Positions 1-64,000 of a stretch of DNA of 64,000 bases are shown here, one piece after another. Origin of the DNA: Pseudomonas fluorescens (GTDB lineage Bacteria > Pseudomonadota > Gammaproteobacteria > Pseudomonadales > Pseudomonadaceae); assembly GCF_902497625.1 (NCBI RefSeq), contig NZ_CABVGX010000015.1:1-64000 (forward strand), written 5' to 3'. The notes beneath the pieces were generated by a model. The model was not told where the DNA came from and ran no database searches. It worked only from the letters and a program-made list of their open reading frames with translations. Position numbers and translations under genes: made by a program. How positions within the stretch are numbered: the stretch's first letter is position 1; each line of letters starts with the position of its first letter.

Positions 1-1755
1 GGCGACGATGGCGCTGTGCGCCGTGGCGCCGCCGCGAGCTGTGAGAATGCCGGCGACACGTGCCGGATCAAGCCGCGCGACGTCGGACGGACCGACTTCA
101 TCCATCACCAGAATGTACGGTTGCTCAGGCTCACTCGGCGTTTCAACACCGCACAGTCGCGCCAGCACCCGGCGACCAACGTCACGCAGGTCGGCAGCGC
201 GTTCAGCCAGCAATGCGTCCTGCAGCGCTTCCTGTTGTTTTGCTGCAGCTTCGATCACCGCCATCCACGCCGCTTCCGCGCTTTCGCCCTGCTTGAGGCG
301 GGTATCGACTTCATCGGTCAATTCCGGGTCGTCGAGCATCTCCTGATGCGTGATGAAAATCTCGCGAATCGCTTTGGCGGTGCTGCGTTCGATCAGCCCT
401 TCGATGTCGCGTCGTACGTCCGCCAGCGCCTGCCGCAGACGCTCGCGCTCAATGGCCGCCGATTCACCGCGCAGCGGATATTCGATCACTTGCTGCACTT
501 GAATATGCGCCGGGCCGATGGCGATGCCGGGGGCCGCGGGGATCGCTTGAACCAGGCTGCCGGGGGCCGGTGCGAGCAGTACTTCAGCGATATCCGCGAG
601 CACTTCAGGCTGTTGACTGACAGCGGGCAATGGCTCGATTTCTTCGCCAAGGCCTTCTTCGATGGCAGCCAGCAAGGCCGGCAACGCATCGGCGGCAACG
701 TTCGGTTCGGCAACGAACTCCAGCACCTGACCGCGACGGGCGCCAAGGCTGAGCAGTTTGCTCAGACTCTTCACCGACACCGCGCTGTCCTGACCGTCGA
801 CAATCCGCACGCGGATTTCGCCATCAAAACTTTTCGCCAGTTGCGCGAGGATCTTCGCCGGCCGCGCGTGCAAACCATGGGCATTGGCCAAGGCGATTCG
901 CGCACTCGGCCAATCGACGGGCAATTCGCCGCCGAGCACTTCAAGGACTTTTCGGCTGCTGGTCGCTCGACCCAATTCGTGGCCGCGACCTTCGATCAGC
1001 AACGCGCACAAACGTTCGAGCAATGACTGATGCGCTTCACCCAGGCTGGCCAGGCAGAACAGACCGCTCAGCGGTTGGCCCAGGTAGCGCATCGGTTTAT
1101 CTGGCGTAACGAAGGCCAGTCCAGGACGTTTTACCGTCTGCTCGCTGTGCAGCCACCACAAGCCGTCGCCCAGCGGCAGCGCTTCGACTTGTTGCAGCAC
1201 GGCCGCAAAGCCATTGCTCACGCAATCGGCCTGGCGCAACAAACGGGCGCCGCGCCAGACCAGTTCTTCGAAGTCGTCAGCGGAAACGCCGAGGCCGATC
1301 ATCTGCGCATCCAGCGCCAGTTCCTGCGGCGCGCCTTGCAGCAGTTTCAGCAGTGCTTCGGCAGAACCGGCACGGCGCAAAGCCTGACCCAGGTCAGTCT
1401 CGCCAAGGGCGCGGGTGAGCAGTTGCAAAAGTCTTAAGTGCTCGTCGGACTTGGCCGCGATGCCAATCGCCAGGTAGACGATCTGACCATCGCCCCAATC
1501 CACGCCCTCGGGAAACTGCATCAGGCGTACGCCGGTGGAAAACACCTGATCGCGGGTTTCAGGGGTACCGTGTGGGATGGCAATACCTTGCCCGAGAAAG
1601 GTCGAGCCCTGCACCTCGCGCGCTTGCAACCCGGCCAGGTAACCCTCGGCAACCAGGCCGTCGGCGACCAGATGTGCAGCCAGTAATTGCAGCGCGGCGG
1701 GCTTGTCCACGGCCGACTGACCCATGGATATCTGCTCTATGGTGAGCTCGAGCAT
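1..1755 (-). CDS. fruB: Fructose PTS multiphosphoryl transfer protein (EIIA-HPr-EI), 5' part
   Basis: FruB passes phosphate from phosphoenolpyruvate through its EI, HPr and EIIA domains to the membrane fructose permease, in the cytoplasm. The visible 585 codons begin at ATG 1755 behind an AAGGAGA ribosome site. Domains in order: EIIA with active-site His62 in GIAIPHGTPE; HPr near residue 285 with His296 in GLHARP; then the start of EI, with its phosphohistidine loop GGATAHSAI (His580) at the window edge. Family members are about 950 residues, so roughly the last 365 lie outside. It is transcribed divergently from fruR across a Cra operator; fruK and fruA would be expected to the left (inference from Pseudomonas gene order). 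The gene is partial only because of the window edge. Confidence 0.95.
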   Translation of the reverse strand, partial: MLELTIEQISMGQSAVDKPAALQLLAAHLVADGLVAEGYLAGLQAREVQGSTFLGQGIAIPHGTPETRDQVFSTGVRLMQFPEGVDWGDGQIVYLAIGIAAKSDEHLRLLQLLTRALGETDLGQALRRAGSAEALLKLLQGAPQELALDAQMIGLGVSADDFEELVWRGARLLRQADCVSNGFAAVLQQVEALPLGDGLWWLHSEQTVKRPGLAFVTPDKPMRYLGQPLSGLFCLASLGEAHQSLLERLCALLIEGRGHELGRATSSRKVLEVLGGELPVDWPSARIALANAHGLHARPAKILAQLAKSFDGEIRVRIVDGQDSAVSVKSLSKLLSLGARRGQVLEFVAEPNVAADALPALLAAIEEGLGEEIEPLPAVSQQPEVLADIAEVLLAPAPGSLVQAIPAAPGIAIGPAHIQVQQVIEYPLRGESAAIERERLRQALADVRRDIEGLIERSTAKAIREIFITHQEMLDDPELTDEVDTRLKQGESAEAAWMAVIEAAAKQQEALQDALLAERAADLRDVGRRVLARLCGVETPSEPEQPYILVMDEVGPSDVARLDPARVAGILTARGGATAHSAIVA

Positions 1756-1888
1756 GCGGTCTCCTTTTTGGCGCCTGATGACGCCAGGTATTGTTTTGAC
1801 TGTTTCAGCTTAGGCGCTTGGGCTTCACTTTTGGCGGTTTCACGGCAGAACCGGCCAAATGCCCTTATTACCTCGAAAACGCGATAGC

Positions 1889-1900
1889 TGAAACGTTTAA
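1889..1900. promoter_or_regulatory. Cra/FruR operator between fruB and fruR
   Basis: The minus strand reads TTAAACGTTTCA, identical to the operator described for Pseudomonas putida Cra upstream of fruB. It lies between the divergent fruB and fruR starts, where the repressor would control fruB and possibly itself; fructose-1-phosphate is the known inducer of this regulator. The match is seen directly; function is inferred from the family. Confidence 0.8.
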
Positions 1901-2043
1901 TCTAGAATGATTGGCACGTTACTCGATTATGTCCCATCCTTGAAGTCCAACTTGTCGGAAGCGTTGCGACGGTGGTCGTGTGCGTGAATCGGTTAGGATT
2001 GGCGAAAATATCGGGCAAGCTCGACAAAACAAGGAAACCCGAG

Positions 2044-3039
2044 TTGAAACTCAGTGATATCGCACAGTTGGCCGGCGTGTCCGTGACCACCGCCAGTTAT
2101 GTCATCAACGGCAAGGCCCAGCAGCAGCGGATCAGCAGCGCCACTGTGGCGCGCGTGCGCGCGGTGGTCGAACAGCATGGCTTCACGCCCAACCCGCAAG
2201 CCGCCGGGTTGCGCAGTCGGCACACTCGCACGTTGGGCTTTATCCTGCCGGACCTGGAAAACCCGAGTTACGCGCGAATTGCCAAACTGCTGGAACAGGG
2301 CGCCCGGGCGCGTGGCTACCAGCTGCTGATCGCCAGCTCCGATGATGCACCAGACAGCGAACGGCAATTGCTGCAACTGTTTCGCGCTCGTCGCTGCGAC
2401 GCGTTGATCGTCGCCAGTTGCCTGCCGGCTGACGATGACAGTTATCGTCAGTTGCAAGCCAAGGGCACGCCGATCATTGCCATCGACCGGGTCATGAAGC
2501 CTGAACATTTCTGCTCGGTGATCAGCGACGACCGTGAAGCCAGTCTGCAACTCACGCGCAGTCTGCTCGAGCCGCTGCCCAGGCAGATCGTCCTGATCGG
2601 TGCGCGGCCGGAACTGAGCATCAGTCAGGAACGCGCCGCAGGCTTCAGAGCGGCGCTGGCCGACTTCACCGGCGAAATCCTCATCGAGCACGCTGAATCC
2701 TTCAGTCGAGAGTGCGGCAAACAATTGATGGAAGAGTTGTTGCAACGCCTGGGTCATTTGCCGGATGCGTTGGTGACGACCTCCTACGTGCTGCTTCAGG
2801 GTGTGTTCGATGCCTTGCACGATTTTCCGCTGAAGAACCGCCCGCTGCGCCTCGGCACGTTCGGCGATACGCAGTTGCTGGATTTTCTGCCGCTGCCGGT
2901 CAATGCCATGGCCCAGCAGCATCAGTTGATCGCAGACAAAGCCCTGGACCTGGCCTTGGCCGCCATCGAGCAGTCCGACTATCAGCCCGGCGTGCACGCC
3001 ATTGCGCGAACGTTCAAGCAGCGTATCCGTCAGGAGTAG
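2044..3039 (+). CDS. fruR: LacI-family catabolite repressor/activator Cra (FruR)
   Basis: DNA-binding regulator of fructose uptake genes, 331 residues. The N-terminal helix-turn-helix LSDIAQLAGVSVTTASYVING (residues 3-23) is followed by a periplasmic-binding-protein-like sensor domain. I chose the TTG at 2044 (protein beginning MKLSDIAQ) because LacI-family proteins begin at this point and an AAGGAAA ribosome site sits just upstream; an in-frame GTG at 1972 would add 24 residues unrelated to the family. It is divergent from fruB with the operator between them, and is followed 3 bp later by the tatD-like gene, suggesting co-transcription. Confidence 0.93.
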   Translation: MKLSDIAQLAGVSVTTASYVINGKAQQQRISSATVARVRAVVEQHGFTPNPQAAGLRSRHTRTLGFILPDLENPSYARIAKLLEQGARARGYQLLIASSDDAPDSERQLLQLFRARRCDALIVASCLPADDDSYRQLQAKGTPIIAIDRVMKPEHFCSVISDDREASLQLTRSLLEPLPRQIVLIGARPELSISQERAAGFRAALADFTGEILIEHAESFSRECGKQLMEELLQRLGHLPDALVTTSYVLLQGVFDALHDFPLKNRPLRLGTFGDTQLLDFLPLPVNAMAQQHQLIADKALDLALAAIEQSDYQPGVHAIARTFKQRIRQE

Positions 3040-3042
3040 ACC

Positions 3043-3819
3043 GTGGAGCTGATCGACACCCACACGCATCTGGATTTTCCGGACTTCGATGCCGATCGCT
3101 CGGTGCTGCTCGCCGACAGTCGCGCCGTCGGTGTACGCAAGATCGTCGTGTTGGGCGTTCATCAGGGCAACTGGCAGCGGGTCTGGGAACTGGTCCAAAG
3201 CGATCCGGACCTGCATGCGGCGTTTGGTCTGCATCCGGTGTTTCTGGATGATCACCGGCCTGAACATTTGTCCGAACTCGCCGATTGGCTTACACGGCTT
3301 GCCGGCCACCGACAGCTGTGTGCGGTGGGCGAAATCGGGTTGGATTACTTCATCGAATCGCTTGATCGCGAGCGCCAGCAAACGTTATTCGAAGCGCAGC
3401 TGCAACTGGCGGCGGACTTCAATTTGCCGCCGTTGATTCATGTGCGGCGCAGCCATGCGGCCGTAGTTGCGACGCTCAAGCGTTTCAAGTTGAAACGCGC
3501 AGGCATCATCCACGCGTTCGCCGGCAGCAAGGAGGAAGCCCGCGAATACATCAAGCTGGGTTTCAAACTCGGCCTCGGCGGCGCCGCAACCTGGCCGCAG
3601 GCCCTGCGCATGCACCGCGTGCTGGGGGAATTGCCGCTGGATTCAGTGGTACTGGAAACCGACTCGCCGGACATGGCGCCGGTGATGTTCCCCGGCCAAC
3701 GCAACAGCCCGGCGCATCTGCCGGCGATATGCACCGCGCTGGCGGGGATCATGGCGGTGAGCCCCGAGCAGTTGGCGGCGGCGAGTACCGCCAATGCCTG
3801 TGAGGTGTTCAACTGGTAA
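3043..3819 (+). CDS. TatD-family metal-dependent hydrolase
   Basis: A 258-residue TIM-barrel amidohydrolase-like protein of the TatD DNase family, which act as metal-dependent nucleases. Metal-ligand signatures are visible: HTHLDF (His7, His9), GEIGLDY (Glu97), LIHVR (His133), His157 in IIHAF and the late ETDSPD (Asp207). It starts with GTG, 3 bp after the fruR stop, so it probably shares the fruR transcript. Pseudomonas genomes carry several TatD paralogues; this one travels with fruR, and its true substrate is unknown. No disruption is seen. Confidence 0.88.
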   Translation: MELIDTHTHLDFPDFDADRSVLLADSRAVGVRKIVVLGVHQGNWQRVWELVQSDPDLHAAFGLHPVFLDDHRPEHLSELADWLTRLAGHRQLCAVGEIGLDYFIESLDRERQQTLFEAQLQLAADFNLPPLIHVRRSHAAVVATLKRFKLKRAGIIHAFAGSKEEAREYIKLGFKLGLGGAATWPQALRMHRVLGELPLDSVVLETDSPDMAPVMFPGQRNSPAHLPAICTALAGIMAVSPEQLAAASTANACEVFNW

Positions 3820-3841
3820 CTTGCTGCCCTCACACAAATCC

Positions 3842-3931
3842 TGTGGGAGCGAGCCTGCTCGTGATGAGGCTATAACAATCAGCTTCTGTGTCGACTGTTA
3901 TACCGCTATCGCGAGCAGGCTCGCTCCCACA
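3842..3931. repeat. Paired inverted REP sequences (REPIN-like)
   Basis: TGTGGGAGCGAGCCTGCTCG at the left is repeated as its near-perfect inverse at the right, separated by about 50 bp. This GTGGGAGC...GCTCCCAC palindrome is the common intergenic repeat of fluorescent pseudomonads. It lies between the convergent tatD-like gene and the chemoreceptor gene, where it may also help terminate both transcripts (inference). Confidence 0.88.
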
Positions 3932-3949
3932 AGGAAACGGGTACCAGCA

Positions 3950-5980
3950 TCACACCCGAAACGCACTGATCAGCTGTTTCAACTCCACCACCTGCACCGA
4001 CAACGCCCGGCTGGCATCTTCGGTCTGGTGCGCGCCTTCAGCCGTGCGCTCGCCGGCGCGGTTAATCTCGACGATGTTCTGGTCAATGTCATGCGCCACG
4101 GCGGTCTGCTGTTCCACCGCAGCGGCAATCTGCTGGTTCTGATCGACGATCATGCCGACAGCACCCAGAATGTTGTCCAGCGCCTGCTGGACCTTTTCCG
4201 ATTGCCCGACGGTGCCGTTGGCCATTTGATGACTGCTGCCCATCGCTTTAACTGCCGCGCCGACACCGCTGTGCAGCTTGGCAATCATCTGCTCGATCTC
4301 TTCGGTCGATTGCTGCGTGCGTTTGGCCAGCGTGCGCACCTCGTCCGCCACGACCGCAAAACCTCGACCTTGCTCACCTGCGCGCGCCGCCTCGATTGCC
4401 GCATTCAGGGCCAACAGGTTGGTCTGTTCGGCGATGCTCTTGATCACTTCCAGCACGCGACTGATCGACTGGCTGTCGCTGGCCAGTTGATTGATCACCA
4501 GCACCGACTGATCGATTTCACTGGCCAGCGCGGCAATACTGCCCTGCTGCGATTCCACCAGCGTGCGACCGCTGAGGGTCTCGTCGTTGACACTGTGCGC
4601 GCTGCTGACGGCCGCAGCAGCACTGCGCGCCACCTCCAGCGAAGTGGCCGACATCTGATTCATCGCCGTAGCGACCTGCTCGATCTGCGAGCGCTGCCCC
4701 GCCACTGCCTGATTACTTTGCGAGGAGACGCTCTCGACCTGCCCGGCCTGACGCTCGACCTCCTCTACGGTCTGCCCCACCCGCTCGATCAGGTCGTGAA
4801 TTTTCTTCACGGTGCCATTGAACACCTCGCCCAACTCGCCGAGTTCGTCACGGCTGTTAGCGCTGAACGTCACCGTCATGTCGCCCGCCGCGACCTTGTC
4901 CATCACTGCGCCAAGACGCTTGAGGGTGGTGCGGGTCGACGCGTAGAAGCCGCCGTAAAGATAGAAAATCAGCACGAACACTGCCGACAAGGCGACGGCC
5001 TGCAGGATCATATGCGTACGGTTCTGCTCCAGCCGTTGCTGCAATTGGGTGCCGAGAAATTTCAGAGTGGCTTCGTTAAGCTGATAGGTCTGATCCATCA
5101 GGCCGGTGACCTGATCGTAAAAGGATTGCCACGGTGCATCCAGCGTATCGGCCATCACCACTTGTTCTTCGAACAGGTCACTGGCCAGTTTCAGCGACGC
5201 CTGGCTGCCTTGCGCCGTGGCACTTAAATTCTCGCGCGCCGCGTTGCTTGAGCCCAGCGCATCCTGCAACTTCAGACCGTACTCGGCCTGCAGCTTCTCG
5301 ATTTGCGCCATCAATTCATCGAAACGGGTACTCGAAGACGAGTTGAGAAAGCCTTGGCCCAGGGAATAGGAGCCCATTGCGCGACCATCGCCCAAGGTTT
5401 GGGTAATCGCCGGCGTGATGTGGGTGATCAGTTCGCTGAGCTGGCGCATGTCGCTTTGGTTATCGCGGCTCAAACCGGCCTGACTGGCAATGATCTGTCC
5501 GAATATCTGCGCGTTGCCCAGCAGCTTGCCGATCAGCGCGCTCTTGCTTTGCAGGGAGTTTTCAGTTTGCTGAGCCTTGAACGCGCTGATCATCTCATCG
5601 CGCTTGGCATCGAAAACAGTGACCTGCTCCGGATCGGTGGTCATGGCCGTCAACCCTTCAAGCCGCGCCAGCACACTTTGCTCGAGGCTGCCGATTTGCG
5701 CCTCGACGTTACTGGCCTTGCCGGCCTGGCCAAGGTAGACGTTGATCTGCACCAGATTGTTGAGGGTCTCCAGATCACGCCGCAGGGTCAGGCTGCTGCC
5801 CAGCAGGTCAAGGCTCTGCAGTTCGACCTGGGTGCCCTGGAGTTCGCGATACGAATCGCGCACCAGATAGAAGTTGGTAACCAGCATCGGGATGAGGAAA
5901 AGCAAGCTGATAAGGCTGAACTTCATGCCGAAGCTCAGGCGATTCATCAGCGCAACGGCGGGATAGAGCAAGCTCTTCAC
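3950..5980 (-). CDS. Methyl-accepting chemotaxis protein
   Basis: A 676-residue transmembrane chemoreceptor. A short cytoplasmic start is followed by TM1 (about residues 20-40), a long helical periplasmic sensor (about 41-323), TM2 (about 324-345), a HAMP segment (about 346-400) and the long coiled-coil signalling domain with the conserved tip [19 protein letters not shown]. The C terminus (SAFRV) lacks an NWETF-type CheR tether, as in most Pseudomonas receptors. The sensor is about 280 residues and entirely helical by eye, with no Cache/PAS motif I recognise, so the ligand is unknown. It is monocistronic, with a REP pair downstream. Confidence 0.93.
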
Positions 5981-6127
5981 TGGAAGTCTCCCTTTCTGAT
6001 TTTTCTTGTTTTTATATGGCAGGCGCAGACCAGCGGCAGATAGCCACTAGTTTGCGTCAGCTCTGTATAGCTTAAATCGGCAGGGGGGTTTGTAACTTAA
6101 GGTTAACGGGGGGAGCGGGACTTGCAG

Positions 6128-6205
6128 CAGCTGCCGAAGACGGCGTTCGCTGCGTCGGGCTGGGGCCTCAGCAGAGGACGCAGCCTTCGGCAGCGGCTAC
6201 AAGGG
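6128..6205. repeat. Intergenic palindromic repeat (second REP type)
   Basis: GCTGCCGAAG...GCTGCGTC is followed after a short spacer by GACGCAGCCTTCGGCAGC, its approximate inverse. The sequence differs from the GTGGGAGC-type REP at 3842 and belongs to another extragenic palindrome class common in Pseudomonas. It lies between the chemoreceptor start and the ampE stop. Confidence 0.7.
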
Positions 6206-6231
6206 GCGGAGCTGCTTGCTGGTGTCGGCGA

Positions 6232-7068
6232 TCAGGGCAGAACTGTCCACAGTGCGAAGCCGGCGTACCAGAGCACTGCCGCGCGCAATAGCAATTCCCA
6301 AAGGTTGTCGAGGCTGCTGATGCCATGCGGACCTACCATTGGAGCGGGAATTTCCCCAGCCGCCAGACCGACCTTCCCGATCAATTGAGCGGCGCTGATG
6401 TTCCAGTTCAGCACTTCGTGCAGCATCACCCGGCTAACCGCCACAAAGTTGCCCACCAGTGCGAAACTGGCGGCCAACAGACGCACCGGCACCCAGTCGA
6501 ACGCATGCCGTAACTGCCCCGCACGTTCCACTACCGCCGGGTTTTGCCCATGTTCTTCGGCGAGCGCCAGCAGTCGATAGCTCAACGCCGCGACCGGCCC
6601 CAGTACGAAGTACCAGAAAATCACGGCAAAAAAGCTTTGATAACCCTCCCACAGCAGATGCCCCTGAACAGCCTCCAGTAATTGCTCACCACTGTCGGCA
6701 TCGATCTTCAGGTCGCGCTCGGCCACGTGCGCGGCAGCTTGCAGGTCTTCACGGCGCCAGGCATCGCGAAACGGTCCGAGGCCGGCCAGCAGATCGCCGC
6801 GACCGAGACTGTAAATCACCACCAGCAAATGCACCGGCAATGCCAGAAGCCCATACGCCACCGGCTCCAGCACTACCAGCACCAGCCCCAGCAGCGCCAC
6901 CGGCAGCAATACCACAATGGTCAGGATCAGCCAGGGACGCGGCGCCATGCGCGGGCTGGACTCAAGCTTATGCAGCTCGCGCACCCAACCACCATCACGT
7001 TGAATCCGATGGCGCAGGGCCGAGAATTTCTCGACCCAGACCGCCAGCAGCAACACCAGAAAACTCAT
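6232..7068 (-). CDS. ampE: AmpE regulatory signalling protein, inner membrane
   Basis: A 278-residue integral membrane protein matching AmpE, the partner of AmpD in peptidoglycan-recycling-linked beta-lactamase regulation. Hydrophobic segments are visible at the N terminus, at about residues 45-90 (two), at about 145-165, at about 200-215 and at the C terminus. Its ATG overlaps the ampD stop (ATGA), so the two are translationally coupled. The biochemical role of AmpE is not well established; the assignment rests on sequence resemblance and the ampD-ampE pairing. Confidence 0.88.
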   Translation of the reverse strand: MSFLVLLLAVWVEKFSALRHRIQRDGGWVRELHKLESSPRMAPRPWLILTIVVLLPVALLGLVLVVLEPVAYGLLALPVHLLVVIYSLGRGDLLAGLGPFRDAWRREDLQAAAHVAERDLKIDADSGEQLLEAVQGHLLWEGYQSFFAVIFWYFVLGPVAALSYRLLALAEEHGQNPAVVERAGQLRHAFDWVPVRLLAASFALVGNFVAVSRVMLHEVLNWNISAAQLIGKVGLAAGEIPAPMVGPHGISSLDNLWELLLRAAVLWYAGFALWTVLP

Positions 7069-7640
7069 TGTCCTTCCTCTTTTTCCTTTACAGCCTGTGC
7101 CAGAGCAGTGCGATAGCGAACCCAGTCGAACGCCGGCCCCGGATCAGTCTTGCGCCCGGGCGCGATGTCGCTGTGCCCGCAAATGCGCTGGGCGGTGATC
7201 GCCGGAAAGATCCTTTGCACCTGCACGGTCAACGCCGTCAGCGCAGCATATTGCGCATCGGTGAACGGCAGATCATCGGTGCCTTCGAGTTCGATGCCTA
7301 TGGAAAAATCGTTACAGGTTTCCCGCCCCTCAAAGCACGAAACGCCGGCATGCCAGGCGCGCTCAAGACAAGAGACAAACTGGGTGACGGTGCCGTCACG
7401 CTCTATCAGAAAATGCGCAGACACCCGCAGGTCAGCAATTCCCTCAAAGTAGGGATGCTCTGTGACATCCAGCCGGTTCTGGAAAAATTGCTGCACCTTG
7501 CCGGTTGCAAATTGCGCCGGTGGCAGGCTGATGTTGTGAATGACCAACAGCGAAATCTCGCCAGAGGGGCGCGCATTGAAGTTGGGTGAGGGGCAGGATT
7601 GCACGCCCTGACACCAACCGCTCGCGGGGTCCAACTGCAT
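7065..7640 (-). CDS. ampD: 1,6-anhydro-N-acetylmuramyl-L-alanine amidase AmpD
   Basis: A 191-residue cytoplasmic zinc amidase that cleaves anhydro-muropeptides imported during cell-wall recycling; loss derepresses chromosomal ampC through AmpR in bacteria that have it. Zinc ligands His35 (VIHNISLP), His156 (CGHSDIAPGRKTDPG) and Asp166 are present, as are catalytic Glu118 and Lys164, matching the E. coli AmpD pattern with a one- to two-residue offset. It lacks a signal peptide, separating it from the periplasmic AmpDh paralogues. First gene of the ampDE pair. Confidence 0.95.
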   Translation of the reverse strand: MQLDPASGWCQGVQSCPSPNFNARPSGEISLLVIHNISLPPAQFATGKVQQFFQNRLDVTEHPYFEGIADLRVSAHFLIERDGTVTQFVSCLERAWHAGVSCFEGRETCNDFSIGIELEGTDDLPFTDAQYAALTALTVQVQRIFPAITAQRICGHSDIAPGRKTDPGPAFDWVRYRTALAQAVKEKEEGQ

Positions 7641-7706
7641 ACAGGTTCCTTCAGCGACGACAATGGGGGCGCTCAGTATGCCGCTATAGTGCTCGACGGG
7701 CGATCA

Positions 7707-9896
7707 CTAGCCGCGATCAAGACGGCGCAGGTTGCCGATGACCGACTCCAGCGCGCGATCGAACAGTAACGTATCAGCCAGTATTCGCACCGCGCCTCGC
7801 TGAAAGTCGTGCGCCAGCTCGATACGGCTGCGCTCGAGAACTTTCAGACCGGTGCGGTTGACGAAAATGTGCTTGCCCGTGGCTTCGATGATCGCGGTGA
7901 GTTTGCAACGCAGCTTATATTCCTCGTCTTCCTCGATCTCAACCCAACAACCCAATGTCAGCTGATCGACCTGCAACAGGCTGGCATCATCGCCCGGCAG
8001 CCTGGGCAACGCCTCGCCAGCTTCAGCGCTCTGCAGGACGACTTCCTCACGCACTTCAACCATTGCCGCATCGGCCGCTCGCACAAGAGTCAACGGTTGG
8101 TCCGCGCGTTCGAACAGCTGCAGATGTAAGGTCTCCAGGTCGCTGAAAAACTCACCGGTCGCAAACGGGTCGAACGCCGAGGCGTTCAAGCCATCACGCA
8201 GCGATTTCAGCAGGCCAGGAACCAGCGCCAGTAACCGCAACTTCGCATCGGGCTCATCGTGGCGCTGCACACTCCAGATCAATTGCTGCATGGTCTGGAC
8301 ATCAGCGTGCCACTCGGTCGAGTGATCGCCATGCTTGAGGCACGTCAGCAACAACACCTGCCCCCAAGCCTCCTGCACAAACGTCACAACCCGTTGCGGC
8401 AACACCTTGCCCAGCAGGGCCTGATTCACTGCCAGGCGAATGCGCTGACGGGCCAGTTCGGTTTTCGCGCGACCTTCTTCGGCGTCACGGGTTCGCTGCT
8501 CCAGGAGCTCGCTGCGACGGCTTTCGTCGCTGGTGAAAGCAAGAAAATCTGCCAGCAGCCCGGCGAAAATCGCCGGGTCATCGACGAAGTCGTTCAACAA
8601 GCGCTGCACGACCTGATCGACGCGCATGTACAGGCTGTCGCGCGCATGATCATCGCATTCACCCCAGCCCTTCGCGGCTTCCGCGATCTCATTCAGCAAG
8701 CGCCGCGCCGGGTGGCTGCTGCGACTGAAAAAGCTTTTATCGAGGACGGCGACCTTCAGCATCGGGATCTGCAAGCGCGCGATCTGCGCCTTGAGCGAGT
8801 CTGGCAGGTTGCGGTCATCGAGAATGCAGTCGAACAACATCGCGATCAGATTGATGACGTCCTCGTCCGCCCCGGCAACCACACGCGATGTGCCGGTCTT
8901 GACGCTGACCCGAGTCAGCAGCTGTTCGAGCTGATTGCGCAGGTCGAAATCATCCTGTGCCGCAGGCTCAGGCACGTACTGCTGCAAATGCGAGAGCATG
9001 CGCAGCAGGTCACGGGTTGAAATGGGATGCGCGGGGGCACTGGCTTCCAGAGTGGGCGCCACACTGCCGCGCACGTGAGACAACAGTGCCTGCAGGGCGG
9101 TAAACGCTGCCTGAACGCTGCTGTCGAGCGGCATGCTGGCCGCCTGGTTGGCGTTCACTGACCCGCTACGGACACTGACTGCGCAGAGATCACTGACACG
9201 ACTCGCCGGAGCCGGCTGGAGGCCGGGCAGGATGCCGTGATTCATCAGTAATTGATTCACCTGCGAGTACAGCAGATCAGCGTCGCTGAGCACATACCGC
9301 TCGAAGAGCTTAAGGATGACCAGCTTGACCTTGATCTCAACGCCAAGCGTCTGGGCGGCCTGCACAAAATACTCACAGATCATCGCCGGCCCAATCGGGT
9401 TACGCTCAGCAATGAGTTTCTGGCCTGACAGCATGCTCAAGCGGGCAGTCAACTGGTCAAGCGCATAACCGTCGCGGTTCATTACTTTGACGACCATCGC
9501 CTCCACCGCCACCGTTCGCTCAAGGTCATCACTGGAACGCCCGCCCACTTCAACGGCCAGCGCAGCAGGCGTTTTGCTGAGCTTGTCCTGCGTCAGGCGA
9601 AGGAACGCCTCAAAGAGCTGCTCGAAAAAAAACCGTTCGATGCTTTTGCGTTTGAGGCGCAAATCCCGCATGGCCTCGAAAAAAATATTCTGGTCGACAT
9701 CGTTGCGTGCCCGGTCGGCCATTTCGAACAGGGTGTCGTCGGCATTTTCGAAGAGTTGCTGGAGCCCCTGCCTGAGTTGCTGTGCCACCAAGTCACGAAC
9801 CTGCAGCACAATCGCCGGCAGACGGGCAAGCGGGGACTCATCCGACTTCGCGGTTACAGCCTTGCGCAGGGGCACTACATTGCCGTCGTTATGCAT
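7707..9896 (-). CDS. DUF1631 family protein
   Basis: A 729-residue protein of the DUF1631 family, sometimes mislabelled thymidine phosphorylase in databases. It appears cytoplasmic and mostly helical, with no signal peptide or membrane segment. Conserved-looking stretches are the N-terminal part (residues about 25-110) and the C-terminal part around GCWVEIEEDEEYKLRCKL (about 640-660), which resembles a PilZ-like barrel region. A role in c-di-GMP binding is only a hypothesis from that resemblance. It is divergent from nadC and appears monocistronic. Function unknown. Confidence 0.8.
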   Translation of the reverse strand: MHNDGNVVPLRKAVTAKSDESPLARLPAIVLQVRDLVAQQLRQGLQQLFENADDTLFEMADRARNDVDQNIFFEAMRDLRLKRKSIERFFFEQLFEAFLRLTQDKLSKTPAALAVEVGGRSSDDLERTVAVEAMVVKVMNRDGYALDQLTARLSMLSGQKLIAERNPIGPAMICEYFVQAAQTLGVEIKVKLVILKLFERYVLSDADLLYSQVNQLLMNHGILPGLQPAPASRVSDLCAVSVRSGSVNANQAASMPLDSSVQAAFTALQALLSHVRGSVAPTLEASAPAHPISTRDLLRMLSHLQQYVPEPAAQDDFDLRNQLEQLLTRVSVKTGTSRVVAGADEDVINLIAMLFDCILDDRNLPDSLKAQIARLQIPMLKVAVLDKSFFSRSSHPARRLLNEIAEAAKGWGECDDHARDSLYMRVDQVVQRLLNDFVDDPAIFAGLLADFLAFTSDESRRSELLEQRTRDAEEGRAKTELARQRIRLAVNQALLGKVLPQRVVTFVQEAWGQVLLLTCLKHGDHSTEWHADVQTMQQLIWSVQRHDEPDAKLRLLALVPGLLKSLRDGLNASAFDPFATGEFFSDLETLHLQLFERADQPLTLVRAADAAMVEVREEVVLQSAEAGEALPRLPGDDASLLQVDQLTLGCWVEIEEDEEYKLRCKLTAIIEATGKHIFVNRTGLKVLERSRIELAHDFQRGAVRILADTLLFDRALESVIGNLRRLDRG

Positions 9897-10151
9897 CCAG
9901 GCCTCTGAACTGATGGTGCGGGAGTGGTCTTCTTTGACCGAGCATACAGCCTGTCAAAGTCATGACGTCAAATGTGAGGCAAATTATCGGCAAAAGACGT
10001 TACGTTTGCCAGTGCGCCCTGGACCCGTTTTGGCTCAGACGTTGGCTGGCGGGTGCAAGCTGGCGCCTGCCTTCCCGGAAAATCGACCAAATGCACCATT
10101 CAGAGCCATTTGAGGGGACCGCATGCCTTGGGTTGCTGCGCGCCATGCCCC

Positions 10152-10157
10152 TATAAT
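10152..10157 (+). promoter_or_regulatory. Probable -10 box of nadC
   Basis: A perfect TATAAT sits 28 bp before the nadC start codon. No equally good -35 box at 16-18 bp is visible (the nearest, CTTGGG, has a spacer of 19), so the promoter call is tentative. The rest of the 288-bp intergenic stretch 9897-10184 shows nothing else I can name. Confidence 0.5.
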
Positions 10158-10184
10158 CGGGCCACTTTGTTTGTGGAGTCCGTT

Positions 10185-11033
10185 ATGCCGAACCTACGTC
10201 TCGCCGATTTGACTGCAGAAATCGAGGCCAACGTGCGCCGCGCGTTACTCGAAGACATTGGCAGCGGCGATATCACCGCGCAGCTGATCCCGACGGAACG
10301 CCTGGCCAAAGCCACCATCATCACTCGCGATGCCGCCGTAATTGCTGGCACGTCGTGGGTTGACGCGGTTTTTCGGCAGCTGGACCCGCGCGTCGCCGTG
10401 CACTGGCAAGTGCGCGACGGCGAACGCGTGAAGCCTGAGCAGGCTTTGTTTCACCTTGAAGGACCGGCTCGCTCGTTATTGACCGGCGAACGCTGTGCGT
10501 TGAATTTTCTCCAGTTGTTATCGGGCGTGGCCACGCGAGCTCAATACTTGGTGGATTTCGTCGCTGGAACTCAGGTCAAGCTGCTCGACACCCGCAAGAC
10601 CCTCCCGGGGCTGCGTCTGGCGCAAAAATATGCAGTCACCTGCGGCGGGTGTCATAACCATCGCATCGGCCTGTACGACGCCTTCCTGATTAAGGAAAAC
10701 CACATTGCCGCCTGTGGTGGCATTGCTGAAGCCGTGAATGCCGCACACAGGATCGCCCCGGGCAAACCGGTGGAAATCGAAGTGGAAAGTCTGGCAGAGC
10801 TGAAAGAGGCGCTGGCGGCGGGTGCCGACATCATCATGCTCGATGAACTCAGCCTCGACGATATGCGCGAAGCGGTTCGCTTGAACGGCGGCAAGGCAAA
10901 GCTGGAAGCCAGTGGCGGGATCAACGAAAGCACGCTGTTGCCGATCGCGGAAACCGGAGTGGACTACATTTCGATTGGCGCGATGACCAAGGATGTGAAG
11001 GCCGTAGACCTGTCGATGCGTCTTAGTGTCTGA
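10185..11033 (+). CDS. nadC: Nicotinate-nucleotide pyrophosphorylase (carboxylating)
   Basis: A 282-residue quinolinate phosphoribosyltransferase. It converts quinolinate and PRPP to nicotinate mononucleotide in de novo NAD synthesis, in the cytoplasm. Recognisable features are [16 protein letters not shown] near the N terminus, the substrate-binding stretch [16 protein letters not shown], and the C-terminal barrel motifs EVE, IMLDE and EASGGI. I chose ATG 10185 because family members start with this MPNLRLADL-like segment; an in-frame extension to 10053 adds unrelated low-complexity residues. A TATAAT lies just upstream. Confidence 0.96.
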
Positions 11034-11035
11034 GC

Positions 11036-11147
11036 AGCTATAAGCTATAAGCTATAAGCTATAAGCTACAAGCTACAAGCTACAAGCTACAAGCTACAAG
11101 CTACAAGCGGTGCTGCTTTGACTTGTAGCTTGCGGCTTGCGGCTTGA
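11036..11147. repeat. Heptamer tandem array with inverted tail
   Basis: Four copies of AGCTATA are followed by six copies of AGCTACA (11036-11105), an exact 7-bp period. A related inverted block, CTTGTAGCTTG then GCGGCTTGCGGCTTG, follows at 11122-11147. The last array copies and the inverted block can form an 11-bp perfect stem (11097-11107 with 11122-11132), which could terminate nadC. Copy-number change by slippage is likely. Confidence 0.85.
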
Positions 11148-11155
11148 GGCGGCCC

Positions 11156-11461
11156 TTAAACGACGAGATTATTCATCTCGCAGTATTCTTCCCACTCGAC
11201 GCCCAACACCTCGGCCGCCTCTTTGTGCAGCACCAGACGCGCTGCTTCGAACTCTTCGGGCGTCGAGGTGTACTTGAGCGTCAGCTCCCACGGCTGCAAG
11301 CTCTGGGATTCGGCTTCGTCCTCGAACGCCCACTGGATCTGATCTTTCTGATCGTCAGCGGGCAGGTCCTTGATTTCTTCAGCCAGCTGAGGCGACTCAA
11401 GCAAGTACTTTTTCAACGCTTCTTCGTGACGAGCTTCCTGGGTCAATTCTTTAACGGTCAT
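11156..11461 (-). CDS. Small acidic conserved hypothetical protein (DUF6388-like)
   Basis: A 101-residue acidic soluble protein beginning MTVKELTQEARHEEAL. It has no signal peptide, membrane segment or cysteine-rich motif. I recognise it only as a Pseudomonas-type conserved small protein resembling the DUF6388 family; its function is unknown. I preferred the start at 11461, with GAGAA upstream, over the in-frame ATG at 11587, whose extra 42 residues look like intergenic translation. Its neighbours are nadC (convergent) and a tRNA-Thr gene upstream on the same strand. Confidence 0.7.
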   Translation of the reverse strand: MTVKELTQEARHEEALKKYLLESPQLAEEIKDLPADDQKDQIQWAFEDEAESQSLQPWELTLKYTSTPEEFEAARLVLHKEAAEVLGVEWEEYCEMNNLVV

Positions 11462-11596
11462 GGCGTTCTCGCTGATCTGGGGAATGGAAGATGGATCTGG
11501 ATCATCAAGGATCTCTCTGACGCAAATAACCGGGTGTAATCCGGTTTTTCCGGCCTTCAGAACCATTCGGGGATCATCTGAAAACAACGTGTCGCC

Positions 11597-11672
11597 TGGT
11601 GCCCGAGACAGGAATCGAACCTGCGACCTTCGCGTTACGAGTGCGCTGCTCTACCGGCTGAGCTACACGGGC
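11597..11672 (-). tRNA. tRNA-Thr (anticodon CGT)
   Basis: A 76-nt cloverleaf with encoded CCA. The anticodon loop CTCGTAA gives anticodon CGT (threonine ACG), and the T loop is TTCGATT. Two mismatches are visible by hand folding: U6-U67 in the acceptor stem and A31-C39 closing the anticodon stem. The rest of the fold is normal. It stands alone between the small acidic gene and the pnp terminator. Confidence 0.93.
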
Positions 11673-11744
11673 AGTGGGCTAAACCTAGCACTGACTCAGG
11701 GGGCAGGCAACTTCACTTACCTTTAAAGCGAATCTTTTCCGGAC

Positions 11745-11783
11745 ACAAAAAAATGCCCCGCAGCTTTCACTACGGGGCATTTC
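11745..11783 (-). terminator. Rho-independent terminator after pnp
   Basis: On the minus strand, AAATGCCCCG pairs with CGGGGCATTT around a 12-nt loop and is followed by a T run. It lies about 35 bp beyond the pnp stop and ends the rimP-to-pnp operon. Confidence 0.9.
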
Positions 11784-11816
11784 TACAACGCTGAAGCGGT
11801 CAGGCGAAGTGCGTAA

Positions 11817-13922
11817 TTAAACGCCCGAAGCCTTGGCCGCTGCCACGTCCTTGATGGACAGCTTGATACGGCCGCGGTTGTCCACGTCCAGTACCAGTAC
11901 TTCCACTTCCTGGCCTTCTTTGAGGATGTCGGTCACTTTTTCAACGCGAGCGTCGCTCAGCATCGAGATGTGAACCAGGCCGTCCTTGCCAGGCAGGATG
12001 TTGACGAATGCGCCGAAGTCGACGATGCGCTCAACCTTGCCGACGTAGATCTTGCCGATTTCGGCTTCTGCGGTGATGCCCAGAACGCGCTGACGTGCTG
12101 CCTCAGCCGCTTCCTTGGTTTCGCCGAAGATCTTGATCGAGCCATCGTCTTCGATGTCGATCGAAGCCTTGGTCTCTTCACAGATCGCACGAATGGTCGC
12201 ACCGCCTTTACCGATGACATCACGGATTTTATCGGTGTCGATTTTCATCGCGATCATGGTCGGAGCGTTTTCCGACAGTTCGGTGCGGGACTGACCAATG
12301 ATCTGGTTCATCTGACCGAGGATATTCAGGCGCGCTTCCAGGGCTTGGCCCAGAGCGATTTCCATGATTTCTTCGGTGATGCCTTTGATCTTGATGTCCA
12401 TCTGCAGCGCGGTAACACCTTTGGCGGTACCGGCTACTTTGAAGTCCATGTCGCCGAGGTGGTCTTCGTCACCGAGGATGTCGGTCAGGATGGCGAATTT
12501 CTCGCCTTCTTTAACCAGACCCATGGCGATACCGGCAACTGGTGCCTTCATCGGAACACCAGCGTCCATCAGGGCCAGGGAAGCGCCGCAGACCGAAGCC
12601 ATGGAGCTCGAACCGTTGGACTCGGTGATTTCCGACACAACACGAATGGTGTACGGGAACACGTCGGCAGCAGGCAACATCGCCGCGATCGAACGACGGG
12701 CCAGACGGCCGTGACCGATTTCGCGACGACCAGCGCCACCCATGCGACCACACTCACCGACCGAGAACGGAGGGAAGTTGTAGTGCAGCATGAACGGGTC
12801 TTTCTTCTCGCCTTCCAGGGTGTCCAGCAGTTGTGCGTCACGGGCGGTGCCCAGAGTCGCGACTACCAGGGCCTGGGTCTCGCCACGGGTGAACAGGGCC
12901 GAACCGTGGGTCTTTGGCAAAACGCCAACTTCGATGTTCAACGGACGAACGGTCTTGGTGTCACGACCATCGATACGTGGCTTGCCGTTGACGATGTTTT
13001 CGCGAACGGTGCGGTATTCGATTTCGCCGAACGCTGCTTTGACTTCGCTAGCGGAAGGCTGGCCTTCTTCGCCGGAGAGCTTGGCAACAACCTGATCCTT
13101 CAACTCGCCCAGGCGAGCGTAACGGTCGGCCTTGACGGTGATGGCGTAAGCCTGGGAGATCGCGTCGCCGAACTCGGCACGGATAGCGCCCAGCAGTGCG
13201 GTGGCTTCTGGCTGTGGAGCCCAGGTCCAGGTCGGCTTGGCAGCTTCGGCAGCCAGTTCTTTAACGGCGTTGATCACCACCTGGAACTCGTCGTGAGCAA
13301 ACAATACAGCGCCCAGCATCTGGTCTTCGGTCAGCTCTTTGGCTTCCGATTCAACCATCAGCACGGCTTCCGACGTACCGGCAACGACCATGTCCAGGCT
13401 CGATGCTTTCTGTTGTTCGTAAGTCGGGTTCAGCAGGTAACCGGTGCTTTCGTGGAACGCAACGCGGGCAGCGCCGATCGGACCATCAAAAGGAATGCCG
13501 GAGATAGCCAGGGCAGCCGAGGTACCGATCATCGCAGCGATGTCCGGATCGGTTTTCTTGCTGGTGGAAACGACGGTGCAGACGACCTGCACTTCGTTCA
13601 TGAAGCCTTCCGGGAAAAGCGGACGGATCGGACGGTCGATCAGTCGGGAAGTCAGGGTTTCTTTCTCGGAAGGACGGCCTTCGCGCTTGAAGAAACCGCC
13701 AGGGATCTTACCGGCAGCGTAAGTCTTTTCCTGGTAGTGAACGGACAGAGGGAAGAAGCCTTTGCTCGGGTCAGCGGTTTTGGCGCCAACAACGGTCACC
13801 AACACGGTAACGTCATCATCAACGGTAACCAGCACTGCGCCGGAGGCTTGACGGGCGATACGGCCTGTCTCGAGGGTAACGGTCGACTGACCGAACTGGA
13901 ATTTTTTGATAACCGGGTTCAC
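11817..13922 (-). CDS. pnp: Polynucleotide phosphorylase (PNPase)
   Basis: A 701-residue 3'-to-5' exoribonuclease that degrades RNA phosphorolytically; it is a trimer and part of the RNA degradosome. Two RNase PH-like halves are visible (first about 1-230; second about 310-550, including [20 protein letters not shown]), then a KH domain with [10 protein letters not shown], and a C-terminal S1 domain starting about residue 620 ([22 protein letters not shown]). Length is typical. It is the last gene of the rpsO-pnp pair, 195 bp after rpsO; the hairpin at 14062 in that gap is a plausible RNase III-type processing site for pnp autoregulation. Confidence 0.98.
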
Positions 13923-14061
13923 GGTGTCCTACCTTCTTTGTGGCTCTTGGGGAACTTGTCTTCTTGCGAAATTCTTGGGCAATGCCGGGAGTCGGCCCAA
14001 CGCCTGTCCAGGGTAAAACGTGTATCCAGATAAAACTTGAGGCTGGGAGCCTGCCATGCAC

Positions 14062-14078
14062 CAGCGGGAAACCCGCTG
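14062..14078 (-). other. Hairpin in the rpsO-pnp intergenic region
   Basis: CAGCGGG-AAA-CCCGCTG is a perfect 7-bp stem with a 3-nt loop between rpsO and pnp. In E. coli this interval holds a terminator and an RNase III site that starts pnp autoregulation; equivalence here is inferred from position only. There is no T run after it on the minus strand. Confidence 0.5.
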
Positions 14079-14117
14079 ATACACAGCAAACAACCAACCT
14101 CATAGCGCAATCGCTTA

Positions 14118-14387
14118 TTAGCGACGCAGACCCAGGCGACCGATCAGAGCGCTGTAACGGCTCACGTCTTTGCCTTTCAGGTAGTCCAGCAGCTTGCGAC
14201 GCTGGTTAACCATGCGGATCAGACCACGACGGGAGTGGTGATCTTTACCGTTGGCCTTGAAGTGACCTTGCAGTTTGTTGATGTTGTGGGTCAGCAGTGC
14301 AACTTGCACTTCTGGCGAACCAGTGTCACCAACAGCTTGCTGATAGTCAGCAACGATTTGAGCTTTTTCTTGAACGTCGAGAGCCAT
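14118..14387 (-). CDS. rpsO: 30S ribosomal protein S15
   Basis: An 89-residue ribosomal protein that binds 16S rRNA in the central domain and bridges to 23S rRNA. The full-length family pattern is present, from [16 protein letters not shown] through [28 protein letters not shown] and [12 protein letters not shown]. It is preceded by an AAAGGA ribosome site and, just upstream, by a strong hairpin (14407-14431) that may take part in S15 autoregulation. It sits between truB and pnp. Confidence 0.98.
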
Positions 14388-14406
14388 GAGGCAATCCTTT
14401 TATCAG

Positions 14407-14431
14407 GAAACTGTTTCAGAAAAACAGTTTC
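14407..14431 (-). promoter_or_regulatory. Stable hairpin directly upstream of rpsO
   Basis: GAAACTGTTT pairs perfectly with AAACAGTTTC around a 5-nt loop, 20 bp before the rpsO start. S15 is known to repress its own translation through a structured leader in E. coli. Whether this hairpin is that element, a terminator after truB, or a processing site cannot be settled from sequence alone. Confidence 0.45.
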
Positions 14432-14529
14432 AACAGGCCAGGGACAAATCCCTGTATCTATAAATGAGAAGTGACCGTGCCTGTTGACAGCCACCCTCGC
14501 CAGCCTGCTTTGACACAGACTGGTTTCGG

Positions 14530-15447
14530 TCATTCCGACCGAATCAGTCGACGCGGCGCGATGCGCCCGTCTTCGCTCACTTCACCAATACCGATGAAGC
14601 GACCATTGTGATCCTGTACCCGTACCATGCCGAACTTTGGTGCATCCGGGGCGCGTACCGGCTGGCCGTTGAGCCAGTAGAACGAACTGTGCTCCGAGAA
14701 CTGCAGCAGTGGCCAATCCAGCAGGCCGCTGTCCGATGGCATCAGGAAGCGATCAACCGCTTCGTTGCCGCCGTCGGCATGTACCGCTTCCAGCTCTTCA
14801 AGCGTGACCGTTTGCGCCAGGGTGAAAGGCCCGGCCTGGGTACGTCGCAGTTCAGCCACGTAAGCACCACAACCGAGTTGCTCACCGATATCCTCCACCA
14901 GGGTGCGGATATAGGTGCCTTTGCTGCAATCCACCGCCAGCCGCGCAGTATCACCTTCAAAAGCCAGCAATTCCAAGCGCGCAATAGTAACAGAACGCGG
15001 TTCGCGCTCCACTACTTCGCCTGCACGGGCCAGCTTGTACAGAGGCTGGCCATCACGCTTGAGTGCCGAGTACATCGGCGGTATCTGACTGATTTGCCCG
15101 CGAAAACCGGGCAGCACCGCTTCGACATCGGCGCGACCAACGGTCACCGGACGCTCCTGCAAAACCTCGCCTTCGGCATCTGCCGTAGTGGTGGTCTTGC
15201 CCAGTTGCGCCAGGGTTTCGTAACCCTTGTCGGAGTCGAGCAGGTATTGCGAGAACTTGGTGGCCTCGCCGAAGCACAGCGGCAACACACCGGTGGCCAG
15301 CGGATCGAGACTGCCGGTGTGCCCGGCCTTCTCGGCATTCAGCAGCCAGCGAACCTTCTGCAGCGCGGCGTTGGAGGTAAACCCCAGCGGCTTGTCGAGC
15401 AGAATGATGCCACTGACGTTACGACGGATACGTTTGACCTGAGCCAC
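14530..15447 (-). CDS. truB: tRNA pseudouridine(55) synthase
   Basis: A 305-residue enzyme that makes pseudouridine at position 55 of the T loop of tRNAs. Catalytic Asp48 lies in [15 protein letters not shown], and the later KGTYIRTL motif and a C-terminal PUA-like segment ([14 protein letters not shown]) are present. The ATG is 3 bp after the rbfA stop, so the genes are co-translated in the nusA-infB operon. Length is normal. Confidence 0.97.
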
Positions 15448-15450
15448 CGA

Positions 15451-15852
15451 TTACTCCTTGGTGTCTTCGGCTTCAGCCGCTACCGGGCGCTGACCGTCTT
15501 CAGCGACCGCGCGCTCGATCAGGGCCGACAGGTGCGCGCCACGCACGACGCTTTCGTCGTAGTGGAAGTGCAACTGAGGAACGCTGCGCAACTTCATTTC
15601 GCGAGCCAACTGCATGCGCAGGAAACCGGCGGCGGAGTTGAGCACCTTGATGCTTTGCGCGATGTCCTCGGCACTGTCCTGCCCCATCACGGTGATGAAA
15701 ATCTTGGCGTGACCGACGTCACGGCTGACTTCAACAGCGGTAATGGTGACCAGGCCGACGCGCGGGTCTTTGACTTCACGACGGATCAGCTGTGCCAGCT
15801 CACGCTGCATCTGATCGCCGATACGTTGGGTACGGCTGTATTCTTTTGCCAT
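15451..15852 (-). CDS. rbfA: 30S ribosome-binding factor RbfA
   Basis: A 133-residue KH-fold assembly factor that binds immature 30S subunits and is needed for 16S 5'-end processing, especially in the cold. The conserved start ([27 protein letters not shown]) and the [26 protein letters not shown] region are intact. It lies between infB and truB in the standard operon order. Confidence 0.97.
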
Positions 15853-15906
15853 GTCTTGTTACCTGTTACTGCCCGACGGTGAAAGCCGAAGGGTCTGAAA
15901 GCGGCA

Positions 15907-15940
15907 AACGCCCGGCCTGACAAAAGCCAGACCGGGCGTT
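15907..15940 (-). terminator. Intra-operon hairpin between infB and rbfA
   Basis: AACGCCCGG pairs with CCGGGCGTT around a 16-nt loop that can itself pair further (CTG/CAG). There is no long T run on the minus strand, so it is more likely a partial terminator or mRNA-stability element inside the operon than a full stop. Confidence 0.5.
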
Positions 15941-16011
15941 GCGTTTAGAGTCCTGACAGGGCGCCGCACATTTTCATGCAGCGGCCCCGAGTGGCCCTTG
16001 AAGTGCGCGAG

Positions 16012-18540
16012 TTAGAGGCTGCGAGCAACCTGAACCTTCTCGTAGACTTCGATCTTGTCGCCAGGTTTGACGTCGTTGTAGCTCTTGACGCCGATACCGC
16101 ATTCCATGCCGGCACGTACTTCTGCAGCGTCATCCTTGAAGCGGCGCAGGGATTCCAGCTCGCCTTCGAAGATAACGATGTCTTCACGCAGTACACGGAT
16201 TGGACGGTTACGGTGAACAACACCTTCGATAACCATGCAACCGGCAATCGCGCCGAATTTCGGCGAGCGGAATACGTCACGCACTTCAGCGATACCCAGG
16301 ATATTCTCCCGAACGTCGCTGCCAAGCATGCCGGTGAGGGCTTTCTTGACGTCTTCGATGATGTCGTAGATGACGTTGTAGTAACGCATGTCCAGGCCTT
16401 CCTGCTCGACGATCTTCCGTGCGCCAGCATCGGCACGCACGTTGAAGCCGAACAGTACAGCGTTGGAAGCCAGTGCCAGGTTAGCGTCGGACTCGGTGAT
16501 ACCACCGACGCCGCCGCCCACTACACGCACTTGCACTTCGTCGTTACCCAGGCCGTTCAAGGCGCCGTTCAACGCTTCGAGGGAACCACGGACGTCAGAT
16601 TTGAGGACGATGTTGAGCGTCTTCTTCTCTGCCTGACCCATGTTTTCGAAGATGTTTTCCAGCTTGCCGGCGTGAGCGCGAGCCAGTTTGACTTCGCGGA
16701 ACTTGCCTTGACGGAACAGAGCCACTTCACGGGCTTTCTTCTCGTCCGACAGCACGCTCATCTCGTCGCCAGCGTCCGGAGTACCGTCCAGGCCGAGAAT
16801 CTCGACAGGGATGGAAGGACCGGCTTCCTTGATCGGCTTGCCGTTCTCGTCGAGCATGGCACGTACACGGCCATAGTTCGAACCGACCAGTACCATGTCG
16901 CCTTGGCGCAGGGTACCGTCTTGAACCAGAACGGTTGCAACCGGGCCACGACCTTTGTCGAGACGCGATTCAACCACGACGCCACGGCCAGGAGCCGAAG
17001 GAGTCGCTTTCAGTTCAAGCACTTCAGCCTGCAGCAGGACAGCTTCGAGCAACTCGTCCACGCCAGTACCGACTTTCGCCGAAACCGATACGAACGGAGT
17101 GTCGCCGCCCCACTCTTCCGAAGTCACGCCGTGAACCGACAGTTCGCTACGGATGCGATCGAGATCAGCGCCCGGCTTGTCGATTTTGTTCACTGCAACA
17201 ACCAGTGGAACACCGGCAGCCTTGGCGTGCTGGACAGCTTCAATGGTCTGCGGCATTACGCCGTCATCCGCTGCAACTACCAGGATCACGATATCGGTCG
17301 CCTTGGCACCACGAGCACGCATTGCGGTAAACGCGGCGTGACCCGGGGTATCAAGGAATGTGACCATGCCGCGTTCGGTTTCAACGTGGTATGCACCGAT
17401 GTGCTGGGTGATACCGCCGGCTTCGCCAGCAGCTACCTTGGCACGACGAATGTAGTCGAGCAGCGAAGTCTTACCATGGTCGACGTGGCCCATTACGGTC
17501 ACAACCGGAGCACGGGAGAACGTCTCACCTTCAAACTTCAGGGACTCGGCCAGGGAATCTTCCAGAGCGGTGTCGCTGACCAGGGTCACTTTGTGGCCCA
17601 GTTCTTCGGCTACCAGCTGAGCAGTTTCCTGATCAAGCACCTGGTTGATGGTCGCTGGAGTACCCAGTTTGAACATGAACTTGATGATTTCAGCCGCCTT
17701 GACCGACATCTGATTGGCGAGATCGCCAACAGTGATGGTCTCGCCGATCTGCACATCACGCACGACAGGGCCGGTTGGGCTCTGGAAACCGTGGGCATTG
17801 CGCTTCTTCAGCTTGGCCTTGCCGCGACCACCACGACGGAAGCCATCGCTTTCTTCGTCGGTAGTACGTGGGGCAACGCGTGGCGCAGGCGCTTTCTCTT
17901 TGACCGAAGCACGATGCGGAGCGTTTTTACGCTCGCCGTCACCACCACCGCTGCGACGATTGTTATCGTCTGCACGTGGTTTGTCCGGACGGCGCTGTTC
18001 GTTCTGCTTGTTACGAACATCTGCAGAAGGCGCTGGCGCAGCGGTCACCGGTGCGCTTTCGCGTACTGGTTCGGCAACTGCAGCCGGTGCAGCAACAGCG
18101 TCGTTAGTCGCGGTTTGCGCAGTAGCAGGCTGGCGACGCGCTTCTTCTTCGGCGCGACGCTTGGCTTCTTCTTCAGCCTTCTGGCGGGCAGCATTTTCTA
18201 CTGCACGACGTTCATCCAGTTCGCGTTTGCGTTCGGCTTCAATTTCTTCCGGGCTGCGCTGTACGAAAACTTTCTTCTTGCGGACTTCAACGCTGATGCT
18301 TTTGCTGCCAGCAACACGCAGGGTGCTGGTGGTTTTACGCTGCAGCGTGATCTTGCGTGGTTCTTCCACTTTCGCCTTGTGGCTGCTTTTCAAGTGAGTC
18401 AGCAAAGATTGCTTCTCACTGTCAGTCACATTTTCTTCGGCGGCGGTGTGCGGCAGACCTGCCTCACGCATCTGCTGCAACAGGCGCTCTACCGGTGTTT
18501 TGACCTCATCGGCCAGTTGTTTCACCGTGACTTGCGTCAT
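16012..18540 (-). CDS. infB: Translation initiation factor IF-2
   Basis: An 842-residue GTPase that delivers initiator tRNA to the ribosome. It has the N-terminal IF2-N fold (about 1-50), a long charged low-complexity linker rich in Lys/Arg/Glu/Ala (about 95-250), a second IF2-N-like domain, the G domain with G1 GHVDHGKT (351-358), DTPGH and NKID, then the beta-barrel and C-terminal fMet-tRNA domains. It follows nusA by 27 bp. The translation of the opposite strand is also open over almost all of this gene, which is a codon-bias artefact. Confidence 0.98.
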
Positions 18541-18567
18541 GCACTTCTCTCCTCAGGCCGCGCCTAA

Positions 18568-20049
18568 TTACTCGAACCAGTGGGCTCGGGCGGCCATGAT
18601 CAACTTGCCGGCACGATCATCGTCAATGCCGTCGATGTCGAGCAGATCGTCAATAGACTGCTCGGCCAGGTCTTCGCGGGTAATTACGCCGCGCACCGCC
18701 AGTTCCATCGCCAAATCCTTGTCCATACCCTCAAGCGAGAGCAGGTCTTCGGCCGGATGGGCGTCTGCCAGCTTTTCCTCAGTAGCGATGGCTTTGGTCA
18801 ACAAACGATCCTTGGCACGAGCGCGAAGCTCGTTGACGGTTTCTTCGTCAAAGCCGTCGATGTTGAGCATTTCTTCCACCGGTACGTAGGCAATCTCTTC
18901 CAGGCTGGTGAAGCCTTCATCTACCAGCACCTGTGCGAGGTCTTCGTCGACTTCCAGCTCGTCGATGAAGTTGCGCAGGATGTCGCCGGTTTCTGCTTGC
19001 TGCTTAGCCTGGATGTCCGATTCGGTCATCACGTTCAGGGTCCAGCCCGTCAACTGGCTGGCCAGACGCACGTTCTGGCCACCACGACCGATGGCCTGAG
19101 CCAGATTGTCTGCGCCAACGGCGATGTCCATTGCATGGGCATCTTCGTCAACGATAATTGCCGCCACTTCAGCCGGCGACATTGCGTTGATCACGAACTG
19201 GGCCGGGTTATCGTCCCACAACACGATGTCAACACGCTCACCGCCCAACTCGCCGGACACAGCCTGTACACGCGAGCCGCGCATGCCGATGCAGGCGCCT
19301 TGCGGGTCGATGCGTTTGTCCTTCGAGCGGACCGCGATCTTGGCGCGCGAACCCGGGTCACGGGACGCAGCCATCACTTCGATCAGGCCTTCAGCAATTT
19401 CCGGCACTTCGATGCGGAACAACTCGATCAGCATTTCCGGCGCGGTACGCGACAGGATCAGCTGCGGGCCACGGTTCTCGGTGCGGATTTCCTTGAGCAG
19501 CGCACGCAAGCGCACACCGACCCGGAAAGTTTCGCGAGAAATGATGTCTTCACGAGCCAGCAACGCTTCTGCGTTGTTGCCCAGGTCGACGATCACGTTG
19601 TCGCGGGTTACTTTTTTCACGGTGCCGGAGATGATCTCCCCCAGGCGCTCGCGGTAAGCGTCGACGACTTGAGCGCGCTCGGCTTCGCGTACTTTCTGCA
19701 CAATCACCTGCTTGGCAGTTTGTGCAGCGATACGGCCGAACTCGATGGACTCGATCTTTTCTTCGACTACGTCACCTACCTGAGCACCGGGATGCGTCTC
19801 GGCAACCTTGCTCGGCCAGGTTTCGATGGCCGGATCGTCGAGATCTGCTTCTTCGACGACAGTCCAGCGACGGAATGTCTCGTAAGCACCGGTGTGGCGA
19901 TTGATTTCCACACGCAGATCGACTTCGTCCTCGAAACGCTTTTTGGTAGCAGTGGCCAGAGCCAGCTCCAGCGCTTCAAAAATTACGTTGGCCGGTACGC
20001 CCTTTTCATTGGATACCGATTCAACAACCAGCAGCACTTCTTTGCTCAT
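18568..20049 (-). CDS. nusA: Transcription termination/antitermination factor NusA
   Basis: A 493-residue RNA-polymerase-binding factor. The N-terminal domain starts [19 protein letters not shown], followed by S1 (around [16 protein letters not shown]), KH domains ([14 protein letters not shown] and [13 protein letters not shown]), and two C-terminal acidic HhH-like repeats ([20 protein letters not shown] and [20 protein letters not shown]). I chose ATG 20049 over the in-frame 20070 because the family begins MSKEVLL. It lies between rimP and infB. Confidence 0.98.
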
Positions 20050-20108
20050 CGTACGCCTCGCCTTTCGCAAGCCATTGGATCCGCGGGATCCGCAGTTTCT
20101 GGCACGTC

Positions 20109-20567
20109 TCAGTCAAAACTGGGAATAATGTTGGCCTTGTCGATCATATCGATCGGCAACAGGAATTCATGGTCTTCAACCTGCACCACGACGTCCTGCT
20201 CTTCTACACCGCGCAGAAGGCCCTGAAAGTTGCGTCGACCTTCAAAAGGCGAGCGCAGCTTGATCTTCACTTGTTCACCGGCAAATTTTGCAAACTGCTC
20301 AATAGTGAACAGTGGGCGTTCCATGCCAGGCGAGGAAACTTCGAGGGTGTATTCAACGGCGATCGGATCTTCAACATCCAGCACACCGCTGATCTGACGG
20401 CTGACAATGGCGCAATCGTCCACCAGCACACCGCCCTCTTTATCGATATAAACGCGCAACATTGAGTGGCGACCTTGAGCCGAAAACTCAATACCCCAGC
20501 ATTCATAGCCCAGGGCCACGACCACCGGGGCCAGCAAGGCCTGCAACTCTTCTAGCTTGCTCGACAC
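20109..20567 (-). CDS. rimP: Ribosome maturation factor RimP
   Basis: A 152-residue factor for 30S subunit maturation and first gene of the nusA-infB operon. The family signatures [29 protein letters not shown] and [12 protein letters not shown] are present. I chose GTG 20567 because a strong GAGGGGG ribosome site lies upstream and family members start with SSKLEELQ; upstream in-frame ATGs would run back toward the preceding terminator hairpins. Confidence 0.95.
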
Positions 20568-20603
20568 CTGAACCCCCTCGTGCATGTATGTGCATGCTAT
20601 GCA

Positions 20604-20630
20604 AAATAAAAAAATGGGCGAAACGCCCAT
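20604..20630 (-). terminator. Terminator hairpin upstream of rimP
   Basis: ATGGGCG-TTT-CGCCCAT followed by seven T on the minus strand is a clear intrinsic terminator. It lies between the tRNA-fMet gene and rimP and so separates the tRNA transcript from the rimP operon. Confidence 0.85.
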
Positions 20631-20635
20631 CCTTG

Positions 20636-20659
20636 AAACGCCGTCGAACAGCGGCGTTG
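20636..20659 (-). other. Middle hairpin of a three-hairpin array
   Basis: AACGCCG pairs with CGGCGTT around a short loop, between the two T-tailed hairpins at 20614-20630 and 20680-20697. It has no T run of its own. Confidence 0.45.
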
Positions 20660-20673
20660 AAAGTGTCCAGCTA

Positions 20674-20698
20674 ACAAAAAGCCCCTTAAAAGGGGCTC
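20674..20698 (-). terminator. Terminator after tRNA-fMet
   Basis: AGCCCC pairs with GGGGCT around an A/T loop, followed on the minus strand by TTTTTG. It lies 8 bp downstream of the tRNA-fMet 3' end and ends the tRNA transcript. Confidence 0.88.
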
Positions 20699-20705
20699 TT
20701 TAAAC

Positions 20706-20782
<77 letters not shown>

Positions 20783-20842
20783 ACAAAGCTGGGGCGGAAG
20801 TATACGACCGATCCCTTAAAGAATCAATGTAACCTTCCACCT

Positions 20843-20872
20843 ACAAGAAAGCCCGCAACAGCGGGCTTTCCT
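20843..20872 (-). terminator. Terminator after tRNA-Leu
   Basis: GAAAGCCCGC pairs with GCGGGCTTTC on the minus strand, with a short TTGTT loop region and TTCTTG after it. It lies just 3' of tRNA-Leu. Confidence 0.8.
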
Positions 20873-20878
20873 GATAAT

Positions 20879-20964
20879 TGGTACCGAGAAGGGGACTCGA
20901 ACCCCTACACCCTATGGGCACAACCACCTCAAGGTTGCGTGTCTACCAATTCCACCACCTCGGC
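20879..20964 (-). tRNA. tRNA-Leu (anticodon GAG)
   Basis: An 86-nt class II tRNA with encoded CCA and a long variable arm. The anticodon stem CAACC/GGTTG encloses loop TTGAGGT (GAG, decoding CTC/CTT). It lies just downstream of secG on the same strand, the usual Pseudomonas order secG-tRNA-Leu-tRNA-fMet-rimP. Confidence 0.96.
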
Positions 20965-20985
20965 AATACTGCGTTTGGAACCTTC

Positions 20986-21369
20986 TTACTTCTGCTCTTG
21001 AGCTGGAGGCACGTCAGTCGCTGGAGTAGCCGACTTTTGCTCTTGAAGCACCGGGACATCATCAGAAGCCGGCTGTTGCTTTGGAACTTCCAACACTGCC
21101 GGGTTTGGCAAACCTACTTGAGTCAGCTGTTGAGCCTTCTCTTTAGCAAAGTAACCTAACCCCAAGCTGGTTATGAAGAAACCGGCGGCAAGTATAGCAG
21201 TAAACTTACTAAGAAAGGTAGAGGAACCTTGGCTTCCGAACACAGTATTTGAAGCACCTGCACCGAAAGACGCACCAGCATCCGCACCTTTACCCTGCTG
21301 CAGCAATACCAGAGCAACTACGCCCAATGCACCCAGCAGATGAAAAACGACTACGACTGTTTCCAGCAT
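20986..21369 (-). CDS. secG: Preprotein translocase subunit SecG
   Basis: A 127-residue inner-membrane subunit of the SecYEG channel. The family core has two hydrophobic helices (residues about 3-23 and 55-75) flanking [20 protein letters not shown]. The C terminus is a polar tail rich in Pro/Gln/Lys with two related EQK-ending stretches, which vary among pseudomonads. I chose ATG 21369 (MLETVVVVF), 4 bp after the tpiA stop. Confidence 0.95.
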
Positions 21370-21373
21370 TTTT

Positions 21374-22129
21374 TCAGTTTCCCGCGGCGCGACAAATCGC
21401 ACCGAACTCATCTGCATTCAGGGAAGCTCCACCAATGAGCCCCCCATCGATATCCGGCATGCCGAACAGTTCGACCGCATTGGCCGCCTTCACGCTGCCG
21501 CCGTATAGAAGCCGCACACCTTGTGCGACCTCAGAATTCTCTGCCGCCAACTGCGCGCGGATGGCTGCGTGCACATCCTGCGCCTGTTGCGGCGAAGCAG
21601 TCAGCCCGGTACCAATGGCCCAGACCGGCTCGTAAGCTATGACTGCATTGGCAAAGACACCGACACCCAACTCTTCGATGATGCTGCCCAGCTGACGCCC
21701 GACAACCTCAAGAGTCTTGCCTGCTTCACGCTGCTCCAGGGTCTCCCCTATGCACAACACCGGAATCAAGCCACATGCCTGTGCCGCTGCGAACTTGCGA
21801 ATCAGCATTCCGTCCTGCTCGCCCATAATCTGGCGGCGTTCGGAATGCCCGACAAGAACCAGGGAACACCCTGCATCCACCAACTGACTCGGTGCAACTT
21901 CACCGGTCAACGCACCTTGCTTCGATTCCACCGCAGCATTCTGCGCGCCGACCGAAATCGACTTGCCTTCCAGGCCATCAATCACTTGATTGATGTACAG
22001 GCAAGGCGGGAATACCGCGACATCAACACCGCTCGGCAAGGCCAGATGACTTAGGCCGTTGATCAGCTCAGCGACGCTGGCGCGGGTACCGTGCATCTTC
22101 CAGTTACCAGCTACCATAGGGCGACGCAT
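21374..22129 (-). CDS. tpiA: Triose-phosphate isomerase
   Basis: A 251-residue TIM barrel enzyme interconverting dihydroxyacetone phosphate and glyceraldehyde-3-phosphate. Catalytic residues are visible: Lys11 (NWKMHG), His95 (GHSERR) and Glu167 ([11 protein letters not shown]). It lies between glmM and secG on the minus strand. Confidence 0.98.
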
Positions 22130-22195
22130 GCTGTACCTCGTCGGTCAAAGTGGGCGCAGATGTTACCCAACACAATCATGGCTGGCAAGCCGAAT

Positions 22196-23533
22196 TCAGG
22201 CAGAAACTTCAGTAACCAGTTTTGCCAGCTCTTCGGCGTAACCACGAACCTGCGTTTCATCCTCGCCTTCGACCATCACGCGCACCAACGGCTCGGTCCC
22301 GGACTTGCGCAACAGCACCCGCCCACGACCCGCCATCGCCTGGGTCACACGATCGCTGGCCTCTTTGACGGCAGGATGCTCCAGCGGATTCACGCCGCCG
22401 CCGAAGCGCACGTTGATCAACACCTGAGGACACTTGCGCAGTGCCTGACGGCTTTGAGCCAGGCCTTCGGAGCGCGTTTTCAATGCCATCAGCACCTGCA
22501 GCGCCGCAATGATTGCATCGCCGGTGGTGGTGTGATTGAAGCAGACGATATGGCCAGAGTTCTCGCCACCGACCACCCAGTTACGCTCCAGCAGATCGGC
22601 GATGACATAACGGTCGCCGACGTTGGCGCGCACGAACGGAATCGACAGATCCGCCAGGGCCAACTCCAGCCCCAGATTACTCATCAAGGTACCGACGACA
22701 CCGCCCTGCAACTTGTTCCGTTCATGCAGGTCGCGAGCGATGATGAACAGCAACTCGTCACCGTCGACGATGGCACCCGTGTGATCGACCATCAGGACGC
22801 GATCGCCGTCACCATCGAAGGCGATACCCAGGTCCGCGTGCTCGGCCAGGACGGCCGCCTGCAGTTGGCCCATGTGGGTCGAACCACAGTTGTCGTTGAT
22901 GTTCAGCCCGTTGGGCTGCGCGGAGAGCACAACGACGTCCGCACCCAGCTCGCGAAACACACTCGGGGCCACTTTGTAGGTTGCACCGTGAGCACAGTCG
23001 AGCACGACCTTCAGACCGGCGAAGCTGGTACCGGTGGGCACGCTGCTTTTGCAGAATTCGATATAGCGGCCCGACGCGTCGTTGATTCGCGATACCTTGC
23101 CGATCTTGCTCGACTCAACCACAGTCATCGGGGTATCAAGCAATTCTTCGATCATGTGCTCGACTTCGTCAGGCAGTTTGGTGCCCTTGCCGGAGAAGAA
23201 TTTGATGCCGTTGTCATCGTGAGGGTTGTGCGAAGCACTGATCACGATCCCGGCTTCCGCGTGAAAGGTACGCGTCAGGTAGGCGATGGCGGGGGTAGGC
23301 ATTGGCCCGAGCAGCATGACGTCTGCACCCGCGGACGTCAGGCCAGCTTCCAGCGCCGACTCAAACATGTAACCGGAAATACGCGTGTCTTTGCCGACCA
23401 GGACCTTGCAGGCGCCCATTTTGCGGAACGCCATGCCTGCCGCCCAGCCAAGCTTGAGCATGAAATCAGGAGTAATCGGATATTCGCCGACGCGACCGCG
23501 AATGCCGTCGGTGCCAAAGTATTTTTTGCTCAT
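22196..23533 (-). CDS. glmM: Phosphoglucosamine mutase
   Basis: A 445-residue enzyme converting glucosamine-6-phosphate to glucosamine-1-phosphate for UDP-GlcNAc, hence peptidoglycan and LPS. The phosphoserine is Ser101 in [12 protein letters not shown]; the metal loop is DGDGDR and the C-terminal phosphate-binding loop is [12 protein letters not shown]. It follows folP by 16 bp, the common folP-glmM arrangement after ftsH. Confidence 0.98.
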
Positions 23534-23549
23534 AACTGCTCCATCATTC

Positions 23550-24401
23550 TTATTCGGCTGATCCCACTGCGGCGATCATCCGCACTACATCGACAGTTTC
23601 GGCGACATCATGCACGCGCAATATACGCGCACCTTTGAACGAAGCCAGTGCCGCGAGTGCCAGACCGCCATGCAATCGCTCTCCGACCGGGCGATTGAGG
23701 GCCTGCCCTATCATACTCTTGCGCGAAACCCCAACCAGCAGGGGTCGCCCGAGAACATGCAAGGCTTCCATGTGCTTGAACAAACTTAGATTGTGCTGCA
23801 GGTTTTTGGCGAAGCCGAAACCCGGATCGAGGATGATCCGTTCTGCGGGAATCCCTGCCAAATCACATTGCGCCATGCGCTCGGCGAGAAACTCGCCAAC
23901 TTCCCTGGTCACATCGTGATAATGCGGATTGTCCTGCATATCGCCCGGCTCGCCAAGCATATGCATCAAACAGACCGGCAAACCAGTGGCCGCCGCCGCA
24001 TCCAGAGCGCCATCGCGCCGTAGCGCGCGCACGTCATTGATCAACCCTGCACCGAGCCGCGCGGTTTCGCGCATTACGGCAGGTGTGGAGGTGTCGACCG
24101 AGATAATCACATCCAGCTCGCGATTGATGCGCTCGACAATCGGTGCAACACGCTCCAGCTCCTCGAGAGGAGATACTGCCCTGGCACCAGGCCGGGTCGA
24201 TTCTCCACCGACATCAATCAGCGTGGCGCCTGCCATGACCATCGCTTCGGCGTGGCGCATGGCCGCATCCAGCTGACTGTATTGGCCGCCATCGGAAAAG
24301 GAATCGGGAGTGACATTGAGAATGCCCATGACATGCGTCTGGGCCAAATCAAGAACCCGGTTGCCGCAAGGCAACCGGGTTGAGGACTGAACGGAAGTCA
24401 T
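23550..24401 (-). CDS. folP: Dihydropteroate synthase
   Basis: A 283-residue folate-pathway enzyme joining p-aminobenzoate to the pterin pyrophosphate; it is the sulfonamide target. Signatures are [24 protein letters not shown], and the C-terminal GVSRKSMIG. It starts 8 bp after the ftsH stop, so ftsH-folP-glmM are likely one transcript. Confidence 0.97.
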
Positions 24402-24409
24402 TTCAAACC

Positions 24410-26329
24410 TTAAACGTCAGCAGCAGGTCCGCCGATCGGAGTTTCCGGACGCTCGCCCTGTACCGCAGGAGGCGTCCCGGAAGTACCGGTGCCGCCAGAC
24501 CAGTCGCGAGGCTCGCGTGGCGTACGACCCGCCATGATGTCGTCGATCTGCTCAGCATCGATCGTTTCGTACTTCATCAGCGCATCTGCCATGGCATCCA
24601 GCTTGTCACGGTTATCCGTGAGGATCTGTTTGGCCGTGCCGTAGCACTGGTCAATGATGCTGCGCACTTCGGAGTCGATCAGTTTGGCTGTCTCACCAGA
24701 GAAGCTTGCACTCTGACCACCGCCGCCGCGACCGAGAAATACTTCACCCTCGTCTTCGGCGTACATCAACGGACCGAGTTTTTCCGAGAGACCCCATTTG
24801 GTCACCATGTTCCGTGCAATCTGACTGGCACGCATGATGTCATTGGAGGCACCGGTGGTAACACCATCGAAGCCCAGCGTCATCTCTTCGGCAATACGGC
24901 CGCCGTACAGCGAGCAAATCTGACTGATCAGTGCCCGCTTGGACAGGCTGTAGCGATCCTCCTCCGGCAGGAACATGGTCACACCCAGCGCACGACCGCG
25001 CGGAATGATCGACACTTTATAGACCGGATCATGCTCAGGTACGACACGACCTACGATGGCGTGGCCGGCCTCATGATAAGCAGTGTTCTGCTTCTCTTTT
25101 TCAGACATGACCATGGATTTGCGCTCGGCGCCCATCATGATCTTGTCTTTCGCCAGTTCGAATTCTTTCATCTCGACGACACGCTTACCGGTACGAGCGG
25201 CGAACAGCGACGCTTCGTTGACCAGGTTTGCCAGATCGGCACCGGAGAAGCCCGGAGTACCACGAGCAATGACTGCCGGAGCAACGTCGTCGCCCATCGG
25301 CACTTTGCGCATGTGGACTTTAAGGATCTGCTCACGACCACGAATGTCCGGCAGACCTACCACAACCTGACGGTCGAAACGGCCCGGACGCAGCAATGCA
25401 GGGTCGAGCACGTCCGGACGGTTGGTAGCGGCAATGACGATGATGCCGTCATTCATCTCGAAACCATCCATCTCTACCAGCAACTGGTTGAGGGTCTGCT
25501 CACGTTCGTCGTGACCACCGCCCATGCCAGCACCACGATGGCGACCAACAGCATCGATCTCGTCGATGAAGATGATGCAAGGCGCGTGTTTCTTGGCCTG
25601 CTCGAACATATCGCGAACACGGCTGGCACCCACACCCACGAACATCTCGACAAAATCGGAACCCGAGATGGTGAAGAACGGCACCTTGGCTTCGCCGGCA
25701 ATCGCCTTGGCCAGCAAGGTTTTACCGGTACCCGGAGGACCGACCATCAGCACACCGCGAGGAATACGGCCGCCCAGGCGCTGGAACTTGCCCGGATCAC
25801 GGAGAAACTCGACCAGTTCGCCGACTTCTTCCTTGGCTTCGTCGCAACCGGCAACGTCAGCCAACGTGGTTTTCACTTGATCTTCGGAAAGCAGGCGCGC
25901 CTTGCTCTTGCCGAAGCTCATCGGGCCGCCCTTGCCACCGGCACCACCCTGCATCTGCCGCATGAAGAACATGAATACGGCGATGATCACCAGGATCGGG
26001 AAGCTCGCGACCAGGAGCTGAGTCCAGATACTTTGCTGCTCAGGCTGCTTGCCTTCAACAACCACGTTATTGTCAACGAGATCGCCGATCAGACCATTAT
26101 CCTGGATCGCCGGACGGATGGTCTTGAAGCTGTCGCCATCGCTGCGCTTGCCGGTAATCACATAGCCATCTACGGCTACGCGCTCGACCTTGCCATCCTT
26201 GACCTGCTGGATGAAGTCGGAATAGTTGAGGGTCTGCGGCTCGTTAGGGCTGGAGAAGTTGTTCATCACCGTCACCAGGACAGCCGCGATGATCAACCAC
26301 AGGATCAGATTCTTTGCCATATCGTTCAA
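24410..26329 (-). CDS. ftsH: ATP-dependent zinc metalloprotease FtsH
   Basis: A 639-residue membrane AAA+ protease that degrades misfolded membrane proteins and regulators such as sigma-32 and LpxC. It has two N-terminal membrane helices (about 8-24 and 103-123) around a periplasmic domain, Walker A GPPGTGKT (197-204), Walker B IIFIDEID, the SRH region ending RPGRFDR, and the zinc site HEAGH (His419, Glu420, His423). The tail is Gly/Pro-rich. An alternative ATG lies three codons in (MAKNLIL). Confidence 0.98.
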
Positions 26330-26522
26330 TTAACTACCCTCTGAAGCAAGCTCCGCTGATGGCGCGTGCTTCGCATGATATTCACCGGCCTAACTTACTA
26401 CATTACCAACGACTCTGGCAGGCGCCGTCTGTAACCCTTTGTGAAACACTTCCTACACAATATTCGCTATTTCCCACAGGACGAAATACGAAAAACCTAT
26501 CGACCCGCCAAAAAACCGCGAT

Positions 26523-27152
26523 TTACTCACTACGACCGCGATAGCCCCAAGCCAGCATGTATTGCTCGCGGGAACTGCCACGGGAGGAGTCCGGCTTGAT
26601 CATCTGGACCTTGTCGAATTTCTGACGAGCGTCCTTCACGTAAGCATCAAACCCTTCGCCCTGAAACACCTTGATCACGAAATTACCACCCGGCTTGAGT
26701 ATCCGAGCCGCCAGATCAAGAGCAAGTTCACAGAGAAACATGGCTTTAGGCATGTCCACTTCGGGCGTACCACTCATATTGGGGGCCATATCGGAAATCA
26801 CAAGGTCCACCTGCGAATTACCCACGGCTTCAAGGATCCGGGCGAGCACTTCGTCCTGAGTGAAGTCACCCTGTATGAAAGTCACGTCCGGAATACTGTC
26901 CATTTCCAGGATGTCCGAGGCGATCAGACGGCCATGACCACCGATCAGCCGACTGGTGACCTGCGACCAGCCGCCGGGGGCGGCACCCAGATCGACAACG
27001 CTCATACCGGGACGGATCAGCTTGTATTTTTCCTGGACCTCCAGAAGCTTGTAACTCGCACGCGAGCGGTAACCATCCTTCTGCGCCTGCTTCACATAGG
27101 GATCATTGACATGTCTTTGCAGCCACTTAAGGCTTGTCTTGGAACGGGCCAC
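26523..27152 (-). CDS. rlmE: 23S rRNA (uridine(2552)-2'-O)-methyltransferase RlmE (FtsJ)
   Basis: A 209-residue SAM-dependent methyltransferase modifying U2552 of 23S rRNA, important for 50S maturation and heat-shock-linked in E. coli. The SAM loop [13 protein letters not shown] (about 53-65) and DMAPNMSG are visible, with Lys35 in the KLLE motif as in the K-D-K-E family. It lies 193 bp upstream of ftsH on the same strand and is divergent from yhbY. The gap 26330-26522 shows no gene; it presumably holds the ftsH promoter. Confidence 0.97.
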
Positions 27153-27257
27153 AGGCCACCTCGAAAATAAAACGGGTCGTGATTAACTGGGCGGTCCCGG
27201 ACTCGCTCGGGTAAACTGGCCGCCGCTTTTTACAAGATCAGACGCAGGGGTCAGATT

Positions 27258-27566
27258 ATGCCGCTCACTCAAGAGCAGAAGAAACAGTACAAATCCATTG
27301 GCCACCATCTGAAACCGGTTTTGATCGTGGCAGACAACGGTTTGACTGAAGGTGTGTTAGCCGAACTCGAACGCGCATTGGCGGATCACGAGCTGATTAA
27401 AATCAAGCTCAACATCCTCGATCGCGAATCGCGCCTGGCGACTATTGCAGAACTGTGCAAGGTCGGCAAAGCGGACCTGGTTCAGGTCATCGGCAAGATG
27501 GCATTGATTCACCGAAAGAACTTCAGCGTCAACAAGCAGCTGTCGAACGTTCATCGTTTCAAGTGA
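27258..27566 (+). CDS. yhbY: YhbY/CRS1-family RNA-binding protein
   Basis: A 102-residue CRM-domain protein associated with pre-50S ribosomes. The family core is intact, with LTQEQKKQYKSIGHHLKPVLIVADNGLTEGV followed by ALADHELIKIK and the GxxG-type loop replaced by VIGKMALI. It is divergent from rlmE, the standard gammaproteobacterial neighbourhood. The 178-bp gap to the convergent greA holds only a weak GC hairpin near 27722-27738. Confidence 0.93.
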   Translation: MPLTQEQKKQYKSIGHHLKPVLIVADNGLTEGVLAELERALADHELIKIKLNILDRESRLATIAELCKVGKADLVQVIGKMALIHRKNFSVNKQLSNVHRFK

Positions 27567-27744
27567 TGACACGGGTCACGGGTGTGCTTCGCGCACCCTG
27601 CCACTCCAATGCCATTGATCGGCATCGGCGCCAGATCACCCTGATCCAGCACCGGCAGATCTGTTACAGCGGCCACCAGCGGCCCAATCAAATCATCTGA
27701 TCAGCCGCCAAAGCATGGCACCCGCACGAAGCGGGCGCGAGCTT

Positions 27745-28217
27745 TCAGATATGGCGCACCTCGACAATCTCGTACTCGATAACGCCACCCGGCGTCTTCA
27801 CCGCCACCACATCACCCTCCTCCTTGGCGATCAAGGCGCGAGCCAGTGGCGAGCCGACGGAAATCTTGCCGAGTTTGAAGTCAGCTTCGTCCTCACCCAC
27901 GATGTGGTAGGTAACGCGCTCGTCCGTCTCGACGTTGGCGATTTCCACGGTGGTACCGAAAATCACTTTGCCAGTGTGCGGAATGCTCGTGACGTCGATG
28001 ATGACCTGATTCTGGATCCGGCCTTCAATGTCACGAATACGCGCTTCGACCATACCTTGCTGCTCGCGGGCAGCATGGTATTCAGCGTTTTCCTTCAGGT
28101 CACCCAATTCGCGGGCCGTGCCGATGTCCTGGCTGAGCTTCGGACGGACGACCTTGGTCAGGTGAGCGTGTTCTTCTTCCAGGGCTTTCGCGCCCTGGAC
28201 AGTCATCGGGTACTTGA

Positions 28218-28221
<4 letters not shown>
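27745..28221 (-). CDS. greA: Transcription elongation factor GreA
   Basis: A 158-residue factor that rescues backtracked RNA polymerase by stimulating transcript cleavage. It has the N-terminal coiled coil with the acidic tip ([20 protein letters not shown]) and the C-terminal FKBP-like domain ([24 protein letters not shown]). Its ATG overlaps the carB stop by 4 bp, so it is the last gene of the carAB-greA operon. Confidence 0.97.
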
Positions 28222-31439
<3,218 letters not shown>

Positions 31440-31557
31440 GGGTTTGTCACTCAAATCCGCAGGTCAGTCGGCAAGCCGTCTTGTTCAATCTCTGAAGCCT
31501 TGAGGGGGCCGCCGGTATCGGGACCGCCCTCAAGCGTTGCTGCATCCGGGCCTGCGA

Positions 31558-32694
31558 TCAGCGTCGCTTGGCCATCTCGTTGATGAAGCGATCGAACAAG
31601 GGCGCTACGTCGTTCGGGCCAGGGCTGGCTTCCGGGTGACCCTGGAAGCTGAAGGCGCTTTTGTCGGTACGTTCGATGCCTTGCAGGGTGCCGTCGAACA
31701 GCGATTTGTGGATCGCTCGCACGTTGGCTGGCAAGGTCGCTTCGTCTACCGCAAAACCATGGTTCTGGCTGGTGATCATGACCACGCCGCTGTCCAGATC
31801 CTGGACCGGGTGGTTGGCACCGTGGTGGCCGTGGCCCATTTTTACGGTCTTCGCGCCAGAGGCCAGGGCCAGCAATTGGTGGCCGAGGCAGATGCCGAAC
31901 ACCGGAATCTCGGTTTCCAGCACGTCCTTGATCGCCTGGATCGCGTAATCGCAAGGCTCCGGGTCGCCTGGACCGTTGGACAGGAACACGCCGTCCGGCT
32001 TCATCGCCAGTACATCCGCGGCAGGGGTCTGGGCCGGCACCACGGTCACGCGGCAGCCGCGCTCGACCAGCATACGCAGAATGTTCAGCTTCACGCCGTA
32101 GTCGAAGGCCACTACGTGGTACGGCAGGTCGGAGGCGTCGATGGTCGCGTGGCTGTCGGTTTTCAAATCCCAGACAGTCGAACGCCACTCATACTGCTCT
32201 TTGGTGCTGACGACTTTCGCCAGGTCCATGCCTTTGAGGCCAGGGAAACCCTGGGCGGCGGCGATGGCGGCTTCTTCGGAAATGTTGTCACCGGCCATGA
32301 TGCAGCCGTTCTGCGCGCCCTTTTCACGCAGGATGCGGGTCAAGCGACGGGTGTCGATACCGGCGATTGCCACCACATTGTTGGCTTTCAGGTAATCGGA
32401 CAGGGACATCGTGTTGCGCCAGTTGCTTGCAACCAGTGGCAGGTCGCGGATCACCAGGCCTGCAGACCAGACGCGGTCGGACTCGGCATCTTCCGGCGTG
32501 GTGCCAGTGTTGCCAATGTGCGGGTACGTCAAGGTAACGATCTGTTGGGCGTAGGAAGGATCGGTAAGAATTTCCTGATAGCCGGTCATGGCGGTATTGA
32601 ACACCACCTCACCAACGGTTTGACCGTCGGCTCCAATTGCTTCGCCGCGGAAAATGCTGCCGTCAGCAAGGGCGAGTATGGCTGGCTTAGTCAA
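31558..32694 (-). CDS. carA: Carbamoyl-phosphate synthase small subunit (glutaminase)
   Basis: A 378-residue glutamine amidotransferase subunit that supplies ammonia to CarB. The N-terminal domain is followed by a class I GATase domain with the nucleophile in FGICLGHQ and the downstream His-x-Glu in GHPEASPGP. The start is TTG 32694, preceded by a good GGGAGGTC ribosome site. The frame is open upstream to an ATG at 32778, but those codons read through the attenuator hairpin and are not family-like. TTG starts are typical for Pseudomonas carA. Confidence 0.96.
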
Positions 32695-32737
32695 GAAGAC
32701 CTCCCGTAAATAAAACCTGAAAGGGCGATCGCAGGTG

Positions 32738-32775
32738 TAAAAAAGCGGAGTGACGTATGGACACGTCACCCCGCT
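32738..32775 (-). promoter_or_regulatory. Terminator-type attenuator in the carA leader
   Basis: On the minus strand AGCGG-GGTGACGT pairs with ACGTCAC-CCGCT (12 pairs, one mismatch) and is followed at once by six T, about 45 bp before the carA TTG. This is an intrinsic terminator inside the leader, so carAB is probably controlled by attenuation. Pyrimidine-dependent attenuation of carA has been reported in P. aeruginosa. The signal molecule and leader peptide here are not proven. Confidence 0.75.
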
Positions 32776-32905
32776 CATTCACTGAATTATTCTGCGCGCT
32801 TTTAGTGAACACACTAAAGCTGTAGCTTACAGAAAAAGGCAATTTTGGTCTACCGCCAATGAGCCTTAAAGACCCGAGGATGCGACAGCCGTCGCCAGGC
32901 GGAGG

Positions 32906-32941
32906 AAAACCGGGCTCAACGCCTGGGTTTGAACCCGGTTT
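32906..32941 (-). terminator. Terminator after dapB
   Basis: AAACCGGG and CCCGGTTTT form an 8-bp stem around a 19-nt loop, ending in TTTT on the minus strand, 11 bp beyond the dapB stop. It separates the dnaK-dnaJ-dapB transcript from the carA promoter region. Confidence 0.72.
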
Positions 32942-32951
32942 CAGGCGCATC

Positions 32952-33767
<816 letters not shown>

Positions 33768-34892
33768 TTACAAATCGCCGAAGAAGCGCTTCACGCCTTC
33801 GAACCAACCGGTGGTTTTTGGCGAGTGGCTGTTGTCATCCGCCAGAGAACTGCGGAACTCTTCGAGCAATTCACGCTGACGACGACCCAGGTTGACCGGG
33901 GTTTCGACCGCTACCCGACACATCAGGTCGCCCGCGCCGCCACCACGAACCGGGGCAACGCCCTTGCCGCGAACACGGAACTGCTTGCCGGTCTGCGTCC
34001 CCTCAGGAATCTTCAGCTTGACCCGACCATCGAGCGTTGGAATCTCCAGTTCGCCACCCAGCGCAGCATCGACAAAGCTGATCGGTACTTCACAGAACAA
34101 ATGCTTGCCGTCGCGCTGGAAGATCGCATGCTCGCGCACGTTGATCACCACGTACAGATCGCCCGTCGGACCACCCTGCGCACCCGCCTCGCCTTCGCCG
34201 GACAGACGAATGCGATCACCGGTATCAACACCGGGCGGCACTTTCACGGAAAGGGTCTTGTACTCTTCGACCCGGCCTTCGCCGTGGCAGGAATCGCACG
34301 GATCAGAAATGATCTTGCCCTGGCCATGGCAACGCGGGCAGGTCTGCTGCACCGAAAAGAAACCCTGCTGCATACGAACCTGACCGATACCGCCACAGGT
34401 CGGGCAGGTAACCGGCGCAGAGCCTTTCTTCGCGCCCGAGCCGTCACACGGCTTGCAGTTGACCAGTGTCGGGACGCGGATATTCACGGTGGTGCCGCGA
34501 ACCGCTTCTTCCAGATTCAGCTCCAGGGTGTAGCGCAGATCACTGCCGCGCTGAGCGCCGCCACGAGCACCGCCGCGACCGCCACCAAAGAAGTCACTGA
34601 AGACATCACCAAAGATGTCGGAGAAGTTCTGACCGCCGAAACCTGGACCGCCACCGCCCATGCTCGGGTCGACGCCAGCGTGACCATACTGGTCGTACGC
34701 TGCGCGCTTGCTCGAATCGGACAGCACTTCGTAGGCCTCGTTGGCCTCCTTGAACAGTTCTTCCGACGCTTTATCATCGGGATTACGGTCCGGGTGGTGC
34801 TTCATTGCCAGGCGACGGTAGGCCTTCTTCAGATCTGCTTCGCTTGAGCCACGCTCAACACCCAATACTTCGTAATAGTCACGCTTTGCCAT
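33768..34892 (-). CDS. dnaJ: Chaperone protein DnaJ
   Basis: A 374-residue Hsp40 co-chaperone that stimulates DnaK ATPase. It has the J domain with HPD at residues 33-35, a Gly/Phe-rich linker (about 75-110), four CxxCxGxG zinc-finger repeats ([32 protein letters not shown]), and the C-terminal peptide-binding domain. Length is typical. It is 298 bp after dnaK, a rather long gap for this operon. Confidence 0.98.
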
Positions 34893-35190
34893 AAGTCTTT
34901 TGCACTCTTAAGGACGTCCGGCAAACCCCTCCTGAGCCTCGCCAAACTCGTTGAGCCCCAATACAGGCCCGGACCCAACTCACGTCAATTCAACGATCCT
35001 GGTCTTGTTTCGATACGGTACTTAGGGCGCGGGAAGCAGGAGCATTCCCGGCCATACCAGCAACACACGAAGGTTCGTCGCATGTTGTAAAAATTCGCGT
35101 ACTCCAGACACGCCAACGCGGGAGCAGGCTCCCGCGCGGCGACATCCTACCAGTCACCGCCTGAAGGCAGTCAACCGGGCGACCAACAAC
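34893..35190. other. dnaK-dnaJ intergenic region with small palindrome
   Basis: This gap holds no credible gene. The only clear structure is CGCGGGAG-CAGG-CTCCCGCG at 35117-35136, a perfect 8-bp stem with the GGGAGC core of Pseudomonas REP elements and close to the dnaK stop. It may act as a partial terminator that lowers dnaJ relative to dnaK (inference). Confidence 0.55.
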
Positions 35191-37107
35191 TTACTTCTGG
35201 TCTTTAACTTCTTCGAACTCGGCGTCGACGACGTCGTCAGCCTTCTCAGCCTTCTCGTCCTGCGGCGCAGCGCCTTCAGCAGGCTGGGCCTGTTCGGCGT
35301 ACATTTTTTGCGCCACTGGAGCGGAGACTTTCGACAGCTCTTCAACCTTGGCTTCGATGGCAGCCTTGTCGTCGCCTTTGACAGCAACTTCCAGCGCAAC
35401 CACTGCCGCTTCGATCGCAGTCTTCTCTTCAGCGCTCACCTTGTCGCCAGCATCAGCGATCATTTTGCGCGTCGAGTGAACCAGTGCATCGCCCTGGTTA
35501 CGGGCAGCGGCCAGCTCTTCGAACTTGCGGTCTTCGTCAGCATTGGTTTCAGCATCGCGGATCATCTGCTGAATCTCTTCCTCGGACAGACCGGAGTTGG
35601 CCTTGATCACGATCGACTGAGTCTTGCCGGTGGCCTTGTCTTTCGCGCCAACGTGCAGGATGCCGTTAGCGTCGATGTCGAAGGTCACTTCGATTTGTGG
35701 CACGCCACGTGGAGCTGGTGGAATCTCGGCCAGATCGAACTTGCCCAGAGACTTGTTCTGCGCGGCTTGCTTGCGCTCACCCTGCAGGACGTGAATGGTC
35801 ACCGCGCCCTGGTTATCGTCGGCAGTCGAGAACACTTGCGATTTCTTGGTAGGAATCGTGGTGTTTTTCTCGATCAGCGCAGTCATCACGCCGCCCATGG
35901 TTTCGATACCCAAAGTCAGCGGGCTGACGTCGAGCAGCAGAACGTCCTTCACGTCACCAGCCAATACTGCGCCCTGGATAGCAGCACCCATTGCAACGGC
36001 TTCGTCCGGGTTCACGTCTTTACGAGCTTCTTTACCGAAGAACTCGGTGACCAGCTTCTGAACCAGTGGCATACGGGTCTGACCGCCGACCAGGATCACG
36101 TCGTTGATCGCGCCGATGTCGATACCGGAGTCTTTCAGGGCAATGCGGCATGGCTCGATGGTGCGTTGAACCAGGTCTTCTACCAGCGATTCCAGCTTGG
36201 CGCGGGAGATCTTCACGTTCAAGTGCTTGGGACCGGTAGCGTCTGCAGTGATGTACGGCAGGTTGACGTCGGTCGAATTGCTCGAAGACAGTTCGATCTT
36301 GGCTTTTTCAGCGGCTTCTTTCAGGCGCTGCATGGCCAGCGGGTCACCTTTGAGGTTCATGCCGCTTTCTTTCTTGAATTCGTCAACGAGGTAGTCGATC
36401 AGACGAATGTCAAAGTCTTCACCGCCCAGGAACGTATCGCCGTTGGTGGCCAATACTTCGAACTGGTGCTCGCCATCAACTTCTGCGATTTCAATGACGG
36501 AAACGTCGAAAGTACCGCCGCCCAGGTCATAAACGATCACGGTGTGATCGCCCTTGGCCTTGTCCATACCGTAAGCCAGTGCGGCTGCAGTGGGTTCGTT
36601 GATGATGCGTTTAACGTCCAGACCGGCAATACGGCCGGCGTCTTTGGTCGCCTGACGCTGGCTATCGTTGAAGTAGGCCGGAACGGTGATGACTGCTTCG
36701 GTCACTGGCTCGCCGAGGTAGTCTTCGGCGGTCTTCTTCATTTTCTTCAGAATTTCAGCCGAGATTTGTGGCGGCGACATCTTCTGGCCGTTCACTTCTA
36801 CCCAGGCATCATTGTTGTCAGCCTTGACGATCTTGTAAGGGACCATCTGGATGTCTTTCTGAACGACTTCTTCTTCGAAACGACGACCGATCAGACGCTT
36901 CACCGCGTACAGAGTGTTGTGCGGATTGGTCACTGCCTGACGCTTGGCGGACTGGCCGACCAGGATCTCGCCATCATTGGCGTAAGCAATGATCGACGGC
37001 GTGGTGCGCGCGCCTTCAGCGTTTTCAATAACTTTGGCCTTGCCGTTTTCCAGCACGGAGACGCAGGAGTTGGTAGTCCCCAGGTCGATACCGATAATTT
37101 TGCCCAT
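35191..37107 (-). CDS. dnaK: Chaperone protein DnaK (Hsp70)
   Basis: A 638-residue ATP-dependent chaperone. The ATPase domain begins [13 protein letters not shown], with the phosphate loop [10 protein letters not shown] and VGGQTRMP; the substrate-binding domain follows, then a charged tail ending EFEEVKDQK. It lies 102 bp after grpE and is controlled from the sigma-32 promoter upstream of grpE, and possibly from the gap. Confidence 0.99.
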
Positions 37108-37209
37108 GTTAACTCTCCCGAAACTTTGGATTTGGTTGCCGCAGCAGTGGTGGCTAACTGCGGTAGCACTTAAACGCTTGACTTATAAATGGGGGCCTTG
37201 CGACCGATT

Positions 37210-37776
37210 TCAAGCCTGCTCATCAATAGAAGGCGAAACCGGTGCCGGAGCCTTGCTGACCACGACCATGGCCGGGCGCAGCAGGCGACCATTGAGCTGA
37301 TAGCCCTTCTGGAACACCTTGAGTACGCTGTTCGGCTCGACGTCGGCGCTTTCCTGCATGGCCATGGCCTGGTGCTGAACAGCGTTGAACGGTTCGCCAT
37401 GCGGATCGATCGCTTCCAGCTGATAGCGCTTCAGGGTGTCCTGGAACATTTTCAGGGTCAGCTCGATGCCTTCGCGCATTGGCCGGATGCTTTCGTCATC
37501 CGGGCTGGACAGCTCCAGGCCGCGCTCGAGGCTGTCGATGATCGGCAGCAAATCGCCGGCAAATTTTTCCAGGGCGAATTTGTGCGCTTTTTCTACATCC
37601 TGCTCGGCACGACGACGGACGTTTTGCAGATCAGCCGCTACACGCAAGGCTTGATCCTGGGCGCCAGCCAGTTGCTCTTCGAGCACTTGTACACGAGCCG
37701 CCAGGTCGTTGCCCGAATCCTGGGCAGTCTGATCGGCATCTAGGTTTTGCGTATCCACTGTCTGTTCGTCAGCCAT
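37210..37776 (-). CDS. grpE: Nucleotide exchange factor GrpE
   Basis: A 188-residue DnaK exchange factor. It has an acidic N-terminal tail, a long coiled-coil helix (about 25-85, [31 protein letters not shown] region) and the C-terminal beta domain ending in [13 protein letters not shown]. It has an AAGGAGA ribosome site and a sigma-32 promoter upstream. First gene of grpE-dnaK-dnaJ. Confidence 0.97.
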
Positions 37777-37831
37777 AGATTTCTCCTTTCAATAACGTCC
37801 GCGAGCTCAACCCGCGCTTCTGTGCCGATAT

Positions 37832-37857
37832 ATGGGGCCGCAAAATCCTGCTTCAAG
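37832..37857 (-). promoter_or_regulatory. Sigma-32 (RpoH) heat-shock promoter of grpE
   Basis: The minus strand reads CTTGAA, a 14-bp spacer and CCCCAT, a consensus-quality sigma-32 promoter, 56 bp before the grpE start. The position before grpE-dnaK-dnaJ is exactly where one is expected. Confidence 0.9.
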
Positions 37858-37973
37858 GGTCGGTGGCGATTAACCCTACAAAAAACAGCTGCATTACTCG
37901 TCACGACCGCCGACATTTCGTCGGCCCGGACAGATCATGCCGACAATGGGCATTGTCAGCTCAAAACAAAACA

Positions 37974-37989
37974 CTGTATAAATAACCAG
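37974..37989 (+). promoter_or_regulatory. LexA (SOS) box of recN
   Basis: CTGTATAAATAACCAG matches the LexA consensus CTGT-N8-ACAG in all but one arm position. It lies 24 bp before the recN start; recN is a classical SOS gene, so LexA repression is likely. Confidence 0.82.
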
Positions 37990-38013
37990 ACCTCAAGCCT
38001 GGGAGCGGCCTTT

Positions 38014-39687
38014 ATGCTGGTGCACCTGTCCGTACACAACTACGCCATCGTCGAACATCTCGATCTCGAACTTGATCGCGGAATGAGCGTGATCACGGGT
38101 GAAACCGGCGCCGGCAAGTCGATAATGCTCGACGCACTGGGCTTGACGCTCGGCGACCGTGCCGACAGCGGCGTGGTCCGCCCTGGCGCGGACAAGGCAG
38201 ACATCCTCGCCACCTTCGATCTGGTCGACATTCCGGAAGCCAGCGCCTGGCTCGCCGAGCGTGACCTCGAGAGCGACGGCCCGTGCATCCTGCGCAGGGT
38301 CATCACCGCCGAAGGGCGCTCGCGAGGCTACATCAATGGCACACCCTGCCCCCTTGGCGACCTCAAAGCCCTGGGCGAACTGGTCATTGATATCCACAGT
38401 CAACATGAGCATCAATCGCTGCTCAAGACCGACACGCACCGCCGCCTGCTCGATGAGTACGCCGGCGCTACAGACCTCGCCCGCCAGGTACAACTCGCCG
38501 CTCAACGCTGGCGCCAGACCCGCCAGGAACTGGAGCGCCTTTCCAACTCCGGCGATGAACAACGTGCTCGCCATCAGTTGCTCAGCTACCAACTCGAAGA
38601 GCTGGAGAACCTGGGTCTCGGTGAAAACGAGCTTGAGCAGCTGGAACAGGAACACAAGAACCTGACCAATGCCGAAACCCTGCTCGGTATCTGCCGCCAG
38701 GTGGTTGAGCAATGCAGTGAAAGCGATTCCGGCAATGTCCTGAATGCGCTGACCGCCAGCCTCAACCGTTTGTCTAGCGTAACCACCTCGGTGGGCGCGC
38801 TCGGCGAAGCCAGCAGCTTGCTGACCAGTGCGCAGATTCAGGTGGAAGAAGCCGTCGGCGAGCTGAATCGCTTTCTCGACAATTTCGACGCCGACCCGGC
38901 GCGCCTGCAATACCTGGAGGAGCGTCTTGACTCGATCTACACCATGGCGCGCAAGCACCGCATCCAGCCGACCGAGGTTGCCGAAATGCAGCAGCGCCTG
39001 CTGGATGAAATTGAAACCCTGAATGCAAACGATGAGTCGATCGAACGCCTCAGCGATGAACTGGCGTCGTATGCCCGTCATTATCAGGAGAAAGCCCGGG
39101 AGTTGAGCGATCTGCGCCATCAGGCCTCCAGCAGCCTGGCCAGTGCGGTCGAACAGGAAATCCAGCGCCTCGGCATGCCGGGCGGCCGCTTCACTATTGA
39201 ATTGCGCCCTAACAGCAGCGACGAGTTGCTACCGAACGGGCTCGAACAAGTTGAATTGCTGGTCAGTGCCAACCCGGGTCAGCCGCTAAAGGCTTTGGCC
39301 AAGGTGGCGTCGGGCGGTGAGCTGTCGCGGATCAGCCTGGCGATCCAGGTAATCACCGCACAAACATCGCGCGTTCCAACGCTGGTATTTGATGAAGTGG
39401 ACGTAGGCATCGGCGGCCCGACGGCCGAGATCGTTGGCCAGTTGCTACGTCGCCTGGGCGAACGGGGCCAGGTGCTGACAGTGACTCACCTGCCGCAAGT
39501 GGCCGCCCAAGGGCATCAGCATCTATTTGTACACAAGGTACGAGGCGAAGATGCTACCCGCACCGCCGTCTCCAAGCTGAGTAAAAATGATCGCGTGGAA
39601 GAAGTGGCGCGAATGCTCGGCGGGATTGACCTGACCAAGGAATCCTTGGCGCACGCGAAGAAAATGGTCGTCACCGCGAAAATTTAA
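38014..39687 (+). CDS. recN: DNA repair protein RecN
   Basis: A 557-residue SMC-like ATPase acting in double-strand-break repair. It has Walker A GETGAGKS (29-36), a long coiled-coil middle (about 160-370), the ABC signature VASGGELSRISLA, and Walker B LVFDEVDVGIGG. I chose ATG 38014 (MLVHLSVHNYAIVEHLDLEL), the family start; the frame upstream is open but crosses the LexA box and the grpE promoter region. It is followed by a hairpin terminator. Confidence 0.97.
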   Translation: MLVHLSVHNYAIVEHLDLELDRGMSVITGETGAGKSIMLDALGLTLGDRADSGVVRPGADKADILATFDLVDIPEASAWLAERDLESDGPCILRRVITAEGRSRGYINGTPCPLGDLKALGELVIDIHSQHEHQSLLKTDTHRRLLDEYAGATDLARQVQLAAQRWRQTRQELERLSNSGDEQRARHQLLSYQLEELENLGLGENELEQLEQEHKNLTNAETLLGICRQVVEQCSESDSGNVLNALTASLNRLSSVTTSVGALGEASSLLTSAQIQVEEAVGELNRFLDNFDADPARLQYLEERLDSIYTMARKHRIQPTEVAEMQQRLLDEIETLNANDESIERLSDELASYARHYQEKARELSDLRHQASSSLASAVEQEIQRLGMPGGRFTIELRPNSSDELLPNGLEQVELLVSANPGQPLKALAKVASGGELSRISLAIQVITAQTSRVPTLVFDEVDVGIGGPTAEIVGQLLRRLGERGQVLTVTHLPQVAAQGHQHLFVHKVRGEDATRTAVSKLSKNDRVEEVARMLGGIDLTKESLAHAKKMVVTAKI

Positions 39688-39702
39688 GGATGGCAGACAG
39701 CA

Positions 39703-39728
39703 CGAAGGCGACCCTGGGGTCGCCTTCG
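39703..39728. terminator. Hairpin terminator between recN and fur
   Basis: CGAAGGCGACC-CTGG-GGTCGCCTTCG is an 11-bp perfect stem with a 4-nt loop between the convergent recN and fur genes. T tracts are weak on both sides, but the stem is strong enough to serve both directions. Confidence 0.7.
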
Positions 39729-39762
39729 CTCGTTTCGCGAACATCATGCTCGCGCGACATGC

Positions 39763-40167
39763 TTACTTTTTCTTGCGTACGTACAACACAAGATTGTGAT
39801 CAACCATCTCGAAGCCATACTTGTCGACGATGGCCTTCTGCAGACGCTCGATTTCTTCGTCGAAGAATTCGATCACTTCACTGGTTTCGACGTTGACCAT
39901 GTGGTCGTGATGCTTGCCGTCATCCAGCTCGAAGACCGCGTGGCCTCCGTCGAAGTTGTGCCGCACCACAAGGCCAGCTGCCTCGAACTGGGTCAGAACA
40001 CGGTAAACCGTGGCCAGACCGACGTCCTCACCAGCCTCCATGAGCGCCTTGTAAACATCCTCGGCACTCATGTGGCGTTGCTCGGCGGAATCGAGCATTT
40101 GCAGAATCTTGACCCTTGGAAGGGTCACTTTGAGGCCGGCTTTGCGTAGTTCGCTATTTTCAACCAT
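39763..40167 (-). CDS. fur: Ferric uptake regulator Fur
   Basis: A 134-residue iron-responsive repressor. The winged helix with TVYRVLTQFEAAGLV is followed by the metal-binding dimerisation domain with HHDHMVNVE. The CxxC zinc-binding cysteines of E. coli Fur are absent, as in other Pseudomonas Fur proteins, so this is not a defect. It is divergent from bamE, the normal Pseudomonas arrangement. Confidence 0.97.
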   Translation of the reverse strand: MVENSELRKAGLKVTLPRVKILQMLDSAEQRHMSAEDVYKALMEAGEDVGLATVYRVLTQFEAAGLVVRHNFDGGHAVFELDDGKHHDHMVNVETSEVIEFFDEEIERLQKAIVDKYGFEMVDHNLVLYVRKKK

Positions 40168-40264
40168 GGTCAGCTTTCTCGCGATGCTGCTTCGCAGCTT
40201 CTCTTAATGCGGGTATGATCGGCGTTTACGTTGTCCCAGCCAAGATAGTGGAAGTCGCCCACCG

Positions 40265-40792
40265 ATGCAAAACACCAAGCTCTTGCTAACCAGTTTCACC
40301 TTTGTGGGACTGCTCGCACTCGCCGGTTGTTCATTCCCCGGGGTTTACAAAATCGACATCCAGCAGGGCAATGTCGTCACGCAGGACATGATAGACCAGT
40401 TACGCCCGGGAATGACCCGTCGGCAAGTACGGTTTATCATGGGTAACCCTCTGCTGACCGACACGTTCCATGCCGATCGCTGGGATTATCTGTACAGCCT
40501 GCAACCGGGTGGCGGTGAACGCCAACAGGAACGCATTAGCGTTATCTTCAACCCAAATGACCAACTTGTCAGCCTCTCTGGTGATTTCATGCCAGGCGTG
40601 AGTCGCGACGATGCCATTCTCGGCAAGGACACTGACACTACCGTCAATGATCCTGCGCAGAACGTCGAGCAGCCGAAACCGGAAACTCCGGCCAAGCCAG
40701 GTTCGTTGCTGGATCAGATCCAGAAGGACGTCGACGGCGTAGAAACCGTTCCGGTCCCGACTCCAGAACCGCTGGATACCTCGCCGCAATAA
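40265..40792 (+). CDS. bamE: Outer membrane assembly lipoprotein BamE (OmlA)
   Basis: A 175-residue lipoprotein of the BAM complex that inserts outer-membrane beta-barrels. The signal peptide ends in lipobox LAGC with Cys22; the SmpA/OmlA core includes [30 protein letters not shown] and [12 protein letters not shown] Pro/Glu/Thr-rich C-terminal tail (about 120-175) is typical for Pseudomonas OmlA. It ends just before a bidirectional terminator shared with rnfH. Confidence 0.96.
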
Positions 40793-40804
40793 TTTGCGAC
40801 GCAA

Positions 40805-40834
40805 TAAAAAACCCGGCATGTCCGGGTTTTTTAT
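40805..40834. terminator. Bidirectional terminator between bamE and rnfH
   Basis: AAAAAACCCGG-CATGT-CCGGGTTTTTT gives a T run after the stem on both strands, placed between the convergent bamE and rnfH genes. Confidence 0.93.
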
Positions 40835-40853
40835 TGTCTGGAGTTTGCTCGGG

Positions 40854-41168
40854 TTACTGATTACGCGCTTTGGCCTCGGCAGCCTTGGCGGCGCGAAGCC
40901 GTCGCATCTCTTTGGGGTCAGCCAGGAGCGGACGATAGATCTCGATCCGATCTCCCGACTGCACGAGGCGAGAATCGGCATCGGTAATGACCTTGCCAAA
41001 AATACCGACCGGACAATCGCTCAACTCCAGCTCCGGGAACGCGCCGCCTATTCCGGACACGGCCACCGCCGCACGCACCGTGGTGCCAACAGGCACCGCA
41101 ACAGTCAGGAGTGCCTGCCGATCAACAGCAGCGTAAACCACCTCAATTTCCACGGTCGGCTCAGCCAT
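40854..41168 (-). CDS. rnfH: RnfH family ubiquitin-like protein
   Basis: A 104-residue small beta-grasp protein (PF03658). Family signs are EIEVVYAAVDRQALLTVAVP, the VGIFGK motif and GDRIEIYRPLLADPKEMRR. Function is not well established; the family often sits beside ratA or rnf genes. It overlaps the ratA end by 8 bp and is translated in a different frame; I chose ATG 41168 (MAEPTVEIEV). Confidence 0.9.
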   Translation of the reverse strand: MAEPTVEIEVVYAAVDRQALLTVAVPVGTTVRAAVAVSGIGGAFPELELSDCPVGIFGKVITDADSRLVQSGDRIEIYRPLLADPKEMRRLRAAKAAEAKARNQ

Positions 41169-41595
41169 GCATCTGCTTCGCCCGCTGGCAGAACGCATCG
41201 ACCAGCGTGTTGGCCGCCTGATTGAACAAGGGTCCCAGCGTGGCTCGAACGATCGGCCCCGCGTAATCGAAGGACAAATCGAGGCTGATTTTGCAGGCCT
41301 TGTCGGTGAGCGCCTTGAACACCCAGATGCCATGCAACTGAGTAAAGGGGCCTTCTTCAAGATTCATTTCAATCGATTGCCCGGGCACCAGCGTATTGCG
41401 CGTGACGAAATGCTGACTGAGGCCACCCTTGGCGACGCCAACACTGGCGCGCATATGCTCGTCAGAGCTTTCCAGGACTTCGGCCGAGGAGCACCACGGG
41501 AGAAATTCCGGATACCGCGCCACATCGTTGACCAGGTCATACAAGGCTTGCGCCGGATACGGCAGCAGGGCCGAACGTTGAATGTGTGTCGTCAT
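41161..41595 (-). CDS. ratA: RatA-type START-domain protein (ribosome association toxin family)
   Basis: A 144-residue START/polyketide-cyclase fold protein. E. coli RatA is reported to block 70S formation; similar proteins in other bacteria are coenzyme Q-binding (Coq10-like), so the toxin label may mislead. Conserved parts are SALLPYPAQALYDLVNDVARYPEFLPWC and the C-terminal ANTLVDAFCQRAKQMHG. I chose ATG 41595 (MTTHIQRSA). It overlaps rnfH and is 7 bp after the transporter gene. Confidence 0.88.
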   Translation of the reverse strand: MTTHIQRSALLPYPAQALYDLVNDVARYPEFLPWCSSAEVLESSDEHMRASVGVAKGGLSQHFVTRNTLVPGQSIEMNLEEGPFTQLHGIWVFKALTDKACKISLDLSFDYAGPIVRATLGPLFNQAANTLVDAFCQRAKQMHG

Positions 41596-41602
41596 GTCAG
41601 CG

Positions 41603-43006
41603 TCACTTCCACAGCTGGGCGGCAAACACTACGAGAATGCCGATGGGCGCCACATAGCGCATCAGGAACAGGCTGAAGGCAAACAACACCGGGCTGCGGA
41701 TCGACAGTTCGTCGCGTACCGCCTCTCGGCCCATCACCCAGCCTGCAAACACCACGAAACATAAGCCACCAAGTGGCAACATGATTCGCGAGGTGAAGAA
41801 ATCGATCACACCGAAGAAGTCCAGACCTCCGGTCGCTCCCCATTGATAGAGATGAAACACCCCGCCTTCGTTCACGAAAAACTTCGCTTGCTTCCAGATA
41901 TTGAAGGAAAAGACTGTGCCCAGACCAACAAACCAGCAGGTAAATGCGAGCCAGAACGTCACCCAGGCGCGGCTGAGTTTCGAGCGCTCCACCAGGTACG
42001 CCACCATGGGTTCGAGCAAGGAAATAGCGGAACTCCACGCAGCAATTGCCACCAGAACAAAGAACACCACGCCCATTATTTGGCCGAACGCGACGTTACC
42101 GAACGCAAAGGGCAGGCTGACGAACATCAGGCCCGGCCCTTCACTCGGGTTCAGGCCCGCGGCGAAGACAATCGGAAACAATGCCAGCCCGGCCACGAGC
42201 GAAACGAAGGTATCCAACAGCGCGACGCCGACCACGGTACCTGAAATCGACGAATGCCTGGGCATGTAAGCGCCGTAGATCATGATCGAACCCACACCGA
42301 CGCTTAGTGAAAAGAATGCATGGCCCATGGCGGGGAGCAAACCGTCCAGGACCTTTTCCGGATGGAAGTCGAACATGAAGTGCACGCCCTCCATGAAATG
42401 CCCGGTGGTCATGCTGTAACCCAGCAACACCAGAATCATTACAAACAGCAACGGCATCATGATGCGCAGACTGCGCTCAAGACCCGCGACCACGCCTCGG
42501 GCAATGACCAGCGCAGAGAGCAGCATGAAAATCGTGTGCCAAAGTGTCAGGCGCCATGGATCGGCAATCACATTGCCGAAATACGCACCGACCTGGTCAG
42601 GCGTGACGCCCTGGAAATCGCCACGGCCCATGTCGATGATGTAATCCAGCGACCAGCCGCCGACAACGCTGTAGAAGGACAGGATCAGCAACGCCGTGAT
42701 CATCCCGGCGAAGGCCCCCCAGGACCATTTCGTCGAACGCCCTGCTTCCAGCGCCAGCACCTTCAGCGCATTGGCCGGACTCTGCCGGGCACGGCGGCCG
42801 ATCAGCGTTTCCGCCAGCATGACCGGTACGCCGATCAGCGCAATGCACGCCAGGAACATCAGCACAAAGGCGCCGCCGCCATAGACGCCGACCATGTACG
42901 GAAATTTCCAGATGCTACCCAGGCCCACGGCCGAACCGGTCGCGGCGAGTATGAAGACCCATCGGCTAGCCCAACTGCCGTGGACAGAAACCTTGTCTGT
43001 CGACAT
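41603..43006 (-). CDS. Sodium-dependent transporter of the NSS/SNF family
   Basis: A 467-residue neurotransmitter-sodium-symporter family protein with about 11-12 membrane helices (LeuT fold). The TM1 motif [28 protein letters not shown] is characteristic; [17 protein letters not shown] in TM6 is also seen. The substrate is likely an amino acid but not predictable. I chose ATG 43006 ([10 protein letters not shown]). It is upstream of ratA-rnfH on the same strand with only 7 bp between, and divergent from smpB. Confidence 0.93.
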
Positions 43007-43124
43007 CGTTATCACGCCCAAGCGTTCAAAAAAGAGGGCGCATTGTCCGGGATTCAATCAACCTGCTCAAGCACGTAGCGATACCGTAGCCGACTCGCGC
43101 GCAACTCCCTATAATGCCGCCCCT

Positions 43125-43607
43125 ATGGCTAAACAGAAGAAACACCCAACAGGGACCATCGCGCAAAATAAAAAGGCGCGACACGATTACTTCATCGAAC
43201 ATCGGTTCGAGGCTGGTCTGGTCCTGGCCGGCTGGGAAGTAAAAAGTCTGCGGGCTAGCAAGCTACAGCTGGTTGACAGTTATGTACTGCTCAAGGATGG
43301 CGAAGCCTGGCTGCTCGGCAGCCACATCACGCCGCTGATGACGGCGAGCACGCACGTCATCGCCGATCCGACCCGCACCCGCAAATTGCTGCTCAACCGG
43401 CGCGAACTGGAAAAGCTCGCCTCTGCGGTGCAGCAAAAAGGTTACGCCTGCGTATGCCTGTCCTGGTACTGGAGCAAGCACATGGTCAAGTGCGAGATCG
43501 CTCTGGGCAAGGGCAAGAAGGAATACGACAAGCGCGATACCGAGCGCGAGCGCGACGCCGGCCGAGAGCTGCAGCGTGCGGTGCGCAACAAGGGCAAGGA
43601 AGATTAA
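43125..43607 (+). CDS. smpB: SsrA-binding protein SmpB
   Basis: A 160-residue partner of tmRNA in ribosome rescue. The conserved [31 protein letters not shown] core and the basic C-terminal tail ([31 protein letters not shown]) are intact. It is divergent from the NSS transporter. The ssrA gene lies about 10 kb downstream in this window, beyond the lactate cluster. Confidence 0.98.
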
Positions 43608-43663
43608 TCTTCCGCCCAGTCATCGATCATTGTGCCGAGGTTGCTTGTCGCATCGCCCCGTTC

Positions 43664-43753
43664 GGGCAGGTGGCAGCCGTCGATGCCGGGACGGCTCCGC
43701 TGTCCAACGGGGGCAAGCCCCCTCGCCACAATGACAAGCCACCTCGCCACAGT
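43664..43753. repeat. REP-like palindromes downstream of smpB
   Basis: CGGGGGCAAGCCCCCTCGCCACAA-type sequence, followed by a shorter related copy (AAGCCACCTCGCCACAG), belongs to the GTGGCGAGGGGGCTTGCCCCC REP class of fluorescent pseudomonads. It fills most of the gap between the convergent smpB and lldR. Confidence 0.72.
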
Positions 43754-43770
43754 GAATTGTTTTCGCGCTA

Positions 43771-44538
43771 TCACGTCCCCTTGCGCCGCTCTGCCCGAGC
43801 CATGCGCTGTACTTCCTGACGCACTTCCTCCAGCACTTCCTGCACATACAGAATGTGTCGACTGGAAACTTCCCGCGCCTGCTCCGCCCGCCCCTCGATA
43901 ATTGCCATGTACAACTCCCGATGCTGAGTGATCAGCATGTCGCGGGTTTCCGTGCGCTGTTTGTACATGCCACCGATGTTGGTCACCACGTTGCGCTTGA
44001 GCAGGTCAAACAACCCGCGAATCGTGTGCAGCAACACCGCGTTATGACTGGCCTCGGCGATCGCCAGGTGAAATTTCGCGTCAGCCGCACCCTCTTCCGC
44101 GCGACTGACGTCATCGTGACGCGAGTAGCAGTCTTGCAACTCATTGAATGCCGCCGTCAGCCGCTCACGGTCAACATCGGTCGCGCGCAACGCTGCGTAA
44201 TAGGCGCAAGAGGCTTCCAGCGTATGGCGAAATTCCAGCAGATCACGTTGCGCCTCTGGATTGCTTTCGAGCAGATGCAGCAAAGGATCACTGAACGTCG
44301 TGCCCAGTGACTCAACGACGTAATTGCCGCCACCCTGCCGACTAACCAGCAGCCCTTTGGCGGCCAGCTTCTGAATCGCCTCGCGCAACGAAGGACGCGA
44401 CACGCCGAACTGCTCGGCCAGCGCCCGCTCGGCCGGCAAGCGTTCACCGGCCTTCAGCGTGCCCTCAAGGATCATCCCCTCAAGCTGCTCGACAATATCG
44501 TCAGACAAACGGCGCTGACGAATCTGATCAAAAGCCAT
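43771..44538 (-). CDS. lldR: GntR/FadR-family regulator LldR
   Basis: A 255-residue transcriptional repressor of lactate genes. The N-terminal winged helix has SDDIVEQLEGMILEGTLKAGERLPAERALAEQFGVSRPSLREAIQKL, followed by an FCD all-helical ligand domain (about 90-235) with metal-ligand-like residues. It is divergent from lldP with a perfect palindromic operator between them; lactate is the expected inducer, from P. aeruginosa LldR. Confidence 0.93.
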   Translation of the reverse strand: MAFDQIRQRRLSDDIVEQLEGMILEGTLKAGERLPAERALAEQFGVSRPSLREAIQKLAAKGLLVSRQGGGNYVVESLGTTFSDPLLHLLESNPEAQRDLLEFRHTLEASCAYYAALRATDVDRERLTAAFNELQDCYSRHDDVSRAEEGAADAKFHLAIAEASHNAVLLHTIRGLFDLLKRNVVTNIGGMYKQRTETRDMLITQHRELYMAIIEGRAEQAREVSSRHILYVQEVLEEVRQEVQRMARAERRKGT

Positions 44539-44730
44539 AACTCATTCTCCACGATCCCGACGGCTCGCCGGGCTCTCTATTCTGGCCTACCTGCACATGC
44601 CCGGCATCTAACGGATGGCTTCCCCACCTCGCAAATCCATGACATCCGCCGCGCCTATACGACAAAAGTTTTAGGGCGGCAAATTGACACACCGCATAGA
44701 AGGCTTTTACCCTAGCCGACAGCGATTGTA

Positions 44731-44747
44731 AATTGGTATTACCAATT
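44731..44747. promoter_or_regulatory. Palindromic operator between lldR and lldP
   Basis: AATTGGTATTACCAATT is a perfect 17-bp palindrome of the TGGT-N-ACCA type bound by FadR-family regulators. It lies 53 bp before lldP and 193 bp from lldR. LldR is the obvious candidate; other half-sites were not found nearby. Confidence 0.85.
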
Positions 44748-44799
44748 ATCCAAGAACGCTGATCAGTGCCTGACCAACAACAATTAGGGGCCACCCCAT

Positions 44800-46494
44800 A
44801 TGCAAACCTGGCAACAGCTCTACAGTCCGCTCGGCAGCCTTGGCTTGTCCGCACTCGCGGCCGTCATCCCCATCGTGTTTTTCTTCCTGGCTTTGGCGGT
44901 ATTTCGCCTCAAAGGCCACGTCGCTGGCAGCATCACCCTGGCTTTGTCGATCGTGGTTGCAATCTTCGCCTTCCAGATGCCGGCTGACATGGCGTTTGCT
45001 GCTGCCGGGTATGGCTTCGCGTATGGCCTGTGGCCGATTGCGTGGATCATCGTCGCTGCAGTGTTCCTCTACAAACTGACGGTCAAGAGCGGTCAGTTCG
45101 AAGTGATCCGCAGCTCGGTACTGTCAATTACCGATGACCAACGCCTGCAAGTGCTGCTGATCGGTTTCTGCTTCGGCGCGTTTCTGGAAGGTGCCGCCGG
45201 TTTCGGTGCACCGGTCGCAATTACCGCTGCGCTTCTTGTCGGGCTGGGCTTCAACCCGTTGTACGCCGCAGGCCTGTGCCTGATCGCCAACACCGCACCC
45301 GTGGCGTTTGGCGCACTGGGCATTCCGATCATCGTCGCCGGCCAGGTGACCGGCATTGACGCGTTCAAGATTGGCGCCATGACCGGCCGCCAACTGCCCT
45401 TGCTGTCACTGTTCGTGCCGTTCTGGCTGGTGTTCATGATGGACGGCATGCGCGGCGTCAAGGAAACCTGGCCGGCGGCGCTGGTGGCAGGTTTGAGTTT
45501 CGCCATCACTCAGTACTTCACTTCGAACTACATTGGCCCGGAACTGCCGGACATCACCTCGGCCCTCGCCAGCCTGATTTCCTTGACGCTGTTCCTGAAA
45601 GTCTGGCAGCCAAAACGCGCTGCCGGCCAGCACATCGCCGGCGCCGTTTCGGCTTCCGTGGTGAGCGCCAGCGCCGGAGGTTTCGGTCTGCCGCGCAGCA
45701 CCGTCGCATCGCCTTACAGCTTTGGGGAAATTCTCAAGGCGTGGTCGCCGTTCCTGATTCTCACCGTCCTGGTGACGATCTGGACCCTGAAACCGTTCAA
45801 GGCCATGTTTGCCGCCGGCGGCTCGATGTACAGCTGGGTGTTCAACTTCGCCATCCCGCATCTGGACCAGATGGTGATCAAGGTCGCGCCAATCGTGACC
45901 GCGCCTACGGCGATTCCTGCGGTGTTCAAACTCGACCCGATCTCGGCGACCGGCACCGCGATTTTCTTTTCCGCGCTGATCTCGATGCTGGTGCTGAAGA
46001 TCAATGTCAAAACTGGTCTTACCACTTTCAAAGAGACGCTGTACGAACTGCGCTGGCCGATTCTGTCCATCGGTATGGTGCTGGCATTCGCCTTCGTCAC
46101 CAACTACTCCGGCATGTCGTCGACCATGGCTCTGGTGCTGGCAGGTACAGGCGCGGCGTTCCCGTTCTTTTCGCCATTCCTCGGCTGGCTGGGCGTGTTC
46201 CTGACCGGCTCGGATACCTCATCCAACGCCCTGTTCAGTTCGCTGCAGGCCACTACCGCGCACCAGATCGGTGTCAGTGACACCCTGCTGGTAGCGGCAA
46301 ACACCAGCGGCGGCGTGACCGGCAAGATGATCTCGCCGCAGTCGATCGCCGTGGCTTGCGCCGCGACCGGTCTGGTGGGCAAAGAATCGGATCTGTTCCG
46401 TTTCACCCTCAAGCACAGTCTGTTCTTTGCAACGATTGTCGGCGTGATTACCTACGTCCAGGCCTACTGGCTCACCGGCATGCTGGTGCACTAA
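44800..46494 (+). CDS. lldP: L-lactate permease
   Basis: A 564-residue LctP-family lactate/proton symporter with about 13-14 membrane helices. Family stretches are [29 protein letters not shown] and [20 protein letters not shown], followed by [20 protein letters not shown] near the C terminus. First gene of the operon; the LldR operator is upstream. An intercistronic hairpin (46520-46544) separates it from lutA. Confidence 0.97.
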
Positions 46495-46519
46495 CGGACT
46501 ACGGGCACACGTAAACACC

Positions 46520-46544
46520 GACGCCGGACCACGACTCCGGCGTC
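46520..46544 (+). other. Intercistronic hairpin between lldP and lutA
   Basis: GACGCCGGA pairs perfectly with TCCGGCGTC around a 7-nt loop. There is no T run, so it may act as an mRNA-stability or partial-termination element separating permease and enzyme expression. Confidence 0.5.
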
Positions 46545-46642
46545 AGCTATTCACCACCCGGTCTGTAAGGCTGCTGAAAGCAACGCTCTCTATATTCAGC
46601 AGCCTCAGCAGACGGATAACCGGGCCCACCCGGAGACGCCTG

Positions 46643-47467
46643 ATGAGCGAGCTTTTTTATAACGCCGTGCCGAACGCCACCCGTGTCGCCCCGCCACTGC
46701 CCGAGCCTCGACAATACCCAAGCGAAAAACCGTCGCGGGTCTATCTGTTCGGGACCTGCGTAGTGGATTTGTTCTACCCGGAAGCCGGGATGGATGCGAT
46801 TCGTCTGTTGGAACGCGAAGGCATTCGTGTCGAGTATCCGCAAGGGCAGAGTTGCTGCGGGCAACCGGCGTACACCTCGGGTTACACCGATCAGGCCCGG
46901 ACCGTAGCGCGCTCGCAACTGGCGCTGTTTGCCGGTGGTTTTCCGGTGGTAGTGCCGTCGGGATCGTGCGCCGGCATGCTGCGCGAACATTACGCCGACT
47001 TGTTCAAGAACGAGCCGGAAACACTGAAACAGGTTCAGGCGCTGGCAGCCCGGACTTATGAGCTGGCCGAGTTTCTGTTGTTCGTCTGCAAGGTTCAGCT
47101 CAAGGACAGCGGCGAGCCGGTGAAAGTGGCGCTGCACACCTCGTGCTCGGCACGTCGGGAGATGAACACTCACCTGCACGGCCGGGAATTGCTGGCGCAG
47201 CTGAGCAAGGTGGAACGGGTCGAGCACAGCCATGAAAGTGAATGCTGTGGCTTCGGTGGGACATTCAGCGTCCGTATGCCAGACATTTCCGGCGCGATGG
47301 TGGCTGACAAGACGCGGTCGTTGAAGGAATCCGGCGCGCACAAGGTACTGAGTGCCGACTGCGGTTGCCTGATGAACATCAACGGCTCATTGGAGAAACA
47401 GAAGGAAGCGTTGCGCGGCCAACACCTGGCCAGTTTCCTTTGGCAAAGAACCGGAGGTGTTCAATGA
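46643..47467 (+). CDS. lutA: Lactate utilisation protein LutA/LldE (CCG-domain Fe-S protein)
   Basis: A 274-residue cytoplasmic subunit of the LutABC L-lactate oxidase complex. It carries two cysteine-rich CCG domains (around YLFGTCVVDLFYP/SCCGQPAYTSGY and TSCSARREMN/ECCGFGGTFSV) that bind an iron-sulphur cluster or link to the quinone pathway. It ends with ATGA overlap to lutB. Confidence 0.95.
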   Translation: MSELFYNAVPNATRVAPPLPEPRQYPSEKPSRVYLFGTCVVDLFYPEAGMDAIRLLEREGIRVEYPQGQSCCGQPAYTSGYTDQARTVARSQLALFAGGFPVVVPSGSCAGMLREHYADLFKNEPETLKQVQALAARTYELAEFLLFVCKVQLKDSGEPVKVALHTSCSARREMNTHLHGRELLAQLSKVERVEHSHESECCGFGGTFSVRMPDISGAMVADKTRSLKESGAHKVLSADCGCLMNINGSLEKQKEALRGQHLASFLWQRTGGVQ

Positions 47468-48918
47468 ACGCTTCCGCGATTATTCCTACGGTTGCCGTGG
47501 AAGAAGATTTTCGCGCTCGGGCTCACAAGGCTCTGGACGACAAGCAGTTGCGAAACAACTTTCGCACGGCGATGGATTCACTGATGACCAAACGGGCAGC
47601 GTCCTTCAGCGATGCCCACGAAAGAGAACATCTGCGAGCGCTGGGCAATGCAGTCCGCGCCCGTGCGTTATCCAAGCTGCCCGACCTGCTCGAACAGCTT
47701 GAACAGAACCTGACCCGCAACGGTGTGACAGTGCACTGGGCGGAAACGGTGGACGAAGCCAATGGCATCGTCCTCTCGATCATCCGCGCTCACGAGGGGC
47801 GGCAAGTGATCAAGGGCAAATCGATGGTCAGCGAAGAGATGGAGATGAACCATGTCCTCGAGGCTCAAGGCATTGAATGCCTGGAGTCGGACATGGGGGA
47901 GTACATCGTCCAGCTCGACCACGAGAAGCCTTCACACATTATTATGCCGGCGATCCACAAGAATGCCGGTCAGGTCGCGTCCTTGTTCCACGACAAACTT
48001 GGCGTGGAGTACACCAAGGACGTTGACCAACTCATTCAGATCGGTCGCAAAGTCTTGCGACAGAAATTCTTTGAAGCAGACATCGGCGTCTCCGGTGTCA
48101 ACTTTGCCGTGGCCGAAACCGGCACGCTACTGCTGGTGGAAAACGAGGGCAACGGGCGGATGACCACCACGGTACCGCCGGTGCACATCGCCGTCACCGG
48201 CATCGAAAAAGTCGTGGAAAACCTGCGTGACGTGGTGCCACTTTTGTCGTTGCTGACCCGTTCGGCGCTAGGTCAGCCGATCACCACCTACGTCAACATG
48301 ATTTCCGGGCCGCGCAAGGAACATGAACTCGACGGCCCACAGGAAGTGCACCTGGTGCTGCTGGACAACGGGCGCAGCCAGGCCTTCGCCGACAGCGAAT
48401 TGCGCCAGACCCTGAACTGCATCCGCTGCGGCGCCTGCATGAATCATTGCCCGGTCTACACCCGAATCGGCGGCCACGCCTATGGGGAGGTGTACCCCGG
48501 GCCTATCGGAAAAATCATCACCCCGCACATGGTCGGCCTGGCGAAAGTCCCCGATCACCCGAGCGCTTCGTCCCTGTGCGGGGCTTGCGGTGAAGTCTGC
48601 CCGGTCAAGATTCCGATCCCGGCGCTGCTGCGTCGTCTGCGCGAAGAAAACGTCAAAGCCCCGAACGATCCCAAGCACGTCATGCGTGGCCAAGGCAGCA
48701 AGTACTCGCGCAAAGAACGCTTTATCTGGAACGCCTGGGCCAGGCTCAACAGCTCGCCCACCCTGTATCGCCTGTTCGGATTTTTCGCCACGCGATTGCG
48801 CGCCGTTACGCCAGGCAACGTCGGCCCGTGGACGCAAAATCACAGTGCCCCGAAACCTGCGGCTCGCACGCTGCATGACATGGCCCGCGAGCATCTGGCC
48901 AACCAGGGAGATCGTTGA
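47464..48918 (+). CDS. lutB: Lactate utilisation iron-sulphur protein LutB/LldF
   Basis: A 484-residue subunit with an N-terminal LUD domain and a C-terminal pair of 4Fe-4S motifs (CIRCGACMNHCPVY and CGACGEVCPVKIPIP). I chose ATG 47464 (MNASAIIPT), which overlaps the lutA stop. It ends with a TGATG overlap to lutC. It works with LutA and LutC in oxidising L-lactate to pyruvate. Confidence 0.96.
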   Translation: MNASAIIPTVAVEEDFRARAHKALDDKQLRNNFRTAMDSLMTKRAASFSDAHEREHLRALGNAVRARALSKLPDLLEQLEQNLTRNGVTVHWAETVDEANGIVLSIIRAHEGRQVIKGKSMVSEEMEMNHVLEAQGIECLESDMGEYIVQLDHEKPSHIIMPAIHKNAGQVASLFHDKLGVEYTKDVDQLIQIGRKVLRQKFFEADIGVSGVNFAVAETGTLLLVENEGNGRMTTTVPPVHIAVTGIEKVVENLRDVVPLLSLLTRSALGQPITTYVNMISGPRKEHELDGPQEVHLVLLDNGRSQAFADSELRQTLNCIRCGACMNHCPVYTRIGGHAYGEVYPGPIGKIITPHMVGLAKVPDHPSASSLCGACGEVCPVKIPIPALLRRLREENVKAPNDPKHVMRGQGSKYSRKERFIWNAWARLNSSPTLYRLFGFFATRLRAVTPGNVGPWTQNHSAPKPAARTLHDMAREHLANQGDR

Positions 48919-49589
48919 TGAGCGCCAAACAAAACATCCTCGCCAAATTGCGCAACAGTCTGGCAGGCACCACGCCGGTGCCTGACGAATTCGACGTCGA
49001 ACTGGTTACGGTGCCGTACACCTACCCGCAGGATCAGCGTATCCCACAATTGCGCAAACTGATGGAGGCCGTGCACACGGAAATCCATCTGACCTGCAAC
49101 GAAGGTTGGCCGGCACTGCTCGCGCAGCTGCTGCACGATCGTCAGCTGCCGAGCCTGTTGATTGCACCGACGACTCCTCATGGTCTACGTGTCACTCAGC
49201 ACTGGGCGAATAATCCCGGCCTGCCGGTGCTGACGTCCTACGACCGACCGGTCGAAGACTGGAAAACCGAGCTGTTCAATGACACACCGGCCAGTCTGAC
49301 GACTACCCTGGGAGCAATCGCTGCGACCGGCAGTCTGATTCTCTGGCCGACCCGGGAAGAACCGCGTTTGATGAGTCTGGTACCACCGGTGCATTTCGCC
49401 TTGCTCAAGGCCAGTGAGATCCGCGACAACTTTTACCAGGTGCAGCAGGAATTCAACTGGGCGCAAGGCATGCCGACCAACGCGCTGCTGGTCTCCGGCC
49501 CGTCGAAGACCGCCGACATCGAGCAGGTCCTGGCCTACGGCGCCCACGGTCCGAAAGACCTGGTGGTTTTGATCCTGGAGGACCAATGA
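48918..49589 (+). CDS. lutC: Lactate utilisation protein LutC/LldG
   Basis: A 223-residue LUD-domain protein required for LutABC lactate oxidation. It starts at ATG 48918 (MSAKQNILAKLRNSL), with a TTG one codon upstream rejected because ATG overlaps the lutB stop. The C-terminal LMSLVPPVHFALLKASEI and SGPSKTADIEQVLAYGAHGPKDLVVLI are characteristic. It overlaps the next gene by 4 bp. Confidence 0.94.
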   Translation: MSAKQNILAKLRNSLAGTTPVPDEFDVELVTVPYTYPQDQRIPQLRKLMEAVHTEIHLTCNEGWPALLAQLLHDRQLPSLLIAPTTPHGLRVTQHWANNPGLPVLTSYDRPVEDWKTELFNDTPASLTTTLGAIAATGSLILWPTREEPRLMSLVPPVHFALLKASEIRDNFYQVQQEFNWAQGMPTNALLVSGPSKTADIEQVLAYGAHGPKDLVVLILEDQ

Positions 49590-52396
49590 CTCTACCCGCG
49601 GCTTTCCTGCGAGATGCACAGAAACTCATCCCCCAAGATCGACGTTTCGACGATCCACTGTCGACATTGGCCTTCGGCACCGACGCCAGTTTCTACCGGC
49701 TGATTCCGCAACTGGTGATCCGCGTCGAATCCGAAGATGAAGTGGTGGCATTGCTTCAACTGGCGCAGCGCGATCAGGTCGCGGTGACTTTCCGCGCCGC
49801 CGGCACCAGCCTGTCCGGCCAGGCGATCAGTGATTCGGTGCTGATCGTCCTGGGGGATAACTGGAACGGTCGTGAGATACGCGGGCAAGGCACACAAATC
49901 CGCCTTCAACCCGGGGTGATCGGCGCGCAGGCCAATGCCTGGCTGGCACCGTTCGGGCGCAAGATCGGCCCGGATCCGGCCTCGATCAACGCCTGCAAGA
50001 TTGGCGGCATTGTCGCTAACAACGCCAGTGGCATGTGCTGCGGCACCGCGCAAAATACTTATCACACACTGGCTGGCATTCGTCTGGTGCTGGCTGATGG
50101 CAGCCGACTCGATACTGAAGACGCCAACAGCGTCGCAGCGTTTCGCCAGAGCCACGCTGCACTGCTTGAGCGCCTGGCTACGCTGGGCCGCGAAACCCGC
50201 GCCAATGCCGAACTGGCTGCGAGAATCCGCCATAAATACCGTCTGAAAAATACCACCGGCCTGTCACTCAATGCGCTGGTGGATTTCGACGAGCCTGTGG
50301 ATATCCTCAGCCACTTGCTGGTGGGGTCCGAGGGCACGCTGGGCTTCATCAGCGCCGTGACTTACGACACGGTGATCGATCACCCGAACAAGGCGTCAGC
50401 ACTGATCGTTTTCCCGGATGTGGAAACCTGCTGCAACGCAGTCACGGTCTTGAAAAGCCAACCGGTGTCCGCCGTGGAATTGCTCGACCGGCGCAGTTTG
50501 CGCTCGGTTCAGGACAAACCCGGCATGCCCGCTTTCGTACAGCAATTGTCGAATAACGCCTGTGCGCTGCTGATCGAGTCCCGCGCCGCAACGTCCACGC
50601 TACTGCGTGAACAACTGGCGCAGATCATGACGTCGCTGGCATCGTTCCCGGTGGAAAAACAGGTCGACTTCACTGAAGACCCGCTGGAAAACGCCCGACT
50701 CTGGGCGATCCGCAAAGACACCTTTCCCGCTGTCGGCGCCGTGCGCAAAACCGGCACCACGGTGATCATCGAAGACGTGACCTTCCCGGTCGAACAGCTG
50801 GCCATCGGTGTGAACCGCCTGATCGAGCTGTTCGACAGGCACCACTACGACGAAGCGATCCTGTTCGGGCACGCACTGGAGGGCAATCTGCATTTTGTCT
50901 TCACCCAAGGCTTCAACAATCCGCAGGAAATCGCCCGCTATCAAGCGTTCATGGACGACGTCGCGCAACTGGTTGCAGTGGAGTTTGGCGGCTCGCTGAA
51001 AGCCGAACACGGCACGGGCCGCAACATGGCGCCCTTTGTCGAACTGGAATGGGGCAGCGATGCTTACCAATTGATGTGGCAGCTCAAACGCCTGCTCGAC
51101 CCGAACGGGATACTCAATCCGGACGTGGTGCTCAGCGACGATCCGCAGATCCATCTCAAACACCTGAAACCACTGCCGGCTGCCGACGAGATTGTGGATA
51201 AGTGCATCGAGTGCGGCTTCTGCGAGCCGGTCTGCCCGTCCAAAGGACTGACCCTGAGCCCACGCCAGCGCATCGTCATCTGGCGCGACATTCAGGCGAA
51301 GAAGCGGGCCGGCGTCGATACCACTGAACTGGAAGCGGCTTATGAATACCAAGGCATCGACACCTGCGCCGCCACCGGTCTTTGCGCGCAACGTTGCCCT
51401 GTAGGCATCAATACCGGCGAGCTGGTGAAAAAGCTACGCAGCCGGAAAGCAACGCATACGAAAACCGCCAACTGGCTTGAAGGAAATTTCGCCACCGCCA
51501 TGCAAGGTGCGCGCTTCACTTTGCATGCGGCCAATGGCGCGCGAATGCTGCTGGGAGCGCCGCGACTGGCGAAACTTTCCGCCACGCTGGCGAAGCTGTC
51601 GAAAGGGCGCGTCCCGCAATGGACCAGCGCCATGCCCCAGCCTGAGAGCGCTATTCGCTTCAGCCCCAGCGCCCCGGACGAGCGCCCACGGGTGGTGTAT
51701 CTGGCCGCATGCGTGTCGCGGGTAATGGGGCCGGCGGCTGGCGATAAAGAGCAAATGTCGCTGTACGACAAAACCCGCGGACTGCTGGAAAAAGCCGGGT
51801 ACCAAGTGGTCTTTCCAGACAATCTGGACAGCCTCTGCTGCGGCCAGCCTTTCGCCTCAAAAGGCTACGCCGAGCAAGCCGAGCACAAACGCCAGGAGCT
51901 GATCGGCGCGCTGCTGCACGCCAGCCGTGGCGGGCTCGATCCGGTTTACTGCGACACCAGCCCCTGCACGTTGCGATTGATCGAGGACCTCGGCGAGGTT
52001 CGACTCGACCTGTACGACCCGGTGCGCTTCATCCGTATGCACCTGATGGATCGACTGGACTTCACGCCGCAGGAAGCACCTATTGCCGTACATGTAACCT
52101 GCAGCACGCAACATCTTGGTGAAAGCCAGGCGCTGATCGAGCTGGCGCGCAAATGCAGCAAGAATGTAGTCATACCCGAAGGCATTCACTGCTGCGGATT
52201 CGCCGGCGACAAAGGCTTCACCACACCTGAATTGAATGCTCATTCATTGAGGACATTGAAGGATGCGGTGCAGCAATGCAGCGAGGGGATTTCCACCAGC
52301 CGCACCTGTGAAATCGGCCTCACGCAACATGGTGGAATCGACTACCACGGACTGGTCTACCTGGTGGACCGCGTGACCCAGGCTCGCCCCCGTTGA
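49586..52396 (+). CDS. dld: FAD- and Fe-S-binding D-lactate dehydrogenase (Dld-II type)
   Basis: A 936-residue fused oxidoreductase. The N-terminal half has FAD_binding_4 (residues about 40-260, with GTSLSGQAI and GGIVANNASGM) and an FAD-oxidase C domain; the C-terminal half has 4Fe-4S motifs (CIECGFCEPVCPSKG and CAATGLCAQRCPVG) and CCG domains (LCCGQPF and CCGFAGDKGF). This combination matches D-lactate dehydrogenases of the lldPDE/Dld-II group, giving the operon capacity for both lactate enantiomers. Glycolate oxidase GlcD would lack the fused Fe-S half. Confidence 0.92.
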   Translation: MTLPAAFLRDAQKLIPQDRRFDDPLSTLAFGTDASFYRLIPQLVIRVESEDEVVALLQLAQRDQVAVTFRAAGTSLSGQAISDSVLIVLGDNWNGREIRGQGTQIRLQPGVIGAQANAWLAPFGRKIGPDPASINACKIGGIVANNASGMCCGTAQNTYHTLAGIRLVLADGSRLDTEDANSVAAFRQSHAALLERLATLGRETRANAELAARIRHKYRLKNTTGLSLNALVDFDEPVDILSHLLVGSEGTLGFISAVTYDTVIDHPNKASALIVFPDVETCCNAVTVLKSQPVSAVELLDRRSLRSVQDKPGMPAFVQQLSNNACALLIESRAATSTLLREQLAQIMTSLASFPVEKQVDFTEDPLENARLWAIRKDTFPAVGAVRKTGTTVIIEDVTFPVEQLAIGVNRLIELFDRHHYDEAILFGHALEGNLHFVFTQGFNNPQEIARYQAFMDDVAQLVAVEFGGSLKAEHGTGRNMAPFVELEWGSDAYQLMWQLKRLLDPNGILNPDVVLSDDPQIHLKHLKPLPAADEIVDKCIECGFCEPVCPSKGLTLSPRQRIVIWRDIQAKKRAGVDTTELEAAYEYQGIDTCAATGLCAQRCPVGINTGELVKKLRSRKATHTKTANWLEGNFATAMQGARFTLHAANGARMLLGAPRLAKLSATLAKLSKGRVPQWTSAMPQPESAIRFSPSAPDERPRVVYLAACVSRVMGPAAGDKEQMSLYDKTRGLLEKAGYQVVFPDNLDSLCCGQPFASKGYAEQAEHKRQELIGALLHASRGGLDPVYCDTSPCTLRLIEDLGEVRLDLYDPVRFIRMHLMDRLDFTPQEAPIAVHVTCSTQHLGESQALIELARKCSKNVVIPEGIHCCGFAGDKGFTTPELNAHSLRTLKDAVQQCSEGISTSRTCEIGLTQHGGIDYHGLVYLVDRVTQARPR

Positions 52397-52529
52397 TCCG
52401 GTACAAACAGAACCCCGGCGCATTGGTGCAGTCTTCTGTATAGGCCTCGGCGACGAGGCTCAAGAGTGATGTCGCTGGCAGATCCCAAAGGCCGGCCTTC
52501 TCGAGTTGTTTCGCGCAAGGAGTTACCCC

Positions 52530-52808
52530 ATGAAGTCCTCCGCTCCAGCTGGCCTCTTTATTTGCGCAGCGATGCTTGCCTCTCCCGTTTTTGCCGACGG
52601 CGACGCAGATCTGTGCAAGATGAACATGAACAAAATCAACAGCGAAAAAGCTGTGCTGGCAACCGACACCAGCGGTGTGAACGGTCAGGTCGAAGATGCC
52701 CTCGCCCAAGCGAAAGCCGCGCACGAAAGAGGTGACGACAAGCAATGCGTCGCACATACCACCCGAGCTCTGCAGCTCGTTCAAAATCGCTCCAAAGGTG
52801 GCCAGTAG
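52530..52808 (+). CDS. Small secreted protein, paralogue 1
   Basis: A 92-residue protein with a clear signal peptide (MKSSAPAGLFICAAMLASPVFA, cleavage about residue 22) and a mature 70 residues rich in Ala/Lys/Gln with two cysteines (DADLCKMN and DDKQCVAH), probably one disulphide. It is clearly related to the next gene (same length, same signal-peptide type, cysteines at matching places). No family is recognised. ATG 52530 has a GGAG ribosome site. Confidence 0.82.
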   Translation: MKSSAPAGLFICAAMLASPVFADGDADLCKMNMNKINSEKAVLATDTSGVNGQVEDALAQAKAAHERGDDKQCVAHTTRALQLVQNRSKGGQ

Positions 52809-52911
52809 AGCAAAGGCTTCGCATTGGCGGGATTGAAACCCAACAGCTAATGTTTCTTGTGGGGCAGCTCACCGAGCTCATTGGCGACTGAGGCATTTAC
52901 ACTATAAAACC

Positions 52912-52932
52912 GGGGCAATTGCGCCCCTTTTT
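52912..52932 (+). terminator. Terminator after secreted paralogue 1
   Basis: GGGGC and GCCCC form a 5-bp stem around AATTGC, followed by TTTTTA on the plus strand. It ends the transcript of the first secreted gene. The rest of 52809-53101 holds nothing else recognised. Confidence 0.75.
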
Positions 52933-53101
52933 AGTGCATTTCGATTGATTTCAACGGTTTTTCATGCCTTTTTGAAAAAAAAGCGAATTCCTTCGAATCG
53001 CTGTAGTCACTTGAACAGGCCCCACGAACGTGGCTTATAACGACCTCGGCACAGCCTGGATCGTCTGGCAGGACCGAGACCATCAGTTCAAGGAGATACC
53101 C

Positions 53102-53380
53102 ATGAAACGTACCGTTTTTGCTGGTCTGTTGATTTCCGCTGCGATGCTGTCGTCCCCTGCCTTTGCTGCTGATAAGGATCTGTGTGCGACCAACATTCAG
53201 AAAATTACTGATTTCATTGCCACCGCTCCGAGTGTCGGAGAAAACTCCGCAGACAATCTGAAGGCAGGCTTGGCGAAAGCCAAAGCATCCCAGGCTGCTG
53301 GCAATGACAAAGAGTGCGTCGAAACCACCGGCGGCATCGTTGCCAAAATCGAAGTACGCGACCCAGCCCGAAACAACTGA
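53102..53380 (+). CDS. Small secreted protein, paralogue 2
   Basis: A 92-residue protein with signal peptide MKRTVFAGLLISAAMLSSPAFA and a mature part DKDLCATNIQKI...KAKASQAAGNDKECVETTGG. The two cysteines and the AKA-A--GxDKxC pattern match the gene at 52530, so it is a tandem duplicate that has diverged to roughly 40 percent identity by eye. A GGAG ribosome site precedes ATG 53102. Function unknown; periplasmic or secreted. Confidence 0.82.
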   Translation: MKRTVFAGLLISAAMLSSPAFAADKDLCATNIQKITDFIATAPSVGENSADNLKAGLAKAKASQAAGNDKECVETTGGIVAKIEVRDPARNN

Positions 53381-53390
53381 TACCAGCCCG

Positions 53391-53410
53391 GGCCAACCTT
53401 CGGGTTGGCC
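53391..53410 (+). terminator. UUCG-loop hairpin before ssrA
   Basis: GGCCAACC-TTCG-GGTTGGCC is a perfect 8-bp stem with a very stable UUCG tetraloop, just after the second secreted gene. There is no long T run. Confidence 0.7.
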
Positions 53411-53475
53411 TTCCGGGTCAGATTGACGTAGACTACACACGCTTGTTGCTCATCAGATTCACGAGCAATGAGTTC

Positions 53476-53873
53476 GGGGCCGTTTAGGATTCGACGCCGG
53501 TCGCGAAACTTTAGGTGCATGCCGAGTTGGTAACAGAACTCGTAAATCCACTGTTGCAACTACTTATAGTTGCCAATGACGAAAACTACGGCCAGGAAAT
53601 GTCCATCGCTGCGTAAGCAGCCTTAGACCCTGAGCTTCTGGTACCTTCGGGTCCAGCAATCATTAGGGGATGTCTGTAAACCCGAAATGATTGTCATATA
53701 GAACAGAATCGCCGTGCAGTACGTTGTGGACGAAGCGGCTAAAACTTACACAACTCGCCCAAAGCACCCTGCCCTTCGGGTCGCTGAGGGTTAACTTAAT
53801 AGAAACGGCTACGCATGTAGTACCGACAGCGGAGTACTGGCGGACGGGGGTTCAAATCCCCCCGGCTCCACCA
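53476..53873 (+). ncRNA. ssrA: Transfer-messenger RNA (tmRNA)
   Basis: A 398-nt tmRNA for ribosome rescue with SmpB. The tRNA-like ends are clear: 5' GGGGCC-GTTTAGGATTCGACG and 3' GGGTTCAAATCCCCCCGGCTCCACCA with encoded CCA. The mRNA-like part starts at resume codon GCC near 53571 and encodes the degradation tag ANDENYGQEMSIAA before TAA. The 3' end is also the island attachment site. A weak TTGACG (53423) may be the -35 box of its promoter. Confidence 0.96.
53851..53873 (+). other. Attachment site: 3' end of ssrA
   Basis: The last 23 bp of ssrA (T-arm 3' strand and acceptor) form the left junction of the island; the tyrosine integrase lies immediately downstream, oriented away from it. The insertion has regenerated a full ssrA. 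A second copy of this sequence, expected at the other end of the island, is not in the window. Confidence 0.65.
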
Positions 53874-53916
53874 AATACCAGTTTCCACATGTTCTCACAT
53901 GATCGGAAACACCCCA

Positions 53917-53943
53917 AGAAGCCCGCCCCGTGCGGGCTTTCTT
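53917..53943 (+). terminator. Terminator downstream of ssrA
   Basis: AAGCCCGC and GCGGGCTT form an 8-bp stem around CCCGT, followed by TCTTG. It terminates ssrA and lies between it and the integrase gene. Confidence 0.8.
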
Positions 53944-54038
53944 GTGTCTGGACATCCACAAATGAACCCACACAGCATTGCGCCCCGTGTATGCCTGCTT
54001 GTATGCTCGCCTTAAATTTGAAACTGAGGCATACACGC

Positions 54039-55277
54039 ATGAAGCGTTCGGAGATTAAGCGCCGTCCGATGGCAGACACCACCCTAGCCAGCCTTGAGCC
54101 AGAGGCCAGCACCTACCGAGAGCTAGATGGCGCCGGGCTCTATCTGCGAGTGAAGCCCACCGGCCAGAAATCCTGGGAGCTGCGTTACAAAAAAGCCGAT
54201 GGCAAATGGTCATGGCTAGGCTTGGGAGGCTACGGTAAGGGTAGCCACCAGTTGACCGGCGAGCAGGCGCGCCAGAAGGCAGCAGAGTTACGCGACGGCA
54301 CAATGAAAGATGGCAGCATGCTCGCCACCCAGCGCGCCCAAAAGGCAGCAGAACGTGAGGCAGCCAACAATACTTTCGAGCATCTGGCGCGCGAGTGGTA
54401 CGCCAACAAGCGCAAAGGCTGGAGTGCAGGCACTGCAACCCGAACCATCGGCGCCCTGCAACTGCATGTGTTTCCGGTCTTCGGCAAGCGGCCTTATCAG
54501 GGTGTTCTGCCAATGGAGTGGATGGAGTTCCTGCGCGGTATGGAGCAAACCGGGATTGTCGAGCAGACCAGCCGAGTACGTGGCATGTGCCGGGAAATTT
54601 ACGACCTGGCACGCGTCACTGGTCGTGCCACTCACAATCCGCTGGAAGGATTGCACAAGTTCCTGCTGACCAAGCCAGCCGAAAACTATGCCCATGTTTC
54701 CATCGACGAACTGCCGCCTCTTTTGCGAGCTATCAGAGCGTACCCGAGCGCGGCAGACGTCCGTATCGGTCTACACCTGCTGTCGATGCTCGCCTGTCGT
54801 CCGTCTGAGCTGCGAGAAGCCCGGTGGGCTGAGTTCGATCTAGAGGGCGGCCTGTGGACAGTTCCCGCCGAACGAATGAAGCGTCGTCGTGAACATGTGG
54901 TTCCCCTGCCGCGCCAAGCCATCGAACTACTGCACGCTCTGCACAACCTCACCGGCGCTTACCTGCTGCTATTTCCTGGCCGTAGCGACACCACGAAACC
55001 GCGCTCCAATACCGTTTTCCTAATGGCTTTACGTCGCCTTGGCTACGAAGGTCGGCAGACCGGCCACGGATTCCGCCATATCGCCAGCACGATCCTCAAC
55101 GAACACGGCTTTGACGAGAACCATATCGAGGCCCAGCTATCGCACGTCAAAGACGGGATTGCCGGGGTGTACAACAAAGCTCAATACCTGGCTCAACGCA
55201 CGACCATGATGCAGTGGTATGCCGATCACTTAGACAGACTATCTACAGGCAATGTGGTGGAGTTCAAGCGCGCATGA
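54039..55277 (+). CDS. P4-type tyrosine integrase of the ssrA island
   Basis: A 412-residue site-specific recombinase. The N-terminal DUF4102-like arm-binding domain (ELDGAGLYLRVKPTGQKSWELRYKK) is followed by a core-binding domain (about 110-205) and the catalytic domain with Arg254 (CRPSELRE), His343-x-x-Arg346 (HGFRH), His369 and nucleophile Tyr378. All five catalytic residues are present, so it is probably active. ATG 54039 follows a GAGG ribosome site; the in-frame sequence upstream is ssrA. The gene reads away from the att site. Confidence 0.95.
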   Translation: MKRSEIKRRPMADTTLASLEPEASTYRELDGAGLYLRVKPTGQKSWELRYKKADGKWSWLGLGGYGKGSHQLTGEQARQKAAELRDGTMKDGSMLATQRAQKAAEREAANNTFEHLAREWYANKRKGWSAGTATRTIGALQLHVFPVFGKRPYQGVLPMEWMEFLRGMEQTGIVEQTSRVRGMCREIYDLARVTGRATHNPLEGLHKFLLTKPAENYAHVSIDELPPLLRAIRAYPSAADVRIGLHLLSMLACRPSELREARWAEFDLEGGLWTVPAERMKRRREHVVPLPRQAIELLHALHNLTGAYLLLFPGRSDTTKPRSNTVFLMALRRLGYEGRQTGHGFRHIASTILNEHGFDENHIEAQLSHVKDGIAGVYNKAQYLAQRTTMMQWYADHLDRLSTGNVVEFKRA

Positions 55278-55290
55278 TGCAGGCATTTGT

Positions 55291-55947
55291 ATGGCTGGTG
55301 TGAACTGGCCGAAGAGGGGGGTGCATTGGTCGCGGCTCGGGTCTGAAACAACCGTATCTGCTGAGGATAACGCGAAGCTCATTAGGGCAGCCCACAAGTT
55401 CACCGAGCACGCGATCAGTGAGGACGACCTTTGGAACCTTCTCCGCTCAGTAGCAACAGCAAAAAACGAAGAAAAAATAGCCCACCAGCGAGCCGCTACA
55501 CACAAGGACACTCTTCGCTCGCTAAGGGCCATGCTTACTCTGGATCCCCCTTCCCTCGTCGATGCACTGAGCAAATGCGCTAGAGAGACTTTCATCGACG
55601 TCCAAATCGCTCAAAATCGCATTCCTTGGGAGGAAATTGACTGGGTAGCGAGCGAAGAAGGCAGTTGGGAGGTTCACGGTCCGAGAACGATGAGGCGATC
55701 AGTCCAGGAAGCCTTGGACGCAGCGACCGCGAAAAAGTGTCCAAGAGGCCCGAAGAAAAAGCCTTATCAGATTGCGCTAGCGCTAACCTGTTTGACGATG
55801 TGGGAGGGATGCCGACAAAAAAATTCGCCCGGACGACTGGAATTTACCCGTGCGGCATTCAATGCTGCTGGCATGTACCTGCATGACAAACGAATAGGTG
55901 CTCTGCTGACGAAGGTCGGCAAATCAGAATGTCGAAGGTCCAATTAA
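55291..55947 (+). CDS. Unknown island protein after the integrase
   Basis: A 218-residue protein with no recognised family. It is soluble by eye, helical and Ala/Lys-rich, with a basic stretch KKCPRGPKKKPYQIALALTCLTMWEG near residue 155. It begins 14 bp after the integrase stop, without a strong ribosome site, so it may be translationally coupled. The start at 55291 (MAGVNWPKRGVHW) is uncertain. Confidence 0.6.
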   Translation: MAGVNWPKRGVHWSRLGSETTVSAEDNAKLIRAAHKFTEHAISEDDLWNLLRSVATAKNEEKIAHQRAATHKDTLRSLRAMLTLDPPSLVDALSKCARETFIDVQIAQNRIPWEEIDWVASEEGSWEVHGPRTMRRSVQEALDAATAKKCPRGPKKKPYQIALALTCLTMWEGCRQKNSPGRLEFTRAAFNAAGMYLHDKRIGALLTKVGKSECRRSN

Positions 55948-56004
55948 AAAGGGTGCGTCTTTCGTAAGTATGCGGAGAATAACGGGTGTCTTCCTCGTAT
56001 ACAT

Positions 56005-56298
56005 ATGGACACACCCATGCGCAAAGAAACGCAAAACAAAGCCATGATTCGCCAGACGGCACTGTGCGACTGGCTCGATTTGTCCCGCTCGGGCTTGGAT
56101 AAGCTGCGCAAAAAAGATCCAAGCTTTCCGCGCCCACTCAAAGATGGCGACGCTCGCCAAGCCGCCGCTTTCTATGTTGTTGCCGAAGTTCAGTCATGGC
56201 TGCAATCCAAGATCGAAGCACGCGACGCCGCGAACGCTCCCGTCATTCCCATCGATGATGAGCAACAGAGCAAGCACCAGCGGAGGATTGCCACATGA
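56005..56298 (+). CDS. AlpA-like excisionase/regulator
   Basis: A 97-residue protein with an N-terminal helix-turn-helix (RQTALCDWLDLSRSGLDKLRKKDPSFPRPLKDG) of the AlpA/excisionase type used by P4-like islands to control excision. The start could be 56005 (MDTPMRKE) or 56017 (MRKETQ). It overlaps the next gene by 4 bp. Confidence 0.75.
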   Translation: MDTPMRKETQNKAMIRQTALCDWLDLSRSGLDKLRKKDPSFPRPLKDGDARQAAAFYVVAEVQSWLQSKIEARDAANAPVIPIDDEQQSKHQRRIAT

Positions 56299-56771
56299 AC
56301 GCAGTCATGCTGACTCTCATCGAGGATGAACCCCGCGTAGACAGCCGCTTGCTGGTCGAGAAGTTGGGCAACAAACACAAGAACTCCATCGCGCTGATCG
56401 AGCGCCATCTTGGAAAATTCAAAGAGTTCGGACTTCTTCCGTTTCAAACGGAGGCAGTGAAAACGCCAGAGTCTCGCGGCATTAAGCATCTGAAGTACGC
56501 CCTGCTGAACGAGGATCAGGCATTTTTTCTGCTCGCTCTGTCTCGCAACACTGATCGCGTCGTAGAGCTGAAGTCGAGTCTGATAATGGCATTCCGCGAA
56601 GCCCGATACGGGCATGCTTATCAGACTCTTGAGGCTGCAAGGAAAGAGGCGAGTCGGAGCGGTAGGCGGCTGGCTCATTGGCGCTACCAAAAGCCACGCA
56701 TGCACCGGCACGTTGCCCACTTGAGGGAGCAATTGAAGCTGCCCCTCGAACTGGTGGGTGTCTCTCCATGA
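56295..56771 (+). CDS. Rha-family phage regulatory protein
   Basis: A 158-residue protein whose N-terminal part (DSRLLVEKLGNKHKNSIALIERHLGKFKEF and LLNEDQAFFLLALSRNTDRVVELKSSLIMAFREAR) matches phage Rha/pRha regulators. The C-terminal 50 residues are basic and divergent. It is overlapped by ATGA with the AlpA-like gene, so the two are co-transcribed. Role in phage gene control is inferred. Confidence 0.78.
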   Translation: MNAVMLTLIEDEPRVDSRLLVEKLGNKHKNSIALIERHLGKFKEFGLLPFQTEAVKTPESRGIKHLKYALLNEDQAFFLLALSRNTDRVVELKSSLIMAFREARYGHAYQTLEAARKEASRSGRRLAHWRYQKPRMHRHVAHLREQLKLPLELVGVSP

Positions 56772-56839
56772 ACACCGCCCAGACCTTGCCATGACTGCAC
56801 CCGATTGCAACTCATCAAACACCATCAGGAGTTGCCGTT

Positions 56840-57103
56840 ATGGGTAGCGTGAAGCCTTTAAATGGCAAGCCATATGCGTGTGCCAGCACCACCACTACGC
56901 CGGGAGCTTACGACGACTTCTTAGCTCCCTCCGCGCCAGCCATCGACGGCGATAGCTTGGCCCTGCTGATTGATGCCTGCTCAGAGCTTCGCGATTTTTA
57001 CGACCTAGAGCAGTACCCCGGACGGGCAGGCTGGCTATCGGAAATCATTGAAAACTTTAAGGCGCTAATTGCACGACTTGATCCTTCGAAGGCCGATGAA
57101 TGA
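56840..57103 (+). CDS. Small unknown island protein
   Basis: An 87-residue soluble acidic protein (LALLIDACSELRDFYDLEQYPGRAGWLSEIIENFKALIARLDPS). No family is recognised. It has an AGGAG ribosome site and lies in the regulatory-replication gene row. Confidence 0.6.
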   Translation: MGSVKPLNGKPYACASTTTTPGAYDDFLAPSAPAIDGDSLALLIDACSELRDFYDLEQYPGRAGWLSEIIENFKALIARLDPSKADE

Positions 57104-57195
57104 ATGCCTCAGCAACTCTTTTTCGTCACGAGCTCCAGTTTGCCTAACGGCATTGGAGCGAGTAGCACCGAAAGTCTCGTAACGGAATAATCACC

Positions 57196-57474
57196 ATGAT
57201 CGAAACATCCTGCGAAAAAGCGGTAACGCCGAAGGCTTGCCCGAAGAAAGCCACCGACCTGTTTTATGTGACCCATCCGAAAGAGCCCAAAGCATTGCTA
57301 GGACCATTCTTGACCGAAGCCGATGCTGAGTGCGGGCGCGTAGTTATGCGTAGCACTGATGCTTTGGTGACGGCCTGCCTCGTTGATTCGCAGGACGATC
57401 TGACCTACTGGCACGCCGTGAAAAATGGCCGGATGTGTCGGGCCTTTGCTGGCGCTGCCAAGGGGACGATATGA
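57196..57474 (+). CDS. Small unknown island protein
   Basis: A 92-residue protein with three or four cysteines (SCEKAVTPKACPKK near the start, TACLVD, RMCRAF). No family is recognised. Its stop overlaps the start of the primase-like gene (ATGA), so it is co-translated with the replication module. Confidence 0.6.
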   Translation: MIETSCEKAVTPKACPKKATDLFYVTHPKEPKALLGPFLTEADAECGRVVMRSTDALVTACLVDSQDDLTYWHAVKNGRMCRAFAGAAKGTI

Positions 57475-58349
57475 CAGACTCGACTATCCTTTTCAGTGAC
57501 GCGCTCCAGTCAGTGTTTGGGCAACTCGACTTCCTACCCGTGCCAGATGGAACTATTCATAGGTTTCACGTCCCTTACGACAAACCCGGAACATTCAACG
57601 GCTGGTATGTGCTGTATCTGGACGGCATCGCTTCGGGAGCATTCGGCAGTTGGAAAACGAATGGTTCCAGCGCCTGGAGCAGTCGAACACCCGTCAATTA
57701 TCGTGAAGCCGAACATGTGCGCCAGCGCATCGAGCAGGCCCGCCATCAACGCGAGGCCGAGCAACGCCAACGCCAACTAAACGCGGCAACCCTTGCTCAA
57801 CGCTGGTGGCGTGACGGACAACGCGCCGACCCTGACCACGCCTATTTAATCGCTAAGGGTGTTCGCTCCCACAGCCTGCGCCAGCGCAATGACGAATTAC
57901 TGGTGCCGCTGTACTCCGATGGCGTGCTAGTCAACCTGCAACGGATCGCCTCGGACGGCAGCAAGCGCTTCTTGGCTGGTGGCCGGGTAAAGGGCGCCTA
58001 TTCACCGATGGGCCATATCACGCTAGGCAACCCACTTTGTATCTGCGAGGGCTGGGCCACGGGTGCAACGCTTCACGAAAGCGGCCACACCGTCGCCTGT
58101 GCAATGAATGCCGGTAACTTAAAACCGGTGGCGCTGGCGCTTAGGGCCGAATATCACACTACCGAAATCATCATCACGGGCGACGACGACCGTCAGACCG
58201 AGGGCAATCCCGGCCGCACCGCCGCCAATGCCGCCGCCATTGCCGTGGGTGGACTAGTAGCGTTTCCCGACTGGCCGAACAGTGCGCCCGACACCCTGAC
58301 CGACTTCAACGACCTGTATCGCTGGGAAGCAGACCGTGCCAACGAGTAA
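57471..58349 (+). CDS. Toprim-domain primase-like protein
   Basis: A 292-residue replication protein. An N-terminal domain of unknown type and a charged coil (about 80-110) precede a Toprim domain: CEGWATGATL (Glu about 193), then TGDDDR (Asp238-240). This resembles the primase part of P4-like alpha proteins. I chose ATG 57471, overlapping the previous stop. It is overlapped by the helicase gene (14 bp). Confidence 0.85.
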   Translation: MTDSTILFSDALQSVFGQLDFLPVPDGTIHRFHVPYDKPGTFNGWYVLYLDGIASGAFGSWKTNGSSAWSSRTPVNYREAEHVRQRIEQARHQREAEQRQRQLNAATLAQRWWRDGQRADPDHAYLIAKGVRSHSLRQRNDELLVPLYSDGVLVNLQRIASDGSKRFLAGGRVKGAYSPMGHITLGNPLCICEGWATGATLHESGHTVACAMNAGNLKPVALALRAEYHTTEIIITGDDDRQTEGNPGRTAANAAAIAVGGLVAFPDWPNSAPDTLTDFNDLYRWEADRANE

Positions 58350-60186
58350 TGTAATTAGTCTGACAAGTGATCTAGGCGGCACGGCTGGGGCAACTGACGG
58401 GGCCAATACGGCGACAACTACCGCATGCCAAGCGGCAAAGGTTTCGGCCAAGTTTCTGGCGTGTGAAACTCCGAAAATCGCACCTGAACGCCCTTGCTGG
58501 TGCGTGTACAAACACTGGGTCACGAATGAGAAAGGCCGCAAACTGCGCCCCGGCGTCTGGTTCCACGGGCACAGGGAGAGCAAGGAAACGGGTGAATCCT
58601 TGCCATTTGATGAATGGTTGTGCGGCCCACTACATGTAGACGCAGTGACCCGCAACGAAGGCCAAGATGGCGACTATGGCCAACTACTGCGCTTTCGCAA
58701 CTCTGATAGCCGCTGGCTGACCTGGGCAATGCCTAACGAGCTGTTGGCGGGCAAGCCTGACTCGATACTTAGTGCGTTGCTGAACATGGGGCTAGAGGTC
58801 GATTACAAGCGCCGGGCGCAGGTGCCCCAGTACATCGCGAGCCAGCACCCCACGCGCCGGGTTATTGCTGCCACGGCTACCGGTTGGCATACACCCGAGC
58901 TGTTCATTATGCCCCGGCAGAACATCGGCACCGGTGACGCCATATTTCAGAGCGAGGCCGCCAATGGTGACGACTACCGGCACGCCGGAACACTGGCAGG
59001 ATGGCAGTCGAGCATTGGTTCGCGATGCGAGGGCAATCCGCTGTTGCTACTGAGCGTCTGCGCCTCACTGGCCGGCGCGCTGTTGTTTCATGTTCAGCGC
59101 CAAGGTGGCGGGTTTCACATCGTGGGCGATTCCAGCACCGGCAAGAGTTCCGCCATTCTGGCTGGTGCCTCGGTATGGGGGCACGGGGAAGACTTCAAAC
59201 GCACTTGGCGCGCTACCGGCAACGGCCTGGAAGGAATCGCCAGCCAACGCAATGACACGCTGCTGGCGCTGGACGAAATTGGTGAGGCAGACCCGCGTGA
59301 GATTGGTGCAGTGATCTATGCCATGGCCAACGGCACCGGCAAGGCCAGAGCAAGCCGCAACGGCGCCGCGAAGGCTGCCAAACGCTGGCGCGTGATGCTG
59401 TTTTCGTCGGGCGAGCTGGGGCTGTCCGCACTGATGGCCGAAGGGGGTAAGCGCAGCCGGGCCGGTCAGGAAATTCGCCTGTTGGATATCGCCGCTCGCC
59501 GCACTTATGGCGCCTGGGACAACCTGCACGGATTGGCCGGTGGCCGGGAGTTTTCCGACGCCATCCAGCGCGCCAGCGTGACGGACTACGGCCATGCCGG
59601 GCCTGAGTTCATCCGCCAGCTCTTGGCGTCTGGTGACGCGGACAAGTTGCCTGGATGGCTGGCTTCCATGGGCGCCAAGTTCCCCAGCGCCAACGGGCAA
59701 GAAGGCCGGGCCGCTGAACGCTTTGCCCTGGTCGCCTTGGCGGGGGAGCTGGCTATCAAGTTCGGCGTTCTGAGCATTCCACCCGGCACCGTACAGATCG
59801 CCATGTTGGAGCTGTTCGACGTGTGGCGCGCTGGCCGTGGTACGGGCCCAAGCGAAGATCGCCAGATCCTCAAGAGCATTGCCGACTTCATTGCCCGTCA
59901 CGGTGACACCCGCTTTTCAAGTGCCGACGATCCACACGGTGAAGCACGGGATCGAGCGGGCTATTGGGAGGCCTCACCGAGTGGGCGCCTGTACCTGTTC
60001 AACCGTCCGGGACTGGAGGAAGCCGCCAAGGGTTACGACATGGGCCGCGTGGTACAGGCGCTTGATTCAGTCGGGGCTATCACCAAGCGGGAGCTCGGAA
60101 AAAACCAGCACAAAAAATGCCTACCGGACAAGACAAAGCCACGTCTGTACTGGATAGACCCTTCGAAGTTGGAACCGGAAACCTAA
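58336..60186 (+). CDS. DUF927-domain helicase-like ATPase
   Basis: A 616-residue protein, DUF927 family, with Walker A GDSSTGKSS (264-272) and Walker B LLALDEIGE (309-317). It starts at GTG 58336 inside the Toprim gene, so both are coupled. The Toprim-plus-DUF927 pair looks like a split version of the primase-helicase of satellite phages and would act at an origin, perhaps the repeats just downstream. Confidence 0.85.
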   Translation: MPTSNVISLTSDLGGTAGATDGANTATTTACQAAKVSAKFLACETPKIAPERPCWCVYKHWVTNEKGRKLRPGVWFHGHRESKETGESLPFDEWLCGPLHVDAVTRNEGQDGDYGQLLRFRNSDSRWLTWAMPNELLAGKPDSILSALLNMGLEVDYKRRAQVPQYIASQHPTRRVIAATATGWHTPELFIMPRQNIGTGDAIFQSEAANGDDYRHAGTLAGWQSSIGSRCEGNPLLLLSVCASLAGALLFHVQRQGGGFHIVGDSSTGKSSAILAGASVWGHGEDFKRTWRATGNGLEGIASQRNDTLLALDEIGEADPREIGAVIYAMANGTGKARASRNGAAKAAKRWRVMLFSSGELGLSALMAEGGKRSRAGQEIRLLDIAARRTYGAWDNLHGLAGGREFSDAIQRASVTDYGHAGPEFIRQLLASGDADKLPGWLASMGAKFPSANGQEGRAAERFALVALAGELAIKFGVLSIPPGTVQIAMLELFDVWRAGRGTGPSEDRQILKSIADFIARHGDTRFSSADDPHGEARDRAGYWEASPSGRLYLFNRPGLEEAAKGYDMGRVVQALDSVGAITKRELGKNQHKKCLPDKTKPRLYWIDPSKLEPET

Positions 60187-60205
60187 ACGCATTTTGCTTT
60201 TTCGA

Positions 60206-60398
60206 GGGGGAACTGAGGGAACCAAGGGAACCGCCTAGGGCCACGTTGCTTCCAGTAGTTCCCCCGCCTCAAAACGCATAGGGAACCAAGGGAACCGGGT
60301 CAGTATCAATTCCCCCAGTTCCCCCGGCCAAAAAAGCGAAGGGAACCGCTACAGCCCGCGCCATTACTGGCTGTCCCCTCGGTTACCCCAGTTCCCCC
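60206..60398. repeat. GGGAACC / GTTCCCCC motif cluster (iteron-like)
   Basis: GGGAACC or GGGGAAC occurs at 60206, 60217, 60226, 60281, 60290 and 60341, and GTTCCCCC or ATTCCCCC on the same strand at 60258, 60309, 60318 and 60391. This makes at least ten motif copies in both orientations within about 190 bp directly after the helicase gene. Clustered short motifs like this are typical of initiator-binding iterons. Confidence 0.7.
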
Positions 60399-60513
60399 AG
60401 CAAAAATCAAAAGGGCGCTGAAGCGGGTAAATTGTTGCAGCTTGGCGGACACCATGAGTTATCTAACGCGCCCAAACCGGCACCAGCACTGCAACCGAGC
60501 GCCATGCCCGGTA

Positions 60514-60557
60514 AAGCTGGAGCCGGAGATCTAAACGCACTTTGGTTTTTCTACGGG
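60514..60557 (+). pseudogene. Duplicated remnant of the helicase gene's 3' end
   Basis: These 44 bp repeat the end of the DUF927 gene and the bases after it (60166-60208): AAG CTG GAG CCG GAG then ATC and TAA (KLEPEI*) against KLEPET* in the intact gene, followed by CTAAACGCAnTTTnGnTTTTTC in both. About 35 of 43 positions agree. Only the tail is present, suggesting a former duplicate or a recombination scar. Confidence 0.65.
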
Positions 60558-60663
60558 TGCCAGGGTTGAGCGGTTGGCGATTTACCCCCACTGTCCCCGG
60601 ACACCTACAGTTCACGCCGCTGGCGGCTATCGGGCCATGCGCCCAAGAGGCATTGCTGCATGC

Positions 60664-60698
60664 CAACGAACAACGAACAACGAACAACGAACAACGAA
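60664..60698 (+). repeat. CAACGAA heptamer array, five copies
   Basis: Exactly five copies of CAACGAA in tandem, immediately followed by CAGATCGTTAAC at the start of direct repeat A. AT-richer tandem heptamers beside larger repeats are a common origin-type arrangement. Confidence 0.85.
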
Positions 60699-60703
60699 CA
60701 GAT

Positions 60704-60816
60704 CGTTAACGTTAACCAGCTACAAAGGCGTCGGATTTTCGGAAAAAGGCCCGTATTTGCGGGTCAAGAATGGCCTAATCGTATGCTGCTAGGCTGTTAA
60801 CATTGGTTAACGTGGC
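60704..60816 (+). repeat. Direct repeat A (~113 bp)
   Basis: It begins with the palindrome GTTAACGTTAAC, passes through TTTCGG(A)n, a CCCG-TATTTG-CGGG hairpin, TCAAGAATGGCC and TATGCTGCTAGG, and ends GTTAAC-n-GTTAACGTGG. Closest partner is B. Confidence 0.82.
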
Positions 60817-60836
60817 AAAAACGCAAAGTGAACAAA

Positions 60837-60950
60837 TTGTTAAGGTTAACCGGTTACAAACGCTTTGAAATTTCGGAAAAAAGCCCGTATTTTCGGGTCA
60901 AGAATGGCCTTGCCGTATGCTGCTAGGTTGTTAAGGATTGTTAAGGTGGC
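60837..60950 (+). repeat. Direct repeat B (~114 bp)
   Basis: Same order as A: TTGTTAAGGTTAACC, ATTTCGGAAAAAAG, CCCG-TATTTT-CGGG, TCAAGAATGGCC, TATGCTGCTAGG and a closing TTGTTAAGG-n-TTGTTAAGGTGG. The central 50 bp are almost identical to A. Confidence 0.82.
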
Positions 60951-61004
60951 GAACAGAGGATTGTGTTGCCATCCGACCAGCTAATTAAAATGACAGGTAA
61001 CAAA

Positions 61005-61117
61005 TGGCTAATATTAGCCACCCACAAACGCGTCAAAATTTCGGCCTAAAGCCCCGGTTTTGTTGGCCGAAAGGACCTGGCCCTATGCCCCCAAGTTGTT
61101 AACATTTGCAAACGTGG
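61005..61117 (+). repeat. Direct repeat C (~113 bp, diverged)
   Basis: Opens with a perfect 16-bp palindrome TGGCTAATATTAGCCA where A has GTTAACGTTAAC, then CACAAACGCGTC-AAAATTTCGG, a longer stem TTTCGGCC...GGCCGAAA (61039-61072) and closes GTTGTTAAC-n-AAACGTGG. It keeps the architecture with much sequence change, which argues for selection on structure or on protein-binding boxes. Confidence 0.7.
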
Positions 61118-61228
61118 TTTTTTCCATCAGGGAACGGGAGGCCAGGGCGCGGCAATCGTTTCGGTTCAGATGCTCAATGAGGATTCCAACCGCCGTCGGT
61201 ACGTTACGCGTCACGTTCCGTTGCAGAT

Positions 61229-61348
61229 GCGAAATTGCACTCCACTTGACCACCTGATTGCATCGGTACTGACCACTCGTTTGCATCGCACTTGACCAGG
61301 CGTTTGCAATGGATCTGACCACCGATTCCATCGGAATTTACCAGCACG
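61229..61348 (+). repeat. Left inverted end of the cassette (five 23-bp units)
   Basis: Units start near 61236, 61258, 61281, 61304 and 61326, each with a TTGCA- or TTCCA-type box followed about 8 bp later by TGACCA or TTACCA. The innermost unit is the most degenerate. Likely transposase-binding sites. Confidence 0.75.
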
Positions 61349-61461
61349 TTTAGTCAACATGATCGGCGGAGAGCTGCCCATTGCTACCGGTGGCGACAGG
61401 CAAAATCGACCCACAGCTGCCGTTCCAAGTTGGCTATAACTCACTACAGCCCCTTACCTGC

Positions 61462-62025
61462 TCAGAGCATCCAATGCTCCTCGACCTGGTAGAGCGGCTT
61501 GCCGACCATCAGCAACTTGATGACATCTATGTGCGCCACGTAATCAGCCTCAGAGAACTTAGTCCATCGCGGATTACGCTTTTGCGCGGCGATGAATGCT
61601 GAGCGCGCCTTACCCATCGCGGCGCGGTTCTTCGATAGAAAACTGCGCAACCCTTTGAACAGTTCAGAGTCCAGCGGCGGATGGAGCAAGGCAACGCTCG
61701 GGTGTTGGTGGTGGCCACCGCAGACGAGCACCGTTTTCAAGTAAATGTTGACTAGCTTCTGGGCACGGCCGAAGGAGAAATCGGTCACACCCACGCGTGC
61801 AGCCTCGGCTTCGATCTTATTCATAAAACTCATCTGCCATTTATCGACGTTCGGGCCAATTTGCTCTGGCCCGGTTACCTGGCCTAGGCCGCTTGCCTCT
61901 ATCAGCTCGAAAGCCAAGGAATTACCCCCGCCGGCCAGGCCGCGGCCATACGCGGCGGCGGCGCACCACTTGGCATAGAGGTGTTTGTGTTTTTCGATTG
62001 GATACAGGGTTGCAGGTGTAGTCAT
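61462..62025 (-). CDS. Uncharacterised protein carried by the cassette
   Basis: A 187-residue protein starting MTTPATLYPIEKHKHLYAKW. No signal peptide or membrane helix. A stretch FSFGRAQKLVNIYLKTVLVCGGHHQHPSVALLHPPLD (about residues 84-120) looks like the conserved core of a small helical family I cannot name; a basic C-terminal half (KNRAAMGKARSAFIAAQKRNPRW) follows. It is the only gene inside the cassette, next to a restriction-modification locus, so a defence or maintenance role is possible but unproven. Confidence 0.65.
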   Translation of the reverse strand: MTTPATLYPIEKHKHLYAKWCAAAAYGRGLAGGGNSLAFELIEASGLGQVTGPEQIGPNVDKWQMSFMNKIEAEAARVGVTDFSFGRAQKLVNIYLKTVLVCGGHHQHPSVALLHPPLDSELFKGLRSFLSKNRAAMGKARSAFIAAQKRNPRWTKFSEADYVAHIDVIKLLMVGKPLYQVEEHWML

Positions 62026-62134
62026 GGATTTTTACTCGCGAATATTTGAGAGGCCCCTTTTTTGGCGGCCTATGTGCTTCATATACCTTGAAGCGTCAGC
62101 TCTTGGCCGTTCTCTGCCGATCAAGGTTACAACG

Positions 62135-62232
62135 CGTGTTGGTCAAATCCGATGCAATCGCTGGTCAGAACGAATGCAAGTGACTGGTCAGGTCGAATGC
62201 AAACGGGTGGTCAAGTGGAGCGCAATTTCGCA
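62135..62232 (-). repeat. Right inverted end of the cassette (four 23-bp units)
   Basis: Read on the minus strand from 62232 it starts TGCGAAATTGCGCTCCACTT and carries four units of TTGCATTCG..CTGACCA type, matching the left end for its first 27 bp with two differences. It lies upstream of the cassette gene and may overlap its promoter. Confidence 0.75.
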
Positions 62233-62453
62233 CTATCTGTTGTTAGAGCTGTTTTTTACTGCATTGACAAGGATGTAACGACTTGCAGCCGAAACTCCGC
62301 TCAGTCGGTTCAGCGTGGCGTTGGATAATTGGGTGTAAGAAATCATGTATTCAGCCATGGAAGCCCTTCACCATTGCCGCATAATGCATCCAAATTTTTT
62401 CATCAGCGTGCGGGTGCCAATATCAGCACCCAGCACCAAAGGGATTTCCACTC
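62233..62453. other. Non-coding stretch before hsdM
   Basis: About 220 bp with no credible gene. It should contain the hsdM promoter; TTGGATAATTGGG near 62322 and TTTTTTCATCAG near 62395 are AT-rich but no clear -35/-10 pair is called. An AAAGGGA ribosome site precedes the hsdM ATG. Confidence 0.5.
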
Positions 62454-64000
62454 ATGTCGCAAACCTCCAACAACCTGGCCGCCTACATCTGGTCTTTGGC
62501 TGATCTTCTGCGTGGCGATTTTAAGCAGAGCCAGTACGGGAGGATCATTCTGCCGTTTACCCTGTTGCGGCGCTTGGAGTGCGTGTTAGAGGCCAGCAAG
62601 GCGGCGGTGTTGGCTGAGTACGACAAAATCCAGCAGCTTGGCGTGTCTGAGGAGGCCCAAGAGAAACTGCTGCTGCGCGCCACCAAACTGCCCGGCCAAG
62701 CAGAGGGCTTGTCGTTTTTCAATACCTCGAAAATGGACATGTCCAAGCTCGGCGAGGCTGGCATCAAGGCCAACCTGGAGTCCTACTTGCAGAGTTTCTC
62801 CAAGGATGCGCGGGAGATTTTTGAGCACTTTAAGTTCACTGAATTCCTCGGCCAGCTCAACGATGCCAACCTGCTCTACAAGTTTGTGCAGCGGGTACGC
62901 CTGACCGACTTAAGCCCGGCAGCGGTGTCCAACCACGACATGGGCCTGGTGTTTGAAGAGTTGATTCGTCGCTTTGCTGAAGGCTCGAATGAAACCGCCG
63001 GCGAGCACTTCACCCCGCGCGATATTGTGCGGCTCACCACTTCCCTGGTGTTTATGGAAGACGATGATGCCCTGACCAAGCCCGGCATCATCCGCACCAT
63101 TTACGACCCCACTGCCGGCACTGGCGGTTTTCTCTCCTCCGGCATGGAGTACGTGCACGAGCTCAACCCGCAGGCCGTGATGCGCGCCTATGGCCAAGAG
63201 CTCAACCCCGAGAGTTACGCCATCTGCAAAGCCGACATGTTGATCAAGGGTCAGGACGTCAGCAACATCAAGCTCGGCAACACCCTGTCCAACGACCAGC
63301 TGTACGCCACCGAGTTTGACTACATGCTCTCCAACCCGCCGTTTGGCGTGGACTGGAAGAAGATCGAGCAAGAGATCAGCACCGAACACGCTGAAAAAGG
63401 CTTCAACGGCCGTTTTGGCGCGGGCTTGCCACGGGTTAGCGATGGTTCCTTGTTGTTCCTGCTGCACCTGATTAGCAAGCTGCGCGACGGCTCCCTGGGT
63501 GGCGGGCGGATTGGCATCATCCTCAATGGCTCGCCGTTGTTTACCGGCGGCGCGGGCTCTGGCGAGTCGGAAATCCGCCGCTATATTCTCGAAGCCGATT
63601 TGCTCGAAGCCATAGTCGCGCTGCCCACCGATATGTTCTACAACACTGGCATCTCCACCTATGTGTGGGTGCTGTCGAACAAAAAAGCCGCTGAACGTAA
63701 AGGCAAGGTACAGCTTATTAATGGCGTCAACCTGTGCGGCAAAATGCGCAAATCCCTCGGCTCCAAGCGCAATGAAATGGCTGAGGAGGATATCGCCACC
63801 ATCATCCGCGCCTTCGGCAGCTTTGCCGCTATCGATGCCTACGCGCTGGACAAACAAGCCGCACAAAAAAGCAGTCGTGGTCGCCCAGCCGCCAACCCGA
63901 AAGCCGAAGTGGCCAAGACCTTCGCTAGCAAAATCTTCAGCAGCCATGAGTTCGGTTACCGGCGTATCAGCATCGAGCGGCCGTTGCGGCTGTCTTGGCA
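62454..64000 (+). CDS. hsdM: Type I restriction-modification methyltransferase subunit HsdM, 5' part
   Basis: An open frame of 515 codons from ATG 62454 ([21 protein letters not shown]) to the right edge. It has the HsdM N-terminal helical domain, then the N6-adenine methylase core: [12 protein letters not shown]-binding motif [10 protein letters not shown] (218-226) and catalytic NPPF (294-297), followed by [26 protein letters not shown]. It methylates DNA with HsdS and restricts with HsdR; those genes would lie to the right. The gene is cut by the window edge, not broken. It belongs to the island cargo. Confidence 0.95.

Follow-up and report, generated by a model that had tools for sequence, protein, structure and literature searches.

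Three diverged direct repeats and a separate candidate iteron origin in an ssrA-associated DUF927 island of Pseudomonas fluorescens

In the sections of the published accounts drawn on here, the iteron origin of SaPI Rep immediately follows the helicase gene (PMC7581432), Gram-negative PICIs carry two sets of iterons after pri/rep with an AT-rich region between them (PMC6092414), and the origin is placed downstream of pri (PMC10111431). The stretch of Pseudomonas fluorescens DNA analysed here (64,000 nucleotides; "the window") contains an island beside ssrA, in which tmRNA (53476-53873), an integrase gene (53691-55277), a Rha-type regulator gene, a Toprim gene and a DUF927 gene are followed by three direct repeats, A, B and C. 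The features of the relevant part are listed below.

57435-58349, plus strand: Toprim primase-like gene (Pfam Toprim_3, 2.3e-10)
58336-60186, plus strand: DUF927 helicase gene, presumed initiator (Pfam PF06048, 3.9e-82)
60208-60396, no strand assigned: iteron array, candidate origin, with nine GGGAAC words (six on the plus strand, three on the minus strand)
60507-60563, plus strand: 3'-terminal remnant of another DUF927 gene (57 bases at 84% to L003/L106)
60690-60822, plus strand: repeat A (alignment and profile matches)
60824-60956, plus strand: repeat B, abutting A in a 134-bp unit (alignment and profile matches)
60992-61124, plus strand: repeat C, the most diverged of the window's three (alignment and profile matches)
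61125-61230, plus strand: flank in common with the G411 copy of the repeat (L105, about 6310-6406), apparently a broken coding stretch (alignment)

The iteron array beside the DUF927 helicase gene

The DUF927 protein matches PDB entries 8tch ("Pathogenicity island protein", 5.2e-19) and 5dgk ("Active helicase", 3.7e-13), which we take to be SaPI Rep and Cch. Its match to NCBIfam SCCmet_Cch1 (8.1e-18, 64 bits) is far under that family's cut-off of 700. Directly 3' of its gene, a 189-base stretch has GGGAAC nine times; in 1000 shuffles of 60184-60410 the word occurs 0.37 times on average and never more than 4 times. When each shuffle was instead allowed its own most frequent six-letter word, that word averaged 3.47 copies and reached nine at least once in 300 shuffles, and the window's own over-represented 7-mer has a p of only 0.015.

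Over-represented 7-mers (p<0.05, 100 shuffles) are present in the first 350 bases 3' of the DUF927 stop at 43 of 48 loci, or 41 of 46 when the duplicates L106 and L107 are removed; the control counts are 0/50 inside the gene, 1/48 at +1500 and 2/46 at +3000. These loci are the best DUF927 matches; weaker ones, mostly frames of ~970 residues, were left out, as were L005 and L012, which are too short, and L019. The five loci without such a 7-mer are L006, L007 and L008, which are nearly identical, L108 and L142. Iteron words at other loci are GGCAAC, GGGACA or GTGACA, and the commonest classes among the 43 loci are GGGAAC (25) and GGCAAC (10). Over these 35 loci together, core identity subtracted from C-terminal identity of DUF927 gives a larger value for pairs of one class than for pairs of different classes (p=0.0005 in a label permutation that ignores relatedness). 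This association is a hint only, because pairs of one class and pairs of different classes have nearly equal absolute C-terminal identity (0.68 and 0.69, respectively), and the former have the lower core identity (0.75 vs 0.81). By analogy with the systems described above, replication of the island most likely starts at the array at 60208-60396, the candidate origin. Among the matches listed in the open-licence literature (titles and openings of abstracts), nothing was found on the iteron array of Pseudomonas DUF927 islands or on repeats A to C.

Repeats A to C and their relatives

The three repeats align in register and without gaps over 133 columns, with start-to-start spacings of 134 and 168, and A adjoins B, each forming a unit of 134 bp. 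Identity over these columns is 79% for A-B, 62% for A-C and 62% for B-C, whereas A and shuffled C are 25% identical on average and 38% at most. The repeats reported in the preliminary description are thus real, and the stretch is gene-free as it was said to be, in that none of the ORFs listed there was judged a credible gene. A short tandem repeat of CAACGAA is found at 60660-60696, immediately before repeat A; an open frame of 46 codons begins at it, with AAGAGG in front.

The remnant of a second DUF927 gene at 60507-60563 also resembles the end of the window's own DUF927 gene (82% over 44 bases), and the flank at 61125-61230 gives a tblastn match of 67% over 27 residues (E 4.7e-7). Together with the XRE context of the G295 copy, described below, this second DUF927 end and the flank shared with G411 fit a drifting, recombining stretch. 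An insertion-like element at 61228-62232 has long inverted ends that match imperfectly (72 nt at 78%, 116 nt at 76%), is made of TTGCA...TTGACCA-type repeats, and contains on its minus strand a 187-aa ORF that has no match in Pfam, PHROGs or NCBIfam. A type I restriction-modification set, identified as HsdM, HsdS and HsdR by inspection of the translations (L156:2455-9439), follows the repeats.

A sequence-only profile made from A, B and C (R1) was run on 398 Pseudomonas genomes. Besides the window's own three copies, it gave matches below 0.01 on contig C34 of G411 (9e-18) and contig C53 of G295 (1.2e-11), each genome having one copy (L105 and L104, respectively). The next match was at 0.017, and matches from there up were taken as noise; at an E threshold of 0.5, 62 of the 398 genomes have a match. 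The five copies are 64-82% identical over 115 positions, L104 having an insertion of 21 bases and L105 one extra base. Profiles R2 and R3, made from A to C plus the G411 and G295 copies, found no further copy below 0.01 in 298 family genomes (only G000 and G411 were below 0.01), none at E 0.01 among the relatives of G411 (144 genomes) or those of G295 (115 genomes), and no additional copy at E 1 in the window's own genome; the four genome samples overlap and their counts are not additive. Weak copies may be missed, because only the best first-look candidates of each genome were scored (about 8 in the sample of 398, 11 in that of 298, 23 in that of 144 and 29 in that of 115).

Rfam has no match at the repeats, its sole match being sR30 at 62349-62393, far under the cut-off. 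Blastn of phage and plasmid records with the repeats gave no match beyond one short Rhizobium stretch, which lies inside a glycoside hydrolase gene and was taken as chance. These results agree with the earlier statement that no named element of this type is known. Exact-pattern scans of viral contigs for the repeat returned zero matches. Blastn matched two of 194 genomes, the window's own and G023; the match in G023, which adjoins a gltX-like gene, was likewise taken as chance.

Several known kinds of sequence were considered and rejected. The core consensus of integron attC sites is GTTRRRY, which GTTAAC does not fit. The four tRNA or tmRNA genes found by ARAGORN are all elsewhere, which argues against tRNA or tmRNA fragments, and the insertion-like element begins after C, so the repeats are not its ends.

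Origin, RNA, coding and binding-site readings of the repeats

The preliminary description placed an origin or incompatibility locus in the repeats, next to the primase/helicase pair. An origin on this side of the pair is supported, but at 60208-60396 and not in the repeats themselves. The repeats do begin ~500 bp beyond the end of the DUF927 gene, and GTTAAC is frequent in them: the 435 bases of 60690-61124 contain it six times, where shuffled sequence has it 0.26 times on average and 4 times at most. Their distribution is that of a rare segment, however: among 52 sources, 51 of them with DUF927, the element turned up nowhere but in the window, G295 and G411, and the 13-kb G411 locus has no DUF927 match, which leaves two of the 51 DUF927 sources with the element and 49 in which it was not found, truncated and duplicate ones included. 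L003/L106 and L010/L107 are pairs that, judged by length, each represent one contig, and L005, L012, L019 and L011 are not clear absences, because the first three end soon after the gene and L011 ends ~2 kb past it. In the sequence compared, the repeats are absent from islands whose DUF927 genes are 80-86% identical to the window's. They were not found in L106 or L107 (DUF927 84% identical), where the sequence extends about 10 kb and 7 kb, respectively, beyond the gene. Where DUF927 is 80-84% identical, homology between these islands and the window continues past the stop and ends between 60379 and 60415, before the repeats.

The sister island in G295 bears on the same question. Its integrase is 92% identical to the window's (residues 54-528) and its Toprim protein 82%, and the products of ORF97, ORF92 and ORF87 are 87%, 79% and 76% identical; the Rha gene has no match in the G295 stretches compared. 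In its DUF927 protein, 61 of the first 75 residues match those of the window's, and then 220 of 541, about 41%. The G295 iterons are GTGGCAAC-like and differ from the window's. The G295 element is located 2.2 kb 3' of its own DUF927 gene and 3' of an XRE regulator gene (L104:2652-3296) whose product is weakly RstR-like. The element is common to both sister islands, and therefore is not tied to one initiator, its G295 copy accompanying a different initiator body and different iterons. An initiator-iteron module may have been exchanged. An apparent recombination breakpoint is visible within the DUF927 gene near codon 75 (window 58336-58556 / L104). The sister islands adjoin different genes, tmRNA in the window (53476-53873) and tRNA-Arg(ccg) in G295 (L159:2100-2176), and the sequences beyond the ends of these two genes are very similar. 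With a stronger candidate directly 3' of the DUF927 gene, repeats A to C are probably not the replication origin, and it is highly improbable that they form the island's origin or incompatibility locus.

The preliminary description also held that one architecture was kept while the sequence changed. This could not be confirmed, and the hairpin layout is mostly peculiar to A and B. The CCCG/CGGG stem has its outer two C-G pairs in four of the five copies and its inner C-G pair in only two, and its innermost pair is variable. C has the 8-bp hairpin ascribed to it, but in a different register. The TTTCGG box is TTTTGG and TTCCGG in the two relatives, and the TATGC box is TGTGT and CGTGC.

Each repeat could be a small structured RNA on the plus strand, with the set forming tandem small-RNA genes or copy-control RNAs. 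For the five copies RNAalifold gives a consensus of 31 pairs, 11 of which have two-sided changes. On the plus strand, column shuffles reach its energy in 1.3% of cases and its two-sided pairs in 0/300; with four copies the values are 0.7% and 2.0%, and on the minus strand 8.3% and 4.0%. These covariation tests are based on five sequences only. Repeat A, alone among the copies, folds clearly better than its shuffles (z -2.6). With the insertion columns removed, however, the consensus is a different one with four two-sided pairs. Nulls that spread the substitutions over all columns attain the energy of this second fold in 2% of cases and its pair count in 50%; under the stricter null, limited to the variable columns, the figures are 15.7% and 41%. 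The other copies are not significantly better than shuffles (z 0.2 for B, -0.9 for C, 0.8 for L104 and 0.9 for L105), and the palindrome and hairpin originally drawn have no excess covariation (score reached in 89/500 shuffles). Promoter- and terminator-like sites at the repeats are at chance level. The evidence on a structured RNA is divided, covariation being positive in one test and not under the stricter null, and this reading is given a low probability.

Another doubtful reading sees in each repeat a decayed copy of a very small gene, 32-46 codons long, that stops at the conserved TGTTAA. ATG-started frames in one register with a common stop are found in A (60660-60800), C (61004-61102) and L104, the 21-base insertion of L104 keeps the frame, and this frame has the top BLOSUM62 score in six of ten pairs. 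None of the ten pairs of the five copies has an excess of third-position changes: the third-position differences never exceed the second-position ones by more than 1, the counts at positions 1, 2 and 3 being, for example, 4, 7 and 8 for A-B and 7, 13 and 14 for A-L105. First positions differ less in some pairs. Invariant columns are spread evenly over the codon positions (16/36, 16/37 and 15/37). The frame is interrupted by a TGA in B and by the one-base insertion in L105, and another frame is about equally open in A, B and L104. Tblastn with the peptides gave no convincing match (lowest E for a foreign sequence 7e-4; 17 foreign loci inspected), and Pfam, PHROGs and NCBIfam have no match.

Four GTTAAC-like boxes can be made out in all five copies, though the fourth only with difficulty. 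Invariant columns make up 15/24 in the boxes vs 34/91 in the rest (Fisher p=0.037), a weak, post hoc comparison in that the boxes were picked after seeing A. In B, three of the four boxes have parallel C-to-G changes. On this weak conservation, the repeats may be protein-binding modules.

Nature of the repeats and comparison with known systems

With moderate confidence, A to C are regarded as three diverged copies of a rare non-coding segment of ~115-133 bp from the right-hand part of this island lineage, the origin being elsewhere. Tandem duplication would have multiplied the segment in a stretch where debris of a second island is also found, and the copies would then have drifted. Any former function would most likely have been that of a DNA site for a protein recognising GTTAAC-like half sites. 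The presence of three adjacent copies and one in the sister island could nevertheless reflect selection rather than drift. There is a small chance that A to C are working copies of an undescribed element, either a structured RNA or a GTTAAC-based protein-binding array, which accompanies this island lineage independently of the exchangeable initiator-origin module and regulates maintenance of the island.

Tandemly duplicated, diverged intergenic segments occur in genomic islands. Repeats A to C are like these in their contiguous copies, their drift and the surrounding debris, and unlike them in that no named family was matched and only two single relatives were found. Unless the repeats are functional, little follows from them; the useful result is that the probable origin has moved to the iteron array. 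At most of the DUF927 islands examined such an array comes directly after the helicase gene, with words that vary by island. The two sister islands have integrase and primase-like genes in common but not the helicase body or the iterons, so the specificity of initiator for iteron can be tested by natural swaps.

The closest described systems resemble the array at 60208-60396 and not repeats A to C. Like the SaPI Rep and SCCmec Cch systems, as far as the consulted sections of PMC7581432 describe them, the island has a DUF927-type helicase whose gene is followed at once by multiple short repeats, both direct and inverted. It differs from them in its iteron words and host genus, and its primase-like gene is a separate Toprim gene. 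The array is also like the origins of Gram-negative PICIs, as described in the part of PMC6092414 drawn on here, in position and in the iterons themselves, which in both cases are found within the island and 3' of the initiator gene.
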